From: an uncultured Clostridia bacterium
GTDB lineage: Bacteria; Bacillota; Clostridia; Peptostreptococcales; Anaerovoracaceae
Reading direction: 5' to 3'
DNA length: 64,000 nucleotides
Assembly (NCBI GenBank): GCA_934234035.1
Contig: CAKQHH010000004.1
Coordinates: 1-64,000 of the forward strand
Within the stretch, counting starts at the first letter, position 1. Every line of letters begins with the position of its first letter. Below, piece after piece: positions 1-64,000 of this stretch. The notes beneath the pieces are model-generated. The model did no database searches. It had not been told where the DNA came from and saw nothing but the letters and a program-made list of their open reading frames with translations. Made by a program: the position numbers and the translations under genes.

Positions 1-810
1 GAATTCATGTCAGTCTATCAGGGGACAAAGCAGGACGGATGGAATGAGTATATGCTCTATGGCGGTATTCCACTGGTACCCACGTTTACCACTCCGGATC
101 AGAAAATCACGTTCCTGAAATCTCTCTTTGAGGAAACCTATATTTCAGATATCGTTGGCAGGCATAATATTCGCAACAAGGCAGAATTAGAGGATCTTTT
201 GAATATTCTGTCCTCTGCGATCGGTTCTCTGACCAATCCGGAAAAACTGTCAGCGACATTTCGAACGGTTAAGAAAAAGAAGATTAGCAATTCGACAATC
301 AAGCGGTATATTGATTATCTCTGTGATTCCTTTCTGATTGACAGCGCAATTCGATATGATGTGAAGGGAAAGAAATACATTGATACGCCGGTAAAGTATT
401 ATTTTACGGATATGGGACTTCGCAATGCCAGGTTGAATTTCCGTCAGATTGAAGAAACGCACAGCATGGAGAATATTATTTTCAATGAGCTGAAAATGAG
501 GGGCTTCAACGTGGATGTGGGTGTTATCGTGCAGTACGATACCAATGAGAAAGGCAACAGCATCCGCAAACAGCTGGAAATTGATTTTGTCTGCAACCAG
601 GGTTCCAAGCGCTATTATATCCAGTCTGCTTATGCGATTCCCGATCAGGCCAAAATGGAGCAGGAACAGAGATCTTTGATGTTGACGGGAGATTTCTTCA
701 AGCGAATTATCATTACCAAAGATACACCTGCACCTTATTATAATGAGTCGGGTGTGTTGATCATGAATGTCTACGACTTCTTGCTGAACGAGAACAGTCT
801 GAATTTTTAG
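1..810 (+). CDS. DUF4143-type ATP-binding protein, C-terminal part
   Basis: The reading frame is open from the left edge of the window, so this is the C-terminal part of a longer protein; the first ATG at 7 is probably internal. The visible 267 residues resemble the DUF4143 region that follows an AAA+ ATPase domain in a common family of bacterial and archaeal ATPases. Signs are the opening YMLYGGIP segment, a helical middle that looks like a small winged-helix (ISNSTIKRYIDYLCDSFLI) and a C-terminal nuclease-like fold with an EIDFV strand. The Walker motifs would lie outside the window. Family members are abundant, often associated with mobile or defence genes, and their function is unsettled. 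A strong palindrome follows the gene at 861-908. Confidence 0.75.
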   Translation, partial: EFMSVYQGTKQDGWNEYMLYGGIPLVPTFTTPDQKITFLKSLFEETYISDIVGRHNIRNKAELEDLLNILSSAIGSLTNPEKLSATFRTVKKKKISNSTIKRYIDYLCDSFLIDSAIRYDVKGKKYIDTPVKYYFTDMGLRNARLNFRQIEETHSMENIIFNELKMRGFNVDVGVIVQYDTNEKGNSIRKQLEIDFVCNQGSKRYYIQSAYAIPDQAKMEQEQRSLMLTGDFFKRIIITKDTPAPYYNESGVLIMNVYDFLLNENSLNF

Positions 811-860
811 AAATGAGCAAGACTCTGCCCTCTACTATGTGGCTCTTTAACGCCATAATT

Positions 861-908
861 AACGCCATGACTAACGCCATTTTTACCGGTGGCGTTAGTC
901 GTGGCGTT
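861..908. repeat. 19-bp-stem palindrome downstream of the DUF4143 gene
   Basis: Positions 861-879 pair with 890-908 over 19 bp with a single G-T type mismatch and a 10-nt loop. The arms contain the word AACGCCA twice each, and one further copy of TTAACGCCAT sits just upstream at 848-857. It may terminate transcription of the upstream gene, but no T-tract follows, so a repeat or binding site is equally possible. Confidence 0.6.
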
Positions 909-951
909 ATTTGCATCAACCTGACCTCGATAACTTCTAATAGCCCGGCAG

Positions 952-980
952 TTGACATCCGATACTTCCTATAATACAGT
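952..980 (+). promoter_or_regulatory. Putative sigma-A promoter of the PucR gene
   Basis: A perfect -35 hexamer TTGACA (952-957) is followed after 17 bp by TACAGT (975-980). Transcription would begin near 987, leaving a leader of about 45 nt before the ATG at 1032. Confidence 0.55.
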
Positions 981-1031
981 ATCCTTATTAGGCACGAACA
1001 ATCCCTATATCTAAGCGGTGTGGTGAAGGAT

Positions 1032-2603
1032 ATGAATGTAACGATAAAGGATATAATGAAATTACCCTCTATGAGGGAGGCAACGATTCTTACGGCACAG
1101 AATTGTACCGAAAAAATAATCTCTTCAATAACGGTTTTTGATAGCAGTGACAAAGAGAAAATTGAAGAAAACAGCACCGATACCATGAAGAGCTATGACT
1201 CGGAGCTAGCGATTACTTCTTTTGCAAATTGCTATGATGATGTTGAGCAGCAATACGAGTTAATCAAAACGTTAAAATCATGTGGCGAGACCGGCATCAT
1301 TGTTTTCTATGTGGGCTATATTTTGCCGGCAATCGATCGGCGATTAATCGATCTTGCCAATGATTTGGATTTTGTAATTATTATGATGCCGGAAGGCCGA
1401 AGAGAACTCCGATACAGCGATGTCATTCAGGAGGTAATGGAACTAATCATAAGCCGCAGGAAAAAAGAAGTGCACTTCGCAAATGATATGATACATAAAA
1501 TCTCTCGGCTTCCCAAAAATAAGCAGAATATCAACTCGGTTGTGGATATTTTAAGAGATAAAATACAGTGTTCCATTTTTATAGTCGATGAATATTTCAA
1601 CATTATAAACGGTGCTGAATGGCCGGTGGACAGGCGATTGCCGATAAAAGACATCATAGCTGCGTATAATTCGAGCAACAACTCGGACGAAGAAATAATC
1701 GGATTGGATGTCGGTTCCACGAAATGTTTTTTTACGAAGGAGAAAATCCGAAGCCGCTTTGACGAGAACATGTACGTTGCAATTATCAAAGAAAGCGAAG
1801 GTTTGTCCTTAGAAATTCGGCAGCAGGCCTGCGAAGTATTAAGCACCTTTATTAATCTGTGGACGGATGAATATGCGAAGGTCGATTACAATCAATTGAT
1901 TAAAAGCATATTGAAAAATGAGCCGTACAAAACGCAGAGAATATGTCAGGTTTTGAATCTGGATATTGCGAGCTTTGATACTATGGTAATCATAACAAAT
2001 GATAATCCGAATCGAAACACTCAGGAAGTACACGACAGCATCGTTGTTCTGGATGAACTGAACGCAAAATATATTAGCGGCAGATACAACGATGAATACA
2101 TCGTATTCATGAAATACAGCACCGATGCATTAAATGCCATGACGGAAAACAGCAGCAACATATTTACTGTTTTTACGGATGTGCATTTAAAATATGATAC
2201 GGCGGAAGTCAAGGCAAAGCACGAAGTGTTTTTGGAGCATATTGAGGATGTAAGAAAAATACATGTCACGAAGAAGTGCTTTAGCTACAATGAAATCATC
2301 GTAGCGAAAGAATGCAGTGACATAATAAATATCGGTGAGGATGAAATAAACAAAGCGCTGTCACCGATTAACAGATTGATCGAAAAAAAGAATACGGAAT
2401 TGATCAACACTTTGTCCGTTTTTGTTCTGGATTGTGACCACAGTGTTTCCAAAACGGCCGATCGTCTATTCCTGCACAAAAACACCGTGAAGTATCGCCT
2501 GAAGCAGATCGAGGAAATCTTACATATTCGTTTGGATAAGATACTGGATATATGTCTAATATACAATTCCTTAATAATATTAAGACTTCTGGAAAGTAAA
2601 TAA
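1032..2603 (+). CDS. PucR-family transcriptional regulator
   Basis: This 523-residue protein has the PucR layout. The N-terminal PucR sensor domain (residues 1 to about 120) begins MNVTIKDIMKLP, and the C-terminal PucR-type HTH is seen in VSKTADRLFLHKNTVKYRL close to the end. PucR proteins usually activate purine, allantoin or other N-compound catabolic genes. The start is set at ATG 1032 because it matches the usual beginning of the family; in-frame GTG codons at 1020 and 1023 lie upstream and would add four residues. The DUF917-permease-aminopeptidase genes follow on the same strand after a terminator-like hairpin, so this is the probable local regulator. The effector cannot be read from sequence. 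Confidence 0.9.
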   Translation: MNVTIKDIMKLPSMREATILTAQNCTEKIISSITVFDSSDKEKIEENSTDTMKSYDSELAITSFANCYDDVEQQYELIKTLKSCGETGIIVFYVGYILPAIDRRLIDLANDLDFVIIMMPEGRRELRYSDVIQEVMELIISRRKKEVHFANDMIHKISRLPKNKQNINSVVDILRDKIQCSIFIVDEYFNIINGAEWPVDRRLPIKDIIAAYNSSNNSDEEIIGLDVGSTKCFFTKEKIRSRFDENMYVAIIKESEGLSLEIRQQACEVLSTFINLWTDEYAKVDYNQLIKSILKNEPYKTQRICQVLNLDIASFDTMVIITNDNPNRNTQEVHDSIVVLDELNAKYISGRYNDEYIVFMKYSTDALNAMTENSSNIFTVFTDVHLKYDTAEVKAKHEVFLEHIEDVRKIHVTKKCFSYNEIIVAKECSDIINIGEDEINKALSPINRLIEKKNTELINTLSVFVLDCDHSVSKTADRLFLHKNTVKYRLKQIEEILHIRLDKILDICLIYNSLIILRLLESK

Positions 2604-2611
2604 CCGTTCCG

Positions 2612-2656
2612 AATAGCAACGCTTGGCAGATGTTACAAAAAAGCGTTGCTATTTTC
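2612..2656 (+). terminator. Intrinsic terminator after the PucR gene
   Basis: AATAGCAACGCTT at 2612-2624 pairs perfectly with AAGCGTTGCTATT at 2641-2653, followed by a short T run. It separates the regulator from the operon starting at 2753. Confidence 0.75.
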
Positions 2657-2752
2657 GTGCTTTGGGATAATTACATGAAAATATAAAAATGCTACTATAC
2701 CCCTAACTTAAAAATCTTATTTTTCATCAGATTATTAAATGGAGGTATGAAA

Positions 2753-3865
2753 ATGAGCAGAGTACTGAAGAAGCAGGACATTATTGAAATTCTGTACGGA
2801 GCAACATTACTGGGAGCAGGCGGCGGCGGTTCCTTGCAGTACGGCCTGGACATGGTTGAAAACTACGAAAAAGAAAAGAAGAATATAGATATCGAGCTTT
2901 TGGACATTGATGAAATCAACGACGATGAATATGCTGCCATGGTTGCTTGCCTGGGATCTCCGGTGGCAATGCTGGAAGAAGGCCTGCCAATGTTCGGACC
3001 GGAAGCAGTGAATGCTTTCAGAGCATATCAGAAAGCGCTGAAGCTGGAAAACAAGGAAGTGAAGTATCTGTATTCCGGCGAAATGGGCGGATACAACACT
3101 TTTGTACCGATGCTGGTATCGATTCTGTCCGGCGACGAAGCATCTGAAAGGATTAAATTCATTGACGTTGACGGAAACGGAAGAGCGGTTCCTTCATTGG
3201 ATTGTACCCTCACCGATTTGAGAGGTCTTCAGCCGTATCCTCTGGGATTGGGAAATTGGACCGGTGATGAAATCATCGCATTGCCGACCGACAACAAAGC
3301 GGGCGAAGTAATTGCCAGACAGCTGTGCATGGCATATGACATGAGAATCGGTTTTGCCACATGGGGCTTGAATAAAGAAGACATGAAGACGAAAGGCGCA
3401 GAAGGTTATCTGACATATGCACAGAAAATCGGTAAAGCACTGCTCTCTGCTTTTGAAAATAAGACCGATCTGCTGGAAGAACTTAAGAAAGTGATGGAAG
3501 TCAGAGAATTCTGTCGCGGCAAGATTGAAAAGGTTGACCTCAAACAGGTCGGTGGATTCGATTGCGGCGTTACCGTAGTGAAAGATGAAAACGGAAAAGA
3601 ATACTACGTTGAGTTCAAGAACGAGAACCTGGTTCTTAGAGACGAAAGCGGAAAGTCGTATATTACCGCACCGGATATCATCAGCATGGTAGACCTGTCG
3701 ACCATGATACCTTTAACCAACGCAGATACTAAAGAAGGAATGGATGTTCTGGTTCTTATGGCTCCGGTTGAAGAAAAGTGGTGGAGAGAAGACTGCAAGG
3801 CTTATCTCGGATGGATGGAAGAACTGAGAAACATTGGCTTCGAGGGAGATCAGATTAGATACTAA
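2753..3865 (+). CDS. DUF917 domain protein
   Basis: The 370-residue product matches the DUF917 family, whose best studied member is a S-methyl-thiohydantoin desulfurase; DUF917 genes are often found with hydantoinase-type or nucleobase permease genes. The N-terminal glycine-rich stretch LLGAGGGGSLQYGL (near residues 22-35) is characteristic. The start is placed at ATG 2753 because GGAGG at 2741-2745 is 7 nt upstream; the ATG at 2747 would be too close. The NCS1 permease begins 13 bp after the stop with its own ribosome binding site, so the genes are co-transcribed. The precise substrate is unknown, but a heterocyclic nitrogen compound is the natural inference. Confidence 0.85.
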   Translation: MSRVLKKQDIIEILYGATLLGAGGGGSLQYGLDMVENYEKEKKNIDIELLDIDEINDDEYAAMVACLGSPVAMLEEGLPMFGPEAVNAFRAYQKALKLENKEVKYLYSGEMGGYNTFVPMLVSILSGDEASERIKFIDVDGNGRAVPSLDCTLTDLRGLQPYPLGLGNWTGDEIIALPTDNKAGEVIARQLCMAYDMRIGFATWGLNKEDMKTKGAEGYLTYAQKIGKALLSAFENKTDLLEELKKVMEVREFCRGKIEKVDLKQVGGFDCGVTVVKDENGKEYYVEFKNENLVLRDESGKSYITAPDIISMVDLSTMIPLTNADTKEGMDVLVLMAPVEEKWWREDCKAYLGWMEELRNIGFEGDQIRY

Positions 3866-3878
3866 CGGAGGAACTGAA

Positions 3879-5168
3879 ATGAGTGCTAATAAAACCGGCG
3901 GAGTAGAAACTACTACTTTAAGCAAAGTTCCGGAAAGTGAAAAGAAAAGTTGGTACTCAATCGCCTTCATTTGGGCCGGAAATGTAATATGTGTTCCGGC
4001 CCTCATGATCGGCGGCAGCGTCAGTGCCGGCTTAGATTTCAAACATGCTGTTATATCCATGTTTATCGGCTTTGGAATCGTCTGCTGCTATATGGTGCTG
4101 CTGGGTGCGCAGTCCGCGCAGCTGGGTGTACCGTCTACGGTAGCGATGTCTCAAGCATTTGGCGACAGAGGCGCCGGCATTGCAATATCAACGATTATTG
4201 CAGTGGGAATGACCGGATGGTTCGCCATGCAGACCGGCGTATGTGCAAGTTCATTCTGCATGATTATGAATGAATTCATGGGAATCACTTTCCCGCTGTG
4301 GCTTGCAACCATTCTGTGGGGCTCCGTAATGCTGATAACGGCGGTGGTAGGTATCCGATTTATCGATATCCTGAATAAAATCTCGGTACCGACACTGCTT
4401 GTATTTCTGGTGTACGGTGTCTGGACAATTCTTTCCGGCAAAGGTGCTGTTGTAAAATTATTGAGCTATCAGCCTGAAACACCGTCGCCGATGCTGGTGG
4501 GTATTACGCTTTCGGTAGGTGCGATGGCGACCGGCGCGATCATCTCCGGAGACTATACCAGATATTGCAAAACAGGAAAACAGGCAGGAATCGCATGTGT
4601 AACAGGTGTTATTCCGGCAGGTGTCGGCGCACTGGTTTGCGGCACGCTGTTGGCCATTTGCTCCGGAAGCCACGATATTACCGTTATGTTTGCGGACATC
4701 GGATTGCCGATCATCGGATTGATTGTTTTAATACTGGCCACATGGACAACAAACACCGGAAATGCCTATTCTTCGGGAATTGCAGTAGTAAATATTTTTA
4801 AACTGGATGACGATAAAAGATTCCTGGCTACGATAATCTGTGGAGTAGTCGGCATCATCCTTTCCCTCAGCGGAATCATTAATCTGTTTAATGCGTTCCT
4901 GACATTGATCGGCTACTTTGTGCCGCCGGTTGCTGGTGCTACTATAGCGGACTATTGGATTCTGGGAAGAGGAAAACCGGAAAACTGGCATTCCATCGAA
5001 GGCGTAAACTGGATCGGAATTATCGCATGGCTGTGCGGAACGGCCGTTGCGTACTTCTTCCCGACGCTGTTCATCCCGACTATTAACGGTATTGTAGTAT
5101 CCGGAGTGGTCTATATCGTACTGGCAAAAGTCGTAAAAAACAAGAAAATCAACAAACTCGCAGCTTAA
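3879..5168 (+). CDS. NCS1-family nucleobase permease (CodB-like)
   Basis: A 429-residue integral membrane protein with about twelve hydrophobic segments. It resembles the nucleobase:cation symporter-1 family (cytosine, purine and hydantoin transporters): an early SIAFIWAGNVICVPALMIGG segment, then repeated glycine-rich helices, GDYTRYCKTGKQ near the middle, and a late PPVAGATIADYWILGRG motif, a hallmark of CodB-like members. The start ATG 3879 is supported by GGAGG at 3867-3871 (7-nt spacing); the in-frame ATG at 3834 lies inside the preceding gene. It sits between DUF917 and an M29-type peptidase, so it probably imports the compound degraded by this operon. Confidence 0.9.
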   Translation: MSANKTGGVETTTLSKVPESEKKSWYSIAFIWAGNVICVPALMIGGSVSAGLDFKHAVISMFIGFGIVCCYMVLLGAQSAQLGVPSTVAMSQAFGDRGAGIAISTIIAVGMTGWFAMQTGVCASSFCMIMNEFMGITFPLWLATILWGSVMLITAVVGIRFIDILNKISVPTLLVFLVYGVWTILSGKGAVVKLLSYQPETPSPMLVGITLSVGAMATGAIISGDYTRYCKTGKQAGIACVTGVIPAGVGALVCGTLLAICSGSHDITVMFADIGLPIIGLIVLILATWTTNTGNAYSSGIAVVNIFKLDDDKRFLATIICGVVGIILSLSGIINLFNAFLTLIGYFVPPVAGATIADYWILGRGKPENWHSIEGVNWIGIIAWLCGTAVAYFFPTLFIPTINGIVVSGVVYIVLAKVVKNKKINKLAA

Positions 5169-5187
5169 CAAAGAAAGTAGGGATACC

Positions 5188-6135
5188 ATGAATTCTAATA
5201 TTAAATTAGCAGCAGAAACAGTGGTAAAAGACTGTATGCAAGTTCGAGAAAATGAAAATCTATTGATTGTTACAGATGCAGGAAAAAGGAAATTAGCTGA
5301 TGATGTTGCTGATGCTATTAGAAATATGGGAGTCAACGCAGTTGTTGTTGAAAGTGTACAGCCGCCGGATAACCAAATGCCTGCATTATGTGCAGCGGCT
5401 CTAGAAAAAGCAGATGTCGCCCTATTCATCACATCCGGCTCATTCTCTCATACGAAAGAACGAGCCGCGGCAAATGAGCGCGGATGCCGAATTGCATCCA
5501 TGCCTACCATCACAGAAGAAATTATGGAAACCACATTAACAGCGGACTTCAACGAAGTGGAACGAATCGGAAACATTCTGGCCGATAAGCTGTCTAAATG
5601 TGAACGCATCCATATTACAACACCTCTCGGAACTGACCTAACCTTGTTTTGTGATGGCAGAAACGGAATTGCCGATACCGGTAAATTAGGCGAACGCGGG
5701 GCATTCGGAAATCTTCCGGCCGGAGAAGCGATGGTCGCACCAATCGAAACGAAAGGCGACGGCGTATTAGTTGTAGACGGCGTCATCGTGGGGATGGATG
5801 CCTTAACGGATCCGTTGACAATTGAATTTGAAGACGGAAGAATTAAAAATGTTCTGGGCACACAAGCAGCAGATTTCTTGAACTTCGTAAACAGATTTGA
5901 TGACAATGCTAAAAACGTATGTGAATTCGGAATAGGAACGAACGAGAAATGCCACCTGATGGGTAATCCGTTGGTGGATGAAAAAATATACGGTACTATC
6001 CATGTAGCATGCGGCAACAATCTGTTCATGGGCGGAGAGCAAGACAGTAATATGCACTATGATATGATTGTGACCAAACCGACTGTTTATCTGGACGATG
6101 AGTGCATTATCCAAGACGGGGTGCATGTCTACTAA
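5188..6135 (+). CDS. M29-type aminopeptidase / NicX-like metalloenzyme
   Basis: The 315-residue protein resembles the C-terminal half and metal site of thermophilic aminopeptidases (M29, AmpS/aminopeptidase T). The conserved run is FGIGTNEKCH, then DEKIYGTIHVACG and GGEQDSNMHYDMIV, which carry the Glu/His/Asp metal ligands of the family. 2,5-dihydroxypyridine dioxygenase (NicX) is a homologous but different activity, so a ring-opening or amide-hydrolysing role on an N-heterocycle is possible in this context. At 315 residues it is shorter than typical M29 enzymes (about 400). It lies 19 bp after the permease and ends the operon. Confidence 0.75.
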   Translation: MNSNIKLAAETVVKDCMQVRENENLLIVTDAGKRKLADDVADAIRNMGVNAVVVESVQPPDNQMPALCAAALEKADVALFITSGSFSHTKERAAANERGCRIASMPTITEEIMETTLTADFNEVERIGNILADKLSKCERIHITTPLGTDLTLFCDGRNGIADTGKLGERGAFGNLPAGEAMVAPIETKGDGVLVVDGVIVGMDALTDPLTIEFEDGRIKNVLGTQAADFLNFVNRFDDNAKNVCEFGIGTNEKCHLMGNPLVDEKIYGTIHVACGNNLFMGGEQDSNMHYDMIVTKPTVYLDDECIIQDGVHVY

Positions 6136-6210
6136 GCACCGGGCAGTCGAAATAAAGATTCTGCCCTACCCCAGACTGAAAAAGAATAACTGCGAAAGGC
6201 TTCCTAAAGA

Positions 6211-6248
6211 TGAGACCGGCTATGAAATTACTTCATAGCCGGTTCTCG
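6211..6248. terminator. Stem-loop after the catabolic operon
   Basis: GAGACCGGCTATGAA (6212-6226) pairs with TTCATAGCCGGTTCTC (6232-6247), leaving one bulge and a 5-nt loop. It lies between the plus-strand operon and the end of the minus-strand KAP gene. There is no T run on the plus side, so it may be a rho-independent terminator of weak form or a boundary hairpin. Confidence 0.5.
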
Positions 6249-6318
6249 TTGGGGGGGCCCTCTCACTCAGTGAAACTTAGCGAAACTGGTATCTTTCATA
6301 TAAGTGACTATGTATGTT

Positions 6319-7575
6319 CTAAAATTCAATATAAGGAACCACGTCGTTTCTAAGATAGCTAATATCATCGTCCTCTTGGAAATATTTGAAGTTTTTAGTT
6401 CTAAAAATACCAATATATATTTTATAAATTATACTAATAATATCAACTTCAGTTGAGTTATTATTTATGTCACAATAATAATCAGTGAGTTTACTAGATA
6501 TTTTGGGGCTGTATCCAATAAATTTTTCTATATCTGTTTTAGGGAGACTTCCACTCATAAATTTTTCATACTTTGTTATGTCTCGAATCTTAAGGGCAAT
6601 CCCCCAAGGAACAAAAACACATTTTGCTATTGAACGTTCTTTATCAAAGGAATCCAAACGTCCAATTTCGTTACCGATAACCTTCATTTTTTTAATATAC
6701 TTATTAGTTTCACGTATGCTCAGTTGGCAGAAGCTAATGGCAATTTTACTTATTTCATTAACCATACAAGTTTTTGAAATGTTATAAGATAATTCTTCAT
6801 TAATATATTTTTCGTAACTTGAACTATTTAATGAGAATGTAGCATCAAAAAATCGCTGCATATATAATTCCGCATCAAAATCCTCACCGTACATTTTTCT
6901 TATTGTGTTGCCTAGTTGTTTTAAATCCGCCGAAATAATAAAAGTCAATGCATCATGGTTATAAAAATGCTTTATTTCCTCTAATAATCTAATTACATTT
7001 GTCGGTTTACAGCGATCAAGTTCATCAATAATGATTGTTATCCTTCTACATTTCTTCTTCTTCTCTAGAATATAATCAATGATACTATGAAAGGTTTCTT
7101 GAATTTTCTTAATATTCAACTCGTCAGACGAACGTACAAAATCATTCTTTGAGAGAACACCCGCTGAACCAATTTTTATTGCAATATCTAAAGCTTTTTC
7201 AAATAACTCTTTTCCGTCTGCTTTTACCTCTTCATCAATTATTTTATATTCACGAGAAATGCTGTTCAGCAAAGCAATTGATGGACGATTCATCAATTCA
7301 TTTTCCCATGCGTTATAGTAGTACACTTCTAACGCATCCGATGAATAATCTTTAATGCCCCATTTCGAAGCCAAATCAGCATTTTTTGCCATATACATAA
7401 ACTGGTGCAAAAAAACTGTTTTGCCCGATCCCCACTCTCCATTCAAAGCAAATGATTCTTGATTTTCTGCGTTAAGGACGTATTTTATAAGGTCACATAT
7501 ATATTTATTTCTGTCGAAATAGTTACCATCTATAGTTCGCTTAATATTATCATCGTCAAAGTCAAATTCGTTCAT
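6319..7575 (-). CDS. KAP-family P-loop NTPase
   Basis: The 418-residue protein has a Walker A motif GEWGSGKT (residues about 46-53) and a Walker B followed by IIDELDRCKP (about 181-190), the signature arrangement of KAP NTPases (STAND-related). A short helical insertion separates the two motifs but no obvious membrane segments are seen, unlike the classical KAP members. KAP proteins occur repeatedly in anti-phage defence loci and plasmids; the neighbouring HpaII-like restriction genes and the AT-rich composition fit that, but the biochemical role here is unknown. No partner gene is adjacent, so it appears to be a solitary effector or maintenance NTPase. Confidence 0.85.
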   Translation of the reverse strand: MNEFDFDDDNIKRTIDGNYFDRNKYICDLIKYVLNAENQESFALNGEWGSGKTVFLHQFMYMAKNADLASKWGIKDYSSDALEVYYYNAWENELMNRPSIALLNSISREYKIIDEEVKADGKELFEKALDIAIKIGSAGVLSKNDFVRSSDELNIKKIQETFHSIIDYILEKKKKCRRITIIIDELDRCKPTNVIRLLEEIKHFYNHDALTFIISADLKQLGNTIRKMYGEDFDAELYMQRFFDATFSLNSSSYEKYINEELSYNISKTCMVNEISKIAISFCQLSIRETNKYIKKMKVIGNEIGRLDSFDKERSIAKCVFVPWGIALKIRDITKYEKFMSGSLPKTDIEKFIGYSPKISSKLTDYYCDINNNSTEVDIISIIYKIYIGIFRTKNFKYFQEDDDISYLRNDVVPYIEF

Positions 7576-8240
7576 ATTTCACCGCCTCTACTTAAATCTT
7601 CAAAATATTACACTCTAGCCATTCCCAACCTCACTTCTTTGTTATTATTCTACACCCAGTGCTTTGAACACAGCATCCTCCGCACTCTGATATGGAATCA
7701 TCTGAAATGCACTCATCAAATCAGCTGGAACGCTTGTAAAATCAATGAATGAGGTGCTTGTGTAAATGTCAATGTAAAAAAAAATCAAAAAGTGGAAAAT
7801 AAAAATGTATATTTTCCCACTAAATGTACACATTTATTTTATCATTTACAACCTTCTCTACGATAGACAAGACTATCAATTTCTGACCGTACCTCTTCCA
7901 AAGAATAGTATCAATTTCCCAGTAATCATTTTTTCAACGCAGCTTCTTCATCTATACTACGGTCATAAGCGTACTTCTCCTTTTGGAGATTTGTTCGTTT
8001 GGGCTTTTTTCTGAGCGCTTCCAGTACAGCTATACTATCCCATATAATAAAAAGGTTCTCTGCAGGGACACGATATGTCTATAGCAACGCGCACGACTGT
8101 TTATCTTGACCTCGCTTTACGGAATATTCAGGGAAGCGTGCACAGGTTTACCATGAATCTTTTATTATCTTGTTTTTACAATCTACTGTATTCATTTGAC
8201 TGCTTACGACAACATATCATCCTAATATCTGAACATTCCA
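7576..8240. other. AT-rich intergenic region with a degraded gene fragment
   Basis: This 665-bp stretch has no intact gene on either strand. It contains a possible gene remnant on the minus strand (7645-7758) and otherwise only AT-rich sequence with short homopolymer runs. It separates the KAP gene from the restriction-modification operon. Confidence 0.6.
7645..7758 (-). pseudogene. Possible C-terminal remnant of a LarA/DUF2088-like protein
   Basis: The minus-strand frame ending at 7645 reads SFIDFTSVPADLMSAF then MIPYQSAEDAVFKALG before a stop. This loosely resembles the C-terminus of nickel-dependent lactate racemase-like (DUF2088) proteins, where an MIP..S.EEA segment precedes a final beta strand that is missing here. 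The upstream reading frame is low-complexity and has no family features. It could be a decayed fragment left by the island insertion, or chance. Confidence 0.25.
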
Positions 8241-9365
8241 TTATCTATACCTAATCTGAAAATTAAGCCTAAAATAATAATCTTCACCTTCTTTATAAAC
8301 TCTTGCATAATTGCCATGATTTTCACTTGTTGCGGGCCATTCAAAATAACAATGTTTAAAAAGATAGGACTTGAAGCCTTCGGATTCTAAAGCTAAATTT
8401 GCAGTGACATTTCCTTTTTCGTCGACTGCTATAAACCCACCATTTACTTGGCTTTTTCCATCCCAAAGGGTTCCCGCAGTAAGTCCGCAATATGATGCAT
8501 ATAAAAAGGATTTCATCATGTACTGATACTTTTCTTTTGGACGCGTCAGACTGCAAGGGTTATGCTCAATAACAATATCCACCATATCTTCTACATCACG
8601 TGCCGTTTCATCAGTTAAAAAATGTGTTCTTAGTATATAGTCTATCGTATCGCCTAATCTAGGATTCAATATATCCAGATTCTCTTCAAAGGTTTTACAA
8701 CCGGCCCTTGCAGCAACAGGGAATCCAACAAACTCAAATTCGCATCCGTTTTCAAGCAAAGCTCTACAGCGATCGGCAACAGCTGTATGATTCTTTTCAT
8801 CAACCATTGAATTTATTTCGTCCATTAAATCATCATTCATATTAGATAATTTATAAACTGTTGCTGAGTTCTTTCCGGTATTAAAAAGAGTTGGATCTTT
8901 TCCAAACTTTGATTTGATTGAAAACCCAATATGTCTCCTCACAACTGAAGTTTGAGTATCTTCTATTGAAATAAAAATATCACTTTTATCTATGCTTTTA
9001 GCTTTTATAGCTGTAAGCTGGATTTTTTCAAAAAACTTTTCAATATCATTGCTTACGTTAAATGAGCTGCCACTTGCGTTAAGTATTTCCGCTTTAAGTT
9101 TATCTGCATAATATAAGAATTCATGCGCCGGTACGGATGCAATTTCCTTATCATCAATTTTAATATCAACTATTGCATCGGCCGATAAACCATATTCCAC
9201 CCTTTGGTCAACGCGTTCCCTTGTTTCATAACGTATTACATCTAATACATTTAACCATTTGTCCGGAATAACGTTTCCTTCGTCGTCAGCAAGATTAAGT
9301 TTTCCGTCTCCCAGCACTCTTAGTGCAACATACGGTTCACTCCATTCACCTTTATTAGCCCTCAT
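8241..9365 (-). CDS. HpaII-family type II restriction endonuclease
   Basis: The 374-residue protein resembles the RE_HpaII family. The N-terminus NKGEWSEPYVALRVLGDGKL matches the usual opening of the family (a Glu-containing NKGEWSE motif), and the middle has GFSIKSKFGKDPTLFNTGK, matching the FSIKS...TL.NAGK segment typical of HpaII-like enzymes. HpaII cuts CCGG. The gene overlaps the end of the methyltransferase gene by 11 bp, so the two are translationally coupled. Length is close to HpaII itself (about 358 residues). CCGG as target is inferred from family and operon structure; it has not been shown here. Confidence 0.85.
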   Translation of the reverse strand: MRANKGEWSEPYVALRVLGDGKLNLADDEGNVIPDKWLNVLDVIRYETRERVDQRVEYGLSADAIVDIKIDDKEIASVPAHEFLYYADKLKAEILNASGSSFNVSNDIEKFFEKIQLTAIKAKSIDKSDIFISIEDTQTSVVRRHIGFSIKSKFGKDPTLFNTGKNSATVYKLSNMNDDLMDEINSMVDEKNHTAVADRCRALLENGCEFEFVGFPVAARAGCKTFEENLDILNPRLGDTIDYILRTHFLTDETARDVEDMVDIVIEHNPCSLTRPKEKYQYMMKSFLYASYCGLTAGTLWDGKSQVNGGFIAVDEKGNVTANLALESEGFKSYLFKHCYFEWPATSENHGNYARVYKEGEDYYFRLNFQIRYR

Positions 9366-10365
9366 TATCGAGTATCTCCTTTATCTTCAATGCTATCGCC
9401 TCAATTACATTTACTGTAACACTATTGCCAAACTGTTTGTATAAGTGGGTATCAGCGGAATTAAGTTTATATGTATCCGGAAAGCCCTGAAGTCTTGCCC
9501 ACTCCCGCGGTGTCATTTTCCTGATATCATCTTTATTTATGCTTCCTTTTATGTGTGTTACCGGAATCATGCTATGATCTCTATGATCAATTATCAAGTT
9601 TCTTTCCCTTCCCATTCCACCGCACACTATTGCTCCGGCCTGACCATCAAGATCTCGGATTTCATATCCAAATCCATTTCCTTTGTTTTTATGACGTTCT
9701 TTGTGAGCAATTAAAGTATTTACATATACATCACTTAAATAGTATTTAGGTGATATCGGTGCATCGTCAAGAATATCGCGAATACATGTCTTATCGTCTG
9801 TACCGATAGGAAACGAAAATTCAGCACTATTTATATCATTTCTGAATGCAACAATATAAATTCGTTCACGATTTTGCGGAACTCCAAAATCCTTGCTATT
9901 TAGCACTTTTGAATAAACAGTATACCCAATTTGTTCAAAAGCTTTTGTTATCACTTTAAACGTTCGACCACGGTCATGGATGGTAAGGCCCTTTACATTC
10001 TCACAAAAGATTACCTTTGGTTTGTGATAATCGCATATTCTAACCACATCTTGAAAAAGCGTTCCTCGGCATAACCCTTTATAATCATCATCAAACCCCA
10101 TACGCTTTCCGGCTAAACTAAATGCTTGACAAGGAAATCCCGCAAGACATATATCAAAAGTAGGTATGTTTTGTTCATTAATTCTAGTGATGTCTCCCGC
10201 AATTTCAAATTCATCAGCAAAATTATCTCGGTATGTTTTCTGGGCATGTTCATCCCATTCCGATACAAAAACTGTTTCAATTTCATTCTTAAAAGCATTA
10301 TCAAATCCCAGTCTGATTCCTCCGATTCCGGCAAATAAATCAATCGACTTTAATACTTTACTCAT
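9355..10365 (-). CDS. DNA (cytosine-5)-methyltransferase, HpaII-like
   Basis: All main C5-methyltransferase motifs are present in order: motif I DLFAGIGGIRLGF (residues 10-21), motif IV GFPCQAFSLAG with catalytic Cys79, motif VI ENVKG (122-126), motif VIII QNRERIYIVAF, then LQGFP (IX) and GNSVTVNVIEAIA (X). The start is taken at ATG 10365, which overlaps the Vsr stop codon as ATGA; the two upstream in-frame ATGs lie inside the Vsr gene. The 336-residue product should protect the host by methylating the site cut by the neighbouring endonuclease. The recognition region lies between motifs VIII and IX. Confidence 0.92.
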   Translation of the reverse strand: MSKVLKSIDLFAGIGGIRLGFDNAFKNEIETVFVSEWDEHAQKTYRDNFADEFEIAGDITRINEQNIPTFDICLAGFPCQAFSLAGKRMGFDDDYKGLCRGTLFQDVVRICDYHKPKVIFCENVKGLTIHDRGRTFKVITKAFEQIGYTVYSKVLNSKDFGVPQNRERIYIVAFRNDINSAEFSFPIGTDDKTCIRDILDDAPISPKYYLSDVYVNTLIAHKERHKNKGNGFGYEIRDLDGQAGAIVCGGMGRERNLIIDHRDHSMIPVTHIKGSINKDDIRKMTPREWARLQGFPDTYKLNSADTHLYKQFGNSVTVNVIEAIALKIKEILDNEG

Positions 10366-10775
10366 CTTTCTTTCCATATCCTTTCTACTAAATCTGCACA
10401 TTCTGCAAGATTCTTTTTAATTTCTTTTCCCCAAAAGCGCAAAACTATCCATCCTTCAGATTGTAATTTTTGTGTAACTTCTTTATCTCTTTGCATATTC
10501 CTTTCTATCTTTGAAATCCAAAACTCTGTGTTTGATTTGAAATCATTCTTTCTGTGTTCCCAATCATAACCATGCCAGAATTCGCTGTCACAAAACACGG
10601 CAATTTTCTTTCCAATGAAAGCAATGTCAGGTTTGCCTTCAATGCTTTTTACATTCTTTCGATACCGCAATCCTCTTCGCCACAGTTCCTTTTGAAGAAG
10701 CACCTCTATTTCAGAGCCCTTACTTTTTACTTGCTTCATATTGTATGAAATTTGCTCCGGAGTTTTTTTAGTCAT
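10362..10775 (-). CDS. Vsr-type very short patch repair endonuclease
   Basis: A 137-residue protein of the Vsr family: it carries FCDSEFWHGYDWEHRK, with the Asp and His residues of the active site, followed by TEFWISKIERNMQRD and LQSEGWIVLRFW, all standard Vsr segments. Vsr enzymes nick at T:G mismatches that arise when 5-methylcytosine deaminates, so linkage to a C5-methyltransferase is expected. The start ATG 10775 is chosen because GGAGG at 10782-10786 lies 6 nt upstream, within the end of the XRE gene; the upstream ATG at 10793 has no such site. It overlaps the XRE gene by 8 bp and the methyltransferase by 4 bp. Confidence 0.92.
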   Translation of the reverse strand: MTKKTPEQISYNMKQVKSKGSEIEVLLQKELWRRGLRYRKNVKSIEGKPDIAFIGKKIAVFCDSEFWHGYDWEHRKNDFKSNTEFWISKIERNMQRDKEVTQKLQSEGWIVLRFWGKEIKKNLAECADLVERIWKER

Positions 10776-10983
10776 CAGAATCCTCCCTAACAAATTCGCA
10801 AATATCTTGTATATTACAATCCAACGCGCAACAAATTTTCATCAATACTTCCATACTGACAAATTCATCTTTTCCAAGCTTTGCGACTGAATTGCTGCTT
10901 ATTGATGCTTTTTCTCTTAATTGATACTTCTTCATTTTTTTATCAATTAGAAGTTTCCACAACTTATCATAACTGACTTTCAA
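10768..10983 (-). CDS. Small XRE-family regulator, probable R-M controller
   Basis: The 71-residue protein is almost entirely an HTH domain of the Cro/CI type (HTH_26-like): YDKLWKLLIDKKMKKYQLRE followed by ISSNSVAKLGKDEFVSMEVL and a C-terminal CALDCNIQDICEF. It is the first gene of the restriction-modification operon and overlaps the Vsr gene. Controller (C) proteins of similar size delay endonuclease expression in many type II systems, so that role is likely, although the family also contains unrelated regulators. It has a plain GGTTCATTTT-like leader and no obvious operator was identified. Confidence 0.8.
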   Translation of the reverse strand: MKVSYDKLWKLLIDKKMKKYQLREKASISSNSVAKLGKDEFVSMEVLMKICCALDCNIQDICEFVREDSDD

Positions 10984-11357
10984 AATGAACCTCCATGCTG
11001 CATTCTTTCCTAAACCTAGCGATAAATATTATACACCGAGATAAAAACTTTGCAAACACAGATTATTTTTCTTTACAGTCCCTGAAAAGCATCTCACTGC
11101 CACTATTACCCTCAACTCAGTCTATTCTATCCCATCCTGCCTCATTCGGAAACCTTTATCGTTCACGACCCGTTACAACGCGAATTATTTTTACCGTTGA
11201 TGCAGAATAAGCAGGAACTACTGGCATAGTCCCTGCTTTCTGAGGCTATAGGTCATCAAATTCTTGCTGTAAGAAAAGAAGCCCTCTTGCGAGAGCTCCT
11301 TCCGGCGAAAAGGTCATCTCTCAAGGAAATGACCTTTCAATAAATTCCTTTTATGTA
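10984..11357. other. Intergenic region upstream of the R-M operon
   Basis: This 374-bp gap carries the presumed promoter of the minus-strand R-M operon near 10984-11080 and a terminator hairpin at 11308-11338. Short open frames on the plus strand (for example 10995-11210) have no ribosome binding site or family resemblance, and no RNA gene is recognised. Confidence 0.5.
11308..11338 (-). terminator. Terminator of the amidohydrolase-transporter operon
   Basis: AAAAGGTCAT (11308-11317) pairs with ATGACCTTT (11329-11337). On the minus strand the hairpin is followed by a T run, 20 bp after the stop of the gene ending at 11358. A plus-strand reading is also possible. Confidence 0.7.
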
Positions 11358-12545
11358 CTAAATAAAGCTTACCAGAACGCCGGCGAGAATACCGGTTACA
11401 ACAGATACGGAAACGATTCCGGAAATAACAACTTTCGGCTTATAGAAGTTGAGAAGCCGGTCGCGGGTTTCTTCCGAAAGGCTGTTCTCCTGTCCAACGA
11501 TTTCCGCACATTCGTCGACGATTTTAACAGTCAGCGGATATCCGTTCAGGCAAGCAAGTCCGATTGCAAAGATGTCCACGAATGGCATTTTCATCGGCTT
11601 GGAAAGGACAACGCCTGCAACGGCACATCCGATTACACCAAAGGCGAGGAGTGCGATGAGTGTTGGCAGAATTCCCGCGAAATCTTTCAGATTGATTGTT
11701 ACCAGATCCATCAGAATGATCGCGAACATGGTTGCGTCGATAAATCCACCGGAGCCGACCTTGTTAAGGCTGTCTCCATCAATCAGTCCAAGCTGAGCAG
11801 CGATGAAACCGATGAGAAGATCCCATACAAACATGCTGATTCCCGTGATTTCACCGATGTAGTAACCGCCGATGCAACAAAGTGCCAGAACGGCAAATAC
11901 ATAATAGAAGTTATTTGCCAGGAACTCCGGAACCTTGATTAATTTCTTGGAGTTATCGGCAAGGAGAAGTTCACCGGTGCCCGCAGCAGAGAGACTGCTA
12001 AAGCTTTCATCTCCCAGACGTTTTACCATTGCTTTTTTGAGGGCATAGCCACATGCCGGATAGCCTACCAGAACTTGACCGGTCATCAGAATTGCGATGA
12101 TGGCTGCAATCTTCTGTTCTCCGGTTTCCTTAAGCTGTGCCAAGAAAATCAAACCTGCCTGAGTACCTCCGGCTACTTCCACGGAACCGTACAGCGCCGT
12201 TACCTTGTCCAGGACAGTGAATCCGGCGATTGCACCGAGGCCCACAATGAAAACCACTGCGGCGATTGCAATGACGCAAGTTTTCCACTCGCCTTTGAAA
12301 CTCTTGAACGGAATCGAACCGCCGAAGCACGTAATTGCAAACGGAACGCCAAACCCATATGCGACATCCACGAATAACGTATTGTTAAATGTTTCTGTCG
12401 TAATCAGACCGAACTGTCCGCCAACAATGATGAGGATAATCATCGCAAAAACATATCCCGTTACTTTGTAGGATACAAGTTTGCTGAGTATTTCACCGAC
12501 GATGAAAACGGCACAAATCATTAATATAGCTACATATGTACTCAT
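11358..12545 (-). CDS. GltS-like integral membrane transporter
   Basis: A 395-residue polytopic membrane protein with about ten to twelve hydrophobic segments. Its pattern, with two similar halves and glycine-rich re-entrant-like stretches (for example TQAGLIFLAQLKETGEQKIAAI and GYPLTVKIVDECAE), recalls sodium/glutamate-type (GltS, 2-hydroxycarboxylate and related) transporters, but I cannot name the subfamily with confidence. It follows the amidohydrolase gene after 43 bp on the same strand with its own GGAGG site (AAGGAGGACAAG before the ATG), so it probably moves the substrate or product of that enzyme. Confidence 0.65.
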   Translation of the reverse strand: MSTYVAILMICAVFIVGEILSKLVSYKVTGYVFAMIILIIVGGQFGLITTETFNNTLFVDVAYGFGVPFAITCFGGSIPFKSFKGEWKTCVIAIAAVVFIVGLGAIAGFTVLDKVTALYGSVEVAGGTQAGLIFLAQLKETGEQKIAAIIAILMTGQVLVGYPACGYALKKAMVKRLGDESFSSLSAAGTGELLLADNSKKLIKVPEFLANNFYYVFAVLALCCIGGYYIGEITGISMFVWDLLIGFIAAQLGLIDGDSLNKVGSGGFIDATMFAIILMDLVTINLKDFAGILPTLIALLAFGVIGCAVAGVVLSKPMKMPFVDIFAIGLACLNGYPLTVKIVDECAEIVGQENSLSEETRDRLLNFYKPKVVISGIVSVSVVTGILAGVLVSFI

Positions 12546-12588
12546 CTTGTCCTCCTTAAATTTTCATAATTATCCAATTATCGCAGTG

Positions 12589-13776
12589 TTAACGAACGAC
12601 GTTTCCCCATTTCACAACGGAAACCACTCCATCATGGGCTGCGGCAATATCCTTCAGCGGATTGCGGTCGAGCACAACAAAGTCTGCGAACTTCCCGACT
12701 GCGAGGGTACCGTAATCTTTATCAATTCCCATAATTTTCGCACTGTTAATCGTTGCCTGTTTGAGGATATCGATTTCTTTCATTCCCCAGAAATCTCTTC
12801 GGAGAACAAATTCTTCGGAATTCTGACCATGATGTACCGGGTCGATTCCGGTATCGGTTCCAAACCCAAGAGTTAAGCCGGCATCATAAGCCTTGCGAAT
12901 TCCTGTTTTTACCGCATTCAGCATTTCTTTGGCTTTCTCTCCCATGTATGCCGATGATTCGGCAACATCTGCAGTGAGTTTCCACACAATCAGCAGTGTC
13001 GGAATAATGTATGAATCGGTATTTCCTTTCAGGAGCTCAATGGATTCATCCGTCAGATAGGAGGCATGCTCAATCGTATGAACGCCGGCCAGAATCGCAT
13101 TTTGTATTGCGGTTGCACCGTGGCAATGCGCCGCAACGTATGTATCCTTAAAGGCCGCCGCTTCCACCATTACCTTCAAGTCTTCTAGCGTTATAATCGG
13201 CTTGCCGGGTTCCCCGCCCGGGTTCTGTGCGGATCCGGAGCCCATGACCTTAATGTAGTCTGCGCCCTTTGCGACTTCCTGACGAACCGCTTTAATAATT
13301 TCATCCGGGGTATCGACCTCGCTGTAGAGACCCGGTAGGAAATCGTTTCCAATCTCCGTTGGTGTCAAAATCAGACCGCATGCGTAAATAGTCGGCCCGA
13401 CAAAATCTCCTTTATTGATGCTGTTGCGAAGATTGATGGCGATATTGTGCGTGGCGCCCACATCGCGCAGAACGGTAAAACCGGCATTCAGCGCATCCTG
13501 TGCATACTTGAGTGCATCATATCCTCTCTGTACTCCGTACTTCTCATTATCAATACGCGTATCATCGCCGGACAGTGTCAGGTGCACGTGCATGTCGATG
13601 AATCCCGGGAGAACAAAACGGTCCTCTTCATCAATAACGGTTTCACTGTCAAAGGGACACTCTCCGCATTTATAAATTCCCTTAATTCGCTTTCCATCCG
13701 TTAGAATGTCGCATTTTGCCTCGCTAAACCCGTCCATCAGTTCCGGCAGAACCGAACAGTTTTTAAACAGAATCAT
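12589..13776 (-). CDS. Metal-dependent amidohydrolase (imidazolonepropionase-like)
   Basis: The 395-residue protein is an amidohydrolase-superfamily enzyme with a full binuclear metal site: GFIDMHVH (His63, His65), YIKVMGSGSA with Lys176 as the probable carboxylated lysine, AHCHG (His217, His219), IEHAS (His237) and GTDTG (Asp308). The C-terminal GTLAVGKFADFVVLD segment is the small beta domain usual in imidazolonepropionase, prolidase-type and related enzymes. It is the first gene of a two-gene operon with a transporter and is divergent from an XRE regulator at 14088. Possible substrates include cyclic amides or Xaa-Pro-type dipeptides; the exact one is not evident. Confidence 0.88.
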   Translation of the reverse strand: MILFKNCSVLPELMDGFSEAKCDILTDGKRIKGIYKCGECPFDSETVIDEEDRFVLPGFIDMHVHLTLSGDDTRIDNEKYGVQRGYDALKYAQDALNAGFTVLRDVGATHNIAINLRNSINKGDFVGPTIYACGLILTPTEIGNDFLPGLYSEVDTPDEIIKAVRQEVAKGADYIKVMGSGSAQNPGGEPGKPIITLEDLKVMVEAAAFKDTYVAAHCHGATAIQNAILAGVHTIEHASYLTDESIELLKGNTDSYIIPTLLIVWKLTADVAESSAYMGEKAKEMLNAVKTGIRKAYDAGLTLGFGTDTGIDPVHHGQNSEEFVLRRDFWGMKEIDILKQATINSAKIMGIDKDYGTLAVGKFADFVVLDRNPLKDIAAAHDGVVSVVKWGNVVR

Positions 13777-14087
13777 AATAAGGCTCCTCCTTTGTGGTAT
13801 TATTTAATGAATTTATAGAATAAATATGCGCTGGATGCAAAGCCGGCGATTTGCATCCCAGTGAAAAATAATCTTAATTTTTGTCATTAAAGTAAAATTA
13901 ATAATTCAAATATATGATATGTACAACGCATTTTTTGAAAGCTTGTTCAAAAGCATATTTTTTTGATTTTAGCGAAAACAGCTTTTTGGCCTGCAATTGA
14001 GATAATGCGGAAGATTTGCTAAAATGCAACAAAAGGGTATTACCGTTTGCTCTTATATTTTAGGGGACTTAAGGAGGCGAACAGATT
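13777..14087. promoter_or_regulatory. Divergent promoter region between amidohydrolase and XRE regulator
   Basis: A 311-bp AT-rich gap separates the divergent genes at 13776 and 14088. It contains long A/T runs and the GGAGG at 14073-14077 ahead of the XRE start. No clear palindromic operator was recognised. Confidence 0.5.
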
Positions 14088-14816
14088 ATGACCATTAAGG
14101 AACACGTTGGATTAAGGATACACCTGTATCGCAAGAAGCAGAACCTCACGCTGGAGCAGCTGGCCTTTCTTCTCGACAAGAGCATCTCAACTGTTTCCAA
14201 ATACGAAACAGGAAAGATTTCCATTGACATTGAAACGCTGTATGATATTTCAAAGATTCTGCATGTATCCATAGAACAACTCATCGACTATCACGTGGAT
14301 GAAAAAAGAGAGGCGCAGGAACTCGCTACGTCCGGATTTTTCACGCAAAAGAAGAAATACTGGATGTATCAATATTTCGCGCCGATGAAAAAAGTCGTGG
14401 AATGCATCGTCGAAATCATCCCGGATTACGGGGCGACAGCGGACAAAATCATCTTGTATTACGATGCCCATAATGCAGACGACTATACGGACTCCAGCTT
14501 TGTGTATCGGGGATTTATTTCCTATTATGATTCCTATGCAACGATGAAATTGACCAATGCATTTAATGCAAAAGATGAGATTTTTATCTATGCCAAATCG
14601 CCGCTGTGGATTCGAAATACCACCACCGGACTGATGATGAGCATCTCTCAAACGCTGGGGAATCCCTCCGTCGTGAAGGTGCTTTTTTCCACGGAGAAAA
14701 TCAATAATCAGGAAGCATTAAAGGCGAACCTGGACTTAAACAACAAGGAAGTTTTGAGTGCTCTGAAGAGAACGAATCACCTTCTTCTTTTGGACACGTG
14801 GGAAACAATGATTTAA
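14088..14816 (+). CDS. XRE-family transcriptional regulator
   Basis: The 242-residue protein starts with a helix-turn-helix of the XRE type (residues about 5-65: LRIHLYRKKQNLTLEQLAFL, then DKSISTVSKYETGKISIDI) and has a mixed C-terminal domain of unknown fold. It starts 10 nt after a GGAGG site at 14073-14077. It is divergent from the amidohydrolase-transporter operon, so it may regulate that operon in response to a substrate. A convincing terminator hairpin follows at 14848-14883. Confidence 0.85.
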   Translation: MTIKEHVGLRIHLYRKKQNLTLEQLAFLLDKSISTVSKYETGKISIDIETLYDISKILHVSIEQLIDYHVDEKREAQELATSGFFTQKKKYWMYQYFAPMKKVVECIVEIIPDYGATADKIILYYDAHNADDYTDSSFVYRGFISYYDSYATMKLTNAFNAKDEIFIYAKSPLWIRNTTTGLMMSISQTLGNPSVVKVLFSTEKINNQEALKANLDLNNKEVLSALKRTNHLLLLDTWETMI

Positions 14817-14847
14817 TACACGGCCGGAAACCTCTGTCGGCCGCGGA

Positions 14848-14892
14848 CCGCCATAACGGAAAGAGCTTTGGCCGTTATGGCGGGTTCTTTTG
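14848..14892 (+). terminator. Intrinsic terminator after the XRE regulator
   Basis: CCGCCATAACGG (14848-14859) and CCGTTATGGCGG (14872-14883) form a perfect 12-bp stem with a 12-nt loop, followed by GTTCTTTT. Confidence 0.85.
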
Positions 14893-15156
14893 CCGCCGGA
14901 CATCAGCCCTTTCACTTGCTCGGCGGCGGCAAACAATTGATGCAGGAACATCGTTTTTCAGCGTTTCTGCATCAATTTCCCGATTTGTACCGCCGGCCCG
15001 GATTAAAGCCAGGCCGTGTTCAGATGAAAAGTGATGCACTGAAGGCTTCCCCCCGATAAGTACCCACCGGCCTTCGTGCATCACTTCCCATCATCATAAT
15101 TTCGAAAGGAAAGAATTGACGACGAACTCGCCTTCTTCCCCCTTTCGTCGTCAATT
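14889..15156. repeat. Cluster of four long palindromes
   Basis: Four hairpins occur in sequence: TTTGCCGCCG (14889-14898) with CGGCGGCAAA (14924-14933); AATTGATGCAG (14935-14945) with CTGCATCAATT (14967-14977); AAGTGATGCAC plus GAAGGC (15029-15046) with GCCTTC plus GTGCATCACTT (15070-15086); AATTGACGACGAA (15114-15126) with TTCGTCGTCAATT (15144-15156). The stems are 10-17 bp and near perfect. Similar stem words (TTGACGA, GTGATGC, TTGATGC) recur elsewhere in the window. No coding potential is apparent, and the role is unknown. Confidence 0.7.
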
Positions 15157-15231
15157 TCTTCCGCTTTTCCTGAAAGGTCCCATAATTAGAGGCTTTCAGG
15201 AATACTTGTAAGTTCATAGAAACTATTCTGT

Positions 15232-15906
15232 TCATTCTATTCCCAGTGCCTTCGAAGCCCAGGCCCGATTGATCCGGAACTCGCTGCGGCTTCGAAGGTC
15301 TGGCAGTTTGTCCCGCACCCCCTCTGCCATATCCTCGTACATACCTTTCGGAATCGGCACGGTGCCCAGGGCGCCTTTGGAATTCACAACGACAAATAGG
15401 GATTCTCCCTCTTCTTCCAAGTAGTAGAGGTTGGCATCCTTCACATCCGGGTTCTTGTCTGCCACCGCATCGCTGATGATGCGCTTCACCAGTTCGACAA
15501 TTCGGTCGTCCTTGCCGGCATCGAAGATTCTTATTTTTTCCATCAATTCTCGCTGAGAACCCACGATGCGGTACAGGTACGAATCCATGTCCTCCTTCAG
15601 TACCTTCGTGAGCTCGGTTTCCGCACCTCCAAAATCTCCTCGAAATTGTTCTTCCACCATTTGGATATCCTCTTCCTGCACCACGTAATAGATCATGATT
15701 TGATCTTCCATCTGGTGGTAGAGCATCGGATAATCGATGTTGAACGACTTCCCACAGTGGGGGCAGATGTATTGAAACAGCGCTCCGCTTAGGAGCTCTT
15801 CTTTCTTCTCCGGATTCAACTCGGTATTCAGGCTCGTCCACATTTCAAACTCGCCTGTGGTTCCGCAGACCGGACATTGGATTTCTTCTTTTGCGCACAT
15901 GGACAT
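15232..15906 (-). CDS. CpXC domain zinc-ribbon protein
   Basis: A 224-residue protein with two Cys-x-x-Cys knuckles, CPVCG near residue 10 and CPHCG near residue 49, matching the CpXC family of small zinc-binding proteins. These occur in Clostridia and their function is not established. The C-terminal part is rich in charged helices. It follows the M78-fused regulator (15934-17007) after 27 bp on the same strand and may be co-transcribed. Confidence 0.8.
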   Translation of the reverse strand: MSMCAKEEIQCPVCGTTGEFEMWTSLNTELNPEKKEELLSGALFQYICPHCGKSFNIDYPMLYHQMEDQIMIYYVVQEEDIQMVEEQFRGDFGGAETELTKVLKEDMDSYLYRIVGSQRELMEKIRIFDAGKDDRIVELVKRIISDAVADKNPDVKDANLYYLEEEGESLFVVVNSKGALGTVPIPKGMYEDMAEGVRDKLPDLRSRSEFRINRAWASKALGIE

Positions 15907-15933
15907 AGGGCACCATCCTTTCTTTGACTTTGA

Positions 15934-17007
15934 TTACGAACGTAATTTGTATTGTGTCTTGAGTACATTCATTTTCGCATCATTATATCCCACTTTGCCG
16001 TCTTTTTGCAGCCTTCCCAGCACAATCCCCGGATCTCGATGAATGCTCGCCGAAAAATCTTTAATTGACTGCGGAGAGAAGATCTGGCGAGAAATAAATT
16101 CATCGTACTGCTCTGACGGAATTAATCGATCTCTTGCATATTCATCGGCCAGCTTTTCATTTTCGCCCATTTCCATGTCAAAGGAAACACCATAATCACC
16201 ACTTAGTATATGCCCGATTTCATGAAATAGCGTAAACCAAAATGTATCTGCATACAATCTCCTGTCATTTACCATTAGTACGATGTTATCACCGACTTTT
16301 TTTGTCGCTCCGTTTATTTTAGAACCCGAAATATTCGGCAGTATTACAAAGATCACACCTGCGTTGAAAAATGCCGTCTTAAGCTTGTCATAGAAATCCG
16401 TATGATTTTCCGTGAGAGTCAGTGCATAATCAACCGCTTCTTCAAACTCTTTTTTGTTGAATTTAGGTGCATTGGCATGGAGTGCCTCATTCGTTGCAAT
16501 CTGCATCATGATGTTCGCTTTGATTGTATTCGCCTCAGTCAAGTTCTCCGAACTGCTTCTGAATCGAGCCGCCATATCCGGTCTTTTGAGAACCGTCAGC
16601 GTTGCGATATCCAAGAATTTCCGTATACGTTCAATTTGTTCATCGATTTTTCTTGGAAGATCCGGCAGCATAAAGTTGTTCCGAAAGTACTTATAATCTA
16701 TCTTTTCGAAAACAACCCGCTCCTGTTCCAGTTCCTGATCGGACTTGAATTCCACAATCAATGCATCGTAAGCTTGCTGCAAATTCAACCAATACGCAGC
16801 ACTGGTTCCCATCAGACGAGACAATTTCATTGCCATATCGATTGACAGACTCTGCTCACCTCTGACCAAAAGGCTTAAATTCTTCGGTGTCGTGCCGAGT
16901 CTTTTCGCAAAGTCTTCCTGCGTTAGTCCACTTTCTTCAATAATTTCTTTGACATAGTAGCCCGGATGGAAAGCCACTTTTTCTTTATATTCAATATAGT
17001 TACTCAT
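15934..17007 (-). CDS. XRE regulator fused to an ImmA/IrrE-type (M78) metallopeptidase domain
   Basis: Residues about 12-75 form a HigA-like HTH (HPGYYVKEIIEESGLTQEDF, GTTPKNLSLLVRGEQ). The C-terminal half has an M78 peptidase signature, FHEIGHILSGDYG (HExxH), followed by DEYARDRLIP with an acidic residue that commonly completes the metal site. Such two-domain proteins control mobile-element or toxin genes by cleaving a partner repressor, or act as HigA-type antitoxins. No partner toxin is visible nearby. A large palindrome at 17052-17090 upstream of the gene suggests autoregulation. Confidence 0.85.
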   Translation of the reverse strand: MSNYIEYKEKVAFHPGYYVKEIIEESGLTQEDFAKRLGTTPKNLSLLVRGEQSLSIDMAMKLSRLMGTSAAYWLNLQQAYDALIVEFKSDQELEQERVVFEKIDYKYFRNNFMLPDLPRKIDEQIERIRKFLDIATLTVLKRPDMAARFRSSSENLTEANTIKANIMMQIATNEALHANAPKFNKKEFEEAVDYALTLTENHTDFYDKLKTAFFNAGVIFVILPNISGSKINGATKKVGDNIVLMVNDRRLYADTFWFTLFHEIGHILSGDYGVSFDMEMGENEKLADEYARDRLIPSEQYDEFISRQIFSPQSIKDFSASIHRDPGIVLGRLQKDGKVGYNDAKMNVLKTQYKLRS

Positions 17008-17051
17008 AGTGTTTGCTTACCTCCCTCTACTCTACTTTCAATGCAGCCTCC

Positions 17052-17090
17052 GTTACAATCAGATTACCTTTCGGGTAATTTGATTGTAAC
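17052..17090. promoter_or_regulatory. Long palindrome upstream of the XRE-M78 gene
   Basis: GTTACAATCA..ATTACC (17052-17068) pairs with GGTAAT..TGATTGTAAC (17074-17090) around a short TTTC-type loop. It lies 45 bp ahead of the start at 17007, where an XRE-family autoregulator would be expected to bind. It could instead be a terminator, but it has no T run. Confidence 0.55.
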
Positions 17091-17127
17091 ATCGCATTTG
17101 GAAAAAATCAACGTCATTACAGTGAAA

Positions 17128-17211
17128 CCAAAAAGCAAAGAAGAGGTCGCCACGCTTGTACCGCGCGGAAACCTCTTTGGGATTGCAAATTGTTTTTATG
17201 AAAATATTTTT
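17128..17211. repeat. Repeated terminator-like element, copy 1
   Basis: This about 84-bp block shares long identical stretches with 21286-21370: CCAAAAAGCAAAGAAGAGGT at the start and ATTGCAA..TTG.TTTTATGAA at the end. AAGAGGT (17141-17147) pairs with ACCTCTT (17171-17177) around a GC-rich inner arm. It lies after the stop of the small membrane gene at 17210; read on the minus strand it ends in a T-rich tract, so it probably terminates that operon. Confidence 0.75.
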
Positions 17212-17425
17212 ACTTGATAGCCCGGCTGGAGTTCAACCCACATTCCTCTTTCGCCTCGAGAATTCTCAGTCTTCCGATGCCGATTGCCATGAATACGCAG
17301 GATACAACGGCGATTCCGAGCATCACCGGTTCCGGTATCGCAATCAGCAAGCGGGAAACCAACATTGCCGAAACGATGAGAATGCATCCGATCCACTGCA
17401 GGGTCTCTGCGGTTTTCTTCGTCAT
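17210..17425 (-). CDS. Small hydrophobic membrane protein
   Basis: The 71-residue protein has two hydrophobic helices (LQWIGCILIVSAMLVSRLL and VMLGIAVVSCVFMAIGIG). It follows the GATE-domain genes by 21 bp on the same strand and so belongs to the M20 peptidase operon. Family unknown; a small accessory transporter subunit is a plausible guess. Confidence 0.7.
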   Translation of the reverse strand: MTKKTAETLQWIGCILIVSAMLVSRLLIAIPEPVMLGIAVVSCVFMAIGIGRLRILEAKEECGLNSSRAIK

Positions 17426-17446
17426 AACGCGACCTCCGTTGTGGTT

Positions 17447-17938
17447 TTACTGAATTCCCATAACCATGAAGAGCACCTTCATGATCCACAGGGACAGTGC
17501 CGCATCAAAGAGAGGAACCACCAGCAGCAAGCCGTGCCATTTGTGATTCGTTCCGGATACCAGCACGATTCGTGCGTAGTGCCCAATCAGGGTTCCCATC
17601 AGCATACATGCCGGAAGCATCATTGCCGCCTGACTCATGGTGAGCACGCCGGTCGCGTACATGTTCGCACCGCTGGCAGCGCCGGCTGCTTTTGCAAAGA
17701 ATGCGGAGATCAGCACCGCGAAGGCCTCGCCCGGGAGTCCGAAGATTCCCATCACCGGTGAGAAAACGGTTCCCAGCAGATCCATCAGGCCGGTTGCCTG
17801 CAGAATATACACCAGCGTATATCCCAGAATCATCGCCGGCATGATGTTTCTCACGCCGATATTAAATCCGTCGTAACATCCCTTCATAAACAAGTCGATA
17901 ATGGACTTCTTTTCCGTTGTCTTTTTCTCTTCTGCCAT
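17447..17938 (-). CDS. GATE-domain (nucleoside recognition) membrane protein, second half
   Basis: The 163-residue protein has hydrophobic helices with the Gate/nucleoside-recognition pattern (GFNIGVRNIMPAMILGYTLV, ANMYATGVLTMSQAAMMLPA). The start is set at ATG 17938 because GGAGG at 17946-17950 is 7 nt upstream and the stop of the previous gene abuts it; the longer frame would overlap that gene. Together with the 17941-18630 gene it makes a split two-chain GATE transporter, as in SpmA/SpmB-like and YjiH-like pairs. The M20 peptidase upstream suggests a peptide or amino-acid derivative as substrate. Confidence 0.8.
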   Translation of the reverse strand: MAEEKKTTEKKSIIDLFMKGCYDGFNIGVRNIMPAMILGYTLVYILQATGLMDLLGTVFSPVMGIFGLPGEAFAVLISAFFAKAAGAASGANMYATGVLTMSQAAMMLPACMLMGTLIGHYARIVLVSGTNHKWHGLLLVVPLFDAALSLWIMKVLFMVMGIQ

Positions 17939-17940
17939 GA

Positions 17941-18630
17941 TTATGCCTCCTTGCTGCCTGCGGTTTTCGCCTGTACTTTTTTCTTGCCTCTCAGCCGGAT
18001 GATGATGCGCACAATGTTCGCCCCCACCAGTTTGCAGAAAATCTCCACCAGCAGGACCGGTCCCAGTCCGATTGGCGAAATCGCCACAAGCGGCGCGCCG
18101 CCGGTAACGGTGTTGTTGATACATGCCGATGCCGCATACTGATATGCCACAAATACGGTTCGCTCGTCGTCGCTCAACTCGCCCTCTTCGTACAACTCTC
18201 TCGTGAGGACCGCAGCCACGTCCGATCCGGTAAAACTACTTACGAACGCGATGCCGGCTTTTCCCGGGATGCCCAGAAGCGGGCGCAGAATCGGTTTAAA
18301 CAGAATCTCCGCTGCATCAAATGCCCCAAAAGCCTTGAACACGGACATCAGTCCGCAGAAGAGCATTACGCCCGGCAAGAGATTCAATCCCGCCATAAAA
18401 CCATCTTTCGCTCCGGATCCGTTGGCGCCGATCAAATTCATTTTCGTATCGCCAATCATTCCAAAGTTTCCGGTCAGATTCGTGAAATCCAGTACCTTTA
18501 ACGGAGAGTCGCTTTTCATAAAGATTCCGGACAGAATCAGTATGAACACAACCAGTGAAACCCACGCTCCGATGCCCACGTGTTTCTTCTCTTTCGCAGC
18601 GGCTGCGCTGCCTTTCTTACTATCTTCCAT
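17941..18630 (-). CDS. GATE-domain (YjiH-like) membrane protein, first half
   Basis: A 229-residue polytopic membrane protein with Gate-domain features, including GLNLLPGVMLFCGLMSVFKA and SSFTGSDVAAVLTRELYEEG, followed by a basic C-terminal tail. It begins 36 bp after the M20 peptidase stop and its own stop sits 2 bp before the start of the next GATE gene. The two halves probably assemble into one carrier. Confidence 0.8.
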   Translation of the reverse strand: MEDSKKGSAAAAKEKKHVGIGAWVSLVVFILILSGIFMKSDSPLKVLDFTNLTGNFGMIGDTKMNLIGANGSGAKDGFMAGLNLLPGVMLFCGLMSVFKAFGAFDAAEILFKPILRPLLGIPGKAGIAFVSSFTGSDVAAVLTRELYEEGELSDDERTVFVAYQYAASACINNTVTGGAPLVAISPIGLGPVLLVEIFCKLVGANIVRIIIRLRGKKKVQAKTAGSKEA

Positions 18631-18666
18631 AATTTCCTCCTACATAATCAACGATTTCGAATCAAC

Positions 18667-19848
18667 CTATTCTTCCGAAAAATCATCCTTCAAACTGAAC
18701 ACAGCGCAAGCGGCCAGCCAGCATCGGGTGAACAGAGATTCCACGATGGCATACTCCTGTTCCGTATGGTTTCCTTCTCCCTGAACGCCCATTCCGCAGA
18801 CCGTCGGAACGCCCGCGGCAACCGTTATTCCGGAGTCGGATAATCCTCCTACCACGCGGCTTCCCGGTGTGCCGTATCCGATTTCCTCTGCAACGCACTG
18901 AATGTGCTTCATGAGCTTTTTCACACCTTCGGTGGTTTCCATGTTCAGCACCACGCTGGATGTATCCAGTTCTGCCCAGGTGTCCGGCACGGTATTCGTC
19001 TCCGTCGCGGTCTTCAAATCTTCAAAAATCTCTTCTCGAATTTCGGAATCCGGATACCGGATGGCGATGTCAATTCTGCATTCTCCCGGTATGGTATTGG
19101 CACCCATTCCACCTTGGATGACCCCGCAGTTGATCAGCTTGCCTCTTGGAATATCGTTCTTGCTCTCCAGAAACTCTACTTTTTTTGCCGCTTCCAGAAT
19201 CGCGGAACGTCCCTTCTCCGGAGCATTGCCGGAATGTGCGGATACGCCGTGTACTTTTATGGTAACCGGACCGCCGCCCTTTCGTCCGATAACGAACGTA
19301 TCATCCGGGAACCCGGTTTCAAAGTTAAATGCGGCGACCGCACCTTCCGCTTCCCGGCTCAAAATATGTTTCACGTTGGATTTGGCATGCATGATTTCTT
19401 CATCCGGCGCGAACACGCATTTAATCGGGCGCTGATTGTATCCCGCATCGAGGCACGCTTTAATCGCATACACTGCGATGACCAGACCGCCCTTCATGTC
19501 CAGAACGCCGGGTCCGTGAGCGCATTCCTTTTCGTCAATGTGGAACGGATTTTTCGCAGCCGCACCTTCCTTGAACACCGTGTCCATGTGACCGATGAAC
19601 AGAATCGGTGCCATCCCCTTTCCGGCAGTGGTCTCCGCAATCAGTGTATCGCCGGCGTTCTCACTCTGCTCATACCGAACCTCCAATCCGGCAGCTTCCA
19701 ATTCATCTCCGAGGATATGGGCGACGCGGGTTACTCCCTCCTTCTGAAACGAACCGCTTTCCGTGTTCACCAAAGTCTTCCATAAATCCACCATCTCCGT
19801 CTTATGTTCTTGGATATATTGGCGGATTCGTTCATTCATCGTTTCCAT
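18667..19848 (-). CDS. M20 family metallopeptidase (CPG2-like carboxypeptidase)
   Basis: The 393-residue enzyme carries the M20 di-zinc signature: FIGHMDTV (His87, Asp89), HGPGVLDMKGG (Asp117), APDEE (Glu150-151 as general base and ligand), a GGLSDSG segment near residue 345 and a terminal HTEQEY segment with the last metal-site His. The overall pattern is that of glutamate-carboxypeptidase-like members, which hydrolyse N-acyl or peptide bonds next to acidic residues. It heads an operon with a split GATE transporter and a small membrane protein, and is divergent from a regulator at 19979, which suggests uptake and hydrolysis of a defined peptide or N-acyl amino acid. Confidence 0.9.
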   Translation of the reverse strand: METMNERIRQYIQEHKTEMVDLWKTLVNTESGSFQKEGVTRVAHILGDELEAAGLEVRYEQSENAGDTLIAETTAGKGMAPILFIGHMDTVFKEGAAAKNPFHIDEKECAHGPGVLDMKGGLVIAVYAIKACLDAGYNQRPIKCVFAPDEEIMHAKSNVKHILSREAEGAVAAFNFETGFPDDTFVIGRKGGGPVTIKVHGVSAHSGNAPEKGRSAILEAAKKVEFLESKNDIPRGKLINCGVIQGGMGANTIPGECRIDIAIRYPDSEIREEIFEDLKTATETNTVPDTWAELDTSSVVLNMETTEGVKKLMKHIQCVAEEIGYGTPGSRVVGGLSDSGITVAAGVPTVCGMGVQGEGNHTEQEYAIVESLFTRCWLAACAVFSLKDDFSEE

Positions 19849-19978
19849 AAATGCCTCCCTTTCGTTTTGTTACCCTGACTTTAACACTTGTCTCAAACCC
19901 ATAAAAGGAGTATAATTCTGCCATAAATAGCATTTTTGTCTTTAATTGGCATGCCTATTCGCGTTTGGGAGGAAAGCT

Positions 19979-21277
19979 ATGATTATTGCGGTTATCGGTT
20001 CGGCACCGGCGCTCTCTGCCGTGGAGTTCATCATGAAGGAATATAAGACGGATTTTAAACTGCGCTACTACACAGTGAAGCTCTTTGAGGACAGTGCGGT
20101 AATTGCGGAAAAGGTTCAGCGGGAAGGGCTCGCCGATGCGTTGCTCTTCTCCGGTCCGACAAATTACAACTATACCCGCAGCAAAGTGAAGGAGACCATT
20201 CCGTGGGGATGTATTCCCCACACCAAATCATCTATTTACCAGGGAATTGCCGAGGCCGGCGTTCGGTACAATACCGATGACTTCGATTGCATCAGTGTGG
20301 ATTCCTATGAGCCGGATCTGTTTCGCAATGCGTTGGAAGGGCTGGACATTCGTGACATGGAAATTATCCATCCATCCCGGCATTTCTCGGAGCAGGAATA
20401 TGAAAAAGGGCTTCTGGAATTCCATCGAGCGCAGCATCGGAAAAATCCCCGCACCATTTGCTTCACAAATATGGAGCACATCCAAGAACCCCTTGTGGCG
20501 GAAGGTATCCCCTGCATTCGTCTGAGGCCTTCGGAAGAGTCCATCCGAGAACAGCTCTCCACCCTTCGCCTCCAATCTCTTTCCGCAAAAGAAAGCCGCG
20601 GAGTTTTTGCAGTGATTACGGTACGGTATAGTTTTGAATTCGATTCCGAGCAGGATATTGCGCTGCGAGAATGGATGAAAATGGAATATATGAATGCGGT
20701 ACGAACCCGCTGCTACGAAGCCGCGCAGCGGCTGGATGCAGCGGTGTTCCAGCAAGGTGTGGACATGTTCATTCTGACAACCGCCAGGGACACCCTGATT
20801 AATGTGTTCATCAAAGGCGGAGAATATATGAAGTTGATGAATTACAATACCGCCTCCAAGGATTTCAATATGTGGATGGGTATCGGAACCGGACACACGA
20901 TGGTGGAAGCGTATTCTCATGCCGCAATTTCGCTGAACAAAGCCTTAAAGGATTACTCCGGAGGCATCGTCATGACCGATACGGACAATCCGGTTCCGGT
21001 GGAAATTGAGATTCCTTCGTACGAGGATACCGACGCGACACTCCTGGCCATCGCTCACCGGACACATATCAACCTGCATACGCTTCAGAAAATACGGGAA
21101 CTGCAGGAGGAAGACAAGACCTTAACATCGCGCACGCTCGCCAAAGCGCTGGACACGAATATCCGAAATGCAAACCGGATTGTCGCAAAAATGGACGAGG
21201 GCGGATATCTGGTCATTGTAGGAAAACAATCCACCGGAAAAGGACGTCCGGAACGAGTATTCAAATTCTCGTTTTAG
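19979..21277 (+). CDS. HTH-domain transcriptional regulator of the M20/GATE operon
   Basis: The 432-residue protein has an N-terminal sensor-like region (IIAVIGSAPALSAVEF..., with a later TNYNYTRSKVKE motif) and a C-terminal winged-helix or HTH segment (LTSRTLAKALDTNIRNANRI, KMDEGGYLVIVGKQ). I do not recognise the sensor family. The start ATG 19979 is fixed by GGAGG at 19968-19972; the upstream ATG at 19946 has none. Its divergent position next to the M20 peptidase gene suggests it controls that operon. Confidence 0.75.
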   Translation: MIIAVIGSAPALSAVEFIMKEYKTDFKLRYYTVKLFEDSAVIAEKVQREGLADALLFSGPTNYNYTRSKVKETIPWGCIPHTKSSIYQGIAEAGVRYNTDDFDCISVDSYEPDLFRNALEGLDIRDMEIIHPSRHFSEQEYEKGLLEFHRAQHRKNPRTICFTNMEHIQEPLVAEGIPCIRLRPSEESIREQLSTLRLQSLSAKESRGVFAVITVRYSFEFDSEQDIALREWMKMEYMNAVRTRCYEAAQRLDAAVFQQGVDMFILTTARDTLINVFIKGGEYMKLMNYNTASKDFNMWMGIGTGHTMVEAYSHAAISLNKALKDYSGGIVMTDTDNPVPVEIEIPSYEDTDATLLAIAHRTHINLHTLQKIRELQEEDKTLTSRTLAKALDTNIRNANRIVAKMDEGGYLVIVGKQSTGKGRPERVFKFSF

Positions 21278-21285
21278 GCTTGCCG

Positions 21286-21370
21286 CCAAAAAGCAAAGAA
21301 GAGGTCGCCGCACTCTGCCCGTGCGGAAACCTCTTTTTGATTGCAACTTGCTTTTATGAAATTGTTTTTA
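21286..21370. repeat. Repeated terminator-like element, copy 2
   Basis: The second copy of the block at 17128-17211. AAGAGGT (21299-21305) pairs with ACCTCTTTTT (21329-21338), with an inner CCGCAC/GTGCGG stem. It sits between the convergent ends of the regulator (21277) and the minus-strand membrane gene (stop at 21376), so it can serve as a bidirectional terminator. Confidence 0.75.
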
Positions 21371-21375
21371 TGAGA

Positions 21376-22047
21376 CTAATTCGGCATCTCGCTCTTCATT
21401 GCGCGGAAGCCGATGACCACGGCCCACAAGTAAGCGCAGGTTTTTGGAATCATCAGGGCGCCCATGACCGGGATTGTTTCGGCGAAGAGAACTACCGGAA
21501 GGTAGCAGCCGAAGCTCAGCACGATGGTGAACCACATCCAGCGGAAGGCGCGGTCGTTCTGCTCTTTGGCGCTGCGGAAGTAAAGCACGATGATCAGCAG
21601 GCCCAGCAGGGCGAACGGGATGTTCCGATAGATGCCCCAAGACAGCGGCGGATTGGCGGCGGTCCACTGGTTCTGCGGCATCATGCACAGGGCGATTCGA
21701 ATGCCGGCCAGCAGGTATACCAGGGTGGTCAGATTCTTGCGGCCGGTGATGTTGTAGCGTTCGCGCCATACGTAGTAGATCAGCACGTAGAAAATCGTCA
21801 TGGTAACGGAAGTGATCCATTTGCCGATTCCCAGCGGAACTGTGTAGTCCCCGAAACCGGTGGTGCACAGGGCGATGATGCGCGGAACCAGGTGGAAGGA
21901 ATCGCCGGCGCCCAGGATTACGGCCATCCAGCCGAAAATGGTGAACTGGCGGCACTTGCCCCCGCTTCTGCGGATCATTTTAATGCCAATGGTGATAACG
22001 GATACGAGATAGGCCACGTCGAAAATTGGCTCCATAATTGCTTGCAT
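21376..22047 (-). CDS. Unknown polytopic membrane protein
   Basis: The 223-residue protein has about six or seven hydrophobic helices (for example TIFGWMAVILGAGDSFHL and LIYYVWRERYNITGRKNLTT). I do not recognise a family with certainty. It is the second gene of a TetR-regulated pair: the adjacent membrane gene at 22221-22664 and the TetR gene at 22878-23435 are on the same strand. A transporter or sensor role is a guess. Confidence 0.65.
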   Translation of the reverse strand: MQAIMEPIFDVAYLVSVITIGIKMIRRSGGKCRQFTIFGWMAVILGAGDSFHLVPRIIALCTTGFGDYTVPLGIGKWITSVTMTIFYVLIYYVWRERYNITGRKNLTTLVYLLAGIRIALCMMPQNQWTAANPPLSWGIYRNIPFALLGLLIIVLYFRSAKEQNDRAFRWMWFTIVLSFGCYLPVVLFAETIPVMGALMIPKTCAYLWAVVIGFRAMKSEMPN

Positions 22048-22220
22048 TGTGTGTACTCTCCTTTTTTATTATTTTGCTGTCGCTATGCGGCGGCTTGCGC
22101 CGCGTGAGAACTTATTGATTGAATTTAATTACATTTGATTGCGCGGGGGGATTGCCTGCGCATTGATTGCAATTGATTGCGTGGGACTCGCCTGCGCGCG
22201 GCGGGCCGAGTTGGCGCTGC
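22048..22220. other. Intergenic region between the two TetR-linked membrane genes
   Basis: About 170 bp with repeated ATTGATTGC words and GC-rich short inverted segments. It contains the ribosome binding site of the 22047 gene. No gene is visible. Confidence 0.5.
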
Positions 22221-22664
22221 CTACTCTTCCCCTTGCAGTTTGTCTTTCTCGAACAGACGGAAACCGGTGATGTACTGGATGCCGAAGAGGATTCCGGCCA
22301 ACAGCAAGGCTGCTCCCAGCCCGGTGTAGAACACGGCGATGAAACGCTCCGGTGCCACGCCGCTAGCGCGAAGTCCGATTCCGCCGGACATCATGAACGC
22401 CATGATGATAAAGGATTTGCGGTCGAAGAACTTCAGGAAGAAGTGGTATTCTTCTTCGTATCCGCGAATCCGCTCCGTATGCTTGTCCACCAGCTTGCCG
22501 AAAATGAATTTCTGAAAAATGACAAACACCACCAAGGTGAGCAGGAAATTCACCAGCGCCAGGTAGGATCCGTAGGACGCCAGTCCGATTCGAAGAATGT
22601 TTCCTCCCGCTGCACTCCATACGATGCACGCCAGTAACAGCAATGTGTTTCTTTTGACTTTCAC
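22221..22664 (-). CDS. Small polytopic membrane protein
   Basis: The 147-residue protein has four hydrophobic segments with a central basic loop (GKLVDKHTERIRGYEEEYHFF). It is the first gene of the TetR-controlled pair and lies about 115 bp downstream of the operator-like palindrome at 22780. Its family is unknown. Confidence 0.65.
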   Translation of the reverse strand: MKVKRNTLLLLACIVWSAAGGNILRIGLASYGSYLALVNFLLTLVVFVIFQKFIFGKLVDKHTERIRGYEEEYHFFLKFFDRKSFIIMAFMMSGGIGLRASGVAPERFIAVFYTGLGAALLLAGILFGIQYITGFRLFEKDKLQGEE

Positions 22665-22779
22665 AGTTTTGCCTCCTTCTTAATCTTTTTCTTTGCAGTC
22701 CGCTATAGGGATTTGCTTTGATTCCCTCGCTGCCGCAAGCGATTGCGTTAACTGCTGCATGTACGGCAGTCTTCGCGAG

Positions 22780-22793
22780 TTGAACAATGTTCA
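22780..22793. promoter_or_regulatory. TetR operator-like palindrome, distal copy
   Basis: TTGAAC-AAT-GTTCA at 22780-22793 matches the copy at 23450-23463 except one base. It lies in the leader of the membrane-protein pair controlled by the TetR gene. Confidence 0.6.
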
Positions 22794-22877
22794 TTTTATG
22801 GCCCAAAGGAATCCCCCACAGACGTGGGAGATTGGATTGTCGATATAAGGAAGTCCGCAGGCCGAACCTTCCGTCCA

Positions 22878-23435
22878 CTAATACACGGTGCGCCGCAGAA
22901 CCTCCAGCACCGGTGCCGGATTGTAATCCTCTCGGAGCAGCGCCGCCAGCATCAGCGAGAACAGAACGTTGCCGAAAACCTCCGGCGTGAACGCCTCATT
23001 AAAAGCATCCTTCCGAATCCGCGAATCGTTCTTCAGAACCCGGACCAGACTGGTTTGAATGTGCTTCTGCGTTTCATTCATGCGCCGAATGTTCTCTTTC
23101 TTCCCCTGCTCCGCAAGGCCCAACGAATGCAGCGCCACAAAACCCGGATATTCTCGGCTCCCGGCTTCCATCCGCCGGTACATCCAAGTGACACAGGATT
23201 CCGCATCCTCGTACACCGCCGGGTTATCCGGATTATGGAAAATTTCATGCCAAATGCTTTCCACCGTGGCCGCCAACAGCTTGGTTTTGGATCCAAAATA
23301 ATTATAAATGGATCCCACGGACACGCCGCACGCCCCTGCCACGGACCGGATGCTGATGGCCTGACTGCCTTCTTTTTTTACCAGCTCCCGGCTCACGGCT
23401 AGAATCTCTTCTCGGGATGTTACTTTCTGATTCAT
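22878..23435 (-). CDS. TetR/AcrR-family transcriptional regulator
   Basis: The 185-residue protein begins with a canonical TetR DNA-binding domain (VTSREEILAVSRELVKKEG, ISIRSVAGACGVSVGSIYNY, FGSKTKLLAATVES) and has an all-helical C-terminal ligand domain of unknown specificity. Its start lies 15 bp from a palindrome TTGAACGATGTTCA, and the same 14-mer with one change lies ahead of the two membrane genes, so autoregulation and control of those genes are likely. Confidence 0.85.
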   Translation of the reverse strand: MNQKVTSREEILAVSRELVKKEGSQAISIRSVAGACGVSVGSIYNYFGSKTKLLAATVESIWHEIFHNPDNPAVYEDAESCVTWMYRRMEAGSREYPGFVALHSLGLAEQGKKENIRRMNETQKHIQTSLVRVLKNDSRIRKDAFNEAFTPEVFGNVLFSLMLAALLREDYNPAPVLEVLRRTVY

Positions 23436-23449
23436 TCACTCACCTCAAC

Positions 23450-23463
23450 TTGAACGATGTTCA
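23450..23463. promoter_or_regulatory. TetR operator-like palindrome, proximal copy
   Basis: The palindrome TTGAAC-GAT-GTTCA lies directly upstream of the TetR start codon at 23435. It is the likely autoregulatory site. Confidence 0.65.
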
Positions 23464-23554
23464 TTGTAGTCGCGACGAGGGACTCTGTCAAGGTTTTTTT
23501 GTGGGTACGCGGCGGGGATCGTGCATCACTTTTTGGCCTTCGTGTTTCGGGTTG

Positions 23555-23656
23555 AAATCCGGTATCTGATGTTTTTGCTTTGATTTTCCACCTCCATGCA
23601 TCAACCGGAAATTCGTGGTTGATGCATGCGGTGCGTTTTTCGGGGCTCATGCATCA
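23555..23656. repeat. 102-bp direct repeat, copy 1
   Basis: This copy runs from AAATCCGGTATCTGATG to GGGGCTCATGCATCA and is nearly identical to 23777-23878, 222 bp downstream. It contains a perfect hairpin CATGCATCAACC (23595-23606) with GGTTGATGCATG (23617-23628). Confidence 0.75.
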
Positions 23657-23776
23657 ACTCTTGCATCCTCGTCTTCTTCGAGTTAATGTTTCCGACCCGG
23701 TTTTCAAGGCTCGTGCATCAGATTCCGGAAAAGCTTGCTTGAGTTCCGGTCCACACTCTCTCATGCTTCGGCCAGA

Positions 23777-23878
23777 AAATCCGGTATCTGATGTTTTTGC
23801 TTTGCTTTTCACCCTCCATGCATCAACCTGCAAATCGGAGTTGATGCATACGGTGCGTTTTCCGGGGCTCATGCATCA
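23777..23878. repeat. 102-bp direct repeat, copy 2
   Basis: The second copy, with a few substitutions. Its internal hairpin is ATGCATCAAC (23818-23827) with GTTGATGCAT (23840-23849), so the stem has been retained through compensating or tolerated changes. Confidence 0.75.
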
Positions 23879-23910
23879 CTTTTAAAAAAATTGACGATAA
23901 AAGCAGAATA

Positions 23911-23994
23911 TTCCGGCCGCCAACGTCAACCCGTCACAGGGTCACGGGGGCAATTAGAGTTTCCGGCGGTTCTTTTCGGATGGGATTGACGATA
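23911..23994. repeat. Interspersed repeat, copy 1 (second copy near 37.5 kb)
   Basis: The segment TTCCGGCCGCCAACGTCAA through TTTCGGATGGGATTGACGAT closely matches 37481-37563. It contains the CCGCC...GGCGG stem followed by TTCTTTT, which is terminator-like. The perfect hairpin at 23984-24026 follows directly. Confidence 0.7.
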
Positions 23995-24026
23995 ATGCTG
24001 CGAAAACATAGGCATTATCGTCAATC
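23984..24026. repeat. 15-bp perfect palindrome
   Basis: GATTGACGATAATGC (23984-23998) pairs with GCATTATCGTCAATC (24012-24026) with a 13-nt loop. The TTGACGAT word matches that of other hairpins in this window. Confidence 0.75.
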
Positions 24027-24080
24027 CCTCCGGTTGCTGCGTAGGCTTTCACCGTAATGTCGAGCGGGAAATCCGGTTCA

Positions 24081-24119
24081 TTGACGATGGAACTGAAAAA
24101 ACAAGCCCTCCATCGTCAA
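24081..24119. repeat. 11-bp palindrome, TTGACGATGGA type
   Basis: TTGACGATGGA (24081-24091) pairs with TCCATCGTCAA (24109-24119). It belongs to the same stem-word family as its neighbours. Confidence 0.65.
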
Positions 24120-24265
24120 CTTTTCGAAAAAAGTATTACTTTATTAGACTTTTACAGGCAGATGGGCGTTAGAGGTGAATTGAAAAAGAGCTGTTCGGCG
24201 GCGGGGTCCCCTCTCGGTGCCCCCGCCGCCGAAGCAGCTCTTCACAACTTCTTTCCTATACTCTC

Positions 24266-24805
24266 CTATACTTGCGCGCCCAGCGCCCGGGCTTCTGCCA
24301 GCTTGGCATTTCCGGAAATCGCGCCGCCCCCGGTCACCCCTCCGCAGTATACGGTCCCCTTCAGGGTTGTTTTTGGGAAACATTCCAACCAGCCGGTCAG
24401 TCCGGTCTCCGCCTTTTCGAAAACATCATCCCCTTCGTCCGCCGCCGCAGCCAGGAAGTACACGTCCCGGAACCGGTAGTCCATCGGATACATTGGATTC
24501 ATGCGGTCGAGGAGGGTTTTCATCTGGCCGGACATCTCGAAATAGTAGATTGGCGTGGCCCAGGCCACCACGTCCGCCTGAAGCACGGCGTCCATAATCG
24601 GGGCCACATCGTCTTGGATGATACATTTTCCGGTCTGATGACAGGACAGGCAGCCTCTGCAGAAGCGGATGTCCTTATCCTTCAAGGTGATGAACGCCAC
24701 TTCGTTACCGGAGGCCTCCGCCCCCTCGGCGAAGGATTTTGCCAGAAGCTCCGAGTTGCTGTTCGGCCGGATGCTGGTGGAAATTACGGTTACTTTTTTT
24801 GCCAT
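24266..24805 (-). CDS. Flavodoxin-like NADPH-dependent FMN reductase
   Basis: The 179-residue protein resembles NADPH-dependent FMN reductases of the WrbA/IsiB-like (flavodoxin) fold. It starts VTVISTSIRPNSNSELLAKS, the phosphate-binding loop region, and has FCRGCLSCHQTGKC with a Cys-rich redox-type motif and DDVAPIMDAVLQADVVAWATPIYYFEMSGQ. A free electron-transfer or reductase role for FMN is likely. It is followed on the same strand by no co-directional neighbour within 400 bp, and the upstream gene is a GNAT. Confidence 0.85.
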   Translation of the reverse strand: MAKKVTVISTSIRPNSNSELLAKSFAEGAEASGNEVAFITLKDKDIRFCRGCLSCHQTGKCIIQDDVAPIMDAVLQADVVAWATPIYYFEMSGQMKTLLDRMNPMYPMDYRFRDVYFLAAAADEGDDVFEKAETGLTGWLECFPKTTLKGTVYCGGVTGGGAISGNAKLAEARALGAQV

Positions 24806-24835
24806 ACGTCGCTCCTTTCTTTTGGTGCCGGTTGC

Positions 24836-25357
24836 TTACCAAGCGTTTGCCATGACGGTGCCGCTCAGACCCTGCCGGAAGGTTTCGTATTCCTCCGGCG
24901 TCAATTCTCGGGGCGAGCTCATCACCACCAACGAATGCCCGGCGTTTTCCTTGTGGTATGGCGGATGAACGTGTGGGTAGGGATTCGCCTTGAAACCGCA
25001 TCGCTCGTAGAAACCCTTTCGCCGCCGGGAGATCTCGTCCACCGGAGGATCGATTTCCAGAATCACAGTGTGCTCCTGCAGCGCCTCCAAAATCCGCTGC
25101 CCGTAGTGCTTGTTTCGCATCGACGGATCGACGCAGAAATGCTCCACGTAAAGCGCATCGCCAATGTTCCAGTACAGAATTTCGCCCACAAAAACATCTT
25201 CGTCGAAAACAATATCAAAATGGTATTCCGGGTTGCCCAAGATTTCTGACTGGGATGCCGGTTCCCGCTGCTCGTGGCGAGGAAAGCTAATCTCGTAAAG
25301 CTCCATCGCCTCTTTGAAATACGGGTGTTCCGCTTCGGTAATTCGTTCAAATCTCAT
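24836..25357 (-). CDS. GNAT family N-acetyltransferase
   Basis: The 173-residue protein has the GNAT core: FCVDPSMRNKHYGQRILEAL gives the acetyl-CoA-binding strand with RNKHYG as its Q/RxxGx(G/A)-type loop, and RRRKGFYERCGFKANPYP is the late motif B. The start is set at ATG 25357 (MRFERITEAEH); the upstream ATG at 25468 would read into the next gene's coding region. The substrate is not determinable. Confidence 0.8.
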   Translation of the reverse strand: MRFERITEAEHPYFKEAMELYEISFPRHEQREPASQSEILGNPEYHFDIVFDEDVFVGEILYWNIGDALYVEHFCVDPSMRNKHYGQRILEALQEHTVILEIDPPVDEISRRRKGFYERCGFKANPYPHVHPPYHKENAGHSLVVMSSPRELTPEEYETFRQGLSGTVMANAW

Positions 25358-25428
25358 GTTTCCATTTCCCTTCTTAATCCCTGATTTTACATAACAGTAT
25401 ACTCGCTCGAAAAGAAAATGTATATATC

Positions 25429-26595
25429 CTATTTTGCCGGTTTCCGGTCCACCACGAAGGCGCTCCACAGAGTGAACAGCAGGGAGAGCAGGATGGCCAC
25501 GTGGTAGGATGTGACGTTGACAATCACGCTGCTCAGGATTTTTTCACAGACGGTCACAATCGCCGGTGTGGTGAACTGAGCGATGTACAGCGCCACGGAA
25601 AGGGCCGGAATTACGGTGGTTGCCGCATTTCTTCCGGCTTTTGCCGATGCCGTGGAGATGAAATACGGCACGCCGATTCCGTTGGCGGCGCCGATTAGGA
25701 AGGATCCCAGCAGTGTTCCCGGCATCGTGTTCAGGAACTGGAGCAGCAGATATCCCACCAAGAACATCAGCGGCGCCACGACTTTGGTGCTTCTGCCCAG
25801 TCCGTTTTTCAGCTTCGGATAGACCAGGCCGCCCAGGAAGCCGAACACATCCCCTAAAGCCATAATTACGGAAACAGCCGCTTCCGGCACGGTTCCCAGG
25901 CGGGAAGATTCCATCGCAAAGTTGGCCGGATAATTAAAGAAAATCACCATCAGGAAGAACATTCCCACGATAAAAGGATAATAATCGCGAAAAACCCCGG
26001 TGGATTTTTTCGGACGTCCGGCTTCGACGATTTTTTCGTTCGGCATCCACATCGCTACCGGGATGATGCTGACCACGCCCAGCAGGTACACCAGAAAACT
26101 CATCCGCCAGCTGATCATCGCCAGCGCACCGGCAATCAGGGTGGCAACCACGCCGCCCAGCATGTTCATGGCCGAAGAATAGCCCATCAGCACATCCTGC
26201 TTGTCCCGCGTGAAGTAGTACGTAATCAATCCGGTAGACATGGGCATAATGATGCCGACGCCCACGCCCACCAGCGCTCTGCACACCAGAACCAAATAGA
26301 TGTTGCTGAACAGACCGGCCCCACAGCCGAATACGATGTACATTCCCAGGCCGATTAGCGTCAGGGTTTTCGCTTTACAAATCCGGCACATCTTCTCAAA
26401 AAACAAATTCGTCACGGCAATGAACACCGCCGGCATGCTGATAATCAGCTGCACCATCATTTTCGATTCGCCGCTGAAATAATCCTGTATCACGCCCAAC
26501 GCCGGTGCCACAGCGGCGCCGGCCATTACCGTCAGCAGCGACAGCGTCAGTATCGCCACCATTAATTTCCATCTTCTATGTTCCTGTAGAAACAT
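25429..26595 (-). CDS. MFS transporter
   Basis: The 388-residue protein has about twelve hydrophobic segments and is an MFS carrier of the drug-efflux or sugar-type class, with a conserved YYFTRDKQDVLMGYSSAMNM loop. The start is placed at ATG 26595, where GGAGG (26601-26605) is 5 nt upstream; an alternative ATG at 26775 lies inside the 86-bp array and is not credible. It lies downstream of the 86-bp tandem repeat array (26659-27088), which would be in its leader. Confidence 0.85.
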   Translation of the reverse strand: MFLQEHRRWKLMVAILTLSLLTVMAGAAVAPALGVIQDYFSGESKMMVQLIISMPAVFIAVTNLFFEKMCRICKAKTLTLIGLGMYIVFGCGAGLFSNIYLVLVCRALVGVGVGIIMPMSTGLITYYFTRDKQDVLMGYSSAMNMLGGVVATLIAGALAMISWRMSFLVYLLGVVSIIPVAMWMPNEKIVEAGRPKKSTGVFRDYYPFIVGMFFLMVIFFNYPANFAMESSRLGTVPEAAVSVIMALGDVFGFLGGLVYPKLKNGLGRSTKVVAPLMFLVGYLLLQFLNTMPGTLLGSFLIGAANGIGVPYFISTASAKAGRNAATTVIPALSVALYIAQFTTPAIVTVCEKILSSVIVNVTSYHVAILLSLLFTLWSAFVVDRKPAK

Positions 26596-26658
26596 TTTTA
26601 CCTCCTTACAAAAATAGGTTTCACTTTTCCAAAGTTCCCGGCGCCCAGGCCGCATGGC

Positions 26659-27088
26659 AAAATGTTGGCGCCCCCTGACGAAGGAACAAGCCTTTGCCGG
26701 CTGCAATGCGCCAATCCGGACTCCCGCTGCCCGGGCCCCATGGCAAAATGTTGGCGCCCCTTGACGAAGAAACAAGCCTTTGCCGGCTGCAGGGCGCCAA
26801 CCCGGACTCCTGCTACCCGGGCCTCATTGCAAAATGTTGGCGCCTCTCGACGAAGAAACAAGCCTTTGCCGGCTGCTAGGCGCCAACTCGACCGCCCGCT
26901 ACTCGGGCCCCGTCTCTAAATGTTGGCGCCTCTCGACGAAGGAACAAGCCTTTGCCGGCTGCTAGGCGCCAACTCCAACTCCCGCTGCCCGGGCCCCGTC
27001 GCAAAATGTTGGCGCCCCTTGACGAAGAAACAAGCCTTTGCCGGCTGCCAGGCGCCAACTCCAACACCTGCTACCCGGGCCCCGTCGC
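26659..27088. repeat. Tandem array, five copies of an 86-bp unit
   Basis: Copies start at 26659, 26745, 26831, 26917 and 27003, each exactly 86 bp apart, with a partial copy before (26637-26658). Each unit includes TTGGCGCC and GGCGCCAA (a stem with the loop TTGACGAAGAAACAAGCC...), and a CCCGGGCCCC block. The units differ at single bases, with no spacer-like variation, so this is not a CRISPR array. It lies between the DUF2520 terminator and the MFS gene, within the presumed MFS leader. The array has no coding potential (the period is not a multiple of three). Confidence 0.9.
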
Positions 27089-27110
27089 AAAAGTGAACAC
27101 CAAAAAAAGA

Positions 27111-27142
27111 AAAGCGCAAGTCCGTGTTTGGACTTACGCTTT
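27111..27142 (-). terminator. Terminator of the DUF2520 gene
   Basis: AAAGCGCAAGTCC (27111-27123) pairs with GGACTTACGCTTT (27130-27142) with one mismatch. Read on the minus strand it is followed by a T-rich run, downstream of the stop at 27212. Confidence 0.75.
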
Positions 27143-27211
27143 TTGCTACTCAACTCCGTTATTATATCACTGTAAATTTTGAAAAGTCAAAGATTTTTTC
27201 CGCTCCGGCTC

Positions 27212-28060
27212 CTACTCCAGAATCCGCCGGAGCCCGGCGTAATCCCGGTCCGGATTCTTGCGTTCCGCGATGGAAACCAGTACCTCCGAAGCCGCCCGGT
27301 ACAGCGCAGCTTCCGGCCCGTCCCCCAGCACCGAAAGGTGCTTCCGAACCGTTTCCGAATCGCCTCGTTCCACCGGCCCCGTCAGCGCCTGCACCGGGCC
27401 GTCTTCCAGCAGGTGCTTCATATTGCTGAGAGCCAGTGGCGCCAGTGCTTCCCGGGCACCGGCCTCCGTGAAACCGCATTCCTGCAAGAGATTCAGGCCG
27501 GTATCCACCAGGGCGCACACCAGGTTGCTGGAGAAGACGCAGGCCGCGTGGTACTTCACCTTGGCATCGCCGGAAATCTCCTGCACCCTCGGGCCCAGGG
27601 ATTCCAGTGTTTTTACCCAGAAATCCAGGGGACCCGTACCCTCGACGCAGAAAAAGGCCGACCTCAGCTCTTTGTAGGACGCCCATTTGTCGCTCACCGG
27701 GAACAGGGGATGGATGGAATACCCCGTCGCCCCCAAAGCCTCAATGCCCGGAAAGGCCTCTTCGGCGGACAAAGCCCCGCTGCAATGACAGATTTTTTTG
27801 CCCCGGAGATCTAACCCGCGGAGGGACCCGTAGACCGCCTGAATCTGATTGTCCGGCACGGTGAGGAAAATCGCGTCGCTGGCTTCCGCCACCGCCTGGG
27901 CACTGTCAAAACACCTGCTTTCGGTGAATTCCGCGGCCGCCTGTGCCGCCTCCCGATGCCGATTGTAGTAGCCGGTCACCGGGAGCCCGCCTTCGCGGAA
28001 AAATTTTCCCAGGGAGACCCCCACCTTACCGGCCCCAATAAAACCGATTTTCGTCTGCAT
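27212..28060 (-). CDS. Rossmann-like/DUF2520 protein
   Basis: The 282-residue protein has an N-terminal Rossmann fold with GFIGAGKVGVSLGKFFREGG and a following GYYNRHREAA, matching the NAD(P)-binding type domain of Rossmann-like/DUF2520 proteins. The C-terminal DUF2520 domain is helical, seen in AACVFSSNLVCALVDTGLNL. These proteins are dehydrogenase-like, of unknown substrate (often linked to coenzyme or amino-acid metabolism). The gene lies upstream of a GNAT gene on the same strand (8-bp gap), with PatB-like and ABC genes further on. Confidence 0.85.
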   Translation of the reverse strand: MQTKIGFIGAGKVGVSLGKFFREGGLPVTGYYNRHREAAQAAAEFTESRCFDSAQAVAEASDAIFLTVPDNQIQAVYGSLRGLDLRGKKICHCSGALSAEEAFPGIEALGATGYSIHPLFPVSDKWASYKELRSAFFCVEGTGPLDFWVKTLESLGPRVQEISGDAKVKYHAACVFSSNLVCALVDTGLNLLQECGFTEAGAREALAPLALSNMKHLLEDGPVQALTGPVERGDSETVRKHLSVLGDGPEAALYRAASEVLVSIAERKNPDRDYAGLRRILE

Positions 28061-28069
28061 TTTGCCCCC

Positions 28070-28594
28070 TTATCCCAGATATTTCTCCAGGAGCACCATG
28101 CTCACGTTGGACAGGCCCTGCAGCTCCGTGCCCACGATGCCCACTTCCGCGTATCCCAGCTTCCGGTACATCGCCCGGGCCACCGAGTTCCATTCCAGCG
28201 TATCCATTCGGCAGGCTTTGCAGCCCGTCTCCCGGGCGTAGTCTTCATAAAAACAAACGAACGCCTTGCCGTAGCCTTTTTTCGAGGCGGCCGGGGAGAC
28301 CACCAGGGTGTGGAGAACGCACACCTGCTCTTTCGGCAGTTCGTGCACCCACCGGCCTTGGGCATAGGCCTCCGCCTGAGCTTGGTTGATGATGCCCGCA
28401 CTCACAATTCGGCCTTCATCTTCCAGCACGAAGAGCTCGCCCCGTGCCAAGGCTCCCTCGGCGGTGGCCCGCGTCGGATAGACTCCTCGAATCCAGCCGG
28501 TCATCAATCCGCCCTTCTCCTCTGCCGTATGAATCTCATTGTAAATCTCTTCCACCGCGGAAATGTCCGCCGCGCTTGCTTTTCGGAATACCAT
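28070..28594 (-). CDS. GNAT family N-acetyltransferase
   Basis: A 174-residue GNAT protein. Key features are CVLHTLVVSPAASKKGYGKA, with the SKKGYGKA acetyl-CoA loop, and CRMDTLEWNSVARAMYRKLG near the C-terminus. The N-terminus VFRKASAADISAVEEIYNEI is typical. The substrate is unknown. Confidence 0.85.
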   Translation of the reverse strand: MVFRKASAADISAVEEIYNEIHTAEEKGGLMTGWIRGVYPTRATAEGALARGELFVLEDEGRIVSAGIINQAQAEAYAQGRWVHELPKEQVCVLHTLVVSPAASKKGYGKAFVCFYEDYARETGCKACRMDTLEWNSVARAMYRKLGYAEVGIVGTELQGLSNVSMVLLEKYLG

Positions 28595-28629
28595 AATTCG
28601 CTCCTAACATTAAAGATAAGAGCATTATA

Positions 28630-29865
28630 TCACAGATGAAGGGCGGAAATCCCCCGAATCAGGCCGGCTGCAATTCGCTCCGCATTCTCCGGGCTCGTGG
28701 CCAGATTCAGGCGGATGAAATTCCTGTAATCCTCGCCGCCGAACCATTCGCCGAAATCCGGTGCGACACCGCATCGCTGCAGGACAAAATCTTCCGTTGT
28801 CAGACCTTCCGTTTCCCACGCGTTCGCATAGGCGCTCAGATCCACCCACTGAAGGTACGTCCCTTCCAAAGGCGACAGCACCGCCTTCGGTGCCCCTTCC
28901 GCCAGCCGCTCCTTCAGTAGCGCGGCGTTGTCCCGAATCAGGCCGCGCAGCTCCTGCAGCCATTCACGGCCCTGTTCGTAGGCGGCGGTGTACGAAATGT
29001 ATCCCATATTGCCGCCGTCCTTGATGTGGATTTTCGTGGTAAAAGAGTCGAATTCTTCCCGCAGTTTCTCATCCGGAATGATGACGAAAGAATTCTGCAT
29101 TCCCGCCAGGTTGAAGGTTTTGGAGGCGGAGGTCAGGGTAATGAGAAGGGAATCGTATTCTCCCGGTTCCCCGGCCGTCGCCGCGGCAATGTTCTCCCGG
29201 AACGGATTTTCTCCGCCGCACTCCGCTTCCTGAACCACCAGATCCTGATGGATTTCATCGGCGATGACAACGACTCCGTGGTCCCGGCAAATGTCCAGCA
29301 CCCGCTTGATTTCCTCCCGGCGCCACACTCTTCCCACCGGATTGTGAGGGGAACACATGATGTGCACCTTCGCCCCGGATTCCACAATCGTCCGCTCAAA
29401 AGCATCGTAATCAATCCGGTACCGGCCGCCCTCGTTAATCAGGGGCACCGGGCACACGGTGCGGTCCGTTTCCCGAATCGCATTTCGGAACGGGTAGTAC
29501 ACCGGCTCCAGAATCACCACTCCGTCGCCCGGCTTCGTGAGAATCTCAAGCAGCCAGTAGATGCTCTGCACCACGCCCGGAGCGAACCGAATCCAATCTT
29601 CCTTCACCGCATATCCGTGGTACTTCTTTTCCCAGTCCATAAAAGCACGATACAACTCCCCGGGTGCCCGGTAGTATCCGTATACATTGTGGGCCACCGC
29701 GTCCGCCAAGGCTTGCTGCACGCAGGCCGGCGCTTCGATGTCCATGTCCGCCACCCAGGCCGGAATCAGGTCGTCCCTTCCGAAATTCTCCTGCAATCCA
29801 TCCCACTTGTCGCAGTTCGTGCCCCTGCGCTCCGCAAATTTCAGATGCTTGTATTTCACCATCAC
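28630..29865 (-). CDS. PatB/MalY-type aminotransferase, probable cystathionine beta-lyase
   Basis: The 411-residue enzyme is a fold-type I PLP enzyme with SASKTFNLAGMQ, where the lysine forms the Schiff base, and HNPVGRVWRREEI and ADEIHQDLV as supporting motifs. The N-terminal GTNCDKWDGLQ matches the PatB/MalY subgroup, which cleaves C-S bonds in cystathionine and related compounds. The gene sits beside a polar amino-acid ABC transporter (29881-32628), pointing to sulfur amino-acid uptake and catabolism. The start is the second of two adjacent ATG codons at 29865/29862; either may be used. Confidence 0.88.
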   Translation of the reverse strand: MMVKYKHLKFAERRGTNCDKWDGLQENFGRDDLIPAWVADMDIEAPACVQQALADAVAHNVYGYYRAPGELYRAFMDWEKKYHGYAVKEDWIRFAPGVVQSIYWLLEILTKPGDGVVILEPVYYPFRNAIRETDRTVCPVPLINEGGRYRIDYDAFERTIVESGAKVHIMCSPHNPVGRVWRREEIKRVLDICRDHGVVVIADEIHQDLVVQEAECGGENPFRENIAAATAGEPGEYDSLLITLTSASKTFNLAGMQNSFVIIPDEKLREEFDSFTTKIHIKDGGNMGYISYTAAYEQGREWLQELRGLIRDNAALLKERLAEGAPKAVLSPLEGTYLQWVDLSAYANAWETEGLTTEDFVLQRCGVAPDFGEWFGGEDYRNFIRLNLATSPENAERIAAGLIRGISALHL

Positions 29866-29880
29866 TTTGAGCCTCCTTTT

Positions 29881-31053
29881 CTAAAAGTCGATTTTCATTA
29901 CTTCCGGGAAGCAAGTTTTCTTGTACTGGCTGCAGGTCGGACAGCTGCTGGTCAGCGGGGAATCCTCGTATGGCACCGTGTCGAAACCCAGTTTTTTGTA
30001 AAAGCCCGGAACCCGTCCCATCAGCCACATCCGATGACCGTCCCGACGCGCGATTTCTTCCATACTTTCTTTTACCAGTTTGGTCCCAAAATCCTGCCCA
30101 CGGTATTCCTCTTCCACGGCCAGATAGTTCAGGTGGAACACCCCGTCGTGATGGGTGATGGTCGCTGCGCCCACCAGCTCCTTCGTGTGCTTGTGAATCA
30201 GCTCCAGACTGGTCAGGAAACCTTCCGGCTTCGGGTCGTCCAAGGAACATTCCAGGCCGGATTTCTGATACAGCGGCAGGAGCTCCTCGAAGCGGTCCGT
30301 GTAGACGATTTTGTATTCGCTCCGCAGTTCCTTGCGAAGGAAGGCCACGGTGCGCGGGTTTTTCGGGTGGTCCAGAATCTCTTCCGGCGTTCCCTCCTCC
30401 ACGATGTTTCCGTTTTCCATAAAAATAATTCGGTCGGACACGTCTCGCGCGAACTCCATCTCGTGGGTGACGATGATCATCGTGTAGTGTTCTTTTGCCA
30501 GATTTTCAATAACGTCCAGCACCTCGTTGACCCATTCCGGGTCCAGGGCGGAGGTGGGCTCGTCCAGCAGCATCACGTTGGGCTGAATGGCCATGGAACG
30601 AGCAATCGCCACCCGCTGCTGCTGACCGCCGGACAGGGTAATCGGATACTTGTCGGAAAACTCATCCATACCGACTGTTTTTAGGTTCCGGTGGGCGATC
30701 TCCTCCGCCTCCTTCGGCGGGATTTTTTTGGCCGTCACCAGAGGCTCCATCACGTTGTGCAGCACGTTCTTGTTGGCGAAGAGGTTGTAGTTCTGGAAAA
30801 TCATGGCGGAATGCTTCCGCAGCTCGAAAATCTCCTTGTCCGTGTGATTCTTGGCGTCCACCGTGATATCGTCGATGGTAATCTTGCCCTCATCCGGCAC
30901 CTCCAGGTAATTCATGCACCGCAGAAGGGTGGATTTACCGGTTCCGGAGGGGCCGATGACAGACAGCACCTCGCCGGTGTTCACGGTGAGATTCACTTTG
31001 GAGAGGACGTGCAGGTCCCCGAAACTCTTGCTTAAATTCTCAATTTTTACCAT
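29881..31053 (-). CDS. Amino-acid ABC transporter ATPase fused to a GNAT domain
   Basis: Residues 1-240 are a complete polar amino-acid ABC ATPase: Walker [10 protein letters not shown] (34-42), Q-loop FQN at Gln87, signature LSGGQ (140-144), Walker B LLDEP (162-166) and H-loop THE at His197. Residues about 245-390 form a GNAT domain: [20 protein letters not shown] (308-327) with RGQDFG as the acetyl-CoA loop, then [12 protein letters not shown] (346-357), and an ending [15 protein letters not shown]ys cluster (371-385). The usual GlnQ/TcyC-type ATPase is about 240-250 residues, so the C-terminal half is an extension. The permease ends 5 bp upstream and the lipoprotein gene precedes it, so the whole transporter is encoded in one operon. 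A single continuous frame of 390 codons with no stop or shift supports a real fusion. Confidence 0.88.
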
Positions 31054-31058
31054 AGTCC

Positions 31059-31724
31059 CTACCTCTCATAACCAACGGTCATCTTCTGTTCCACCGTTTT
31101 CTCCACGCGTTCCAGAATCAGAATGATTGCCCAATACATCAGCATCAGCACCACGTACGCCGTAAAATAATCATACGTCACGGCCGCTTTCAGCTTCGCC
31201 GCCGCCGTCATTTCCACGACGCCAACGGTGAACGCCATGGAGGTTCCTTTTACCGTATCCACCAAATTGTTGAACAGCGACGGAATCGCCACCCGGGCCG
31301 CCTGGGGCAAAATAATCCGGAACATGGCCTGCCGGGAGGTCATGCCGTGGGCCAGCGCCGCTTCCCGCTGTCCGTCCGGAACGGAGAGCAGTGCGCCCCG
31401 CACCACTTCCTTCATGTACGCCGCGGAATTCAGCGTCAAACCGATGATGCATACCGCAAAAGGCGAGATGTCCCGCAAAGACGGAACGATGGACGGGATG
31501 CCGAAATACAACAGAAACAGCTGCGGAATCAGCGGCGTCCCTCGAAAGAAGGACACGTATACCCCGCAGATTTTGTCCAGCACCGGCACCTTGTTGTAAT
31601 CAATCACCGCCAGCAAAATCGCCAGTGCCAGCGCCAGAATAAAAGAAATCGCCGTCAAGGCCAGGGTCGTCGGAATGGCTTCCGTAATCCTTAAAAATAT
31701 CGATGGTGTGGCTGCAAAATCCAT
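31059..31724 (-). CDS. Polar amino-acid ABC transporter permease
   Basis: The 221-residue membrane protein has five hydrophobic segments and the EAA loop [20 protein letters not shown], characteristic of amino-acid ABC permeases of the GlnP/HisM class. The start at ATG 31724 follows a GGAG site (AAAGGAGAAAGT). It is the only permease gene in the locus, so it would form a homodimer with the single ATPase. Confidence 0.88.
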
Positions 31725-31750
31725 ACTTTCTCCTTTACAAATGAACAACA

Positions 31751-31780
31751 GGCTGCACAGATGCGAATGATCCGTGCAGC
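31751..31780 (-). promoter_or_regulatory. Intercistronic hairpin in the ABC operon
   Basis: GGCTGCAC (31751-31758) pairs with GTGCAGC (31774-31780). It lies between the substrate-binding protein gene (stop 31804) and the permease gene (start 31724), where such hairpins commonly stabilise the upstream message to give excess binding protein. Confidence 0.55.
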
Positions 31781-31803
31781 TTGCCTAAAAACATATTCGT
31801 ATC

Positions 31804-32628
31804 TTACTTGGTGTAGGACATCAGGGTTTCCGCGCCTTCCGGCTTCTCGGAGATATCCTGATCGAACCACTTCTCAGAGAGCTTCTTGATTGTACCGTCT
31901 TCTCTCATCTCGTCGATTGCCTTGGATACTTCTTCGCTCAGCGCCTTTCCTTCATCGGTGTCCGCAAACGGGTACACGTTGGTTTCCAGAATGTCGGTCT
32001 TTCCAAGAATCTTCAGGTTCTTGGTTTCCTTTACCGTGAGGATGGAGGAAGTTTCCGCTCTCGGCCAGAGGTCGCAGCGGCCCATTGCCACGTCGGTAAC
32101 GGACATGCCATCGTAGTAAGTCTTCTTCAACTTGAAGCCGTACTTCTTTTCCAGTGCGTTTACGATGAGTTCATCACTGGTGTTGGACTCGCAGGAAATG
32201 CTCATTCCGTCCTTGATATCCTCAAAAGAATTCAGCTCGTTGTTGTCCGCTCTGGAAATCAGGCAGTATCTGTTGTACGCGTACGGAGTGGACAGGTTGT
32301 ACTTCTCCGCTCTCTCCGGTGTCTCGGAAATCTGCTCTGCCACGGAGTCGATTCTGCCGTCGCCCAGCATCGTCCACATGCCGTCCCAATCCATCACCTT
32401 GAACTCAATCTTATGGCCGGTTCTCTTTCCGATTTCCTGCCACATATCATAGTCAAAGCCCTTCAGCTTTCCATCATCCTTCTTCACAATCCAGCCCGGT
32501 GTCGTCGCTTCGCATCCGATGGTCAGCGTCTTCTTGTCGGAGCTGTCGCTTCCGCCGCATCCGCTCAGTGCAAATACCATCACCAGGGTCAGGATGCATC
32601 CCATCAAAACAGTTAACTTTTTCTTCAT
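31804..32628 (-). CDS. Amino-acid ABC transporter substrate-binding lipoprotein
   Basis: The 274-residue protein has a lipoprotein signal peptide with a lipobox LSGC near residue 24 (MKKKLTVLMGCILTLVMVFA...), then a type 3 periplasmic-binding fold: LTIGCEATTPGWIVKKDDGK, FDYDMWQEIGKRTGHKIEFK, GRIDSVAEQISETPERAEK. It is the first gene of the operon with the permease and the fused ATPase. The neighbouring PatB-type lyase suggests cystine or a related sulfur amino acid as the ligand; this is inferred. Confidence 0.88.
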   Translation of the reverse strand: MKKKLTVLMGCILTLVMVFALSGCGGSDSSDKKTLTIGCEATTPGWIVKKDDGKLKGFDYDMWQEIGKRTGHKIEFKVMDWDGMWTMLGDGRIDSVAEQISETPERAEKYNLSTPYAYNRYCLISRADNNELNSFEDIKDGMSISCESNTSDELIVNALEKKYGFKLKKTYYDGMSVTDVAMGRCDLWPRAETSSILTVKETKNLKILGKTDILETNVYPFADTDEGKALSEEVSKAIDEMREDGTIKKLSEKWFDQDISEKPEGAETLMSYTK

Positions 32629-32788
32629 CTCTATTAACCACCTTCCAAATAGTCATAATTTATGATTGAAAACGTTCCGGATTATTGTATCAGCATCAAC
32701 CACCGGTTTCTAATTCATAATTTTTATTCACACTTCTGCCGGTATTTTTTTTAACTATATTGGGCCGGCCGCCGGGCCTCTAATGCGG

Positions 32789-32832
32789 AAAAAGTGATGC
32801 TCGAAGCGCCGTCGCCTTCGAGCATCACTTTT
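32789..32832 (-). terminator. Long palindrome and terminator of the S15 peptidase gene
   Basis: AAAAGTGATGCTCGAAG (32790-32806) pairs perfectly with CTTCGAGCATCACTTTT (32816-32832), a 17-bp stem with a 9-nt loop. It is placed 14 bp after the stop at 32846, and on the minus strand it is followed by a T run. Its stem word GTGATGC is shared with the hairpin cluster at 15.0 kb. Confidence 0.8.
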
Positions 32833-32845
32833 CACTTATCCCCTT

Positions 32846-34732
32846 TTAACAACTTCCCATCGGCACCACCGCCTGCAGGTGTGCCGTGTCGATTTCAATC
32901 CTCGTCACCGTATCCGGCCGCGGGGTGGCTTCCGCATCGATGCCGTAAAGAATCAATGCCAGCTCGTGTCCGGGTTCCAGCACGTAATCCGTGGGAACCA
33001 TATCAATTTCATAATGATACGTCTCTCCCGGCACAATTCGCTCTTTCCGCCACAGGCAGCTTCGGTTCTGGGCGTTGATCCAGCCCCGGGAAATTACTTT
33101 GTACAGGGAGGGCGTCTCTTCCACTCCAAAGGAATAAGTTCCGTCCTCATGGGGAATCTGTTCCTCGGTAATGCGGCGGGACGCCCCCAGGTCCACCAGC
33201 ATGGTGCTGAGAATGGCGGTCTCCCGGTCGATGGCGGCATCAAAGGAAACCTTTACCGTTCCCGAAATGCGCAGCCTCCGATTTGACGAATCTGTTTTTA
33301 GGGAAGCATCATCCGAAGCATTTCCTTCCCCAAAAGGATTCCATACGAACTTCAGGCGGTTGCGGTACTCCGGATCATCGCGCAGCACCAGCTCGTCCCG
33401 CCAGTCATTCAGATTGTCCGCTTTGCGGTCGTAGGCCGTTTGGGAGAGATCGTCCACAACGGTCTGCCGCCCCCGGGCCGAAATGGGAAATTCTGCCTCC
33501 CGGCAGCCTGCCGGCGGCCACGTTTCGGAGGCCATCCACACCGACTGGTCCGCGCCGCTTTCCACCAGCACGGCCGGCTCTCGGTCGATTCCGTTGTCGA
33601 CTCCTTTGAGGTAATGCTCCAGCCAGCGGTGCAGGATGTCCAGCATGTTGGAATCCCGGAGGTTGTGAATGTAGACGTGAGGACCCTGATGCAGCATCAT
33701 TTTGGCCGGGACGCCCCGCTTCTCCAGCTCCCGGAAAAGAGGAATGCACTGATTGGTCTTGACATTCCAGTCGTTGAGGCCGTGCACGATGAACACGGAG
33801 GCCCGGATTCGGTCCGCCAGGTTCAGGTAATTCCGCTCATCCCAGAAACGGTTGTAGTTGCCGGAAGCCCGGTCCTCGCCGCGCCGGAGCTCCGCCAGGG
33901 CAGCATCGTAAGCATCCTTCACCGCCGCGTAATCCGCCGCATCCTTGGCCCGGCTGAAACAGTATTTTGCCAGAAGGTCCAGGTCGTCTCCCTGCCAGCC
34001 CAGCGCCGGAACGGTCAGACCGCCGCAGCGATAGTAGTCGTACCAGTTGGAAATCCCTGCTTCCGGAATGATGGTCTTCAGCCCCTCCACGCCGGTGGCA
34101 GCCACCCCGATGCACATGGTGCCCAGGTAGGATTTCGCCGTCATCGCCACGTTCCCGCTGCACCAGGAGGCTTTGATCTCGATGTTGTCCGTCTTATCGG
34201 TAAAAGCACGTGCGCGCCCGTTGAGCCAGTCGATTACGGAGCGAAAAGCCAAGACCTCTTCCCGGGATCCGCTCCGCGTAAAACCCTCGGATCCCCGGGT
34301 GCCCAGGCCGCCGCAAAGCACGGTGGCGTATCCTCTTTCATTAAAGAATTCATACACCTCCGGGACGCATTCGAACTCCGGCTCCCCATCGATGGGTGCA
34401 TGCTCCGCAAAACCCGTCGTCACCCGCTCAGCAAACGGTCCCGCTGTGATTTTCGCTTCATAGGCATCGAAATCAAAGCGCACATCCTCTTCCCGGATAT
34501 CCTGTTCCGGGAACACTTGCACCTCGCCGTCCACATCGTGCAGAACGTACCAGTCCTCGTTGCAGGTCATCAGGTACGGATTGGCAATGTAAATTGCCGG
34601 AATTCGCTCGCCCTCACGCCGATTTCTCGGAAGCCGAAGATACACGGCGACCAGATCTTTTTTCCCGTCCCCGTCGGTATCCACCGGCGTCTCCACATAA
34701 ACGCGCTCTGTGATATATGGTTTTCGCTCCAT
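32846..34732 (-). CDS. X-Pro dipeptidyl-peptidase-like S15/CocE hydrolase
   Basis: The 628-residue protein has an alpha/beta hydrolase core with GGLGTRGSEGFTRSG and, further on, SGNVAMTAKSYLGTMCIGVA carrying the AKSYLG nucleophile elbow (Ser), and SVFIVHGLNDWNVKTNQC with the Asp region, QGPHVYIHN with the His, and a C-terminal jelly-roll domain with LVLRDDPEYRNRLK. This matches the S15 family (PepX/CocE-like). The usual PepX elbow begins with Gly, so the Ala in AKSYLG is a variation. The start is set at ATG 34732, after the AGGGAG site; the longer ATG at 34792 lies within the MFS gene. It is the second gene of the MFS operon and is terminated by the 17-bp palindrome at 32790-32832. Confidence 0.8.
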   Translation of the reverse strand: MERKPYITERVYVETPVDTDGDGKKDLVAVYLRLPRNRREGERIPAIYIANPYLMTCNEDWYVLHDVDGEVQVFPEQDIREEDVRFDFDAYEAKITAGPFAERVTTGFAEHAPIDGEPEFECVPEVYEFFNERGYATVLCGGLGTRGSEGFTRSGSREEVLAFRSVIDWLNGRARAFTDKTDNIEIKASWCSGNVAMTAKSYLGTMCIGVAATGVEGLKTIIPEAGISNWYDYYRCGGLTVPALGWQGDDLDLLAKYCFSRAKDAADYAAVKDAYDAALAELRRGEDRASGNYNRFWDERNYLNLADRIRASVFIVHGLNDWNVKTNQCIPLFRELEKRGVPAKMMLHQGPHVYIHNLRDSNMLDILHRWLEHYLKGVDNGIDREPAVLVESGADQSVWMASETWPPAGCREAEFPISARGRQTVVDDLSQTAYDRKADNLNDWRDELVLRDDPEYRNRLKFVWNPFGEGNASDDASLKTDSSNRRLRISGTVKVSFDAAIDRETAILSTMLVDLGASRRITEEQIPHEDGTYSFGVEETPSLYKVISRGWINAQNRSCLWRKERIVPGETYHYEIDMVPTDYVLEPGHELALILYGIDAEATPRPDTVTRIEIDTAHLQAVVPMGSC

Positions 34733-34743
34733 CTTCTCCCTCA

Positions 34744-36018
34744 TTACGCTTCCGCTGCTTCTTTCCTTGTCTTCTTCAAATACTTCATCCATACGATAAC
34801 GAATACGATGCCCAGAACGAGCATGGCAATCAGGAATCCGAAAAACTGTCGGTAGCCGGTCACGCCCGGATGGCTGTCAATCAGCGCCCCTGCCAGCAGG
34901 GAGCAGAAAATCTCCGGCAGATATCCCACGGTGGAAATCACGCCGGCCGCCGTGCCGGAATACTTTTTCGGAATCGCGCCCTCATCCATCATCGCCCAGG
35001 TCATGGCGTAGTTCACGTTGTAGAAAACGTAAATCACGATGAACAGCACGGTGAAAGCGACGATGCTGCTTTTATTGGTCGGCAGGAGCAAGATGCCCAG
35101 CGTGCCGGCCGCCATAATAAAGAACGAGAGGCCCAGCATTCTGCCGGTGCCGATTTTGTCGGTGATAAATCCTCCGCCCACGTTGCCGAACAGGGAAAAC
35201 CATCTCTTCAGTGCCGCCAGAGTTGCCGCAAAAGTCGCCGATGCGCCGAGAATGCTGGTGGAGTACGGTGTGAAGTAGTACAGGGAAAGGGTAAAAACAT
35301 AATTGCAGAAGGTCACGAAACCGATGATCCACACGGCCGGCAGGCGCAGTACTTCGCCGATGCCCTTGAAAGAAATCCGTTCGCTCTCTTCCATTTTGTC
35401 ATCCTTGACGGTAAGAAATGCCAGGACACCCATCAGAATGGTCAGCACGGAGTAGAACACGATGACATACTTCATGCCTCTTTCCTGATTCTCCATATGG
35501 CCCGTGCCCATGCGGAACGCAACCACCGCCGCCATGGCCATCAATGCCGCCGCGATGCCTCTGCCTCCCTCAAAGAATCCGAAGGCTTTGCCCTGGTCTC
35601 CTGAACCGGACAGGATTCGTACCGCCTTCACGCAGGCCGGCCAGAAAGCGAACAGGGAGCTGACGCCCCAGAACGCATACAGGCACACCAGTGCCGGAAA
35701 GTTCAGCGGCAGCAGGTGCACAAAACCGCCCAGGCCGGTACCCACCAGGGATACGGTCAGAATCGTTCGGGTGGAAAAACGGTCGGCCACGATACCGCCG
35801 AATAAATAGGACACCATGCCGAATACCCCCAGCACGCTTCCGAACACACCCATCTCCGTATTGGTCAGATGATAGGTTTCCAGGTACACGTCGTAGTAGT
35901 CAAAACGAAAATACGGCAATCCGTAAATGATTGCGCCGCCAAAGGCGACAATTAGAATTGCCAGAAAGTTTCTGGACAATTCCTCGCCCATGCCGATCTT
36001 GGATAATAACTTGCTCAT
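34744..36018 (-). CDS. MFS transporter
   Basis: The 424-residue protein has twelve hydrophobic segments and is an MFS carrier; a typical loop YLFGGIVADRFSTRTILTVS lies after the second helix. It is the first gene of a two-gene operon with the S15 peptidase. The start ATG 36018 follows a GGAG site (AAAAGGAGATTATT). A possible terminator-like attenuator precedes it at 36108-36139. Substrate unknown; peptides or oligopeptide products are plausible. Confidence 0.85.
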   Translation of the reverse strand: MSKLLSKIGMGEELSRNFLAILIVAFGGAIIYGLPYFRFDYYDVYLETYHLTNTEMGVFGSVLGVFGMVSYLFGGIVADRFSTRTILTVSLVGTGLGGFVHLLPLNFPALVCLYAFWGVSSLFAFWPACVKAVRILSGSGDQGKAFGFFEGGRGIAAALMAMAAVVAFRMGTGHMENQERGMKYVIVFYSVLTILMGVLAFLTVKDDKMEESERISFKGIGEVLRLPAVWIIGFVTFCNYVFTLSLYYFTPYSTSILGASATFAATLAALKRWFSLFGNVGGGFITDKIGTGRMLGLSFFIMAAGTLGILLLPTNKSSIVAFTVLFIVIYVFYNVNYAMTWAMMDEGAIPKKYSGTAAGVISTVGYLPEIFCSLLAGALIDSHPGVTGYRQFFGFLIAMLVLGIVFVIVWMKYLKKTRKEAAEA

Positions 36019-36107
36019 AATAATCTCCTTTTCTAGTCCCAAATTTTCCACGGTCTCCCTGAGAATCCCCTTGCCCCATACGATTGGGATTCCCTTATCC
36101 GTGAATT

Positions 36108-36139
36108 AAAAAAAATCTCTCCTTAAGTTCCCGGAGAGA
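36108..36139 (-). promoter_or_regulatory. Possible attenuator in the MFS/S15 leader
   Basis: TCTCTCC (36116-36122) pairs with GGAGAGA (36133-36139), and on the minus strand the stem is followed by a run of eight T residues. It lies about 90 bp upstream of the MFS start at 36018, in the presumed leader. Alternative pairing GTTC..GAAC would compete with it, so a terminator/antiterminator switch is possible but speculative. Confidence 0.4.
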
Positions 36140-36381
36140 ACAATTACCCTTGTTGGTAGTTTATACATATCCGAACAAGAAATCAACATTTTCTTTGATT
36201 GTTTTAACAAAAATACTTGTTTTCTTTATACATTTTCACAAAATAAAAAAGCAGCCGCCGAGCGGCCGCATTCCGCAGTGCACTCTCAAAAAAAACTCTT
36301 TCCGCATCACATCCTCCGCTGCGCAGGGAAGCGTATTTAAAAAAACGGTCTTACTTTTAAATAAGGCGCCATATGCTGAAC

Positions 36382-36417
36382 ACCTATTTAAAAAATGAGC
36401 TGTTTTTTTAAATAGGT
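36382..36417. terminator. AT-rich bidirectional hairpin
   Basis: ACCTATTTAAAAAA (36382-36395) pairs with TTTTTTTAAATAGGT (36403-36417), with T runs on either strand. No gene is directly adjacent, so it is a possible terminator of an unrecognised transcript. Confidence 0.5.
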
Positions 36418-36534
36418 AACGAAACTGTTTGCTTTATCGCTTTATTAAACTTCTGCGATGAAAAGACGGGCGGTCTAATCGCATTATCTACCATCTTCAT
36501 GCAGAATCCCATATGCCTAGAATCACAAAAGTGA

Positions 36535-36572
36535 TTCACGCTTTCTGAGAAGAATCTACGATTTAGCGTGAA
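36535..36572. repeat. TTCACGC-family palindrome 1
   Basis: TTCACGCT (36535-36542) pairs with AGCGTGAA (36565-36572). First of three such hairpins here. Confidence 0.6.
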
Positions 36573-36629
36573 CGCAATTCGCCGATTTTGCGGAATTCTA
36601 ATTTTGGAGCGACGGAATACCACCGATAA

Positions 36630-36667
36630 TTCACGCCAAACGAATAATTTCCTTCAAGAAGCGTGAA
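36630..36667. repeat. TTCACGC-family palindrome 2
   Basis: TTCACGC (36630-36636) pairs with GCGTGAA (36661-36667). Confidence 0.55.
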
Positions 36668-36733
36668 CCATTTTTAGAATGATTGTTTACACATAAGAAA
36701 TCCAGTATGGCAGCCGAGCTAAACCGGAAAACC

Positions 36734-36773
36734 ATTCACGCTAATCTCTTAATTTAAGCAAATTAGCGTGAAT
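36734..36773. repeat. TTCACGC-family palindrome 3
   Basis: ATTCACGCTAAT (36734-36745) pairs perfectly with ATTAGCGTGAAT (36762-36773), a 12-bp stem with a 16-nt loop that itself holds a short palindrome. Confidence 0.7.
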
Positions 36774-36910
36774 TCATCTCGAAAATCTAGGCATATTTAA
36801 TTCTGCCTGTTCTTGGAAATCTAATTTGCGTGTTGTGGGTGATATGATATACGTTGCTCTATACAACGCAGAGAGAACGGATTGAAATCTATCAATTTAA
36901 TCCGGCCAAA

Positions 36911-37288
36911 CTACCGTTCAAAGGACAGGTACCGGGTTCCCTGGAACGTTAGCTTTCCCTCGTCCCCTTCCGCCAGCATTCCGTATTCGGAACCGTACAC
37001 TTGGAATTCCATTCTGTCGCCGCTTTCGAACTGAAAGGTCACATAATATGTCGTATGGGTATCGGTATAGAATCCATGGGCGCCCGTCGTATCCCCGGCA
37101 TTTGCATGATTATGGTGGGTCACATTCGTCCTTTTGGCCACAATAACGGCAGGGGCCGTTATCCGCGGGGATTGATTGTTCTTATTCCATGTAACAATTC
37201 CCCTTGCCACGGCGAAGCCAAACACCCCAAATGCAAGGGCAATCATAATTGGAAACAGAATATCAAAGTAATCGAACATATCAAACAT
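36911..37288 (-). CDS. DUF2500 family protein
   Basis: A 125-residue protein with an N-terminal hydrophobic helix (FDILFPIMIALAFGVFGFAV) and a beta-rich domain containing TTYYVTFQFESGDRMEFQVY and GKLTFQGTRYLSFER, matching the DUF2500 family. Its function is unknown. It stands alone among palindromes. Confidence 0.8.
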   Translation of the reverse strand: MFDMFDYFDILFPIMIALAFGVFGFAVARGIVTWNKNNQSPRITAPAVIVAKRTNVTHHNHANAGDTTGAHGFYTDTHTTYYVTFQFESGDRMEFQVYGSEYGMLAEGDEGKLTFQGTRYLSFER

Positions 37289-37395
37289 TATCGGGATCTC
37301 CTTGCTTTACGTTGAGCTATTTTTATTCCGCTTCATTGTAACATAGTGCATTAATTTCTCAAAAGGAACTTGCGGCGGCATACAAAAAAGTGGGT

Positions 37396-37468
37396 CTTCA
37401 CTTTTTCCTCGGGGATGGATTTTTTGCACGAGGAATAGACAAAAGTTTTATCAGGGTAAAAAGTGAAG
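37396..37468. repeat. Wide palindrome of the AAAAAGTGAAG type
   Basis: CTTCACTTTTT (37396-37406) pairs with AAAAAGTGAAG (37458-37468) around a 51-nt loop. Related words recur at 32790 (AAAAGTGATGC) and 38669 (AAAAAGTGAAGAC). Confidence 0.5.
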
Positions 37469-37480
37469 CGCCTAAAAACT

Positions 37481-37563
37481 ATCCCGACCGCCAACGTCAA
37501 TCCGCCACACGGGGACGGGAGCAATTCGAGTTCCCGGCGGTTTTTTCGGATATGATTGACGAT
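37481..37563. repeat. Interspersed repeat, copy 2 (first copy at 23911-23994)
   Basis: The segment ATCCCGACCGCCAACGTCAA through TTTTCGGATATGATTGACGA matches the copy near 23.9 kb at most positions. It carries the same CCGCC...GGCGG stem with a T run after it. Confidence 0.7.
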
Positions 37564-37655
37564 GAAAGTGAAAAGACAAGTCGTTAGAATTTGTGTCGGC
37601 CTTACTGCAAAGGTTTGTTATTCTGCTAAAATTCCAAAGGAAAAATTAAAGACGC

Positions 37656-37684
37656 AAAAAAGAGCGGTAAGCCCCGCTCTTTTT
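37656..37684. terminator. Bidirectional terminator after the toxin gene
   Basis: AAAAAGAGCGG (37656-37666) pairs with CCGCTCTTTTT (37674-37684) with T runs on both strands. It lies downstream of the minus-strand toxin gene ending at 37753. Confidence 0.8.
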
Positions 37685-37752
37685 GCATTAGTGTATCTCA
37701 CCGCCAACCGCTACGATATCATCTTCGTTCGCGAGAATTGCTTTGATTGGTT

Positions 37753-38100
37753 CTATAAAGGGTCCGTTTCGCTGGTCTTCATATCTCTGAGCTGTTTCTT
37801 TTGATCTTGTCTGCTAAGGCACACGGCAGTTACGCGAACAATATTCTCCTGCAAGATTACAAAGTATGCAATGTAATTCCCCATGACATATTTATGTACG
37901 CCTCTGCTACGCCACGGCTCCATATCAATCAGAACCACTCTTTCCGGCATCGTATCTAGTTTTGACAGCTCCGTCTCAAGATAATCGATTGTACGCTTTG
38001 CCGCATCCGGAGCCTGCAGTTCGTCGCGTATGTATTCCGCTATCTGAAGAAGCTGCTTAGCGACAAGTGGGGTCATTTCAACTTTATATTTCTTGCTCAT
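37753..38100 (-). CDS. RelE/ParE-family toxin
   Basis: The 115-residue protein has the RelE/ParE pattern: VEMTPLVAKQLLQIAEYIRD near the N-terminus, then PERVVLIDMEPWRSRGVHKY and NYIAYFVILQENIVRVTAVC. RelE toxins cleave mRNA on the ribosome; ParE toxins act on gyrase. The antitoxin gene precedes it by 2 bp, and the promoter sits upstream of that. Confidence 0.85.
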   Translation of the reverse strand: MSKKYKVEMTPLVAKQLLQIAEYIRDELQAPDAAKRTIDYLETELSKLDTMPERVVLIDMEPWRSRGVHKYVMGNYIAYFVILQENIVRVTAVCLSRQDQKKQLRDMKTSETDPL

Positions 38101-38102
38101 AT

Positions 38103-38402
38103 TTACAGTTTCTTTCTGATTTCTTCGAAAACTTCAGAAATCGGTTTTGCATCGTCATTGAGAGCCTGCCGGTATCCTTCTTCCATCATTGCATTAAATG
38201 TCTGGCTGTCCATTTCATCGATAGCGAATGGTTCTTTTGGTATGGAAAGTGAAAAAGGTATACTCTTCGTCATGATGATCTGCTTGTATAGTGAATTTAT
38301 TACGACCGATGCAGGAATTCCAAGCTGATCCATGATAGCTTCCGCTTGTGTCTTCACATCCGGTGCAACCCTTGCCACAACGTTTGCTGTTTTCGTAGCC
38401 AT
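38103..38402 (-). CDS. RelB/DinJ-family antitoxin
   Basis: The 99-residue protein has a ribbon-helix-helix N-terminus (ANVVARVAPDVKTQAEAIMD, LGIPASVVINSLYKQIIM) and an acidic C-terminal toxin-binding region. The start ATG 38402 follows GGAGG at 38410-38414 by 7 nt. It is the first gene of the pair, in the usual antitoxin-first order. Confidence 0.88.
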   Translation of the reverse strand: MATKTANVVARVAPDVKTQAEAIMDQLGIPASVVINSLYKQIIMTKSIPFSLSIPKEPFAIDEMDSQTFNAMMEEGYRQALNDDAKPISEVFEEIRKKL

Positions 38403-38425
38403 ATCGTCACCTCCTGTTTAATGCT

Positions 38426-38454
38426 ATTATATCTATTTGTATAACTAAACGCAA
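38426..38454 (-). promoter_or_regulatory. Promoter of the toxin-antitoxin operon
   Basis: On the minus strand a TTGCGT -35 (38449-38454) and a perfect TATAAT -10 (38426-38431) are separated by 17 bp. It lies directly upstream of the antitoxin gene. Confidence 0.75.
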
Positions 38455-38691
38455 TACATTATTTTAGCAGAGCCCACAAGCGCCACAGCTACTACGACTA
38501 CTATCCGCTTCCTTATAAATGAAAGCAATTCAAAAATGAAAAAGACAGCACAAGCTGTTTGCAAAAGTAACTTCCTGTCTGAATTTGCAAATTTAAAATC
38601 CAGTGCCGCCAGAACAAAAGCAGAACTTGCTTTTTCAATTCACCCTATTCTGCTTAAATCCCCGAGTAAAAAGTGAAGACGCATAAAATAA

Positions 38692-38724
38692 GCCTTGAAA
38701 TTCAATCACTTCAAGGCCTTTTGT
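38692..38724 (+). terminator. Hairpin with T-rich tail
   Basis: GCCTTGAA (38692-38699) pairs with TTCAAGGC (38710-38717), followed by CTTTTGTG. The transcript it would terminate is not identified. Confidence 0.5.
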
Positions 38725-39115
38725 GTGTCTAAATTATCATTTAATACTACTAGCTGCCTGCGCCATGCCATCCCTTTTGGCTGGAAGGAAGTTAAGGAAT
38801 CAGCATATCAGCAACCGGATTTTCCGGCATAACCTGCCAATACCCAAACCCCTAAATACCGTGCTTTCTATCATGTCGGAAATTGGGGGAATCAAATGTT
38901 CTTCCGGCACAACAAGCACATATTCTGTCGATGTAACGTATGTTATCCCTTCCTGCTCGCTTTATAATTCTGAGTAGAAGTGATTGGTATGGTGGGGAAC
39001 ATTTTTGTTCTCTTCCGGGGACAGCAAAGACTACAGGCAGTGTTATTATTGCACCTCGTTCGCCGCTATTGAAATAAGGTATGCGTATCCTGTCAGTTTG
39101 AATGCGTAATTGGTG

Positions 39116-39144
39116 TTGTTGCGAATGGTATTGTAAGATATAAT
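39116..39144 (+). promoter_or_regulatory. Promoter of the LytTR two-component operon
   Basis: TTGTTG (39116-39121) and TATAAT (39139-39144) with a 17-bp spacer. It lies 37 bp ahead of the LytTR start at 39181. Confidence 0.7.
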
Positions 39145-39180
39145 GACAATGAATTTTTGTGCATAGATGGAGGTGACGAA

Positions 39181-39888
39181 ATGCGCATTGCAATTGTTGA
39201 AGATGAACAATTTTTTGCAGATGAACTGATTGAATACGCATCACGTTTCAGCCGGGAATGTCAAGAAACGGTGCAGTGTCAGCATTTCGAATCAAGTGTC
39301 GCGTTTCTTTCCGCCTATCAGCCGACATGGGACTTGCTTTTATTGGATATTGAGATGCCCTACATGGACGGAATGACGCTTGCACGCAAAATCCGAGAAA
39401 TAGATCCGGATGTTCTTCTGATTTTTATTACTAACGTGGCGAAATATGCAATGTCGGGATATGAAGTTGCTGCTCTGGACTATGTTCTGAAGCCGGTCAA
39501 CTATTATGCTTTTTCCATGAAATTGCGGCGGTGTTTGAGTCTTCTTGAAACCAAACATAAAAACTACATAATCGTACAGGGGAACGGATTTATTCGAAAA
39601 ATCCCGGTGGAAACGATTCGATATATCGACGTTCGCGGCCACACGATTTCTTATCACACGCCTCAGGAAACCATCTCGACCACCGGTTCCAAGAGCATTC
39701 GATCGTTGGAAAGTGAACTGCAGCCCGATGGCTTTTGTAAATGCAATCAATGCTATCTTGTAAATCTCCGATATGTCCGGTCCGTAGAAAAGGATACGGT
39801 TGTGCTGATAGATGATGAGTGTCTGAGCATCAGCCGCAATCGAAAAAAAACGTTTATGCAAGCGCTGCTTGATTTTTGGGGGAGGTGA
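39181..39888 (+). CDS. LytTR-family response regulator
   Basis: The 235-residue protein has a receiver domain (residues 1 to about 120) with phospho-acceptor Asp56 in LLLLDIEMP and the conserved Lys in YVLKPVNYYAF, followed by a LytTR DNA-binding domain (about 130-230; GNGFIRKIPVETIRYIDVRG and CNQCYLVNLRYVRSV). Members such as AgrA and LytR regulate virulence, competence or peptide-linked genes. The start ATG 39181 follows GGAGG (39169-39173) by 7 nt. The kinase gene follows after 4 bp. Confidence 0.92.
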   Translation: MRIAIVEDEQFFADELIEYASRFSRECQETVQCQHFESSVAFLSAYQPTWDLLLLDIEMPYMDGMTLARKIREIDPDVLLIFITNVAKYAMSGYEVAALDYVLKPVNYYAFSMKLRRCLSLLETKHKNYIIVQGNGFIRKIPVETIRYIDVRGHTISYHTPQETISTTGSKSIRSLESELQPDGFCKCNQCYLVNLRYVRSVEKDTVVLIDDECLSISRNRKKTFMQALLDFWGR

Positions 39889-39892
39889 CCGA

Positions 39893-41275
39893 ATGGGCTA
39901 TGATGTTTCTCAAATTCTAACGCCCGGTGCAGTTCAGTGCGGGTTGGTGACAGGTTTTCTGTACATGCTTCCGTTGCAGAAACGAATGCATTTTCCGCAG
40001 CGCGTCATTGTATCCGTCGTAATTTCTCTTCTGTTGGCACCGTTGTTGAAGTCCTATCAAACTTTCTCTGTGGGACTTTTTCTCAGGACAAACGCATTTC
40101 CTACATTATTGGCAACTGTGATCGGAACCGGTGTAACTTTGCTTCTGAACTTATTGCTTCTTTTTGTGACAGTGTTTTTTTGCTGTAAACTCAAATGGTA
40201 CAAAGCGCTGTATTGCGCAGTCTGTGCCTATCTGACACAGGACATCGCATATACCGTTTTTGTTGTTTTGATGCCGAATGCAGCGAACCGAGGAGTACAC
40301 CCTGTTCAGCCGGACACCCTGTGGCTGGAGTTTTTGATTATGCTGCTGGTTTATAGCTTCTTTTTTGTATTCTTTGCAAGAAAGCTGCCTGAAAATGGGG
40401 ATTACCATTTTCAATGCAGTCACTCTCTTCCTGCGATGCTGGTGCTCATATTCATTGGCCGCATCCTCGGAACCTGCGCAAAATGGGAATATGATTTGCA
40501 AAACAACAGAACCTTTGTCCTGATGCTAATCTATGATGCGCTGCTGTCTACTACGCTTTTGGTCACACAGCTATTGCAGCGAAAAGAAGAAAGCTACCGT
40601 ACCGCTGCTGCATTGGAATCTCAGCTTCGCCTGATGCAGAAACTGCACTACGAAGCATTCCGTTCCAACTTGGATGCGATCAATCATAAGTGCCACGATT
40701 TAAAACTCTTGGTGGCAGCACTCCAAAACGAATCTGACAGTAATCGAAAAAAAGAACTTCTTTGTGAATTGGAGCAGGATGTTATGATTTATGATGCGCA
40801 CATGGATACGGGAAATGATGCGTTGGATGCGCTTCTATCGGATGCATGGATGAATTGCTACCACAAAGATGTGCAGTGGACCTGTATGGCAGATGGACAT
40901 GCCGTGAGCTTCATCGATTCGATTGATCTTTATACAATGCTGGGAAACGCACTCGAAAACGCCATAGAAAGTGCTTCACAAGTAGAGAATCCACAGAAGC
41001 GCTTCCTCAGCGTTAATATTTGGCGAAAAGAACGGATGGCTTTCTTGAAAATTGAGAACTACTGTGAAACCGAGCCTCATTTTCAAAATGGTCTGCCGGT
41101 CACAACCAAGAACAACAATTCATTCGATCATGGCTACGGGATGCGAAGTATCCGGTCTGTAGTGCGACGTTACGACGGTGAACTTAAAATATCAACGAAT
41201 AACCACGTTTTCACTCTTTCCGTCCTGCTTCCGATTCCAATGGATTTTTACAGCAGCACAGAGTCCATAGACTAA
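39893..41275 (+). CDS. AgrC-like sensor histidine kinase (GHKL type)
   Basis: The 460-residue protein has an N-terminal polytopic membrane domain of about six helices (residues about 10-225), a coiled linker and a C-terminal kinase core with KCHDLK (His268), an N box NALENAIESA (352-361) and a glycine box HGYGMRSI (413-420). This matches AgrC/ComD-like quorum-sensing kinases. The start ATG 39893 follows GGAGG. No AgrB or AgrD gene is adjacent, so the signal is unknown. Confidence 0.88.
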   Translation: MGYDVSQILTPGAVQCGLVTGFLYMLPLQKRMHFPQRVIVSVVISLLLAPLLKSYQTFSVGLFLRTNAFPTLLATVIGTGVTLLLNLLLLFVTVFFCCKLKWYKALYCAVCAYLTQDIAYTVFVVLMPNAANRGVHPVQPDTLWLEFLIMLLVYSFFFVFFARKLPENGDYHFQCSHSLPAMLVLIFIGRILGTCAKWEYDLQNNRTFVLMLIYDALLSTTLLVTQLLQRKEESYRTAAALESQLRLMQKLHYEAFRSNLDAINHKCHDLKLLVAALQNESDSNRKKELLCELEQDVMIYDAHMDTGNDALDALLSDAWMNCYHKDVQWTCMADGHAVSFIDSIDLYTMLGNALENAIESASQVENPQKRFLSVNIWRKERMAFLKIENYCETEPHFQNGLPVTTKNNNSFDHGYGMRSIRSVVRRYDGELKISTNNHVFTLSVLLPIPMDFYSSTESID

Positions 41276-41407
41276 CAACCGGACGAACAATCGCATCCGC
41301 AGTCGTTTTGCGCCGAAAGGAGAACCCCTTGATTCTGGACGTGGGTTCACCTCCCTCATTTCTATGCATGACAAAAAGAGAGCCATTCAGGCTCTCTTTT
41401 TGCGATA

Positions 41408-41762
41408 TGGTGGAGATGGTGGGAGTCGAACCCACGTCCAAAAATATTTCCGAAGAACTTTCTCCGAGCGCAGTCAGTGCTTTGTCATTCGCAGAATCCG
41501 CCGTGACGCTGACACACTACGGAACTGCTATCCTGTAAGTCCGCTGAAATACCAGGAGCTCTCCCAGCGGTTTCCTGCATTCATGACACCGGATTTCAAG
41601 CCTGCAGGTGAGCCTGAAGCGGCGCGCGGGGCTGAACTATGCAGCCAGTGCGAAATTGTTGTTATTTTTAGCGTTTATATTTAACGGCCCCTTTTTACGT
41701 GGACTGGGCGCCACGGCTCGCTTATCCTTGTTCCACATTCCTGTCGAAACCATTACATCCCC
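41408..41762 (-). ncRNA. ssrA: Transfer-messenger RNA (tmRNA)
   Basis: The 355-nt RNA has the tRNA-like 3' end GGGTTCGACTCCCACC... with an encoded CCA (41408-41410) and a 5' end GGGGATG (41756-41762) that pairs with the 3' acceptor strand CATCTCC through seven bp with one G-T wobble. It contains the conserved 5' element AATGGTTTCGACAGG. The tag frame (41672 down to 41637) encodes AKNNNNFALAA and a TAG stop. It rescues stalled ribosomes with SmpB, whose gene lies just upstream. Confidence 0.95.
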
Positions 41763-41767
41763 GGAAT

Positions 41768-41785
41768 GTGTGACGAATGTCACAC
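41768..41785. promoter_or_regulatory. Palindrome upstream of ssrA
   Basis: GTGTGAC (41768-41774) and GTCACAC (41779-41785) form a perfect inverted repeat reading TGTGA-N6-TCACA, 6 bp before the tmRNA 5' end. It could be a precursor hairpin removed during 5' processing or a CRP/FNR-family type operator. A TATAAT -10 lies at 41802-41807 on the same strand. Confidence 0.45.
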
Positions 41786-41898
41786 TATTTTTCTTCTATG
41801 AATTATACAACATCTTCCCGGTAAAAAAAAGATACCGCCTCTTCAATTTTCCGATTGTCCGAAGGGAATTCGTTTTTCCTGAAGGGAATTCGATGCTC

Positions 41899-42372
41899 CT
41901 ATCGGTGACGGCTTTCCTTGATGGCCCGGTCCATCTTGCGGTCCGCATCTTTTTTTGCGATGGAATCCCGCTTGTCGTACAGCTTTTTACCTCTGCAGAT
42001 GCCGATTTCCACCTTGCACCGCCCGTCTTCGTTGAGGTACACGTTCAGCGGAATGATGGTGAGACCGGACTCCTTGATTTTCCCCGCGATTTTGTTGATT
42101 TCCCGGCGGTGAAGGAGCAGCTTTCGTTCCCGAAGGGGCTCCACGTTGAAGCGGTTGCCCTGTTCAAACGGCGAGATGTGCATTCCGCAGATCTTCATCT
42201 CTCCCTTCTTGTCGATGTAGACATAGCTCTCCTTAATGCTGCACCGGCCGGCCCGAATGGATTTGATCTCCGTTCCGGTGAGAACGATTCCCGCCTCAAG
42301 AGAATCTTCCACGAAGTAATCGTGGCGGGCCTTCTTGTTGTTTGCGATTAGTTTTCTGGATTTCTTTGCCAT
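41899..42372 (-). CDS. smpB: SsrA-binding protein SmpB
   Basis: The 157-residue protein matches SmpB: RHDYFVEDSLEAGIVLTGTE, IKSIRAGRCSIKESYVYID, and a basic C-terminal tail (KKDADRKMDRAIKESRHR). It binds tmRNA and guides it to the stalled ribosome. The ssrA gene lies 137 bp downstream on the same strand. Confidence 0.97.
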   Translation of the reverse strand: MAKKSRKLIANNKKARHDYFVEDSLEAGIVLTGTEIKSIRAGRCSIKESYVYIDKKGEMKICGMHISPFEQGNRFNVEPLRERKLLLHRREINKIAGKIKESGLTIIPLNVYLNEDGRCKVEIGICRGKKLYDKRDSIAKKDADRKMDRAIKESRHR

Positions 42373-42401
42373 TCCGGTTCCTACCCTGCTTTCTCCTCAA
42401 A

Positions 42402-42947
42402 TTAGAAAGTCTTAATCTTGTTGAACGGGAACAGGCGGAGTACGGCCTTGCCCTGGATCTGGTCCTTATCCACGTATCCAACATCCGTATATCGGCTGTC
42501 CACGCTGACCACCCGGTTATCGCCCATGACGAAGTAATGGTCCTCCGGCACGTTCCAGGTGCCCTCTCCGGTGGTGTATCCGTCCTTGAGATAATTCTCT
42601 TTGTACTTCTTTCCGTTGATGTACACCTTCTGATTTTTAATCTGAATCTCATCTCCCGGCAGTCCGATGACCCGCTTGATCAGCAGCTTGTCCTTGCCCT
42701 CCTCGTCCGGAAGATCCGACTTGAAGATGATAATATCTCCCCGCTCCGGAGCCTTGCTGCGATAGGCCTGACGGTACATGATCAGGTAATCGTTGGGATT
42801 CATGGTGGACTGCATGGACGTCTGCTTCACGATGGTCGGCCGAATAAAGTACAGTACCGCACCGGCGATGACCATGGCTACCACCAGATCCTTCAAAAGT
42901 GCCGGAAGCATCGGTGCGTTTTCGTTTACAATTTCATTCTTGCTCAT
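42402..42947 (-). CDS. lepB: Signal peptidase I
   Basis: The 181-residue protein has one N-terminal membrane anchor, a probable nucleophile Ser44 in SMQSTMNP, a general-base Lys91 in KRVIGLPGD and the YFVMGDNR signature. It cleaves signal peptides at the membrane. The usual SMEPT motif is altered to SMQST. Its start codon overlaps the stop of the pseudouridine synthase gene by one base. Confidence 0.93.
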   Translation of the reverse strand: MSKNEIVNENAPMLPALLKDLVVAMVIAGAVLYFIRPTIVKQTSMQSTMNPNDYLIMYRQAYRSKAPERGDIIIFKSDLPDEEGKDKLLIKRVIGLPGDEIQIKNQKVYINGKKYKENYLKDGYTTGEGTWNVPEDHYFVMGDNRVVSVDSRYTDVGYVDKDQIQGKAVLRLFPFNKIKTF

Positions 42948-43930
42948 TACTTGCTCAATTCCTCTAAAATCTCTTCAAACTGCTCCGGAAGCGGAGCTTC
43001 AAAAACTCTCCCGTTTAAATATTCCAAAGGGCCGTCGCAATCCCGGAACTCCAGCCGGAAGCTGTGGAGCAACTGGGTGCTCAGGTGGCAGGACTCATAC
43101 AACCGATGGTTGAATCCCTTGGCCGGTCCCTTGGCGTACTTGCTGTCTCCGATAACCGGGTGCCCGATGCTGGCCAGGTGCGCACGAATCTGATGCGTTC
43201 GGCCCGTTACCAAATCCACCTCCACCAGCGTGGAATTTCTCAGCGGCTGAATCGGGGTGACAATGGTCTCAATAGCCCGTCCCTCCGTCTCGTTCACATC
43301 GTAAATCGCCACGGTGTTGGTGCCGGAATCCTTCTCCAATCGTCCGTGAAGCTCCAGCTTTTTTTCCAGATTTCCAAAAACAATCGTGCGGTAGAATTTG
43401 GATATCCGATCTTCCCGGATGTATCGGTTCAGCGTGCGAAGCGCATCGCTGTTTTTACCGAATAAAACCAAACCCGTAGTGTTGCGGTCCAGCCGGTTGG
43501 CCGGTGCCGGGGAGAATACCTTTTCCGTTCTCGGATTGTATTCCCCTTTCTCGATGAGATAATCCTTTACCTGATTGGCCAAATGGTTCTTCTTTTCGTT
43601 CTGATCCCCGTGGGTCAGCAGTCCGAAAGGCTTGTTGGCAATCAGGATGTTGTCGTCCTCGTAGATGACGGTAAAGGTCTTCTTGGTCTTCCGCCGGGAA
43701 GCGGCCTTCTTCGGGGCCGACAGGGCGGCAATTCGTTCGTCGCTGAGGTACAGCGTGATTTCATCGCCCTCTTCCAGAACGTAATTGTTGTCCTTCCGCT
43801 GACCGTTCACCTTGACATCCTTTCGGATGATTTTGTAAATGGAGCCCAGGGTGGCCCGCTCTAAGTATTTTCGAAGGAATCGGTCCAGACGCCGCTTGGC
43901 GTCGTTGGCCGTCACTTTGATTTTCTGCAT
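42947..43930 (-). CDS. RluC/RluD-type pseudouridine synthase
   Basis: The 327-residue enzyme has an N-terminal S4 RNA-binding region (RRLDRFLRKYLERATLGSIY) and the RsuA/RluD catalytic domain with the AspXX motif RLDRNTTGLVLFGKN, catalytic Asp included, and GRTHQIRAHLASIGHPVIGD. It converts uridines in 23S rRNA. The start is set at ATG 43930, because upstream ATG codons lack a ribosome binding site and do not match the family. Confidence 0.9.
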   Translation of the reverse strand: MQKIKVTANDAKRRLDRFLRKYLERATLGSIYKIIRKDVKVNGQRKDNNYVLEEGDEITLYLSDERIAALSAPKKAASRRKTKKTFTVIYEDDNILIANKPFGLLTHGDQNEKKNHLANQVKDYLIEKGEYNPRTEKVFSPAPANRLDRNTTGLVLFGKNSDALRTLNRYIREDRISKFYRTIVFGNLEKKLELHGRLEKDSGTNTVAIYDVNETEGRAIETIVTPIQPLRNSTLVEVDLVTGRTHQIRAHLASIGHPVIGDSKYAKGPAKGFNHRLYESCHLSTQLLHSFRLEFRDCDGPLEYLNGRVFEAPLPEQFEEILEELSK

Positions 43931-44079
43931 GTATTTCTGCGTTCCTCTCCAATCAAATATTCGAAACATTATATCACAGATACCCCGGTGTTTCAAATCT
44001 CATACGGCTTCATTGCATTCTATCCTCGCCGGTAGTATAATTGTATCCAAATGTTATTGGCTAACATAAAGGAGAAGAA

Positions 44080-44289
44080 ATGAGGGGTTTCAAGGATTTT
44101 TTTCATGAAACGAATGATATTGCACTGGCAATTGTAATTGTTCTGTTGGCGGCCGGCCTGATTGGGTGGCGAATTCGGATTATTCTGCAGTATCCGGCGC
44201 AGCTGGCAAAGGAAGCCACCGTTTCCAACGGCACGGAGAACGAACAGATGCAGGATTCCGATTCATCCAAGGATTCCGAAGCGAAATAG
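44080..44289 (+). CDS. Small single-pass membrane protein
   Basis: The 69-residue protein has one hydrophobic helix (IALAIVIVLLAAGLIGWRI) and an acidic, Ser-rich C-terminus. It has a good GGAG site and lies 24 bp ahead of pncB. No family is recognised. Confidence 0.65.
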   Translation: MRGFKDFFHETNDIALAIVIVLLAAGLIGWRIRIILQYPAQLAKEATVSNGTENEQMQDSDSSKDSEAK

Positions 44290-44313
44290 CCCTTATACAC
44301 TGGAGGTTTTAAA

Positions 44314-45747
44314 ATGTTAGATAATTACAATCTGACCATGCTCACCGACTTCTACGAAGTCACCATGGCAAACGGCTACTTTCAGTCGGATATCCGGAAT
44401 CACGAAGCGGTATTCGACATGTTTTTCCGGCGGGTGCCGGACGACGGCGGATTTGCCATCATGGCCGGTGTGGAACAGCTGATTACGTATATGAAGAACT
44501 TGAAGTTCACCGACGAAGATATCGACTATCTCCGCAGCAAGAATTCCTTCTCGGAGGAGTTTCTGGAATATCTCCGGAACTTCAAATTCACCTGCGACGT
44601 GTGGGCGGTCCCGGAAGGAACACCGATTTTCCCGCATGAACCAATCGTCACCGTGAAGGGTCCGATCATTCAGGCCCAGTTCGTGGAGACCTTTATCTTG
44701 CTGACCATCAACCATCAAACGCTGATTGCCACGAAATCCAACCGAATCGTCCGGGCCGCTCAGGGCCGTCCGGTAATGGAGTTCGGTACGCGCCGGGCAC
44801 AGGGGGCTTCCGCCGCCATCGACGGCGCCCGGGCTTCCTACATTGCGGGCTGCGCGGGAACGGCCTGCACCATCGCGGATCGGGACTACCACGTTCCGGC
44901 GCGGGGAACCATGGCCCACAGCTGGGTTCAGACCTTCGATACCGAATACGAAGCGTTCCGGGAATACACCCGAATCTATCCGGACAACGCGGTGCTTCTG
45001 ATTGACACCTACAACGTGCTGAAATCCGGACTGCCGAACGCAATCCGGGTGTTCAAAGAGCTGAAGCCGAAGAAGATGGGCGTCCGCATCGACAGCGGCG
45101 ATATCGCTTATCTGACGAAGAGATGCCGGAAAATCCTGGACGAAAACGGACTGGAAGAATGTTCCATCGTCATCTCCAACTCCCTGGACGAGTACCTGAT
45201 TCGAGACGTCATCATGGAGGGTGCGCAGATTGATTCCTTCGGCGTGGGCGAACGGCTGATCACTTCCAAATCCGAGCCGGTGTTCGGCGGTGTCTACAAG
45301 CTGGCGGCCGTAGAGCGCAACGGCGAGATGGTTCCGAAGATGAAGATCTCCGAGAACGTGGAGAAGATCACCAACCCGGGCTTCAAGCACGTCTACCGCC
45401 TCTACGAGAAGGAGAGCAACAAGGCCATCGCCGACGTGATCACCATGGAAGGGGAAACCATTCCGGAACAGGACGGCTACGAAATCTTCGACCCGAATGC
45501 CATCTGGAAGAAGAAGAGCCTCAAGAACTTCTACGTTCGGAGCCTGCTGGTTCAGATTTTCGACAAGGGCGAATGCGTCTACGAATCTCCGTCCCTGGAC
45601 GAAATTCGCCGGTACTGCAAAGACCAGATTGAAACACTGTGGGAGGAAACCCTGCGTTTCGAAAACCCGCAGACCTACTACGTGGACCTCTCCAAAAAAC
45701 TTTGGAGCATCAAGCAGGACATCCTGCACCGCTATACCGATTTATAA
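44314..45747 (+). CDS. pncB: Nicotinate phosphoribosyltransferase
   Basis: The 477-residue protein matches PncB: TMANGYFQSDIRNHEAVFDM, then FGTRRAQGASAAIDGARASY, GTMAHSWVQTFDTEYEAFRE, and VRIDSGDIAYLTKR. It makes nicotinate mononucleotide from nicotinate and PRPP for NAD salvage. The start at 44314 gives the usual N-terminus. A strong terminator follows at 45755-45796. Confidence 0.95.
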   Translation: MLDNYNLTMLTDFYEVTMANGYFQSDIRNHEAVFDMFFRRVPDDGGFAIMAGVEQLITYMKNLKFTDEDIDYLRSKNSFSEEFLEYLRNFKFTCDVWAVPEGTPIFPHEPIVTVKGPIIQAQFVETFILLTINHQTLIATKSNRIVRAAQGRPVMEFGTRRAQGASAAIDGARASYIAGCAGTACTIADRDYHVPARGTMAHSWVQTFDTEYEAFREYTRIYPDNAVLLIDTYNVLKSGLPNAIRVFKELKPKKMGVRIDSGDIAYLTKRCRKILDENGLEECSIVISNSLDEYLIRDVIMEGAQIDSFGVGERLITSKSEPVFGGVYKLAAVERNGEMVPKMKISENVEKITNPGFKHVYRLYEKESNKAIADVITMEGETIPEQDGYEIFDPNAIWKKKSLKNFYVRSLLVQIFDKGECVYESPSLDEIRRYCKDQIETLWEETLRFENPQTYYVDLSKKLWSIKQDILHRYTDL

Positions 45748-45754
45748 AAAAAAC

Positions 45755-45796
45755 AAAACCGGTGTGCCGCACGTTTCCGTGCAGTGCACCGGTTTT
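45755..45796. terminator. Bidirectional terminator between pncB and the D,D-carboxypeptidase gene
   Basis: AAAACCGGTG (45755-45764) pairs with CACCGGTTTT (45787-45796) across a GC-rich inner arm. It can serve both convergent genes. Confidence 0.85.
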
Positions 45797-45803
45797 CGGT
45801 TCT

Positions 45804-47189
45804 TTACAGATAACGATCTTCCGGATGGTCATCGACGATATCCTTTGATTTCAAGGATTCTTTCGGAACCTCCTCCTCTTTGCGCTCTGCGGAGGCAGTG
45901 TCCTTGGATTCTCCGGATTCTACGGATTCACTCGTCTCCCCCGCCTTCCGATTCTTTCGGCGACGCATCAGAAATCCGATAATGAGTGCCAAGAGCACCA
46001 GAATCACGCCGATGGCGACGGTTGCTCGGTTGGAGATGTAGAATCGGGACAGGAACCAGCCCTTTTCAATGTTCTCGTGAACCACCAGCGGGGTGCTTCC
46101 CACTTTCTTTCCGTCACAGTACACTTCCAGCGTACCGACTTTGTCGCCGGACTTCAGCGGTGCTTTCACCACGTCCTTGTAGTTTTCCTTTACGGAAATG
46201 CTGTCGGCGGAGCCGTCCTTCGGATAGGCCAGCACCGTTTCCTTGGCATAGGTTTTCACCAAGGTGCGGGCGCCGTATTTTACCCGAACGTTACCCACGC
46301 TCTTCTTCGGATTGGTGGCTTTCTTGGTGACGATTTTCTCCGTACCGAATTTCAGGAGCTTGGCTCCATCCTTGGCCCGGGTTTCCATGTTCGCCCCGAA
46401 CTGCACCAGAATCAGTTTCAGGCCCTTCTTGTCGTACATCAGGGCAACGCTGCAGTCATCTTCTTCCCAGTAACCGGTTTTTCCCGCAACGACGCCGGAA
46501 CCCTTTTTCTCAATCAGGTCCAGATGGGTCTCGATGGTGCGGGCGTGGGATTTATTGGTGGCATCCATGTGGTACACCTTTGTTCCCGCGATTTTGAACA
46601 CCGTCTTGTTGGACAGAGCGGCGCGAGCGATTCTAACGTAATCCGCCGCTGTGGTGTAGTGATTCTTCGCCTTTAGGCCGTTGGGATTCACGAAATGCGT
46701 TCCCTTGCAGCCCAGCTTCTTCGCCCGTGCATTCATTTTTGCCGCAAAACTCTTAATGCTGCCGTCCCCGTCGGCCTGTCCAAGCGCATAGGCCGCATCG
46801 TTTCCGGATTCCAGCAGCAGTCCGTACATCAGCTGACGCACCGTCACCTTCTCTCCTGCCACCAGGTTCATGGTGGATCCGCCCATGGAGGCGGCCTTCT
46901 TGGACACCGTCACTTCTTGATTCAGATCCATGGTCTCCGCAACCACCAGCGCCGTCATCAGCTTAGTGGTGCTCCACGGCTCCACCCTTTTGTCCGGATT
47001 CTTCGCATACAGCATCTCATCGGTGGTCACGCTGTACAGCGCTGCCGACTTAGCATCGATTACCGGTCTTCTTGTATTTTCATGCACTGCCGCCGATGCC
47101 GCGGTCGCCCCGCTTGCAAAGAGCATCAATGCGGTCAGCAGGATTGCAATGTTTCTTCTGATTCTCTTCAAACTAAAAATAACCTTCAC
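45804..47189 (-). CDS. D-alanyl-D-alanine carboxypeptidase, S11 family
   Basis: A 461-residue penicillin-binding-type protein with an N-terminal signal peptide (IAILLTALMLFASGATAASA), catalytic motifs SxxK as STTK (73-76), SxN as SGN (128-130) and KTG (237-239), a C-terminal domain and a C-terminal membrane helix (ATVAIGVILVLLALIIGFLM) followed by a charged tail. It trims the terminal D-Ala of muropeptides. It is the last gene of a minus-strand run from ftsE. Confidence 0.93.
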   Translation of the reverse strand: MKVIFSLKRIRRNIAILLTALMLFASGATAASAAVHENTRRPVIDAKSAALYSVTTDEMLYAKNPDKRVEPWSTTKLMTALVVAETMDLNQEVTVSKKAASMGGSTMNLVAGEKVTVRQLMYGLLLESGNDAAYALGQADGDGSIKSFAAKMNARAKKLGCKGTHFVNPNGLKAKNHYTTAADYVRIARAALSNKTVFKIAGTKVYHMDATNKSHARTIETHLDLIEKKGSGVVAGKTGYWEEDDCSVALMYDKKGLKLILVQFGANMETRAKDGAKLLKFGTEKIVTKKATNPKKSVGNVRVKYGARTLVKTYAKETVLAYPKDGSADSISVKENYKDVVKAPLKSGDKVGTLEVYCDGKKVGSTPLVVHENIEKGWFLSRFYISNRATVAIGVILVLLALIIGFLMRRRKNRKAGETSESVESGESKDTASAERKEEEVPKESLKSKDIVDDHPEDRYL

Positions 47190-47215
47190 CTCTCAATTCC
47201 AAGATTCCGTACTTC

Positions 47216-48160
47216 TTAGGGTTCGATTACGGTCAGTGCCCCCGGAAGCACGCGGACCTTTATCTCTCCGGTTTCCCGGATTTCTCCGTCCGCAACGTAT
47301 TTCATCCGTCCCCGGTTCGGCTTCAGAATCACTTCCTCCGCCCGCATGGGGATGATGTATTTGTCCACACCCGGAATCGTCTCCAGGCGCCCTGCCTTAA
47401 AGGCCGGAAACACCCGCATCAGATACCGACGGGTAATGTTCCGCACCAGCAGAAGTTCAATTTTTCCATTGTCCAGCAAAGCACGGGGACAGCTTTCCAC
47501 ACCCCCGCCGCAGAAGCGCCCGTTGGCCGCGGTAGCCAGCATCAGCGGGCCGTTGTGAATCTCCTTTCCGTCGGCGAACACCTGCAGATCCGTGCCTTTC
47601 TTTTTCACCAGATTCACCAGCACTGCCAGCAGATAGGATCCGGTGCCGTGCACCAGCGGAAGCTCCTTCAGGTCATGGGCCAGGATTGCCGTATTTCCGT
47701 CGAATCCGATATTGATGCCGTTGATGGCATAATCCTTCATTTCCGTATCGCCTTCTCGCCAGGTGTATTCCAGCACATCCACCTTTCGCAAGCACTCTTC
47801 CCGCTCACCGGCCTTCAGCTGCAGCTCCATATTCATGAAATGCTCCGGATGGTTGAAACACCGAACGTAGTCGTTTCCGCTTCCCACCGGCACGACTCCC
47901 AGGCGGGCGTTTGGATGATTCAGCAATCCCTTCGCGATTTCCTGAATGGTTCCGTCGCCGCCGCAGGCATAGACGTTCACCGTCTCGCCCTCTTTCTCCG
48001 CCGCTGCCGCGATGGAATCCGCCAGCACGGTGGCATCCTGTTCTCCTTCGGTGCAGTAAATGCGCAGGTTATCCATCTCATAGGCTTTCAATTCCTCTCG
48101 CACCCGAGCTGCCCCTTTGCCGTTCCCGGATACGGGATTTACGATAAAAGCATATTTCAT
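47216..48160 (-). CDS. Diacylglycerol/lipid kinase-like protein (YegS/BmrU type)
   Basis: The 314-residue protein has the lipid-kinase catalytic GGDGTIQEIAKGLL region, with the preceding phosphate-binding strands (FIVNPVSGNGKGAARVREEL), and a C-terminal NGRFCGGGVESCPRALLDNG motif. It phosphorylates diacylglycerol or a related lipid. It is followed by the carboxypeptidase gene after 26 bp. Confidence 0.9.
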   Translation of the reverse strand: MKYAFIVNPVSGNGKGAARVREELKAYEMDNLRIYCTEGEQDATVLADSIAAAAEKEGETVNVYACGGDGTIQEIAKGLLNHPNARLGVVPVGSGNDYVRCFNHPEHFMNMELQLKAGEREECLRKVDVLEYTWREGDTEMKDYAINGINIGFDGNTAILAHDLKELPLVHGTGSYLLAVLVNLVKKKGTDLQVFADGKEIHNGPLMLATAANGRFCGGGVESCPRALLDNGKIELLLVRNITRRYLMRVFPAFKAGRLETIPGVDKYIIPMRAEEVILKPNRGRMKYVADGEIRETGEIKVRVLPGALTVIEP

Positions 48161-48178
48161 GAAGTCGTCCTCTTTCTG

Positions 48179-49483
48179 TCATTGAATTATTTTCTTTATT
48201 AATTTCGGAGGTGCCGCCGGTTCCGATGAAATCCGAATCGCCGCTTCCAGAATGGTTTCGGCCGCCTCCAAGCGTCGGGAATCGGCACCGTACAACGTTG
48301 CCAGCACGTCCCCTTCTTTTACGAAATTACCGATGCGTACGTGCATCCGAATTCCCGCCGTAAAATCAATCTCGTCTTCCTTCCGAAGTCGTCCGGCACC
48401 CAAATGCTGGGACGCCCGCCCGATTTCCTGCGCCGCCATTTCCGCGATAAAACCGTCTCGCTCCGCAAAAACGTCCCGAGAATACCGGCTGCTTCCCATC
48501 CGCTCCGGCTCTTCAATAATACGGTCATCGCCCCCCTGGCGTCGAACCATTTCCCGGAATTTCTCCAGGGCACTGCCATCTTCCAGAACTTTCCGGGCGA
48601 TATTCTTTCCTTCTTGGAAGCTTTCCGCCCGGCCTCCAATCCAAATCATTTCGCCGGCCAGCTCCAGACAGAGCTGCCGCAAATCCTCCGGTCCGCCGCC
48701 CTTCAGCACCTGAATGGCTTCTTCCACTTCCAGAGCGTTTCCAACGGCCTGCCCTAAAGGCTGACTCATATCGCTGATTACCGCCACCATCTTCCGGCCG
48801 GCGTTCCGGCCGATGTCAATCATCAGTTCCGCCAGATTTTCCGCTTCCGCAAGGTCCTTTAGAAGGGCGCCGCTTCCGCACTTCACGTCCAGCACGATTC
48901 CGTCGCTCCCCGCCGCCAGCTTCTTGCTCATGATGCTGGATGCAATCAGTCCCGGACTTTCCACCGTGCCCGTCACATCCCGCAGGGCGTAAATCTTCTT
49001 GTCCGCCGGGGTAATGGATCCGGTCTGGGTGATTACGGCCAGTCCCAGTTCTTCCAACTGCTTTCGAAATTCTTCCGGCTCCAATCGGGTTCGGAATCCC
49101 GGAATCGCTTCCAGCTTGTCCGCCGTTCCTCCGGTGAAGCCCAGACCTCGCCCGCTCATCTTCGCCACGGTCACCCCGGCCGCTGCGGCAACGGGTGCCA
49201 CCACCAACGTGGTTTTATCCCCTACGCCGCCGGTGGAATGCTTGTCCACCTTCACGCCGGGCAGATCCGACAGATCCTCCACGTCGCCGCTGAATTCCAT
49301 GGCCTCCGTCAAGGCAAAGGTCTCCGCCCGGGACAGCCCGCGAAAATAAATGGCCATCAGCAGCGCCGACGCCTGATAATCCGGTATGCGGTCCTTTACG
49401 TAATTGTCGATAAAAAAATGAATTTCCTCCGGCGTCAGTTCTCCGCCGTCTCTTTTTTTCGTGATAATGTCCACCATGTTCAT
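48179..49483 (-). CDS. pdp: Pyrimidine-nucleoside phosphorylase
   Basis: The 434-residue enzyme matches the thymidine/pyrimidine-nucleoside phosphorylase family: VDKHSTGGVGDKTTLVVAPV, AKMSGRGLGFTGGTADKLEA, IASSIMSKKLAAGSDGIVLD. It cleaves thymidine or uridine with phosphate. Whether it is Pdp or DeoA class cannot be settled from the motif alone; the Bacillota type usually is Pdp. It lies beside a phosphoesterase and a lipid kinase. Confidence 0.88.
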   Translation of the reverse strand: MNMVDIITKKRDGGELTPEEIHFFIDNYVKDRIPDYQASALLMAIYFRGLSRAETFALTEAMEFSGDVEDLSDLPGVKVDKHSTGGVGDKTTLVVAPVAAAAGVTVAKMSGRGLGFTGGTADKLEAIPGFRTRLEPEEFRKQLEELGLAVITQTGSITPADKKIYALRDVTGTVESPGLIASSIMSKKLAAGSDGIVLDVKCGSGALLKDLAEAENLAELMIDIGRNAGRKMVAVISDMSQPLGQAVGNALEVEEAIQVLKGGGPEDLRQLCLELAGEMIWIGGRAESFQEGKNIARKVLEDGSALEKFREMVRRQGGDDRIIEEPERMGSSRYSRDVFAERDGFIAEMAAQEIGRASQHLGAGRLRKEDEIDFTAGIRMHVRIGNFVKEGDVLATLYGADSRRLEAAETILEAAIRISSEPAAPPKLIKKIIQ

Positions 49484-49487
49484 GGAA

Positions 49488-50207
49488 TCACCCCCATATC
49501 TGTTTCGGTCTTCCGCCCAGGTAGTCCAGGGAAGTCAGGTAATACCGAATTCCCTCTTGCTCATATTTGATGCCCTTCTCAAAGGCGTGCATCCCATGCA
49601 GATGCCCGTAGACGCAGTCGGTTACCGGATATTCTCGCAGGAGCGCCGTCATATCCGATTCCTTCCGGGCCATCTCCGCCGGCGGGTAATGCAGTGCCGC
49701 AAGAATCCGGTCCGGAGAGGATTTCATGGCAGCATTCAGGCTATTTCTCATCCGCCCCAGTTCCCGGGTCCATATCTTCCGATCGTGTTCCGTGAAATCG
49801 TCGGAGCCCGGCAGCACCCAGCCCCGGCTTCCGCAGATGGCAATCCGCTCTCCGCCGGTTTCCTCTTCCGTCAGCAAAACGCAGTCGTTCTGAAGGAAGT
49901 GAATATCCTCATAGAGAGTATTTAAATAGGTGATCCGGCTCCACCACAGGTCGTGATTTCCCTTCAGCAGCACCTTTCGCCCCGGCAGCCGGTGAATCCA
50001 TTCCAGGTCCGGAATCGCCTCCTCCAGGGAGAGCCCCCAGGACAGGTCTCCCGGCAGAATCACCACGTCCTCCGGGGAAATCAGCTCGTGCCAATAGTCC
50101 GAAAGCCGCTTCTCGTAATCCTCCCAGCCCGCACCGAAAATGCTCATGGGTTTATCAATATTCTCATGGAATGACAGATGCAGATCTGCGATTGCGAAAA
50201 TCTTCAC
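49488..50207 (-). CDS. Metallophosphoesterase
   Basis: The 239-residue protein has the calcineurin-like core: IADLHLSF near the N-terminus, then VILPGDLSWG, LLKGNHDLWW and CVYGHLHG at the C-terminal end. It hydrolyses a phosphoester of unknown identity. It is 4 bp from recX and 4 bp from the phosphorylase gene. Confidence 0.88.
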   Translation of the reverse strand: MKIFAIADLHLSFHENIDKPMSIFGAGWEDYEKRLSDYWHELISPEDVVILPGDLSWGLSLEEAIPDLEWIHRLPGRKVLLKGNHDLWWSRITYLNTLYEDIHFLQNDCVLLTEEETGGERIAICGSRGWVLPGSDDFTEHDRKIWTRELGRMRNSLNAAMKSSPDRILAALHYPPAEMARKESDMTALLREYPVTDCVYGHLHGMHAFEKGIKYEQEGIRYYLTSLDYLGGRPKQIWG

Positions 50208-50211
50208 GTTT

Positions 50212-50691
50212 CTACTCCTTGATTTCTTCCAGAATCCGGATGATTACCGATGAGCCGTATCCCATCTGCTCCAGTTTTCTGGCAACGCGGGCCACGGATT
50301 TCTGCTCCAAAGGGCGCTCCGCTCCCGCCAATGTTTTCTCCGCCACCAGTCGTGCCAGGGCGCATTCGTCCACCCGGTTTTCGTACATGTAATCGTCGAT
50401 TCCGTTCTGAATCGTTTCCGATTCGATTCCCTTGTTTCGAAGCTCGCTGCGAATTCGGGTGCTTCCTCTTCTTTTCCCAAAAGCATATTCGCAGTAGGCC
50501 CGCACGTAGTCCGAATCGTCCAAATATTTCAACTCCAGGAACCGCTGCAGGGTCTCCCGAATCTCCGATTCATCGTATGCCTTCTCCTCCAAATGCGTTC
50601 GGGCTTCCGCCACCGTGCGCATGCGAGGTGCCAGGTAGCGGGTCAGCTCCTCCGCGGCACTCCTCCGAGTCTCTTTTTTCTCTTTCTCCAT
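50212..50691 (-). CDS. recX: RecX regulatory protein
   Basis: The 159-residue helical protein matches RecX: YLAPRMRTVAEARTHLEEKA, LDDSDYVRAYCEYAFGKRRG and NKGIESETIQNGIDDYMYEN. RecX modulates RecA filaments. It is translationally linked to the PPTase gene by a one-base overlap. Confidence 0.88.
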   Translation of the reverse strand: MEKEKKETRRSAAEELTRYLAPRMRTVAEARTHLEEKAYDESEIRETLQRFLELKYLDDSDYVRAYCEYAFGKRRGSTRIRSELRNKGIESETIQNGIDDYMYENRVDECALARLVAEKTLAGAERPLEQKSVARVARKLEQMGYGSSVIIRILEEIKE

Positions 50692-51245
50692 TACAGCCTT
50701 TCCATTTCTATTTCTTCCGGAATATCTTCCTCCCGGACGCCGATGCAGACTGCCGCTGCCAGGTCGAAAGGCATGGTGATGTCGCGGATTTCCCAGAATT
50801 GATCTTCGGAAACCACCCGATTCCAGAGGACGGAAGGGGCTTCCGAGAATACGGATTCTCCCTCAGCCTTTCGCAAAGCTTCCCGCCGTGCCCAAATTCG
50901 GAAAAACTCCGCCTCGCCTTTTTCTTTTACCTCCAGATATTCATCCTTGTTGTAAAACCGAAAGGCCAGCTTGAGAAAGTTGGAGGGCTGCCACTTCTGA
51001 ATATCCAGGCCGCACGGCCGGTCGTCCATCAAGACCGCCCAGTACTGCCCCGTATGGGAAATGGAGAAATCCGGACCGCCGTGGAGAAAGGGTTTGCCCT
51101 TCTCCGTCGTCTGAATCTCTTCCGGCTTTCGGCATGTCGGCTCCCGGCCGCTTTCGGCATTGTACCGTGCCAGCGCTTCTCCCAGCAGGCGGCGGCTCTC
51201 TTCCCGGCTGCCGTCGTAATTAAGTGCGTAATATATCTTCATCAT
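50691..51245 (-). CDS. 4'-phosphopantetheinyl transferase (Sfp-like)
   Basis: The 184-residue protein has PPTase motifs: FSISHTGQYWAVLMDDRPCG then LDIQKW and FYNKDEYLEVKEKGEAEFFR followed by WARREALRKAEGE, with the Mg2+-binding Asp and Glu residues of the family. It transfers phosphopantetheine to carrier proteins. Adjacent ATG codons at 51245 and 51242 are both possible starts. Confidence 0.85.
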   Translation of the reverse strand: MMKIYYALNYDGSREESRRLLGEALARYNAESGREPTCRKPEEIQTTEKGKPFLHGGPDFSISHTGQYWAVLMDDRPCGLDIQKWQPSNFLKLAFRFYNKDEYLEVKEKGEAEFFRIWARREALRKAEGESVFSEAPSVLWNRVVSEDQFWEIRDITMPFDLAAAVCIGVREEDIPEEIEMERL

Positions 51246-51247
51246 TT

Positions 51248-52405
51248 CTATTTTCCGGACAGCTCCCGTATGCCTCGAGCCAGTGCTTTTCCCGAAGCCA
51301 CACGAATATCCGGCTGAATTCCTTTCTTGTTAATTGGGGTGCCGTCCGGCAGGAAATATTCTTCCGTGGTAAATTTAAAGGCGGATCCGTCTTCCAGCTT
51401 TTCCACGCTCTGGATGACGCCCTTTCCGTAGGTTTTCTCTCCGATGAGCTTTCCGCCCCGGTTCACCTGAACGGCGCCCGCAAAGATTTCCGCCGCGCTG
51501 GCGGTATTGCCGTTCACCAGCACCACATACTCGAAATCCGCACACTGTCCGTCGGCCCGGGACACCTTCTTCTTTCCCTGATTGTTTTTTTCAATCAGAA
51601 TCTTTCCCGATGGAAGAAGCAGGTCGGCACACTTCACCCCTTCGTTTTTGATACCGCCGGGATTGTCCCGAACATCAATGACCACGCCGGACACCCGGCC
51701 GTCCATCAGGCGTTCTTCCGCTTCCTTCAGTTCCTCCGAAGTGCCTTCCCGGAAATGGCGGATTCGAATGTAGCCCAGCTTCTTCCCGTTCTCCGATTTC
51801 AGGAACTTGGAATCCACGCTGTCCTCTTCCACCTCCTGCCGAGTCAGGGTAACGGTCACATCCTGACCGCCCCGTTTCAGCTTCAGTACCACGTCGGTTC
51901 CCGCCTCTCCGCCGATTCGGTCGGAAGCATCGTCCACGCTGCGGACTTTCTTCCCGTCCACGGAGATAATTTGGTCTCCCTTTCGAAGACCGCCCTGCTC
52001 CGCCGGTCCATCTTTAATCACGTGGGAAATCAAAAGCTTGCCCTTCTTCTCCTCCACACTGATTCCGATGCCGGAATAGGACTCGGAATACCGCCGCTCC
52101 AGCTTCTCGTAATCCGATTTGGTGTAGTAGGCGGCATACGGGTCCGGCAGGGACTGAATCAGCGCCTGAGACAGACCCCGGTCTCGTTTCTTCTTATCGA
52201 TGGAATACAGGGATTTGTCCTGTATGGATTCCTGCATCTTGTAGTACTTTCCGTACTCCGCATCCAAATCCTTGTAGTAATTGATTTTCCCGGCGGAGAG
52301 GATGCCCGCGCCTCGGATTCCGTACACGAACGCGAACCCCAGCACCAATGCGGTCACCATTCCCAGGAGGAAGGAAACCATTATTTTTTTTCGTTCATCT
52401 CGCAT
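51248..52405 (-). CDS. S41-family C-terminal processing protease (CtpA/CtpB-like)
   Basis: The 385-residue protein has an N-terminal anchor helix (VSFLLGMVTALVLGFAFVYG), a PDZ domain (VIKDGPAEQGGLRKGDQIIS) and an S41 peptidase domain with NGNTASAAEIFAGA (nucleophile Ser) and IGEKTYGKG (catalytic Lys). In Bacillota such proteases are near ftsE/ftsX (for example ctpB), as here. Confidence 0.93.
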   Translation of the reverse strand: MRDERKKIMVSFLLGMVTALVLGFAFVYGIRGAGILSAGKINYYKDLDAEYGKYYKMQESIQDKSLYSIDKKKRDRGLSQALIQSLPDPYAAYYTKSDYEKLERRYSESYSGIGISVEEKKGKLLISHVIKDGPAEQGGLRKGDQIISVDGKKVRSVDDASDRIGGEAGTDVVLKLKRGGQDVTVTLTRQEVEEDSVDSKFLKSENGKKLGYIRIRHFREGTSEELKEAEERLMDGRVSGVVIDVRDNPGGIKNEGVKCADLLLPSGKILIEKNNQGKKKVSRADGQCADFEYVVLVNGNTASAAEIFAGAVQVNRGGKLIGEKTYGKGVIQSVEKLEDGSAFKFTTEEYFLPDGTPINKKGIQPDIRVASGKALARGIRELSGK

Positions 52406-52432
52406 TGTTTTCCGTTCCTCTCCGTCGTTTTT

Positions 52433-54079
52433 CTATCCCATAAAATCTTCCGTCGGTGCCATCTCCGTCACCATCAGCTGTACCTTCCGGGTATCCCGCC
52501 AGGTATTGATATCCAGCGTCCCGTACACATCCAAAAATTCATGGTTCTGCATCATATCAAAGTACCGTTTGGCATCGTGGAAGAGGACGCAGTCCAGATC
52601 CCCGATCTGAAAGCGGGCGTACTTCGTATCGTTTTTCAAAAAATGCCAATTCTCCGGCATCACGTAAGTAATCCGGAACTTCGGTGCCTCGTTGTCCTTT
52701 CCGCAAGGCTCAAAGCATCGCAGCGCTTCCGCCAGCTCCAGGCTCACTTCATCCGGCTCCAGATCCAAATCGTAGGTAATCTCATCCTCGAACAAAGCCG
52801 GGTCCTTCTTCAGCATCTCCGCCAGATCCCGATTCAGATTCTGCCGCAAGGACTCGATCCGATCCGGCTCCACCGTAAAACCGCAGGCGGCTTTATGCCC
52901 GCCGAACCGCAGGAAGCAGTCCCGATACCGGCTCAGCATCTCATAAATATCCACCTTGTTCACCGACCGTCCGGTCCCCTTGTATTCATCTCCGTTCGGC
53001 GCCACAATCACCGTCGGCCGCTTCGCTTCTTCTTTGATTTTTCCCGCTACAATTCCCAGGATGCCCTCGTGCACATCCTTCGCTTCGATCAGCAGGAAAT
53101 TTCCCTTCCGATACTCCTGCCGCGCCTTCACGATGCACTGCTGATAGGCCTCTTCCTGCCACTGTTTCCGCAAATTGTTTCGTTCAATCATGGTCCGGCA
53201 ATAGTTCTCGATTTCGTCCGGATCCTCTGCCAAAAATAGTTTTACGCCCAGGTCCGCGTCTCCCACTCGTCCCGCCGCATTGATTCGCGGGGCAATTCCG
53301 AAGGACACGTTGGTGGCCGTCAAGTTCCGGCAGTCCAGCCCCGACAGCTCGATGAGCCGGCGAAGTCCCGGATTCCGGCATCCCCGGTTGATCCACTTCA
53401 AACCGTACTTCACGAAAGATCGATTCTCGTCCAGCAGCGGCATGATATCCGCAATGGTTCCGATAGCCACAAATTCCAGCACCTCGGAAATCACCCGGCG
53501 GGGAATCTCCCGCTTTCGGCTGACCGCCAATCCCAGCTTATAGGCCACGCCCACACCGGCCAAGCCCTTAAACGGATAGGTATCTCCCGGTGCTCTCGGA
53601 TTGATGATCAGTTCGTTCACCGGTTCGTCCTTCATGTTGTGGTGATCCGTCACCACCATGTCGATGCCCAGGCTTCGGGCGTAGGCAATTTCATTAAGCG
53701 AAGAGGAACCGCAGTCCACCGTGACGATGAACTCGCCCCCCCCTTCCCGAATCCGATCGATGGATTCATTGTGCAGGCCGTAGCCCTCGGTAATCCGGGA
53801 TGGGATGTAGTAGGTAATATTGTCCGTGAGGCACCGCAGGATTTTCATCAGCACCACCGTGGAGGTGACGCCGTCGGCATCGTAGTCTCCGTAGATGACG
53901 ATTCTCTTTCCCGCATCAATGGCCTGCAGCAGTCGATCCACACCCTGATCCATATTGGTGAGCAGGGTCGGCGCATAGGCCAGTTTCGGGGTTTCCGCCA
54001 GAAATTCCTCCTGGGTTTCCGCCCCGGTAATGCCTCTTTTTTCCAGTATCTCTCTGATGATCTCCTGATTCGGGTTCAT
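52433..54079 (-). CDS. recJ: Single-stranded-DNA-specific exonuclease RecJ
   Basis: The 548-residue protein has the DHH phosphoesterase motifs YGDYDADGVTS and VVTDHHN, with GLAGVGVAYKLGLAV and a C-terminal DHHA1 region (GGHKAACGFTVEPD). It degrades single-stranded DNA 5' to 3' in recombination and mismatch repair. It is at the lower size limit of RecJ. Confidence 0.9.
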   Translation of the reverse strand: MNPNQEIIREILEKRGITGAETQEEFLAETPKLAYAPTLLTNMDQGVDRLLQAIDAGKRIVIYGDYDADGVTSTVVLMKILRCLTDNITYYIPSRITEGYGLHNESIDRIREGGGEFIVTVDCGSSSLNEIAYARSLGIDMVVTDHHNMKDEPVNELIINPRAPGDTYPFKGLAGVGVAYKLGLAVSRKREIPRRVISEVLEFVAIGTIADIMPLLDENRSFVKYGLKWINRGCRNPGLRRLIELSGLDCRNLTATNVSFGIAPRINAAGRVGDADLGVKLFLAEDPDEIENYCRTMIERNNLRKQWQEEAYQQCIVKARQEYRKGNFLLIEAKDVHEGILGIVAGKIKEEAKRPTVIVAPNGDEYKGTGRSVNKVDIYEMLSRYRDCFLRFGGHKAACGFTVEPDRIESLRQNLNRDLAEMLKKDPALFEDEITYDLDLEPDEVSLELAEALRCFEPCGKDNEAPKFRITYVMPENWHFLKNDTKYARFQIGDLDCVLFHDAKRYFDMMQNHEFLDVYGTLDINTWRDTRKVQLMVTEMAPTEDFMG

Positions 54080-54100
54080 TCATTCTCCATTATTTCTTTA

Positions 54101-55210
54101 TTAATAGATACTCTTCGGATCCACAAAGCTTCCGTTCTTCAGCAAGCTGTAATGCAGGTGCGGTCCGGTGGACCAGCCCGTGCTTCCCACGTAGGCCACC
54201 ACCTGGCCCTTCTTCACGTAAGCTCCCTGGGACACCGCAAAACCGGACAGATGTCCGTACAGCGTCGTGTATCCGTTTCCAATGTAAATCTGCATGCAGT
54301 TACCGTAGCCGCCGTAGGAGGAAGCCATGGTCACCACGCCGCTTCCCGCCGCATAGACCGGCGTTCCGGTGGATGCCGCGATATCGTATCCGCTGTGGTA
54401 GGTCCGCGTTCCGAAAATCGGATGGGTTCTCCATCCGTAGTAAGAGGTCAGCGGGCCGTCACACGGCCATACGTAGCCGCCGGAATTGGTCGGCGCCTTC
54501 TTGTTGTGCTTCTGCAGAAGCCGCTCTGCCTCCGCCTGCTTTCTCCGGGCTTCCGCCGCCAGAGACTCCGCCTGGGACTGCAGGTTCTCCTGTTGCTTCC
54601 GGTACGCACCGGCCTGATCCTTGTATTTTTCTTTCAGGGCTTCCAGATCCTTCTTCTCCTGAACCAGCTTTGCCTCTTCCGCTTCCTGCTGCTTCTTCAG
54701 CTTATTGATTTTCTTGTATTCCACCCGAAGCTTCCGCAGAAGGCTCTGGTCGCTGTGCAGCAGCTTCTGCACCATGGACATGTTGGTAATCAACTCGTCG
54801 ATGCTGTTGGAATTCAGGATGACATCCACGTATCCCACCGTTCCGGTTTTGTACATGGCCACCAGCCGGGAATTCAAATCCTTCTCCTGCTTCTTCACCT
54901 GAGCCTGCTTCTTCGCCAGCTTTTTCTTGGTCTTGGCCAGCTTGGCTTCCGCCGTCGCGATTTCGGTCTGCTTTTTCTCAATCGCGGTTACCGCTTCTTC
55001 CAGCTTATCTTCCGCCGCATCCGCTTTCTTTCCCGCTTCTTCCGCCTGACGGGACGCTTCTTCCGACTGCTGCTGTTTGGCCTTGGCCGCCTTCTTGGCT
55101 TCCGCCGCTTTTCCGCCGTAGACGGACACTGCGGAGGCAAAAATAAGAATTCCGCAGAGCAGCAGGCTGAGAGCGCGTCTGAATTTTCTTTGATTTCTCA
55201 TCATACGCAT
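54101..55210 (-). CDS. M23 peptidase with coiled coil (EnvC/PcsB-like)
   Basis: The 369-residue protein has an N-terminal signal peptide (ALSLLLCGILIFASAVSVYG), a long coiled coil (residues about 30-240), and a C-terminal M23 endopeptidase domain with HSGYDIAASTGTPVYAAGSG and STGPHLHYSL metal-site motifs. Its position next to ftsX fits the EnvC/PcsB type, whose activation by FtsEX drives septal wall hydrolysis. The start ATG 55210 has GGAGG 5 nt upstream. Confidence 0.9.
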   Translation of the reverse strand: MRMMRNQRKFRRALSLLLCGILIFASAVSVYGGKAAEAKKAAKAKQQQSEEASRQAEEAGKKADAAEDKLEEAVTAIEKKQTEIATAEAKLAKTKKKLAKKQAQVKKQEKDLNSRLVAMYKTGTVGYVDVILNSNSIDELITNMSMVQKLLHSDQSLLRKLRVEYKKINKLKKQQEAEEAKLVQEKKDLEALKEKYKDQAGAYRKQQENLQSQAESLAAEARRKQAEAERLLQKHNKKAPTNSGGYVWPCDGPLTSYYGWRTHPIFGTRTYHSGYDIAASTGTPVYAAGSGVVTMASSYGGYGNCMQIYIGNGYTTLYGHLSGFAVSQGAYVKKGQVVAYVGSTGWSTGPHLHYSLLKNGSFVDPKSIY

Positions 55211-55219
55211 CCGGCCCTC

Positions 55220-56113
55220 CTACTTATCCAAGAACTTCCGGATGGAAATGATACTTCCGCAGGTACCGATTCCCACGCCCAGCGCCAGGAAGATGATTAG
55301 CAGATTCGGCATCAGATACTTCGCGGAAATCACCGGCACCGACAGCACCCGGAGGATGTCCGGTCCGATGCTCTTCACAAAACGAATATAGAGTGCGCCC
55401 AGAATTCCGGTGGCCACCGCCGCGGAGACGGTGCCCAGGATGATTCCTTCCAGCACAAACGGCGCCCGAACAAACCAGTCCGTCGCCCCCAGGTATTTCA
55501 TAATTCCGATTTCCTTCGCCCGGTTGAACACCGTGAGCTTGATGGTGTTGGCCACCAGGATGACGGAAACCACAATCAGAAAGGCCATCATTACGACGGA
55601 ACCCACTTCCACCGCACGGGTAATCTTGCTCAGCTTTTCCACCGTGTCCTGATAATATTTAATATCGCTGACGCCGGCAATCTCCGGTGCTTCCTTGGAA
55701 ACCCGGTCAGCGCTGGCCTTGTCATTGACATAGACCATATAGGAGTTCGGCAGCGGATTCTGCTGCAGATTGTCCAGCAGATAAGCGTTGTCTCCCCACC
55801 GTTCCTTCATGATGTTCATGGCATCCGCTTTGGAACGGTACTTCACGCTGCTGACGCCCTGAATAGCTTCCAAATTCTTTCCCACGGTTTCGTTCTTTGC
55901 ATCGTCGTTGGCATCGTCCAGATACACTTCGATGACGTTGTAGTCCTGCTGAATCACCTCAGCGAATAAATCCACATTCACAAACGTGGAGAAGAAAAGC
56001 CCCAGAATCAGCATCATGGCCGTAATCGCCAGCGTCGCCGTAAAGCTCATTCCTCGGTTGCGAAAGACCTGAGAAAAAGCTTGTTTTACCGTATATCCTA
56101 TTCTAGAAAACAT
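55220..56113 (-). CDS. ftsX: Cell division protein FtsX
   Basis: The 297-residue protein has an N-terminal helix, a large extracytoplasmic loop (residues about 45-170) and three further helices, with VILVANTIKLTVFNRAKEIG, IMKYLGATDWFVRAPFVLEG typical of FtsX. Its start at ATG 56113 overlaps the ftsE stop. FtsEX couples ATP hydrolysis to peptidoglycan hydrolase activation at the septum. Confidence 0.94.
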   Translation of the reverse strand: MFSRIGYTVKQAFSQVFRNRGMSFTATLAITAMMLILGLFFSTFVNVDLFAEVIQQDYNVIEVYLDDANDDAKNETVGKNLEAIQGVSSVKYRSKADAMNIMKERWGDNAYLLDNLQQNPLPNSYMVYVNDKASADRVSKEAPEIAGVSDIKYYQDTVEKLSKITRAVEVGSVVMMAFLIVVSVILVANTIKLTVFNRAKEIGIMKYLGATDWFVRAPFVLEGIILGTVSAAVATGILGALYIRFVKSIGPDILRVLSVPVISAKYLMPNLLIIFLALGVGIGTCGSIISIRKFLDK

Positions 56114-56834
56114 ATGGAGATTCGTCCTCCTTTGTACTGATTTCATACAGGTGTTCCGGAGTGATTCCATAGGTTCCCTGCTCGTCCCGAACAATCTGAC
56201 CGTCCTTAATAGCCACCACCCGCTTGTTCATCTGATCCACGATATCCTTGGCGTGGGTTACCATCAGAATGGTGGTGCCCCGCACGTTGATCTTCTCCAG
56301 CAGCTGCATGATTTCCATCGCCGTGACCGGATCCAGATTTCCCGTCGGCTCATCGGCAATCAGCAGCTTCGGATTGTTCACGATGGCACGGGCGATGCCC
56401 ACTCTCTGCTGCTCGCCGGCAGAAAGCTCATTGGGATAGCGGTCCGCCTTGTCGGCGATGCCCACCAGATCCAAAGCGAACGGAACTTCTTTCCGAATCA
56501 CCTTCTTTTTCTTATGCCGCACTTCCATGGCGAACGCCACGTTCTCGTAGACGGTTTTCTTCTCTAGCAGCCGGAAATCCTGGAAAACCATTCCGATCTG
56601 CTGCCGCAGCTCCGGAATCTCCCGATGGGTCATCCGGGTAACATCCCGGCCCCCCACCAGAATCGTGCCGCTGTCCGCCTCGATTTCCTTCAGGATCAGG
56701 CGCACGAAAGTGGTCTTTCCCGCACCGCTGGGTCCTACCAGAAATACGAAATCTCCCTTTTCAATGTGCACCGTGGCATCCTTCAATCCCACATTGGTTC
56801 CATAATTCTTGTTTACTCTGTTAAAAACAATCAT
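56103..56834 (-). CDS. ftsE: Cell division ATP-binding protein FtsE
   Basis: The 243-residue ABC ATPase has Walker A GPSGAGKTT, signature LSAGEQQRVGIA, Walker B LLIADEPTG and MVTHA, plus the FtsE-type YGTNVGLKDATVHIEKGDF start. It pairs with FtsX. Its start follows a GGAG site. Confidence 0.95.
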   Translation of the reverse strand: MIVFNRVNKNYGTNVGLKDATVHIEKGDFVFLVGPSGAGKTTFVRLILKEIEADSGTILVGGRDVTRMTHREIPELRQQIGMVFQDFRLLEKKTVYENVAFAMEVRHKKKKVIRKEVPFALDLVGIADKADRYPNELSAGEQQRVGIARAIVNNPKLLIADEPTGNLDPVTAMEIMQLLEKINVRGTTILMVTHAKDIVDQMNKRVVAIKDGQIVRDEQGTYGITPEHLYEISTKEDESPYVF

Positions 56835-56890
56835 GCTTTCTCCTTATTTTCAGACACACGTATGTATTATAACACAAACCGGCGTCAGAA

Positions 56891-58081
56891 TCATTTCACC
56901 GGAGCAGTGCCCTCCTCCGGCACGTCGGCCTTTCGGCACCCGGTATTTCTCCGCCGGATGTCCGCCTGCACTAATTTGTAAATGGCCGAGAACAGCGGAA
57001 TGAAGAACAGCATGCCCAGAATACCGAAGGCACTGCCGCCGATGGTTACCGCCGCCAGCACCCAGATTCCCGGAAGGCCGATAGAGCCCCCCACGATTCT
57101 CGGATAGGTCACGTTGTTGTCAATCTGCTGCACTACCAGGAACAGAATCAAGAAGATGACCGCCTTGGTGACGGACACGGAAAGAATCAGGACAAACCCC
57201 ACTACCGCACCGATCAATGCGCCCACAATCGGCACCAGCGCCAACACCGTAACGATTACGGCAATCATTCCCGCATACGGCATCCGGAAAATCATCATGG
57301 CGATGGCCAGCATAATGCCCAGCACGCAGGCGTCCTTCACCTGTCCCACGATAAAACTGCGGAAGCTGTTGTTCAGTACGTCCAGCACTTCGAACAGTTT
57401 GGATTCCACCGACGGGCAGTAGGTGTGAACCACCCGGCGGAACTGGCTTCCGTATTTCTCCTTGCCGCTCAGCAAATAGAATGAGAAGAACAATCCGATA
57501 AAAAGGGTTGCCGCCACTCCGGTCACCTTCTGAAGCACTCCGGTGACGTTATCCAACCAGCCGATGTTTCCGCTCTGCAGAATGTGGATCGCTTTCTGAA
57601 CCAGCTCTCCGTTGGGCTGCATTCCCGATACGCTTTGCTCCAGCATTGCACCGTATTTCGCCAGAGCCGGGACCGATTTCAGCAAGTGGACCACCTGATC
57701 GATGGCCGCTCCGCTTCGGGCAATCAGCAGGGACACGCAGGTGGTAAGCTGCGGTACCAGGATACCGATAACGCCGGCGATAATCAGCACCAAAAGAAGG
57801 TAGGCGCAGATGATACACACCGTCCGTTTTGCCCGCTGTGCGCGCCGTCCCCGGAGAATCTGATCGTAGTTTCTCTCAAAAAATCCCATGAGAATGTTCA
57901 CCGCATAAGCGATTATTCCCCCCACAATCAGCGGAACCATTGCATTTCCGAACATCACCAGAACCTTCTCCATGCGGGACCAATAATATGTCAAAAGGTA
58001 TAAGATAAACACGGTAAGGCCCAGGCGGAAATACACATTTCCCGTTACCGTCTGAAATTTCGATTTCTTTTCTTCTTTCAT
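56891..58081 (-). CDS. AI-2E family transporter
   Basis: The 396-residue membrane protein has about eight hydrophobic segments and the conserved AI-2E transporter pattern: ALVPIVGALIGAVVGFVLIL and VQQIDNNVTYPRIVGGSIGL, PGIWVLAAVTIGGSAFGILG. The substrate class is not settled. The start is set at ATG 58081 by family length; the first ATG at 58123 would extend by 14 residues. It precedes ftsE by 56 bp. Confidence 0.88.
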   Translation of the reverse strand: MKEEKKSKFQTVTGNVYFRLGLTVFILYLLTYYWSRMEKVLVMFGNAMVPLIVGGIIAYAVNILMGFFERNYDQILRGRRAQRAKRTVCIICAYLLLVLIIAGVIGILVPQLTTCVSLLIARSGAAIDQVVHLLKSVPALAKYGAMLEQSVSGMQPNGELVQKAIHILQSGNIGWLDNVTGVLQKVTGVAATLFIGLFFSFYLLSGKEKYGSQFRRVVHTYCPSVESKLFEVLDVLNNSFRSFIVGQVKDACVLGIMLAIAMMIFRMPYAGMIAVIVTVLALVPIVGALIGAVVGFVLILSVSVTKAVIFLILFLVVQQIDNNVTYPRIVGGSIGLPGIWVLAAVTIGGSAFGILGMLFFIPLFSAIYKLVQADIRRRNTGCRKADVPEEGTAPVK

Positions 58082-58231
58082 CAATGTCGTCTCTTTCTCA
58101 CTATCTAATTTATATGTGTGCAACTATATCACAACCGTTATGGAACTTCAACCGGCCGGCCGAAATCATCCGGCTTACATTCGTATCGAAACGGGCTTTT
58201 TTTAAACCACGCACACATCCTTCTCCCAATT

Positions 58232-58621
58232 TTATTTCTGCAGCGAAAAAGCCCCGGGAAGCAGTTCCTGAAGGGAATAGCTTTCCAAATGCTCCTCATC
58301 CTTTCCGGTAATCACCCGCAGTTCCGGTTCGAATTCCATCAGCACCTGACGGCAGATTCCGCAAGGCATCGCCTCTCCTGCCGAAGATGCAATGGCCAGC
58401 GCTCGGAACTCCCCGTCCCCTTCCGAGACGGCCTTTGCCACAGCGCCTCGCTCGGCGCAAAGGGTCGCACCGTAGGAAGCATTCTCCACATTTACACCGG
58501 TATATACTTTTCCGCTTCGGGTCAGCAGTGCGGCGCCTACTCGAAATCCGGAATACGGCGCATAGGCATTTTCCTTCACATCGTTGGCAATCCGATACAG
58601 TTCCTGGTCAGTCATATCCAT
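58232..58621 (-). CDS. cdd: Cytidine deaminase
   Basis: The 129-residue enzyme has NAYAPYSGFRVGAALLT, VNVENASYGATLCAERGAV (Cys55, Glu57) and PCGICRQV (Cys87, Cys90), the zinc ligands and catalytic Glu of the homotetrameric deaminase. It converts cytidine and deoxycytidine to uridine forms. Confidence 0.95.
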   Translation of the reverse strand: MDMTDQELYRIANDVKENAYAPYSGFRVGAALLTRSGKVYTGVNVENASYGATLCAERGAVAKAVSEGDGEFRALAIASSAGEAMPCGICRQVLMEFEPELRVITGKDEEHLESYSLQELLPGAFSLQK

Positions 58622-58696
58622 TCATCCTCCTCTGTCGGGAATCGTTTTCATTTCATTCACGGAAGTTTATTATACCATTTGAAACAACGATAAAAA

Positions 58697-58729
58697 AAAA
58701 GATACCGTGAATATTTCACGGTATCTTTT
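58697..58729. terminator. Terminator of the tuf gene
   Basis: AAAAGATACCGTGAA (58697-58711) pairs with TTCACGGTATCTTTT (58715-58729), a perfect 15-bp stem with a 3-nt loop. It is downstream of the tuf stop at 58758 on the minus strand and could also end plus-strand transcripts. Confidence 0.9.
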
Positions 58730-58757
58730 GAAATTCATTCTGATTCTAAAACATCAA

Positions 58758-59951
58758 TTACTCGATGATTTCAGTTACAACGCCGGAACCTACGGTTCTG
58801 CCGCCTTCTCTGATAGCGAATCTCAGTCCTTCTTCGATAGCAATCGGAGTGATCAGGGAGATATTCATTACTACGTTATCTCCAGGCATGCACATCTCAG
58901 TACCTTCCGGCAGCTGCAGATCTCCGGTTACGTCAGTTGTTCTGAAATAGAACTGCGGTCTGTATCCGTTGAAGAACGGAGTGTGTCTTCCACCCTCTTC
59001 CTTCTTCAGTACGTATACCTGACCCTTGAACTTGGTGTGCGGGTGAATTGTGCCCGGCTTAGCCAGTACCTGTCCTCTTTCGATCTCGTCTCTCTGAACA
59101 CCTCTCAGCAGAGCTCCGATGTTGTCTCCGGTTTCAGCCTCGTCCAGAGTCTTCTTGAACATCTCAACTCCGGTTACAACAACCTTTCTCTTCTCATCGC
59201 TCAGACCAACGATTTCTACTTCGTCGCCAACCTTCAGCATACCTCTCTCTACTCTTCCGGTAGCTACAGTACCACGACCGGTGATGGAGAATACGTCCTC
59301 AACCGGCATGATGAACGGCTGGTCGTTTGCTCTCTGTGGTTCCGGAATGTAGCTGTCTACTGCTTCCATCAGCTCACAGATCTTGTCTCCCCACTCGCTG
59401 CTTGGATCTTCCAGAGCCTTCAGAGCGGATCCTCTGATGATCGGTGTGTCGTCGCCAGGGAATTCATACTCGTCCAGAAGTTCTCTTACTTCCATCTCAA
59501 CCAGGTCGAGCAGCTCCTCGTCATCAACCATATCACACTTGTTCAGGAATACGATGATGTAAGGTACGCCTACCTGTCTGGAGAGCAGGATGTGCTCTCT
59601 GGTCTGAGGCATCGGACCATCGGTTGCAGCTACTACCAGGATAGCACCATCCATCTGAGCAGCTCCGGTGATCATGTTCTTTACGTAGTCGGCGTGTCCC
59701 GGGCAGTCTACGTGAGCGTAGTGTCTGTTCGGAGTCTCGTACTCTACGTGTGCGGAAGAAATCGTGATTCCTCTTGCCTTTTCTTCCGGTGCCTTGTCGA
59801 TTTCATCAAATGCTACGTCTGCACCCAGACCGTATCTTGCATGCAGTGTCTTTGTGATTGCTGCAGTCAGAGTAGTCTTACCGTGGTCAACGTGACCAAT
59901 TGTACCGATATTAATATGCGGTTTGGTTCTTTCGTACTTCTGTTTAGCCAT
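58758..59951 (-). CDS. tuf: Elongation factor Tu
   Basis: The 397-residue GTPase has [10 protein letters not shown] (about 18-27), [12 protein letters not shown] and [12 protein letters not shown], then the EF-Tu domain 2 and 3 sequences. It carries aminoacyl-tRNA to the ribosome. It starts after a GGAGG site and lies 44 bp downstream of a tRNA-Thr gene that is under a near-consensus promoter. No ribosomal protein operon is adjacent. Confidence 0.98.
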
Positions 59952-59994
59952 TATCTCCCTCCTAGATTGTTTTTTATTTTTGTTTTAAAAAAAT

Positions 59995-60071
<77 letters not shown>

Positions 60072-60086
60072 ACATCAACAATTAGA

Positions 60087-60115
60087 ATTGTATAATAAAA
60101 AGTGTTCGCTGTCAA
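60087..60115 (-). promoter_or_regulatory. Promoter of tRNA-Thr/tuf
   Basis: On the minus strand a perfect TTGACA (60110-60115) and TACAAT (60087-60092) are separated by 17 bp, 16 bp from the tRNA 5' end. This near-consensus promoter fits a highly expressed tRNA-tuf transcript. Confidence 0.85.
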
Positions 60116-60190
60116 GCACAATCCCCTATTTTTTTCCAATCGTTTTTATTATTTTAACGCACCCGTCAGTTCCTTGAAAATCAAGGGTTC

Positions 60191-60217
60191 GGGACCGAAT
60201 TCGCCATTCGGCCCCGC
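60191..60217 (-). terminator. Putative terminator downstream of butyrate kinase
   Basis: GGGACCGAAT (60191-60200) pairs with ATTCGGCCCC (60206-60215) with a mismatch. It follows the stop at 60238 on the minus strand; a further small palindrome CCTTGA..TCAAGG is at 60174-60188. Confidence 0.5.
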
Positions 60218-60237
60218 CTCTCTGATTCATTTTGAAA

Positions 60238-61404
60238 TTAATTTTCCGGTACGGTGTATGGCTCTACACCTTCGCAGATACGGATTCTGTCTACTGCAGA
60301 CGCTTTGATTTCAGCGAAGTCCTGCAGCTCTTCCTCGCCACGGAGTACTCTCAGTGCACCACCGGCAAGAGCTTCCATCTCATATTCGCCCGGCATCATT
60401 TCAACCGGTGCAATCCAGTCTACCTTCTCTGCAATCTGAGAAGTGAGATACTTGGAGTATGCGATACCGCCGGTAAGGATGATGCGGTCAACCTTTCCTG
60501 CAACCGGTACGGACAGGGTGCCGATGTCTTTTGCCACTCTGTATGCCATTGCATCATATACAACCTTTGCATACTTGTCGCCGGCTTCGATTCTCTTCTC
60601 TACCTCGATGGCGTCGGTCGTGCCCAGATGTGCCTTCAGACCGCCGTTTCCGTGAATCTTCTTCATTACGGTCTTCTCGCCGGCACCTTCGCTGAACTCC
60701 TTGAAGCACAGCTTTACCAGCTCCTTGCCGCTGCAGCCGCCGCCTCTCTCCGGAGAGAAGTTTCCTTCGTCATCATTCACACAGTCGATGTTTACGCCCT
60801 TGTGATACAGACGGATGGAGCTTCCGCCGCCCAGATGAGCAACGATAAAGGTGCACTCATTAAACGGCTTCTTCAGTACTTCTTCTGCACACTTGATGGC
60901 CATTGCACGAGTGTTCAGTGTATGTCCAACGGTGAACCGTGGGATTTCCGGAAGTCCGGTAACTCTTGCGATTGGCTGCATTTCATCGGTTCCGATGGCA
61001 TCGTAGATGCATGCCGGAATACCGAATTCCTTGTGCAAGTCAAATGCAATCATGCTTCCCAGCAGGGATGCGTGCTTTGCGGTGTCTTCCGGTCTGGTCA
61101 GATAATCGATCATCTCCTGATCGATGCCAATGGCACCGTGCGGGCATGCGATGATATTTCCGCCTCTGGAGCATACTGCAGTCAGTGTGTTCACGCCGAT
61201 ACCGTTGCTCTCCAGCGCATTTCTTACCTTTTCGTTACGGAAGGAGAACTGGTCCAGAATATCGCTGAACTGTGCCATCTCTTCCTGTGTGTGACGAATG
61301 GTTTCCTTGAATACTTCTTCGGTATCATCATACACAGCGATTTTGCTGGATGTGGAACCGAGGTTCAGAACAAGAATACGTTCTTTTTTTGCTTCGTTAG
61401 CCAT
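60238..61404 (-). CDS. buk: Butyrate kinase
   Basis: The 388-residue protein matches the acetokinase-superfamily butyrate kinase: VLNLGSTSSKIAVYDD near the N-terminus, GHTLNTRAMAIKCAEEVL, VAHLGGGSSIRLYHKG, and ILTGGIAYSKYL. It converts butyryl phosphate and ADP to butyrate and ATP. No phosphotransbutyrylase gene is in the window. It indicates a butyrate-forming or branched-chain acyl-phosphate-using metabolism. Confidence 0.9.
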   Translation of the reverse strand: MANEAKKERILVLNLGSTSSKIAVYDDTEEVFKETIRHTQEEMAQFSDILDQFSFRNEKVRNALESNGIGVNTLTAVCSRGGNIIACPHGAIGIDQEMIDYLTRPEDTAKHASLLGSMIAFDLHKEFGIPACIYDAIGTDEMQPIARVTGLPEIPRFTVGHTLNTRAMAIKCAEEVLKKPFNECTFIVAHLGGGSSIRLYHKGVNIDCVNDDEGNFSPERGGGCSGKELVKLCFKEFSEGAGEKTVMKKIHGNGGLKAHLGTTDAIEVEKRIEAGDKYAKVVYDAMAYRVAKDIGTLSVPVAGKVDRIILTGGIAYSKYLTSQIAEKVDWIAPVEMMPGEYEMEALAGGALRVLRGEEELQDFAEIKASAVDRIRICEGVEPYTVPEN

Positions 61405-61473
61405 TGGTGTTAATCTCCTTTTCTCTTTTCCCCGGGATTTCAGACATTACCTCTGCCCGGATTTTGTAAAAAT

Positions 61474-64000
61474 TTATTTCTTGAAGTACTCCACTGCGGA
61501 TTCGAACAGCTTCAAATCGAACTCACCCGGTACGTTGCGGTACAGGCCTTTTCCGATTCTTTCCGAGTGTCCCATCTTACCCAAAATTCTGCCGTCCGGA
61601 GACAGGAGTCCTTCAATTGCCATAACGGATCCGTTTGGATTGTACTGAATATCCATACTTGGATTACCGTCAAGGTCCACATACTGGGTGAGGATTTGAC
61701 CGTTGCTGATGAGCACATCCAGGTCATCCTCATTTGCCACGAACTTACCTTCGCCGTGAGAAATCGGAACGGTCACGATGTCGCCTACCGCTGCCTTTCT
61801 CATCCACGGAGATTTCGTGGAGCATACTTTGGTGCACACCAGCTTGGACTGGTGACGACCGATATCGTTAAATGTCAGGGTCGGGCTGTCCGGCGTCTGC
61901 ATGGAAATTTGTCCGTACGGCAGCAATCCCAGCTTAATCAGGGCCTGGAAGCCGTTGCAGATTCCGATCATCAGACCGTCTCTGTCATTCAGCATTTTCA
62001 TCACTTCTTCCTTCACGCCTTCATTTCGGAAGAAGGAGGTGATGAACTTTCCGGAACCATCCGGTTCATCGGCGCCGGAGAAACCACCCGGGATGAAAAT
62101 CGCCTGGGATCTTCCGATTGCCGTCCGGAAATCCTCCACGGACTTCTTCAATGTATCTGCGGTCAGGTTGTTGATTACGAAAATTTCCGCTTCGCCGCCG
62201 GCATTTTCAACTGCCTTCGCCGAATCGTATTCACAGTTCGTGCCCGGGAATACCGGAATCAGGAAATGTGGTTTTGCAACGGCCACTCTCGGCTCGCTGT
62301 TGTCTCTGGAGCGGTAGGATACCTCTGCCGGGATGTCCTTCTCGTTATCGCTGTGGAAGGTATAGATGGATTCCAGCTTCGACTCGTATTCCCGATTCAT
62401 CTCTACCAGACGGATATGGCCTTCGCCGCAGACGATGGATTCTCTGTTCAAGGTCTTACCCAGAACCTCCATATCATCGGTCACGTCCACACCGCTGTTC
62501 AGTTCAACCACAAATGCACCGTACTTGTATCCGAAAATATCTCTCATTCCATACTTCCGGTCGAATTCGAAACCGATTTCGTTTCCGATGCACATCTTGT
62601 ACACGGCCTCGGCCAGGCCGCCGTATCCCGGCGTGTAGCATGCCGCAACCGCACCCTGCTCTACCAGCCGGTTCAGCTCTTCGAAGTTCTCCAGGATGGA
62701 TTCTGCGGTTGGCAGACCGTCCGGTCCGATTTCCGGCTCCAGTAAAATAACGTTGTGTCCTCTGCCCTTGAATTCCGGGGATACCACGCGATCCAATTTC
62801 TCGGTGGTTACCGCGAAGGAAATCAAGGTTGGCGGTACGTGAATATCTTCAAACGTTCCGCTCATGGAGTCCTTACCGCCGATGGCACCGACGCCCAGCT
62901 CCATCTGAGCGCGGAATGCACCCAGTACAGCCGAAAGGGCGGTTCCCCAAGCCACATCGTTGCTGCCCAGCTTCTCGAAGTATTCCTGAAGGCTGAGGTA
63001 CACGTGTTCGAACTTGGCACCGGTTGCAATCAGCTTGCAGATACTCTCTACAATGGAGAGGTATGCGCCGTGGTACGGGCTCTTCTCAGAAATGTACGGA
63101 TTGAATCCGTATGCCATCATGGAGACCGTCTTCACATCCTGATCTCTGTGGATGACCGGGATCTTGTGAACCATTGCCTGAATCGGGGTCTTCTGGTAGC
63201 GTCCGCCGTAAGGCATCAACACCGAACCTCTGCCGATGGTGGAGTCAAAACGCTCCGCTAAACCTCTCTTGGAGCATACGTTCAGGTCGGCCGCCAGTTC
63301 CTTCATTCCTTCGTAGAATTTTGCCGGAATCTTCTTCTCAAACTTCTGCGCGTGTTCGATAACCGCATCGGCCTTCTTCTCCGCACCGTTGGTATCCAGG
63401 AATGCTCTGGAAATGTTTACGATTTCCTGACCCTTGAAGTTCATCACCAAGGAAGGCTCTTCCGTTACTTCTGCCACAACGGTCGCTTCCAGGTTCTCGG
63501 AAATTGCCAGTTCCTTGAATGTTTCCACATCCTCGGCTGCAACAACCACCGCCATTCTCTCCTGGGATTCGCTGATCGCCAGTTCGGTTCCGTCCAGACC
63601 GTCGTACTTCTTCGGTACGTTGTCCAGCGTCACGCGAAGTCCGTCTGCCAGCTCTCCGATGGCAACGGATACACCGCCGGCACCGAAGTCGTTGCAGCGC
63701 TTAATCAGCGTGGTTGCCGCCGGGTTGCGGAACAGTCTCTGAATCTTCCGTTCCTCCGGTGCGTTACCCTTCTGAACCTCTGCGCCGCAGCTTTCCAGAG
63801 ATTCTTCGCTGTGGGATTTGGAAGATCCGGTGGCTCCGCCGATTCCGTCTCTTCCGGTCCGTCCGCCCAGCAGGATAATCTGATCTCCCGCAGCCGGACG
63901 CTCTCTTCGAATATTCTCCGCCGGTGCCGCACCAACGACTGCGCCGACTTCCATTCTCTTTGCCACATAACCCGGATGATAGATCTCATCCACCAGTCCG
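61474..64000 (-). CDS. purL: Phosphoribosylformylglycinamidine synthase (PurL), C-terminal part
   Basis: The frame is open to the right edge, so the N-terminal portion is outside the window. The visible 840 residues include the second synthetase-like half (DFGAGGVSVAIGELADGLRV, GAIGGKDSMSGTFEDIHVPP) and a fused glutamine amidotransferase: FPGTNCEYDSAKAVENAGGE, GICNGFQALIKLG with nucleophile Cys, and SHGEGKFVANE with the His-Glu pair. This single-chain PurL is common in Clostridia and proteobacteria. It makes FGAM in purine synthesis. Confidence 0.95.
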   Translation of the reverse strand, partial: GLVDEIYHPGYVAKRMEVGAVVGAAPAENIRRERPAAGDQIILLGGRTGRDGIGGATGSSKSHSEESLESCGAEVQKGNAPEERKIQRLFRNPAATTLIKRCNDFGAGGVSVAIGELADGLRVTLDNVPKKYDGLDGTELAISESQERMAVVVAAEDVETFKELAISENLEATVVAEVTEEPSLVMNFKGQEIVNISRAFLDTNGAEKKADAVIEHAQKFEKKIPAKFYEGMKELAADLNVCSKRGLAERFDSTIGRGSVLMPYGGRYQKTPIQAMVHKIPVIHRDQDVKTVSMMAYGFNPYISEKSPYHGAYLSIVESICKLIATGAKFEHVYLSLQEYFEKLGSNDVAWGTALSAVLGAFRAQMELGVGAIGGKDSMSGTFEDIHVPPTLISFAVTTEKLDRVVSPEFKGRGHNVILLEPEIGPDGLPTAESILENFEELNRLVEQGAVAACYTPGYGGLAEAVYKMCIGNEIGFEFDRKYGMRDIFGYKYGAFVVELNSGVDVTDDMEVLGKTLNRESIVCGEGHIRLVEMNREYESKLESIYTFHSDNEKDIPAEVSYRSRDNSEPRVAVAKPHFLIPVFPGTNCEYDSAKAVENAGGEAEIFVINNLTADTLKKSVEDFRTAIGRSQAIFIPGGFSGADEPDGSGKFITSFFRNEGVKEEVMKMLNDRDGLMIGICNGFQALIKLGLLPYGQISMQTPDSPTLTFNDIGRHQSKLVCTKVCSTKSPWMRKAAVGDIVTVPISHGEGKFVANEDDLDVLISNGQILTQYVDLDGNPSMDIQYNPNGSVMAIEGLLSPDGRILGKMGHSERIGKGLYRNVPGEFDLKLFESAVEYFKK

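Follow-up and report, generated by a model that had tools for sequence, protein, structure and literature searches.

Amino-acid importers, accessory domains and acetyltransferases

The importer described here is closest to TcyJLN and the other polar amino-acid importers (GlnQ, ArtP, HisP; structures 4yms, 2olj, and 1b0u). It shares with them the fold and motifs of the ATPase, and its operon likewise encodes a family 3 binding protein and a HEQRo-type permease. Two differences can be noted: the solved ATPase chains of this group stop at 240–263 residues, whereas the present ATPase continues into a GNAT acetyltransferase domain, and the importer stays below the equivalog cut-offs of the cystine models, which sets it apart from TcyJLN. 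Another single chain with both kinds of domain is COG2401, which we take to be an archaeal ABC-type ATPase with a predicted acetyltransferase domain that is not part of an amino-acid importer. A search of the open-licence literature by its name gave no paper on it among the best 10 of 20 matches.

Accessory domains on transporters are known to control uptake, the cases given in the available part of the source being binding domains and not enzyme folds (PMC10710835). MetN and ModC each bear such a domain behind the ATPase, at the C-terminal end; it is the site of cargo feedback and stops transport on cargo binding. It occupies the same place as the GNAT domain described below but has another fold (PMC10710835, available part). 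Acetyltransferases are tied to the breakdown of S-modified cysteines in the B. subtilis clusters scm (formerly yxe), ytn, and yha. There, breakdown of S-(2-succino)cysteine begins with an acetyltransferase, and LacA was termed a pressure relief valve by the same authors (PMC12757645, available part). In these clusters the acetyltransferase is a separate protein accompanied by a monooxygenase and a deacetylase, two enzymes that the present operon lacks.

An importer ATPase continued by a GNAT domain

The window, i.e. the whole stretch of 64,000 nucleotides that was analysed, comes from an uncultured Clostridia bacterium. The gene of interest is a single open frame of 390 codons on the minus strand, running from an ATG at 31053 to a TAG at 29881 with no internal stop. 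The initial annotation had given no strand but had described the frame as continuous, with neither stop nor shift, and had read its first 240 residues as a complete ABC ATPase. Both descriptions hold. PF00005 matches residues 17–168 with 121.1 bits (cut-off 25), and Walker A, the Q-loop, LSGGQ, Walker B (VMLLDEP), and the H-loop histidine (H197) are all present. No key residue is conserved in fewer than 31 of the 32 fused representatives, with the exception of the final position of LSGGQ, which is more variable. With these five motifs, and with a binding protein (PF00497) and a permease (PF00528) in the operon, the domain has the features of a polar amino-acid importer ATPase. The nearest solved chains in the PDB list are indeed polar amino-acid ATPases, and the lengths of the five best agree with the earlier statement that typical ATPases of this type end early. 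When the whole fusion was used as a Foldseek query, ABC chains made up all of the best 50 matches.

The C-terminal part had been described as a GNAT fold of about 145 residues with a cysteine-rich end, and this is borne out by PF13508 at residues 291–357 (40.9 bits, cut-off 27), by PF00583 at residues 271–357 (40.7 bits, cut-off 20.7), and by three cysteines in the tail. The GNAT fold is also found in the predicted model and in the structure lists. None of the 11 Pfam hits of the fused chain is a C2/NIL regulatory domain of the MetN type. AlphaFold2 predicts two well-formed domains for the whole fusion (mean pLDDT 90.0), whose mutual placement is unsure given a whole-chain pTM of 0.66; the GNAT domain modelled alone reaches a pLDDT of 89.2 and a pTM of 0.84. 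Only a short gap separates the last ABC helix (residues 233–242) from the first GNAT strand, which starts at residue 247 in the predicted model. The GC content of the two halves is 54.5% (ABC) and 54.4% (GNAT). A frameshift or an assembly error joining two genes, which would make the fusion an artefact, can be set aside with near certainty, since full-length two-domain chains recur in many separate clusters (98%, 97%, 77%, 70%, and 69% identity). Table 1 lists the features of the locus.

Table 1. Features of the fused gene and of the surrounding likely operon (window coordinates)
Feature	Coordinates	Strand	Evidence
ABC–GNAT fusion gene, 390 aa	29881..31053	-	Open frame; Pfam; same architecture in 98/120 relatives among matches listed
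ABC ATPase domain, residues 1–241, TcyN/GlnQ/ArtP type	30331..31053	-	PF00005; best NCBIfam PRK11264 TcyN; closest PDB 4yms
GNAT domain, residues about 247–390	29884..30315	-	
Cysteine tail C371-x2-C374-x6-C381 ... M386	29896..29943	-	Three Cys in 32/32 fused
ABC permease	31059..31748	-	PF00528; best NCBIfam cystine permease PRK15100
Family 3 solute-binding protein	31804..32628	-	PF00497
Stem-loop between binding-protein and permease genes	31752..31780	-	Terminator-like site
PatB-family C-S lyase	28630..29865	-	TIGR04350 369 bits, cut-off 340
Second GNAT protein, separate, without cysteine tail	28070..28594	-	PF00583 49.9 bits
Rossmann/DUF2520 protein, last gene of likely operon	27212..28060	-	PF10728 109.5 bits
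Hairpin of 14 pairs with T-rich tail, terminator-like, downstream of last gene	27110..27143	-	

The operon and its likely cargo

Six genes follow one another on the same strand (27212–32628) in the order binding protein, permease, fusion, PatB lyase, second GNAT, and DUF2520 protein, with gaps of 55, 5, 15, 35, and 9 bases, and we infer that they form one transcript. A single site such as the stem-loop within the run is weak evidence, because the region has 19 terminator-like sites where 10.3 are expected. The listed TTG start of the permease probably lies upstream of the true start, and the start of the PatB-family lyase is preceded by AAGGAGG. In the test for importer partners, TIGR01726 scored 81.3 bits (cut-off 42.2). 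The second GNAT gene directly follows the PatB gene, and the likely operon thus has two acetyltransferase-type domains. No FMN monooxygenase or deacetylase was found among the six genes, so the known route for S-modified cysteines is not encoded in this operon.

The best models for the ATPase and the permease are cystine models, all scores being below the equivalog cut-offs: PRK11264 (TcyN) gives 293 bits for the ATPase (cut-off 406), PRK15100 165.1 for the permease (300), and PRK11260 108.7 for the binding protein (312). The binding protein scores slightly higher with the Lys/Arg/Orn model TIGR01096 (115.4 bits), also below its cut-off. A search of 349 genomes of one family with the binding protein gave two matches at E <= 1e-40, one of them in a genome (G314) with an unfused relative of the importer, whose ATPase (247 residues), binding protein, and permease are 56%, 43%, and 42% identical to those of the window. 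All three have cystine models as their best ones, though again with scores under the cut-offs. The start of this unfused ATPase gene is overlapped by another gene (L060, 4659–5753), which best matches the D-cysteine desulfhydrase family (247.9 bits, cut-off 289.4). From the best cystine models, the adjoining PatB-family lyase, which passes its cut-off, and the setting of the unfused relative, the imported cargo is likely a sulfur amino acid, cystine or a related compound. This agrees with the initial annotation, which had suggested a sulfur amino acid from the PatB-type neighbour; that neighbour was read at the window locus alone.

Several other features of the window were recorded. Tandem direct repeats with 86-base spacing lie at 26644–26987, just before an MFS transporter gene, where three overlapping 172-base windows show 100%, 88%, and 83% identity; two 102-base direct repeats, 90% identical and 222 bases apart, lie at 23555–23878. 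At 1020–6135, a PucR-like regulator, named by reading, is followed consecutively by an S-Me-THD-like gene, a cytosine/purine-type permease gene, and an unassigned gene for 315 aa. At 8241–10401, a C-5 cytosine DNA methylase gene is found beside a partner of 374 aa, which we would guess may be a restriction protein. A tmRNA gene with the tag AKNNNNFALAA lies at 41408–41762; at the gathering threshold, Rfam found this tmRNA and one tRNA only.

Recurrence and divergence of the fusion

The search for other single chains with both domains, proposed by the initial annotation, was successful. With the whole chain as query, 7997 proteins were scored and 4951 of them reached E <= 1e-60. PF00005 together with a GNAT Pfam domain was present in 98 of the best 120 of these 4951 matches, the other 22 being without GNAT. 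The GNAT part as query found four fused proteins. Sources of the fusion include Lacrimispora saccharolytica, Clostridium sp. AM29-11AC, Lachnospiraceae bacterium KGMB03038, and Peptoniphilus sp. The architecture is thus already in databases under automatic names; JGI, for instance, calls one fused protein (P0036) "ABC-type polar amino acid transport system ATPase subunit/N-acetylglutamate synthase-like GNAT". No study of a fusion between an importer ATPase and a GNAT domain was found among the matches listed in the open-licence literature.

Of 124 proteins kept, 96 are 350–430 aa long. The alignment set was confined to 385–410 aa, with P0099 excluded, and its 89 proteins, the window protein included, were reduced to 32 representatives under 85% identity. 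The mean pairwise identity among these is 70% for the ABC halves and 47% for the GNAT halves. The identities of the two halves correlate across the 496 pairs from the 32 proteins (r = 0.72), and none of 2000 label shuffles gave so high a value; the correlation rises to r = 0.85 when P0094, which seems chimeric in its ABC half, is left out. In the GNAT tree, the 48 stand-alone sequences cluster together (97/95) to the exclusion of the fused ones, among which P0008, a protein of 147 residues, is nested. The fused label needs three changes in this tree, at least two of them forced; this is due to P0008 and to the open base of that part of the tree, whose bootstrap had not yet stabilised. The topology may reflect a single fusion event, P0008 then being the product of a subsequent split or of a wrongly called gene. 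Fused and unfused sequences are intermixed in the ABC tree, with nine changes, at least five of them forced by well-supported branches. Short contigs are the source of several unfused sequences that seem truncated or chimeric (P0083, P0106, P0111), so this tree yields no count of fusion losses; we think that the mixing comes in part from such sequences.

Fused genes were absent from the matches listed for 349 whole genomes of one family, 391 of the class, and 398 of the phylum. Likewise, an ABC motif was found in none of the 84 cysteine-tail frames at 89 loci (repeats of one place included), nor, on a separate look, at two loci missed by the tail pattern (L050 and L051). The absence from the sampled genomes bears weakly on rarity. 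A mobile or viral setting was considered and rejected, as no relative of the GNAT domain was found in viral contigs or plasmids. With another query, P0039, viral contigs gave no match, and plasmids gave 1931 records at E <= 1e-60, of which one covers at least 80% of P0039.

The GNAT domain and its relatives

The closest relatives of the fused GNAT domain are stand-alone proteins with a C..C......C.P..M tail, found in clostridia and on one contig labelled Aenigmatarchaeota. They are unfused and are 52% identical to the window domain in the case of P0008, up to 41% among the matches listed in the 349-genome family search, and up to 37% in named genomes. The Aenigmatarchaeota-labelled sequence (L008, 4064–4519) has a long branch in the GNAT tree. 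More distant kin are the short N-acetylglutamate synthases (PRK07757/PRK07922, M. tuberculosis ArgA 5yge), with which the fused domain shares the GNAT fold, a related profile, and a cysteine tail that short forms from the Bacillota-type genomes examined also have. The three tail cysteines occur in all 32 fused representatives, in all 48 stand-alone sequences, and in all 22 NAGS-like ones; the latter two sets were selected by the cysteine-tail motif, and conservation there is partly by choice.

Two positions of the domain deserve comment. The acetyl-CoA loop of the window protein reads R-G-Q-D-F-G, with an Asp in place of the first Gly of the (Arg/Gln)-x-x-Gly-x-(Gly/Ala) pattern. This Gly is absent from 8 of the 32 fused representatives, including all six of the sub-group of the window protein (with P0003, P0004, P0009, P0010, and P0011), and also from 35 of the 48 stand-alone GNATs. 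Degeneracy of the loop in all relatives had been named by the initial annotation as grounds for refuting its reading. This is not the case, as 24 of the 32 fused representatives have a complete (Gln/Arg)-x-x-Gly-x-Gly loop. The second position is Tyr352, which likely stands at the place of the general acid in GNAT enzymes. It is found in 32/32 fused, 2/48 stand-alone, and 0/22 NAGS-like sequences, and also in P0008, which lies outside these sets; 46 of the 48 stand-alone sequences have Phe instead.

Possible roles of the fused GNAT domain

Our main reading, to which we give a probability of roughly 0.4 (0.38), is that the fusion combines an importer ATPase with a GNAT domain that would acetylate the imported amino acid, likely one of the cystine type, whether to process it or as a relief valve. 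In its favour are the recurrence of the fusion, the parallel divergence of its halves, Tyr352, the mostly complete loop, the cystine-type models, the adjoining PatB gene, the cystine-type setting of the unfused relative, and the B. subtilis precedent for acetylation in S-modified cysteine breakdown; against it are the loop of the window protein without its first Gly, the cystine cut-offs that were not reached, a binding protein leaning slightly towards Lys/Arg/Orn, an operon with neither monooxygenase nor deacetylase, the expected competition with PatB, and the unsure placement of the two domains. PatB-type C-S lyases need a free amino group on their substrate, and acetylation would thus compete with PatB, a situation more in keeping with a valve than with one step of a pathway. 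As two motors serve each importer, two acetyltransferases would sit at its inner mouth. When cargo arrives faster than the lyase uses it, the GNAT domain would N-acetylate it, and the N-acetylated cargo would be out of the reach of PatB, so that toxicity would be limited as by a relief valve. A stronger version, which we hold to be improbable, is acetylation-coupled import, in which the cargo would be passed from the channel to the acetyltransferase on its own motor and enter chemically changed.

Nearly as likely as an acetylating role is a regulatory one, in which the domain would bind acetyl-CoA and/or cargo on the cytoplasmic side and thereby slow or license the ATPase, much as the MetN C2 domain responds to methionine. 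The GNAT domain occupies the end of the ATPase at which inhibitory domains are borne by MetN and ModC. This position fits such a role, as do the short predicted gap between the two domains and the absence of the first loop Gly from a quarter of the fused representatives. Yet an invariant Tyr352 and a loop complete in most fused proteins would exceed the needs of a mere sensor, and the available part of PMC10710835 has no acetyl- word, and so offers no GNAT precedent. The GNAT domain might instead be an enzyme unrelated to the cargo, the fusion merely setting its amount and place by the transporter. We consider this unlikely, although the domain has many relatives, which occur in 197 of the 349 genomes at E <= 1e-10 and lie at L002, L003, and L005–L007 among housekeeping genes (in part valS, folC, plsX, rnc, and smc, named by reading), with no ABC importer seen by eye beside them at L001–L008. 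The parallel divergence of the halves and the rarity of Tyr352 outside the fused set suggest a distinct role for the GNAT domain in the fusion.

The remaining candidate, an N-acetylglutamate synthase for arginine synthesis borne on a transporter, has some appeal, in that a profile comparison with short NAGS-like proteins gives 99.5% probability over 127 columns with the cysteine tail aligned, ngNAGS and ArgA top the structural list (level with others), and the JGI name of P0036 points the same way. It is nevertheless very improbable. In ngNAGS, Glu353 is the proposed base and Arg316 lies in the glutamate site (PMC4490483, available part). By our matching of positions, which is inferred, the equivalent Glu and the equivalent Arg are each present in 22/22 NAGS-like but 0/32 fused proteins, the latter having Pro (21), Leu (7), or other residues (four proteins) in place of the Arg. 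Moreover, the window protein scores 32.1 with PRK07757 (cut-off 154), as against 226.2 for a short NAGS form from L075. Membership of the NAGS family was rejected on this cut-off and on the missing glutamate-site residues; Tyr rather than Phe at position 352 and the fusion to an ATPase are further differences from the short synthases.

Implications

We regard the fusion as the motor of an amino-acid importer that bears an unusual C-terminal domain of enzyme type. If acetylation-coupled import were true, it would amount to a group translocation like that of the sugar PTS, but using acetyl-CoA, with a built-in relief valve. More generally, a GNAT domain kept with an importer motor over wide divergence would genetically fix a link between the uptake and the modification of an amino acid. 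The fusion also offers a handle on the widespread family of cysteine-tailed GNATs, and the domain pair is ready for asking whether an importer modifies its cargo or answers to acetyl-CoA.
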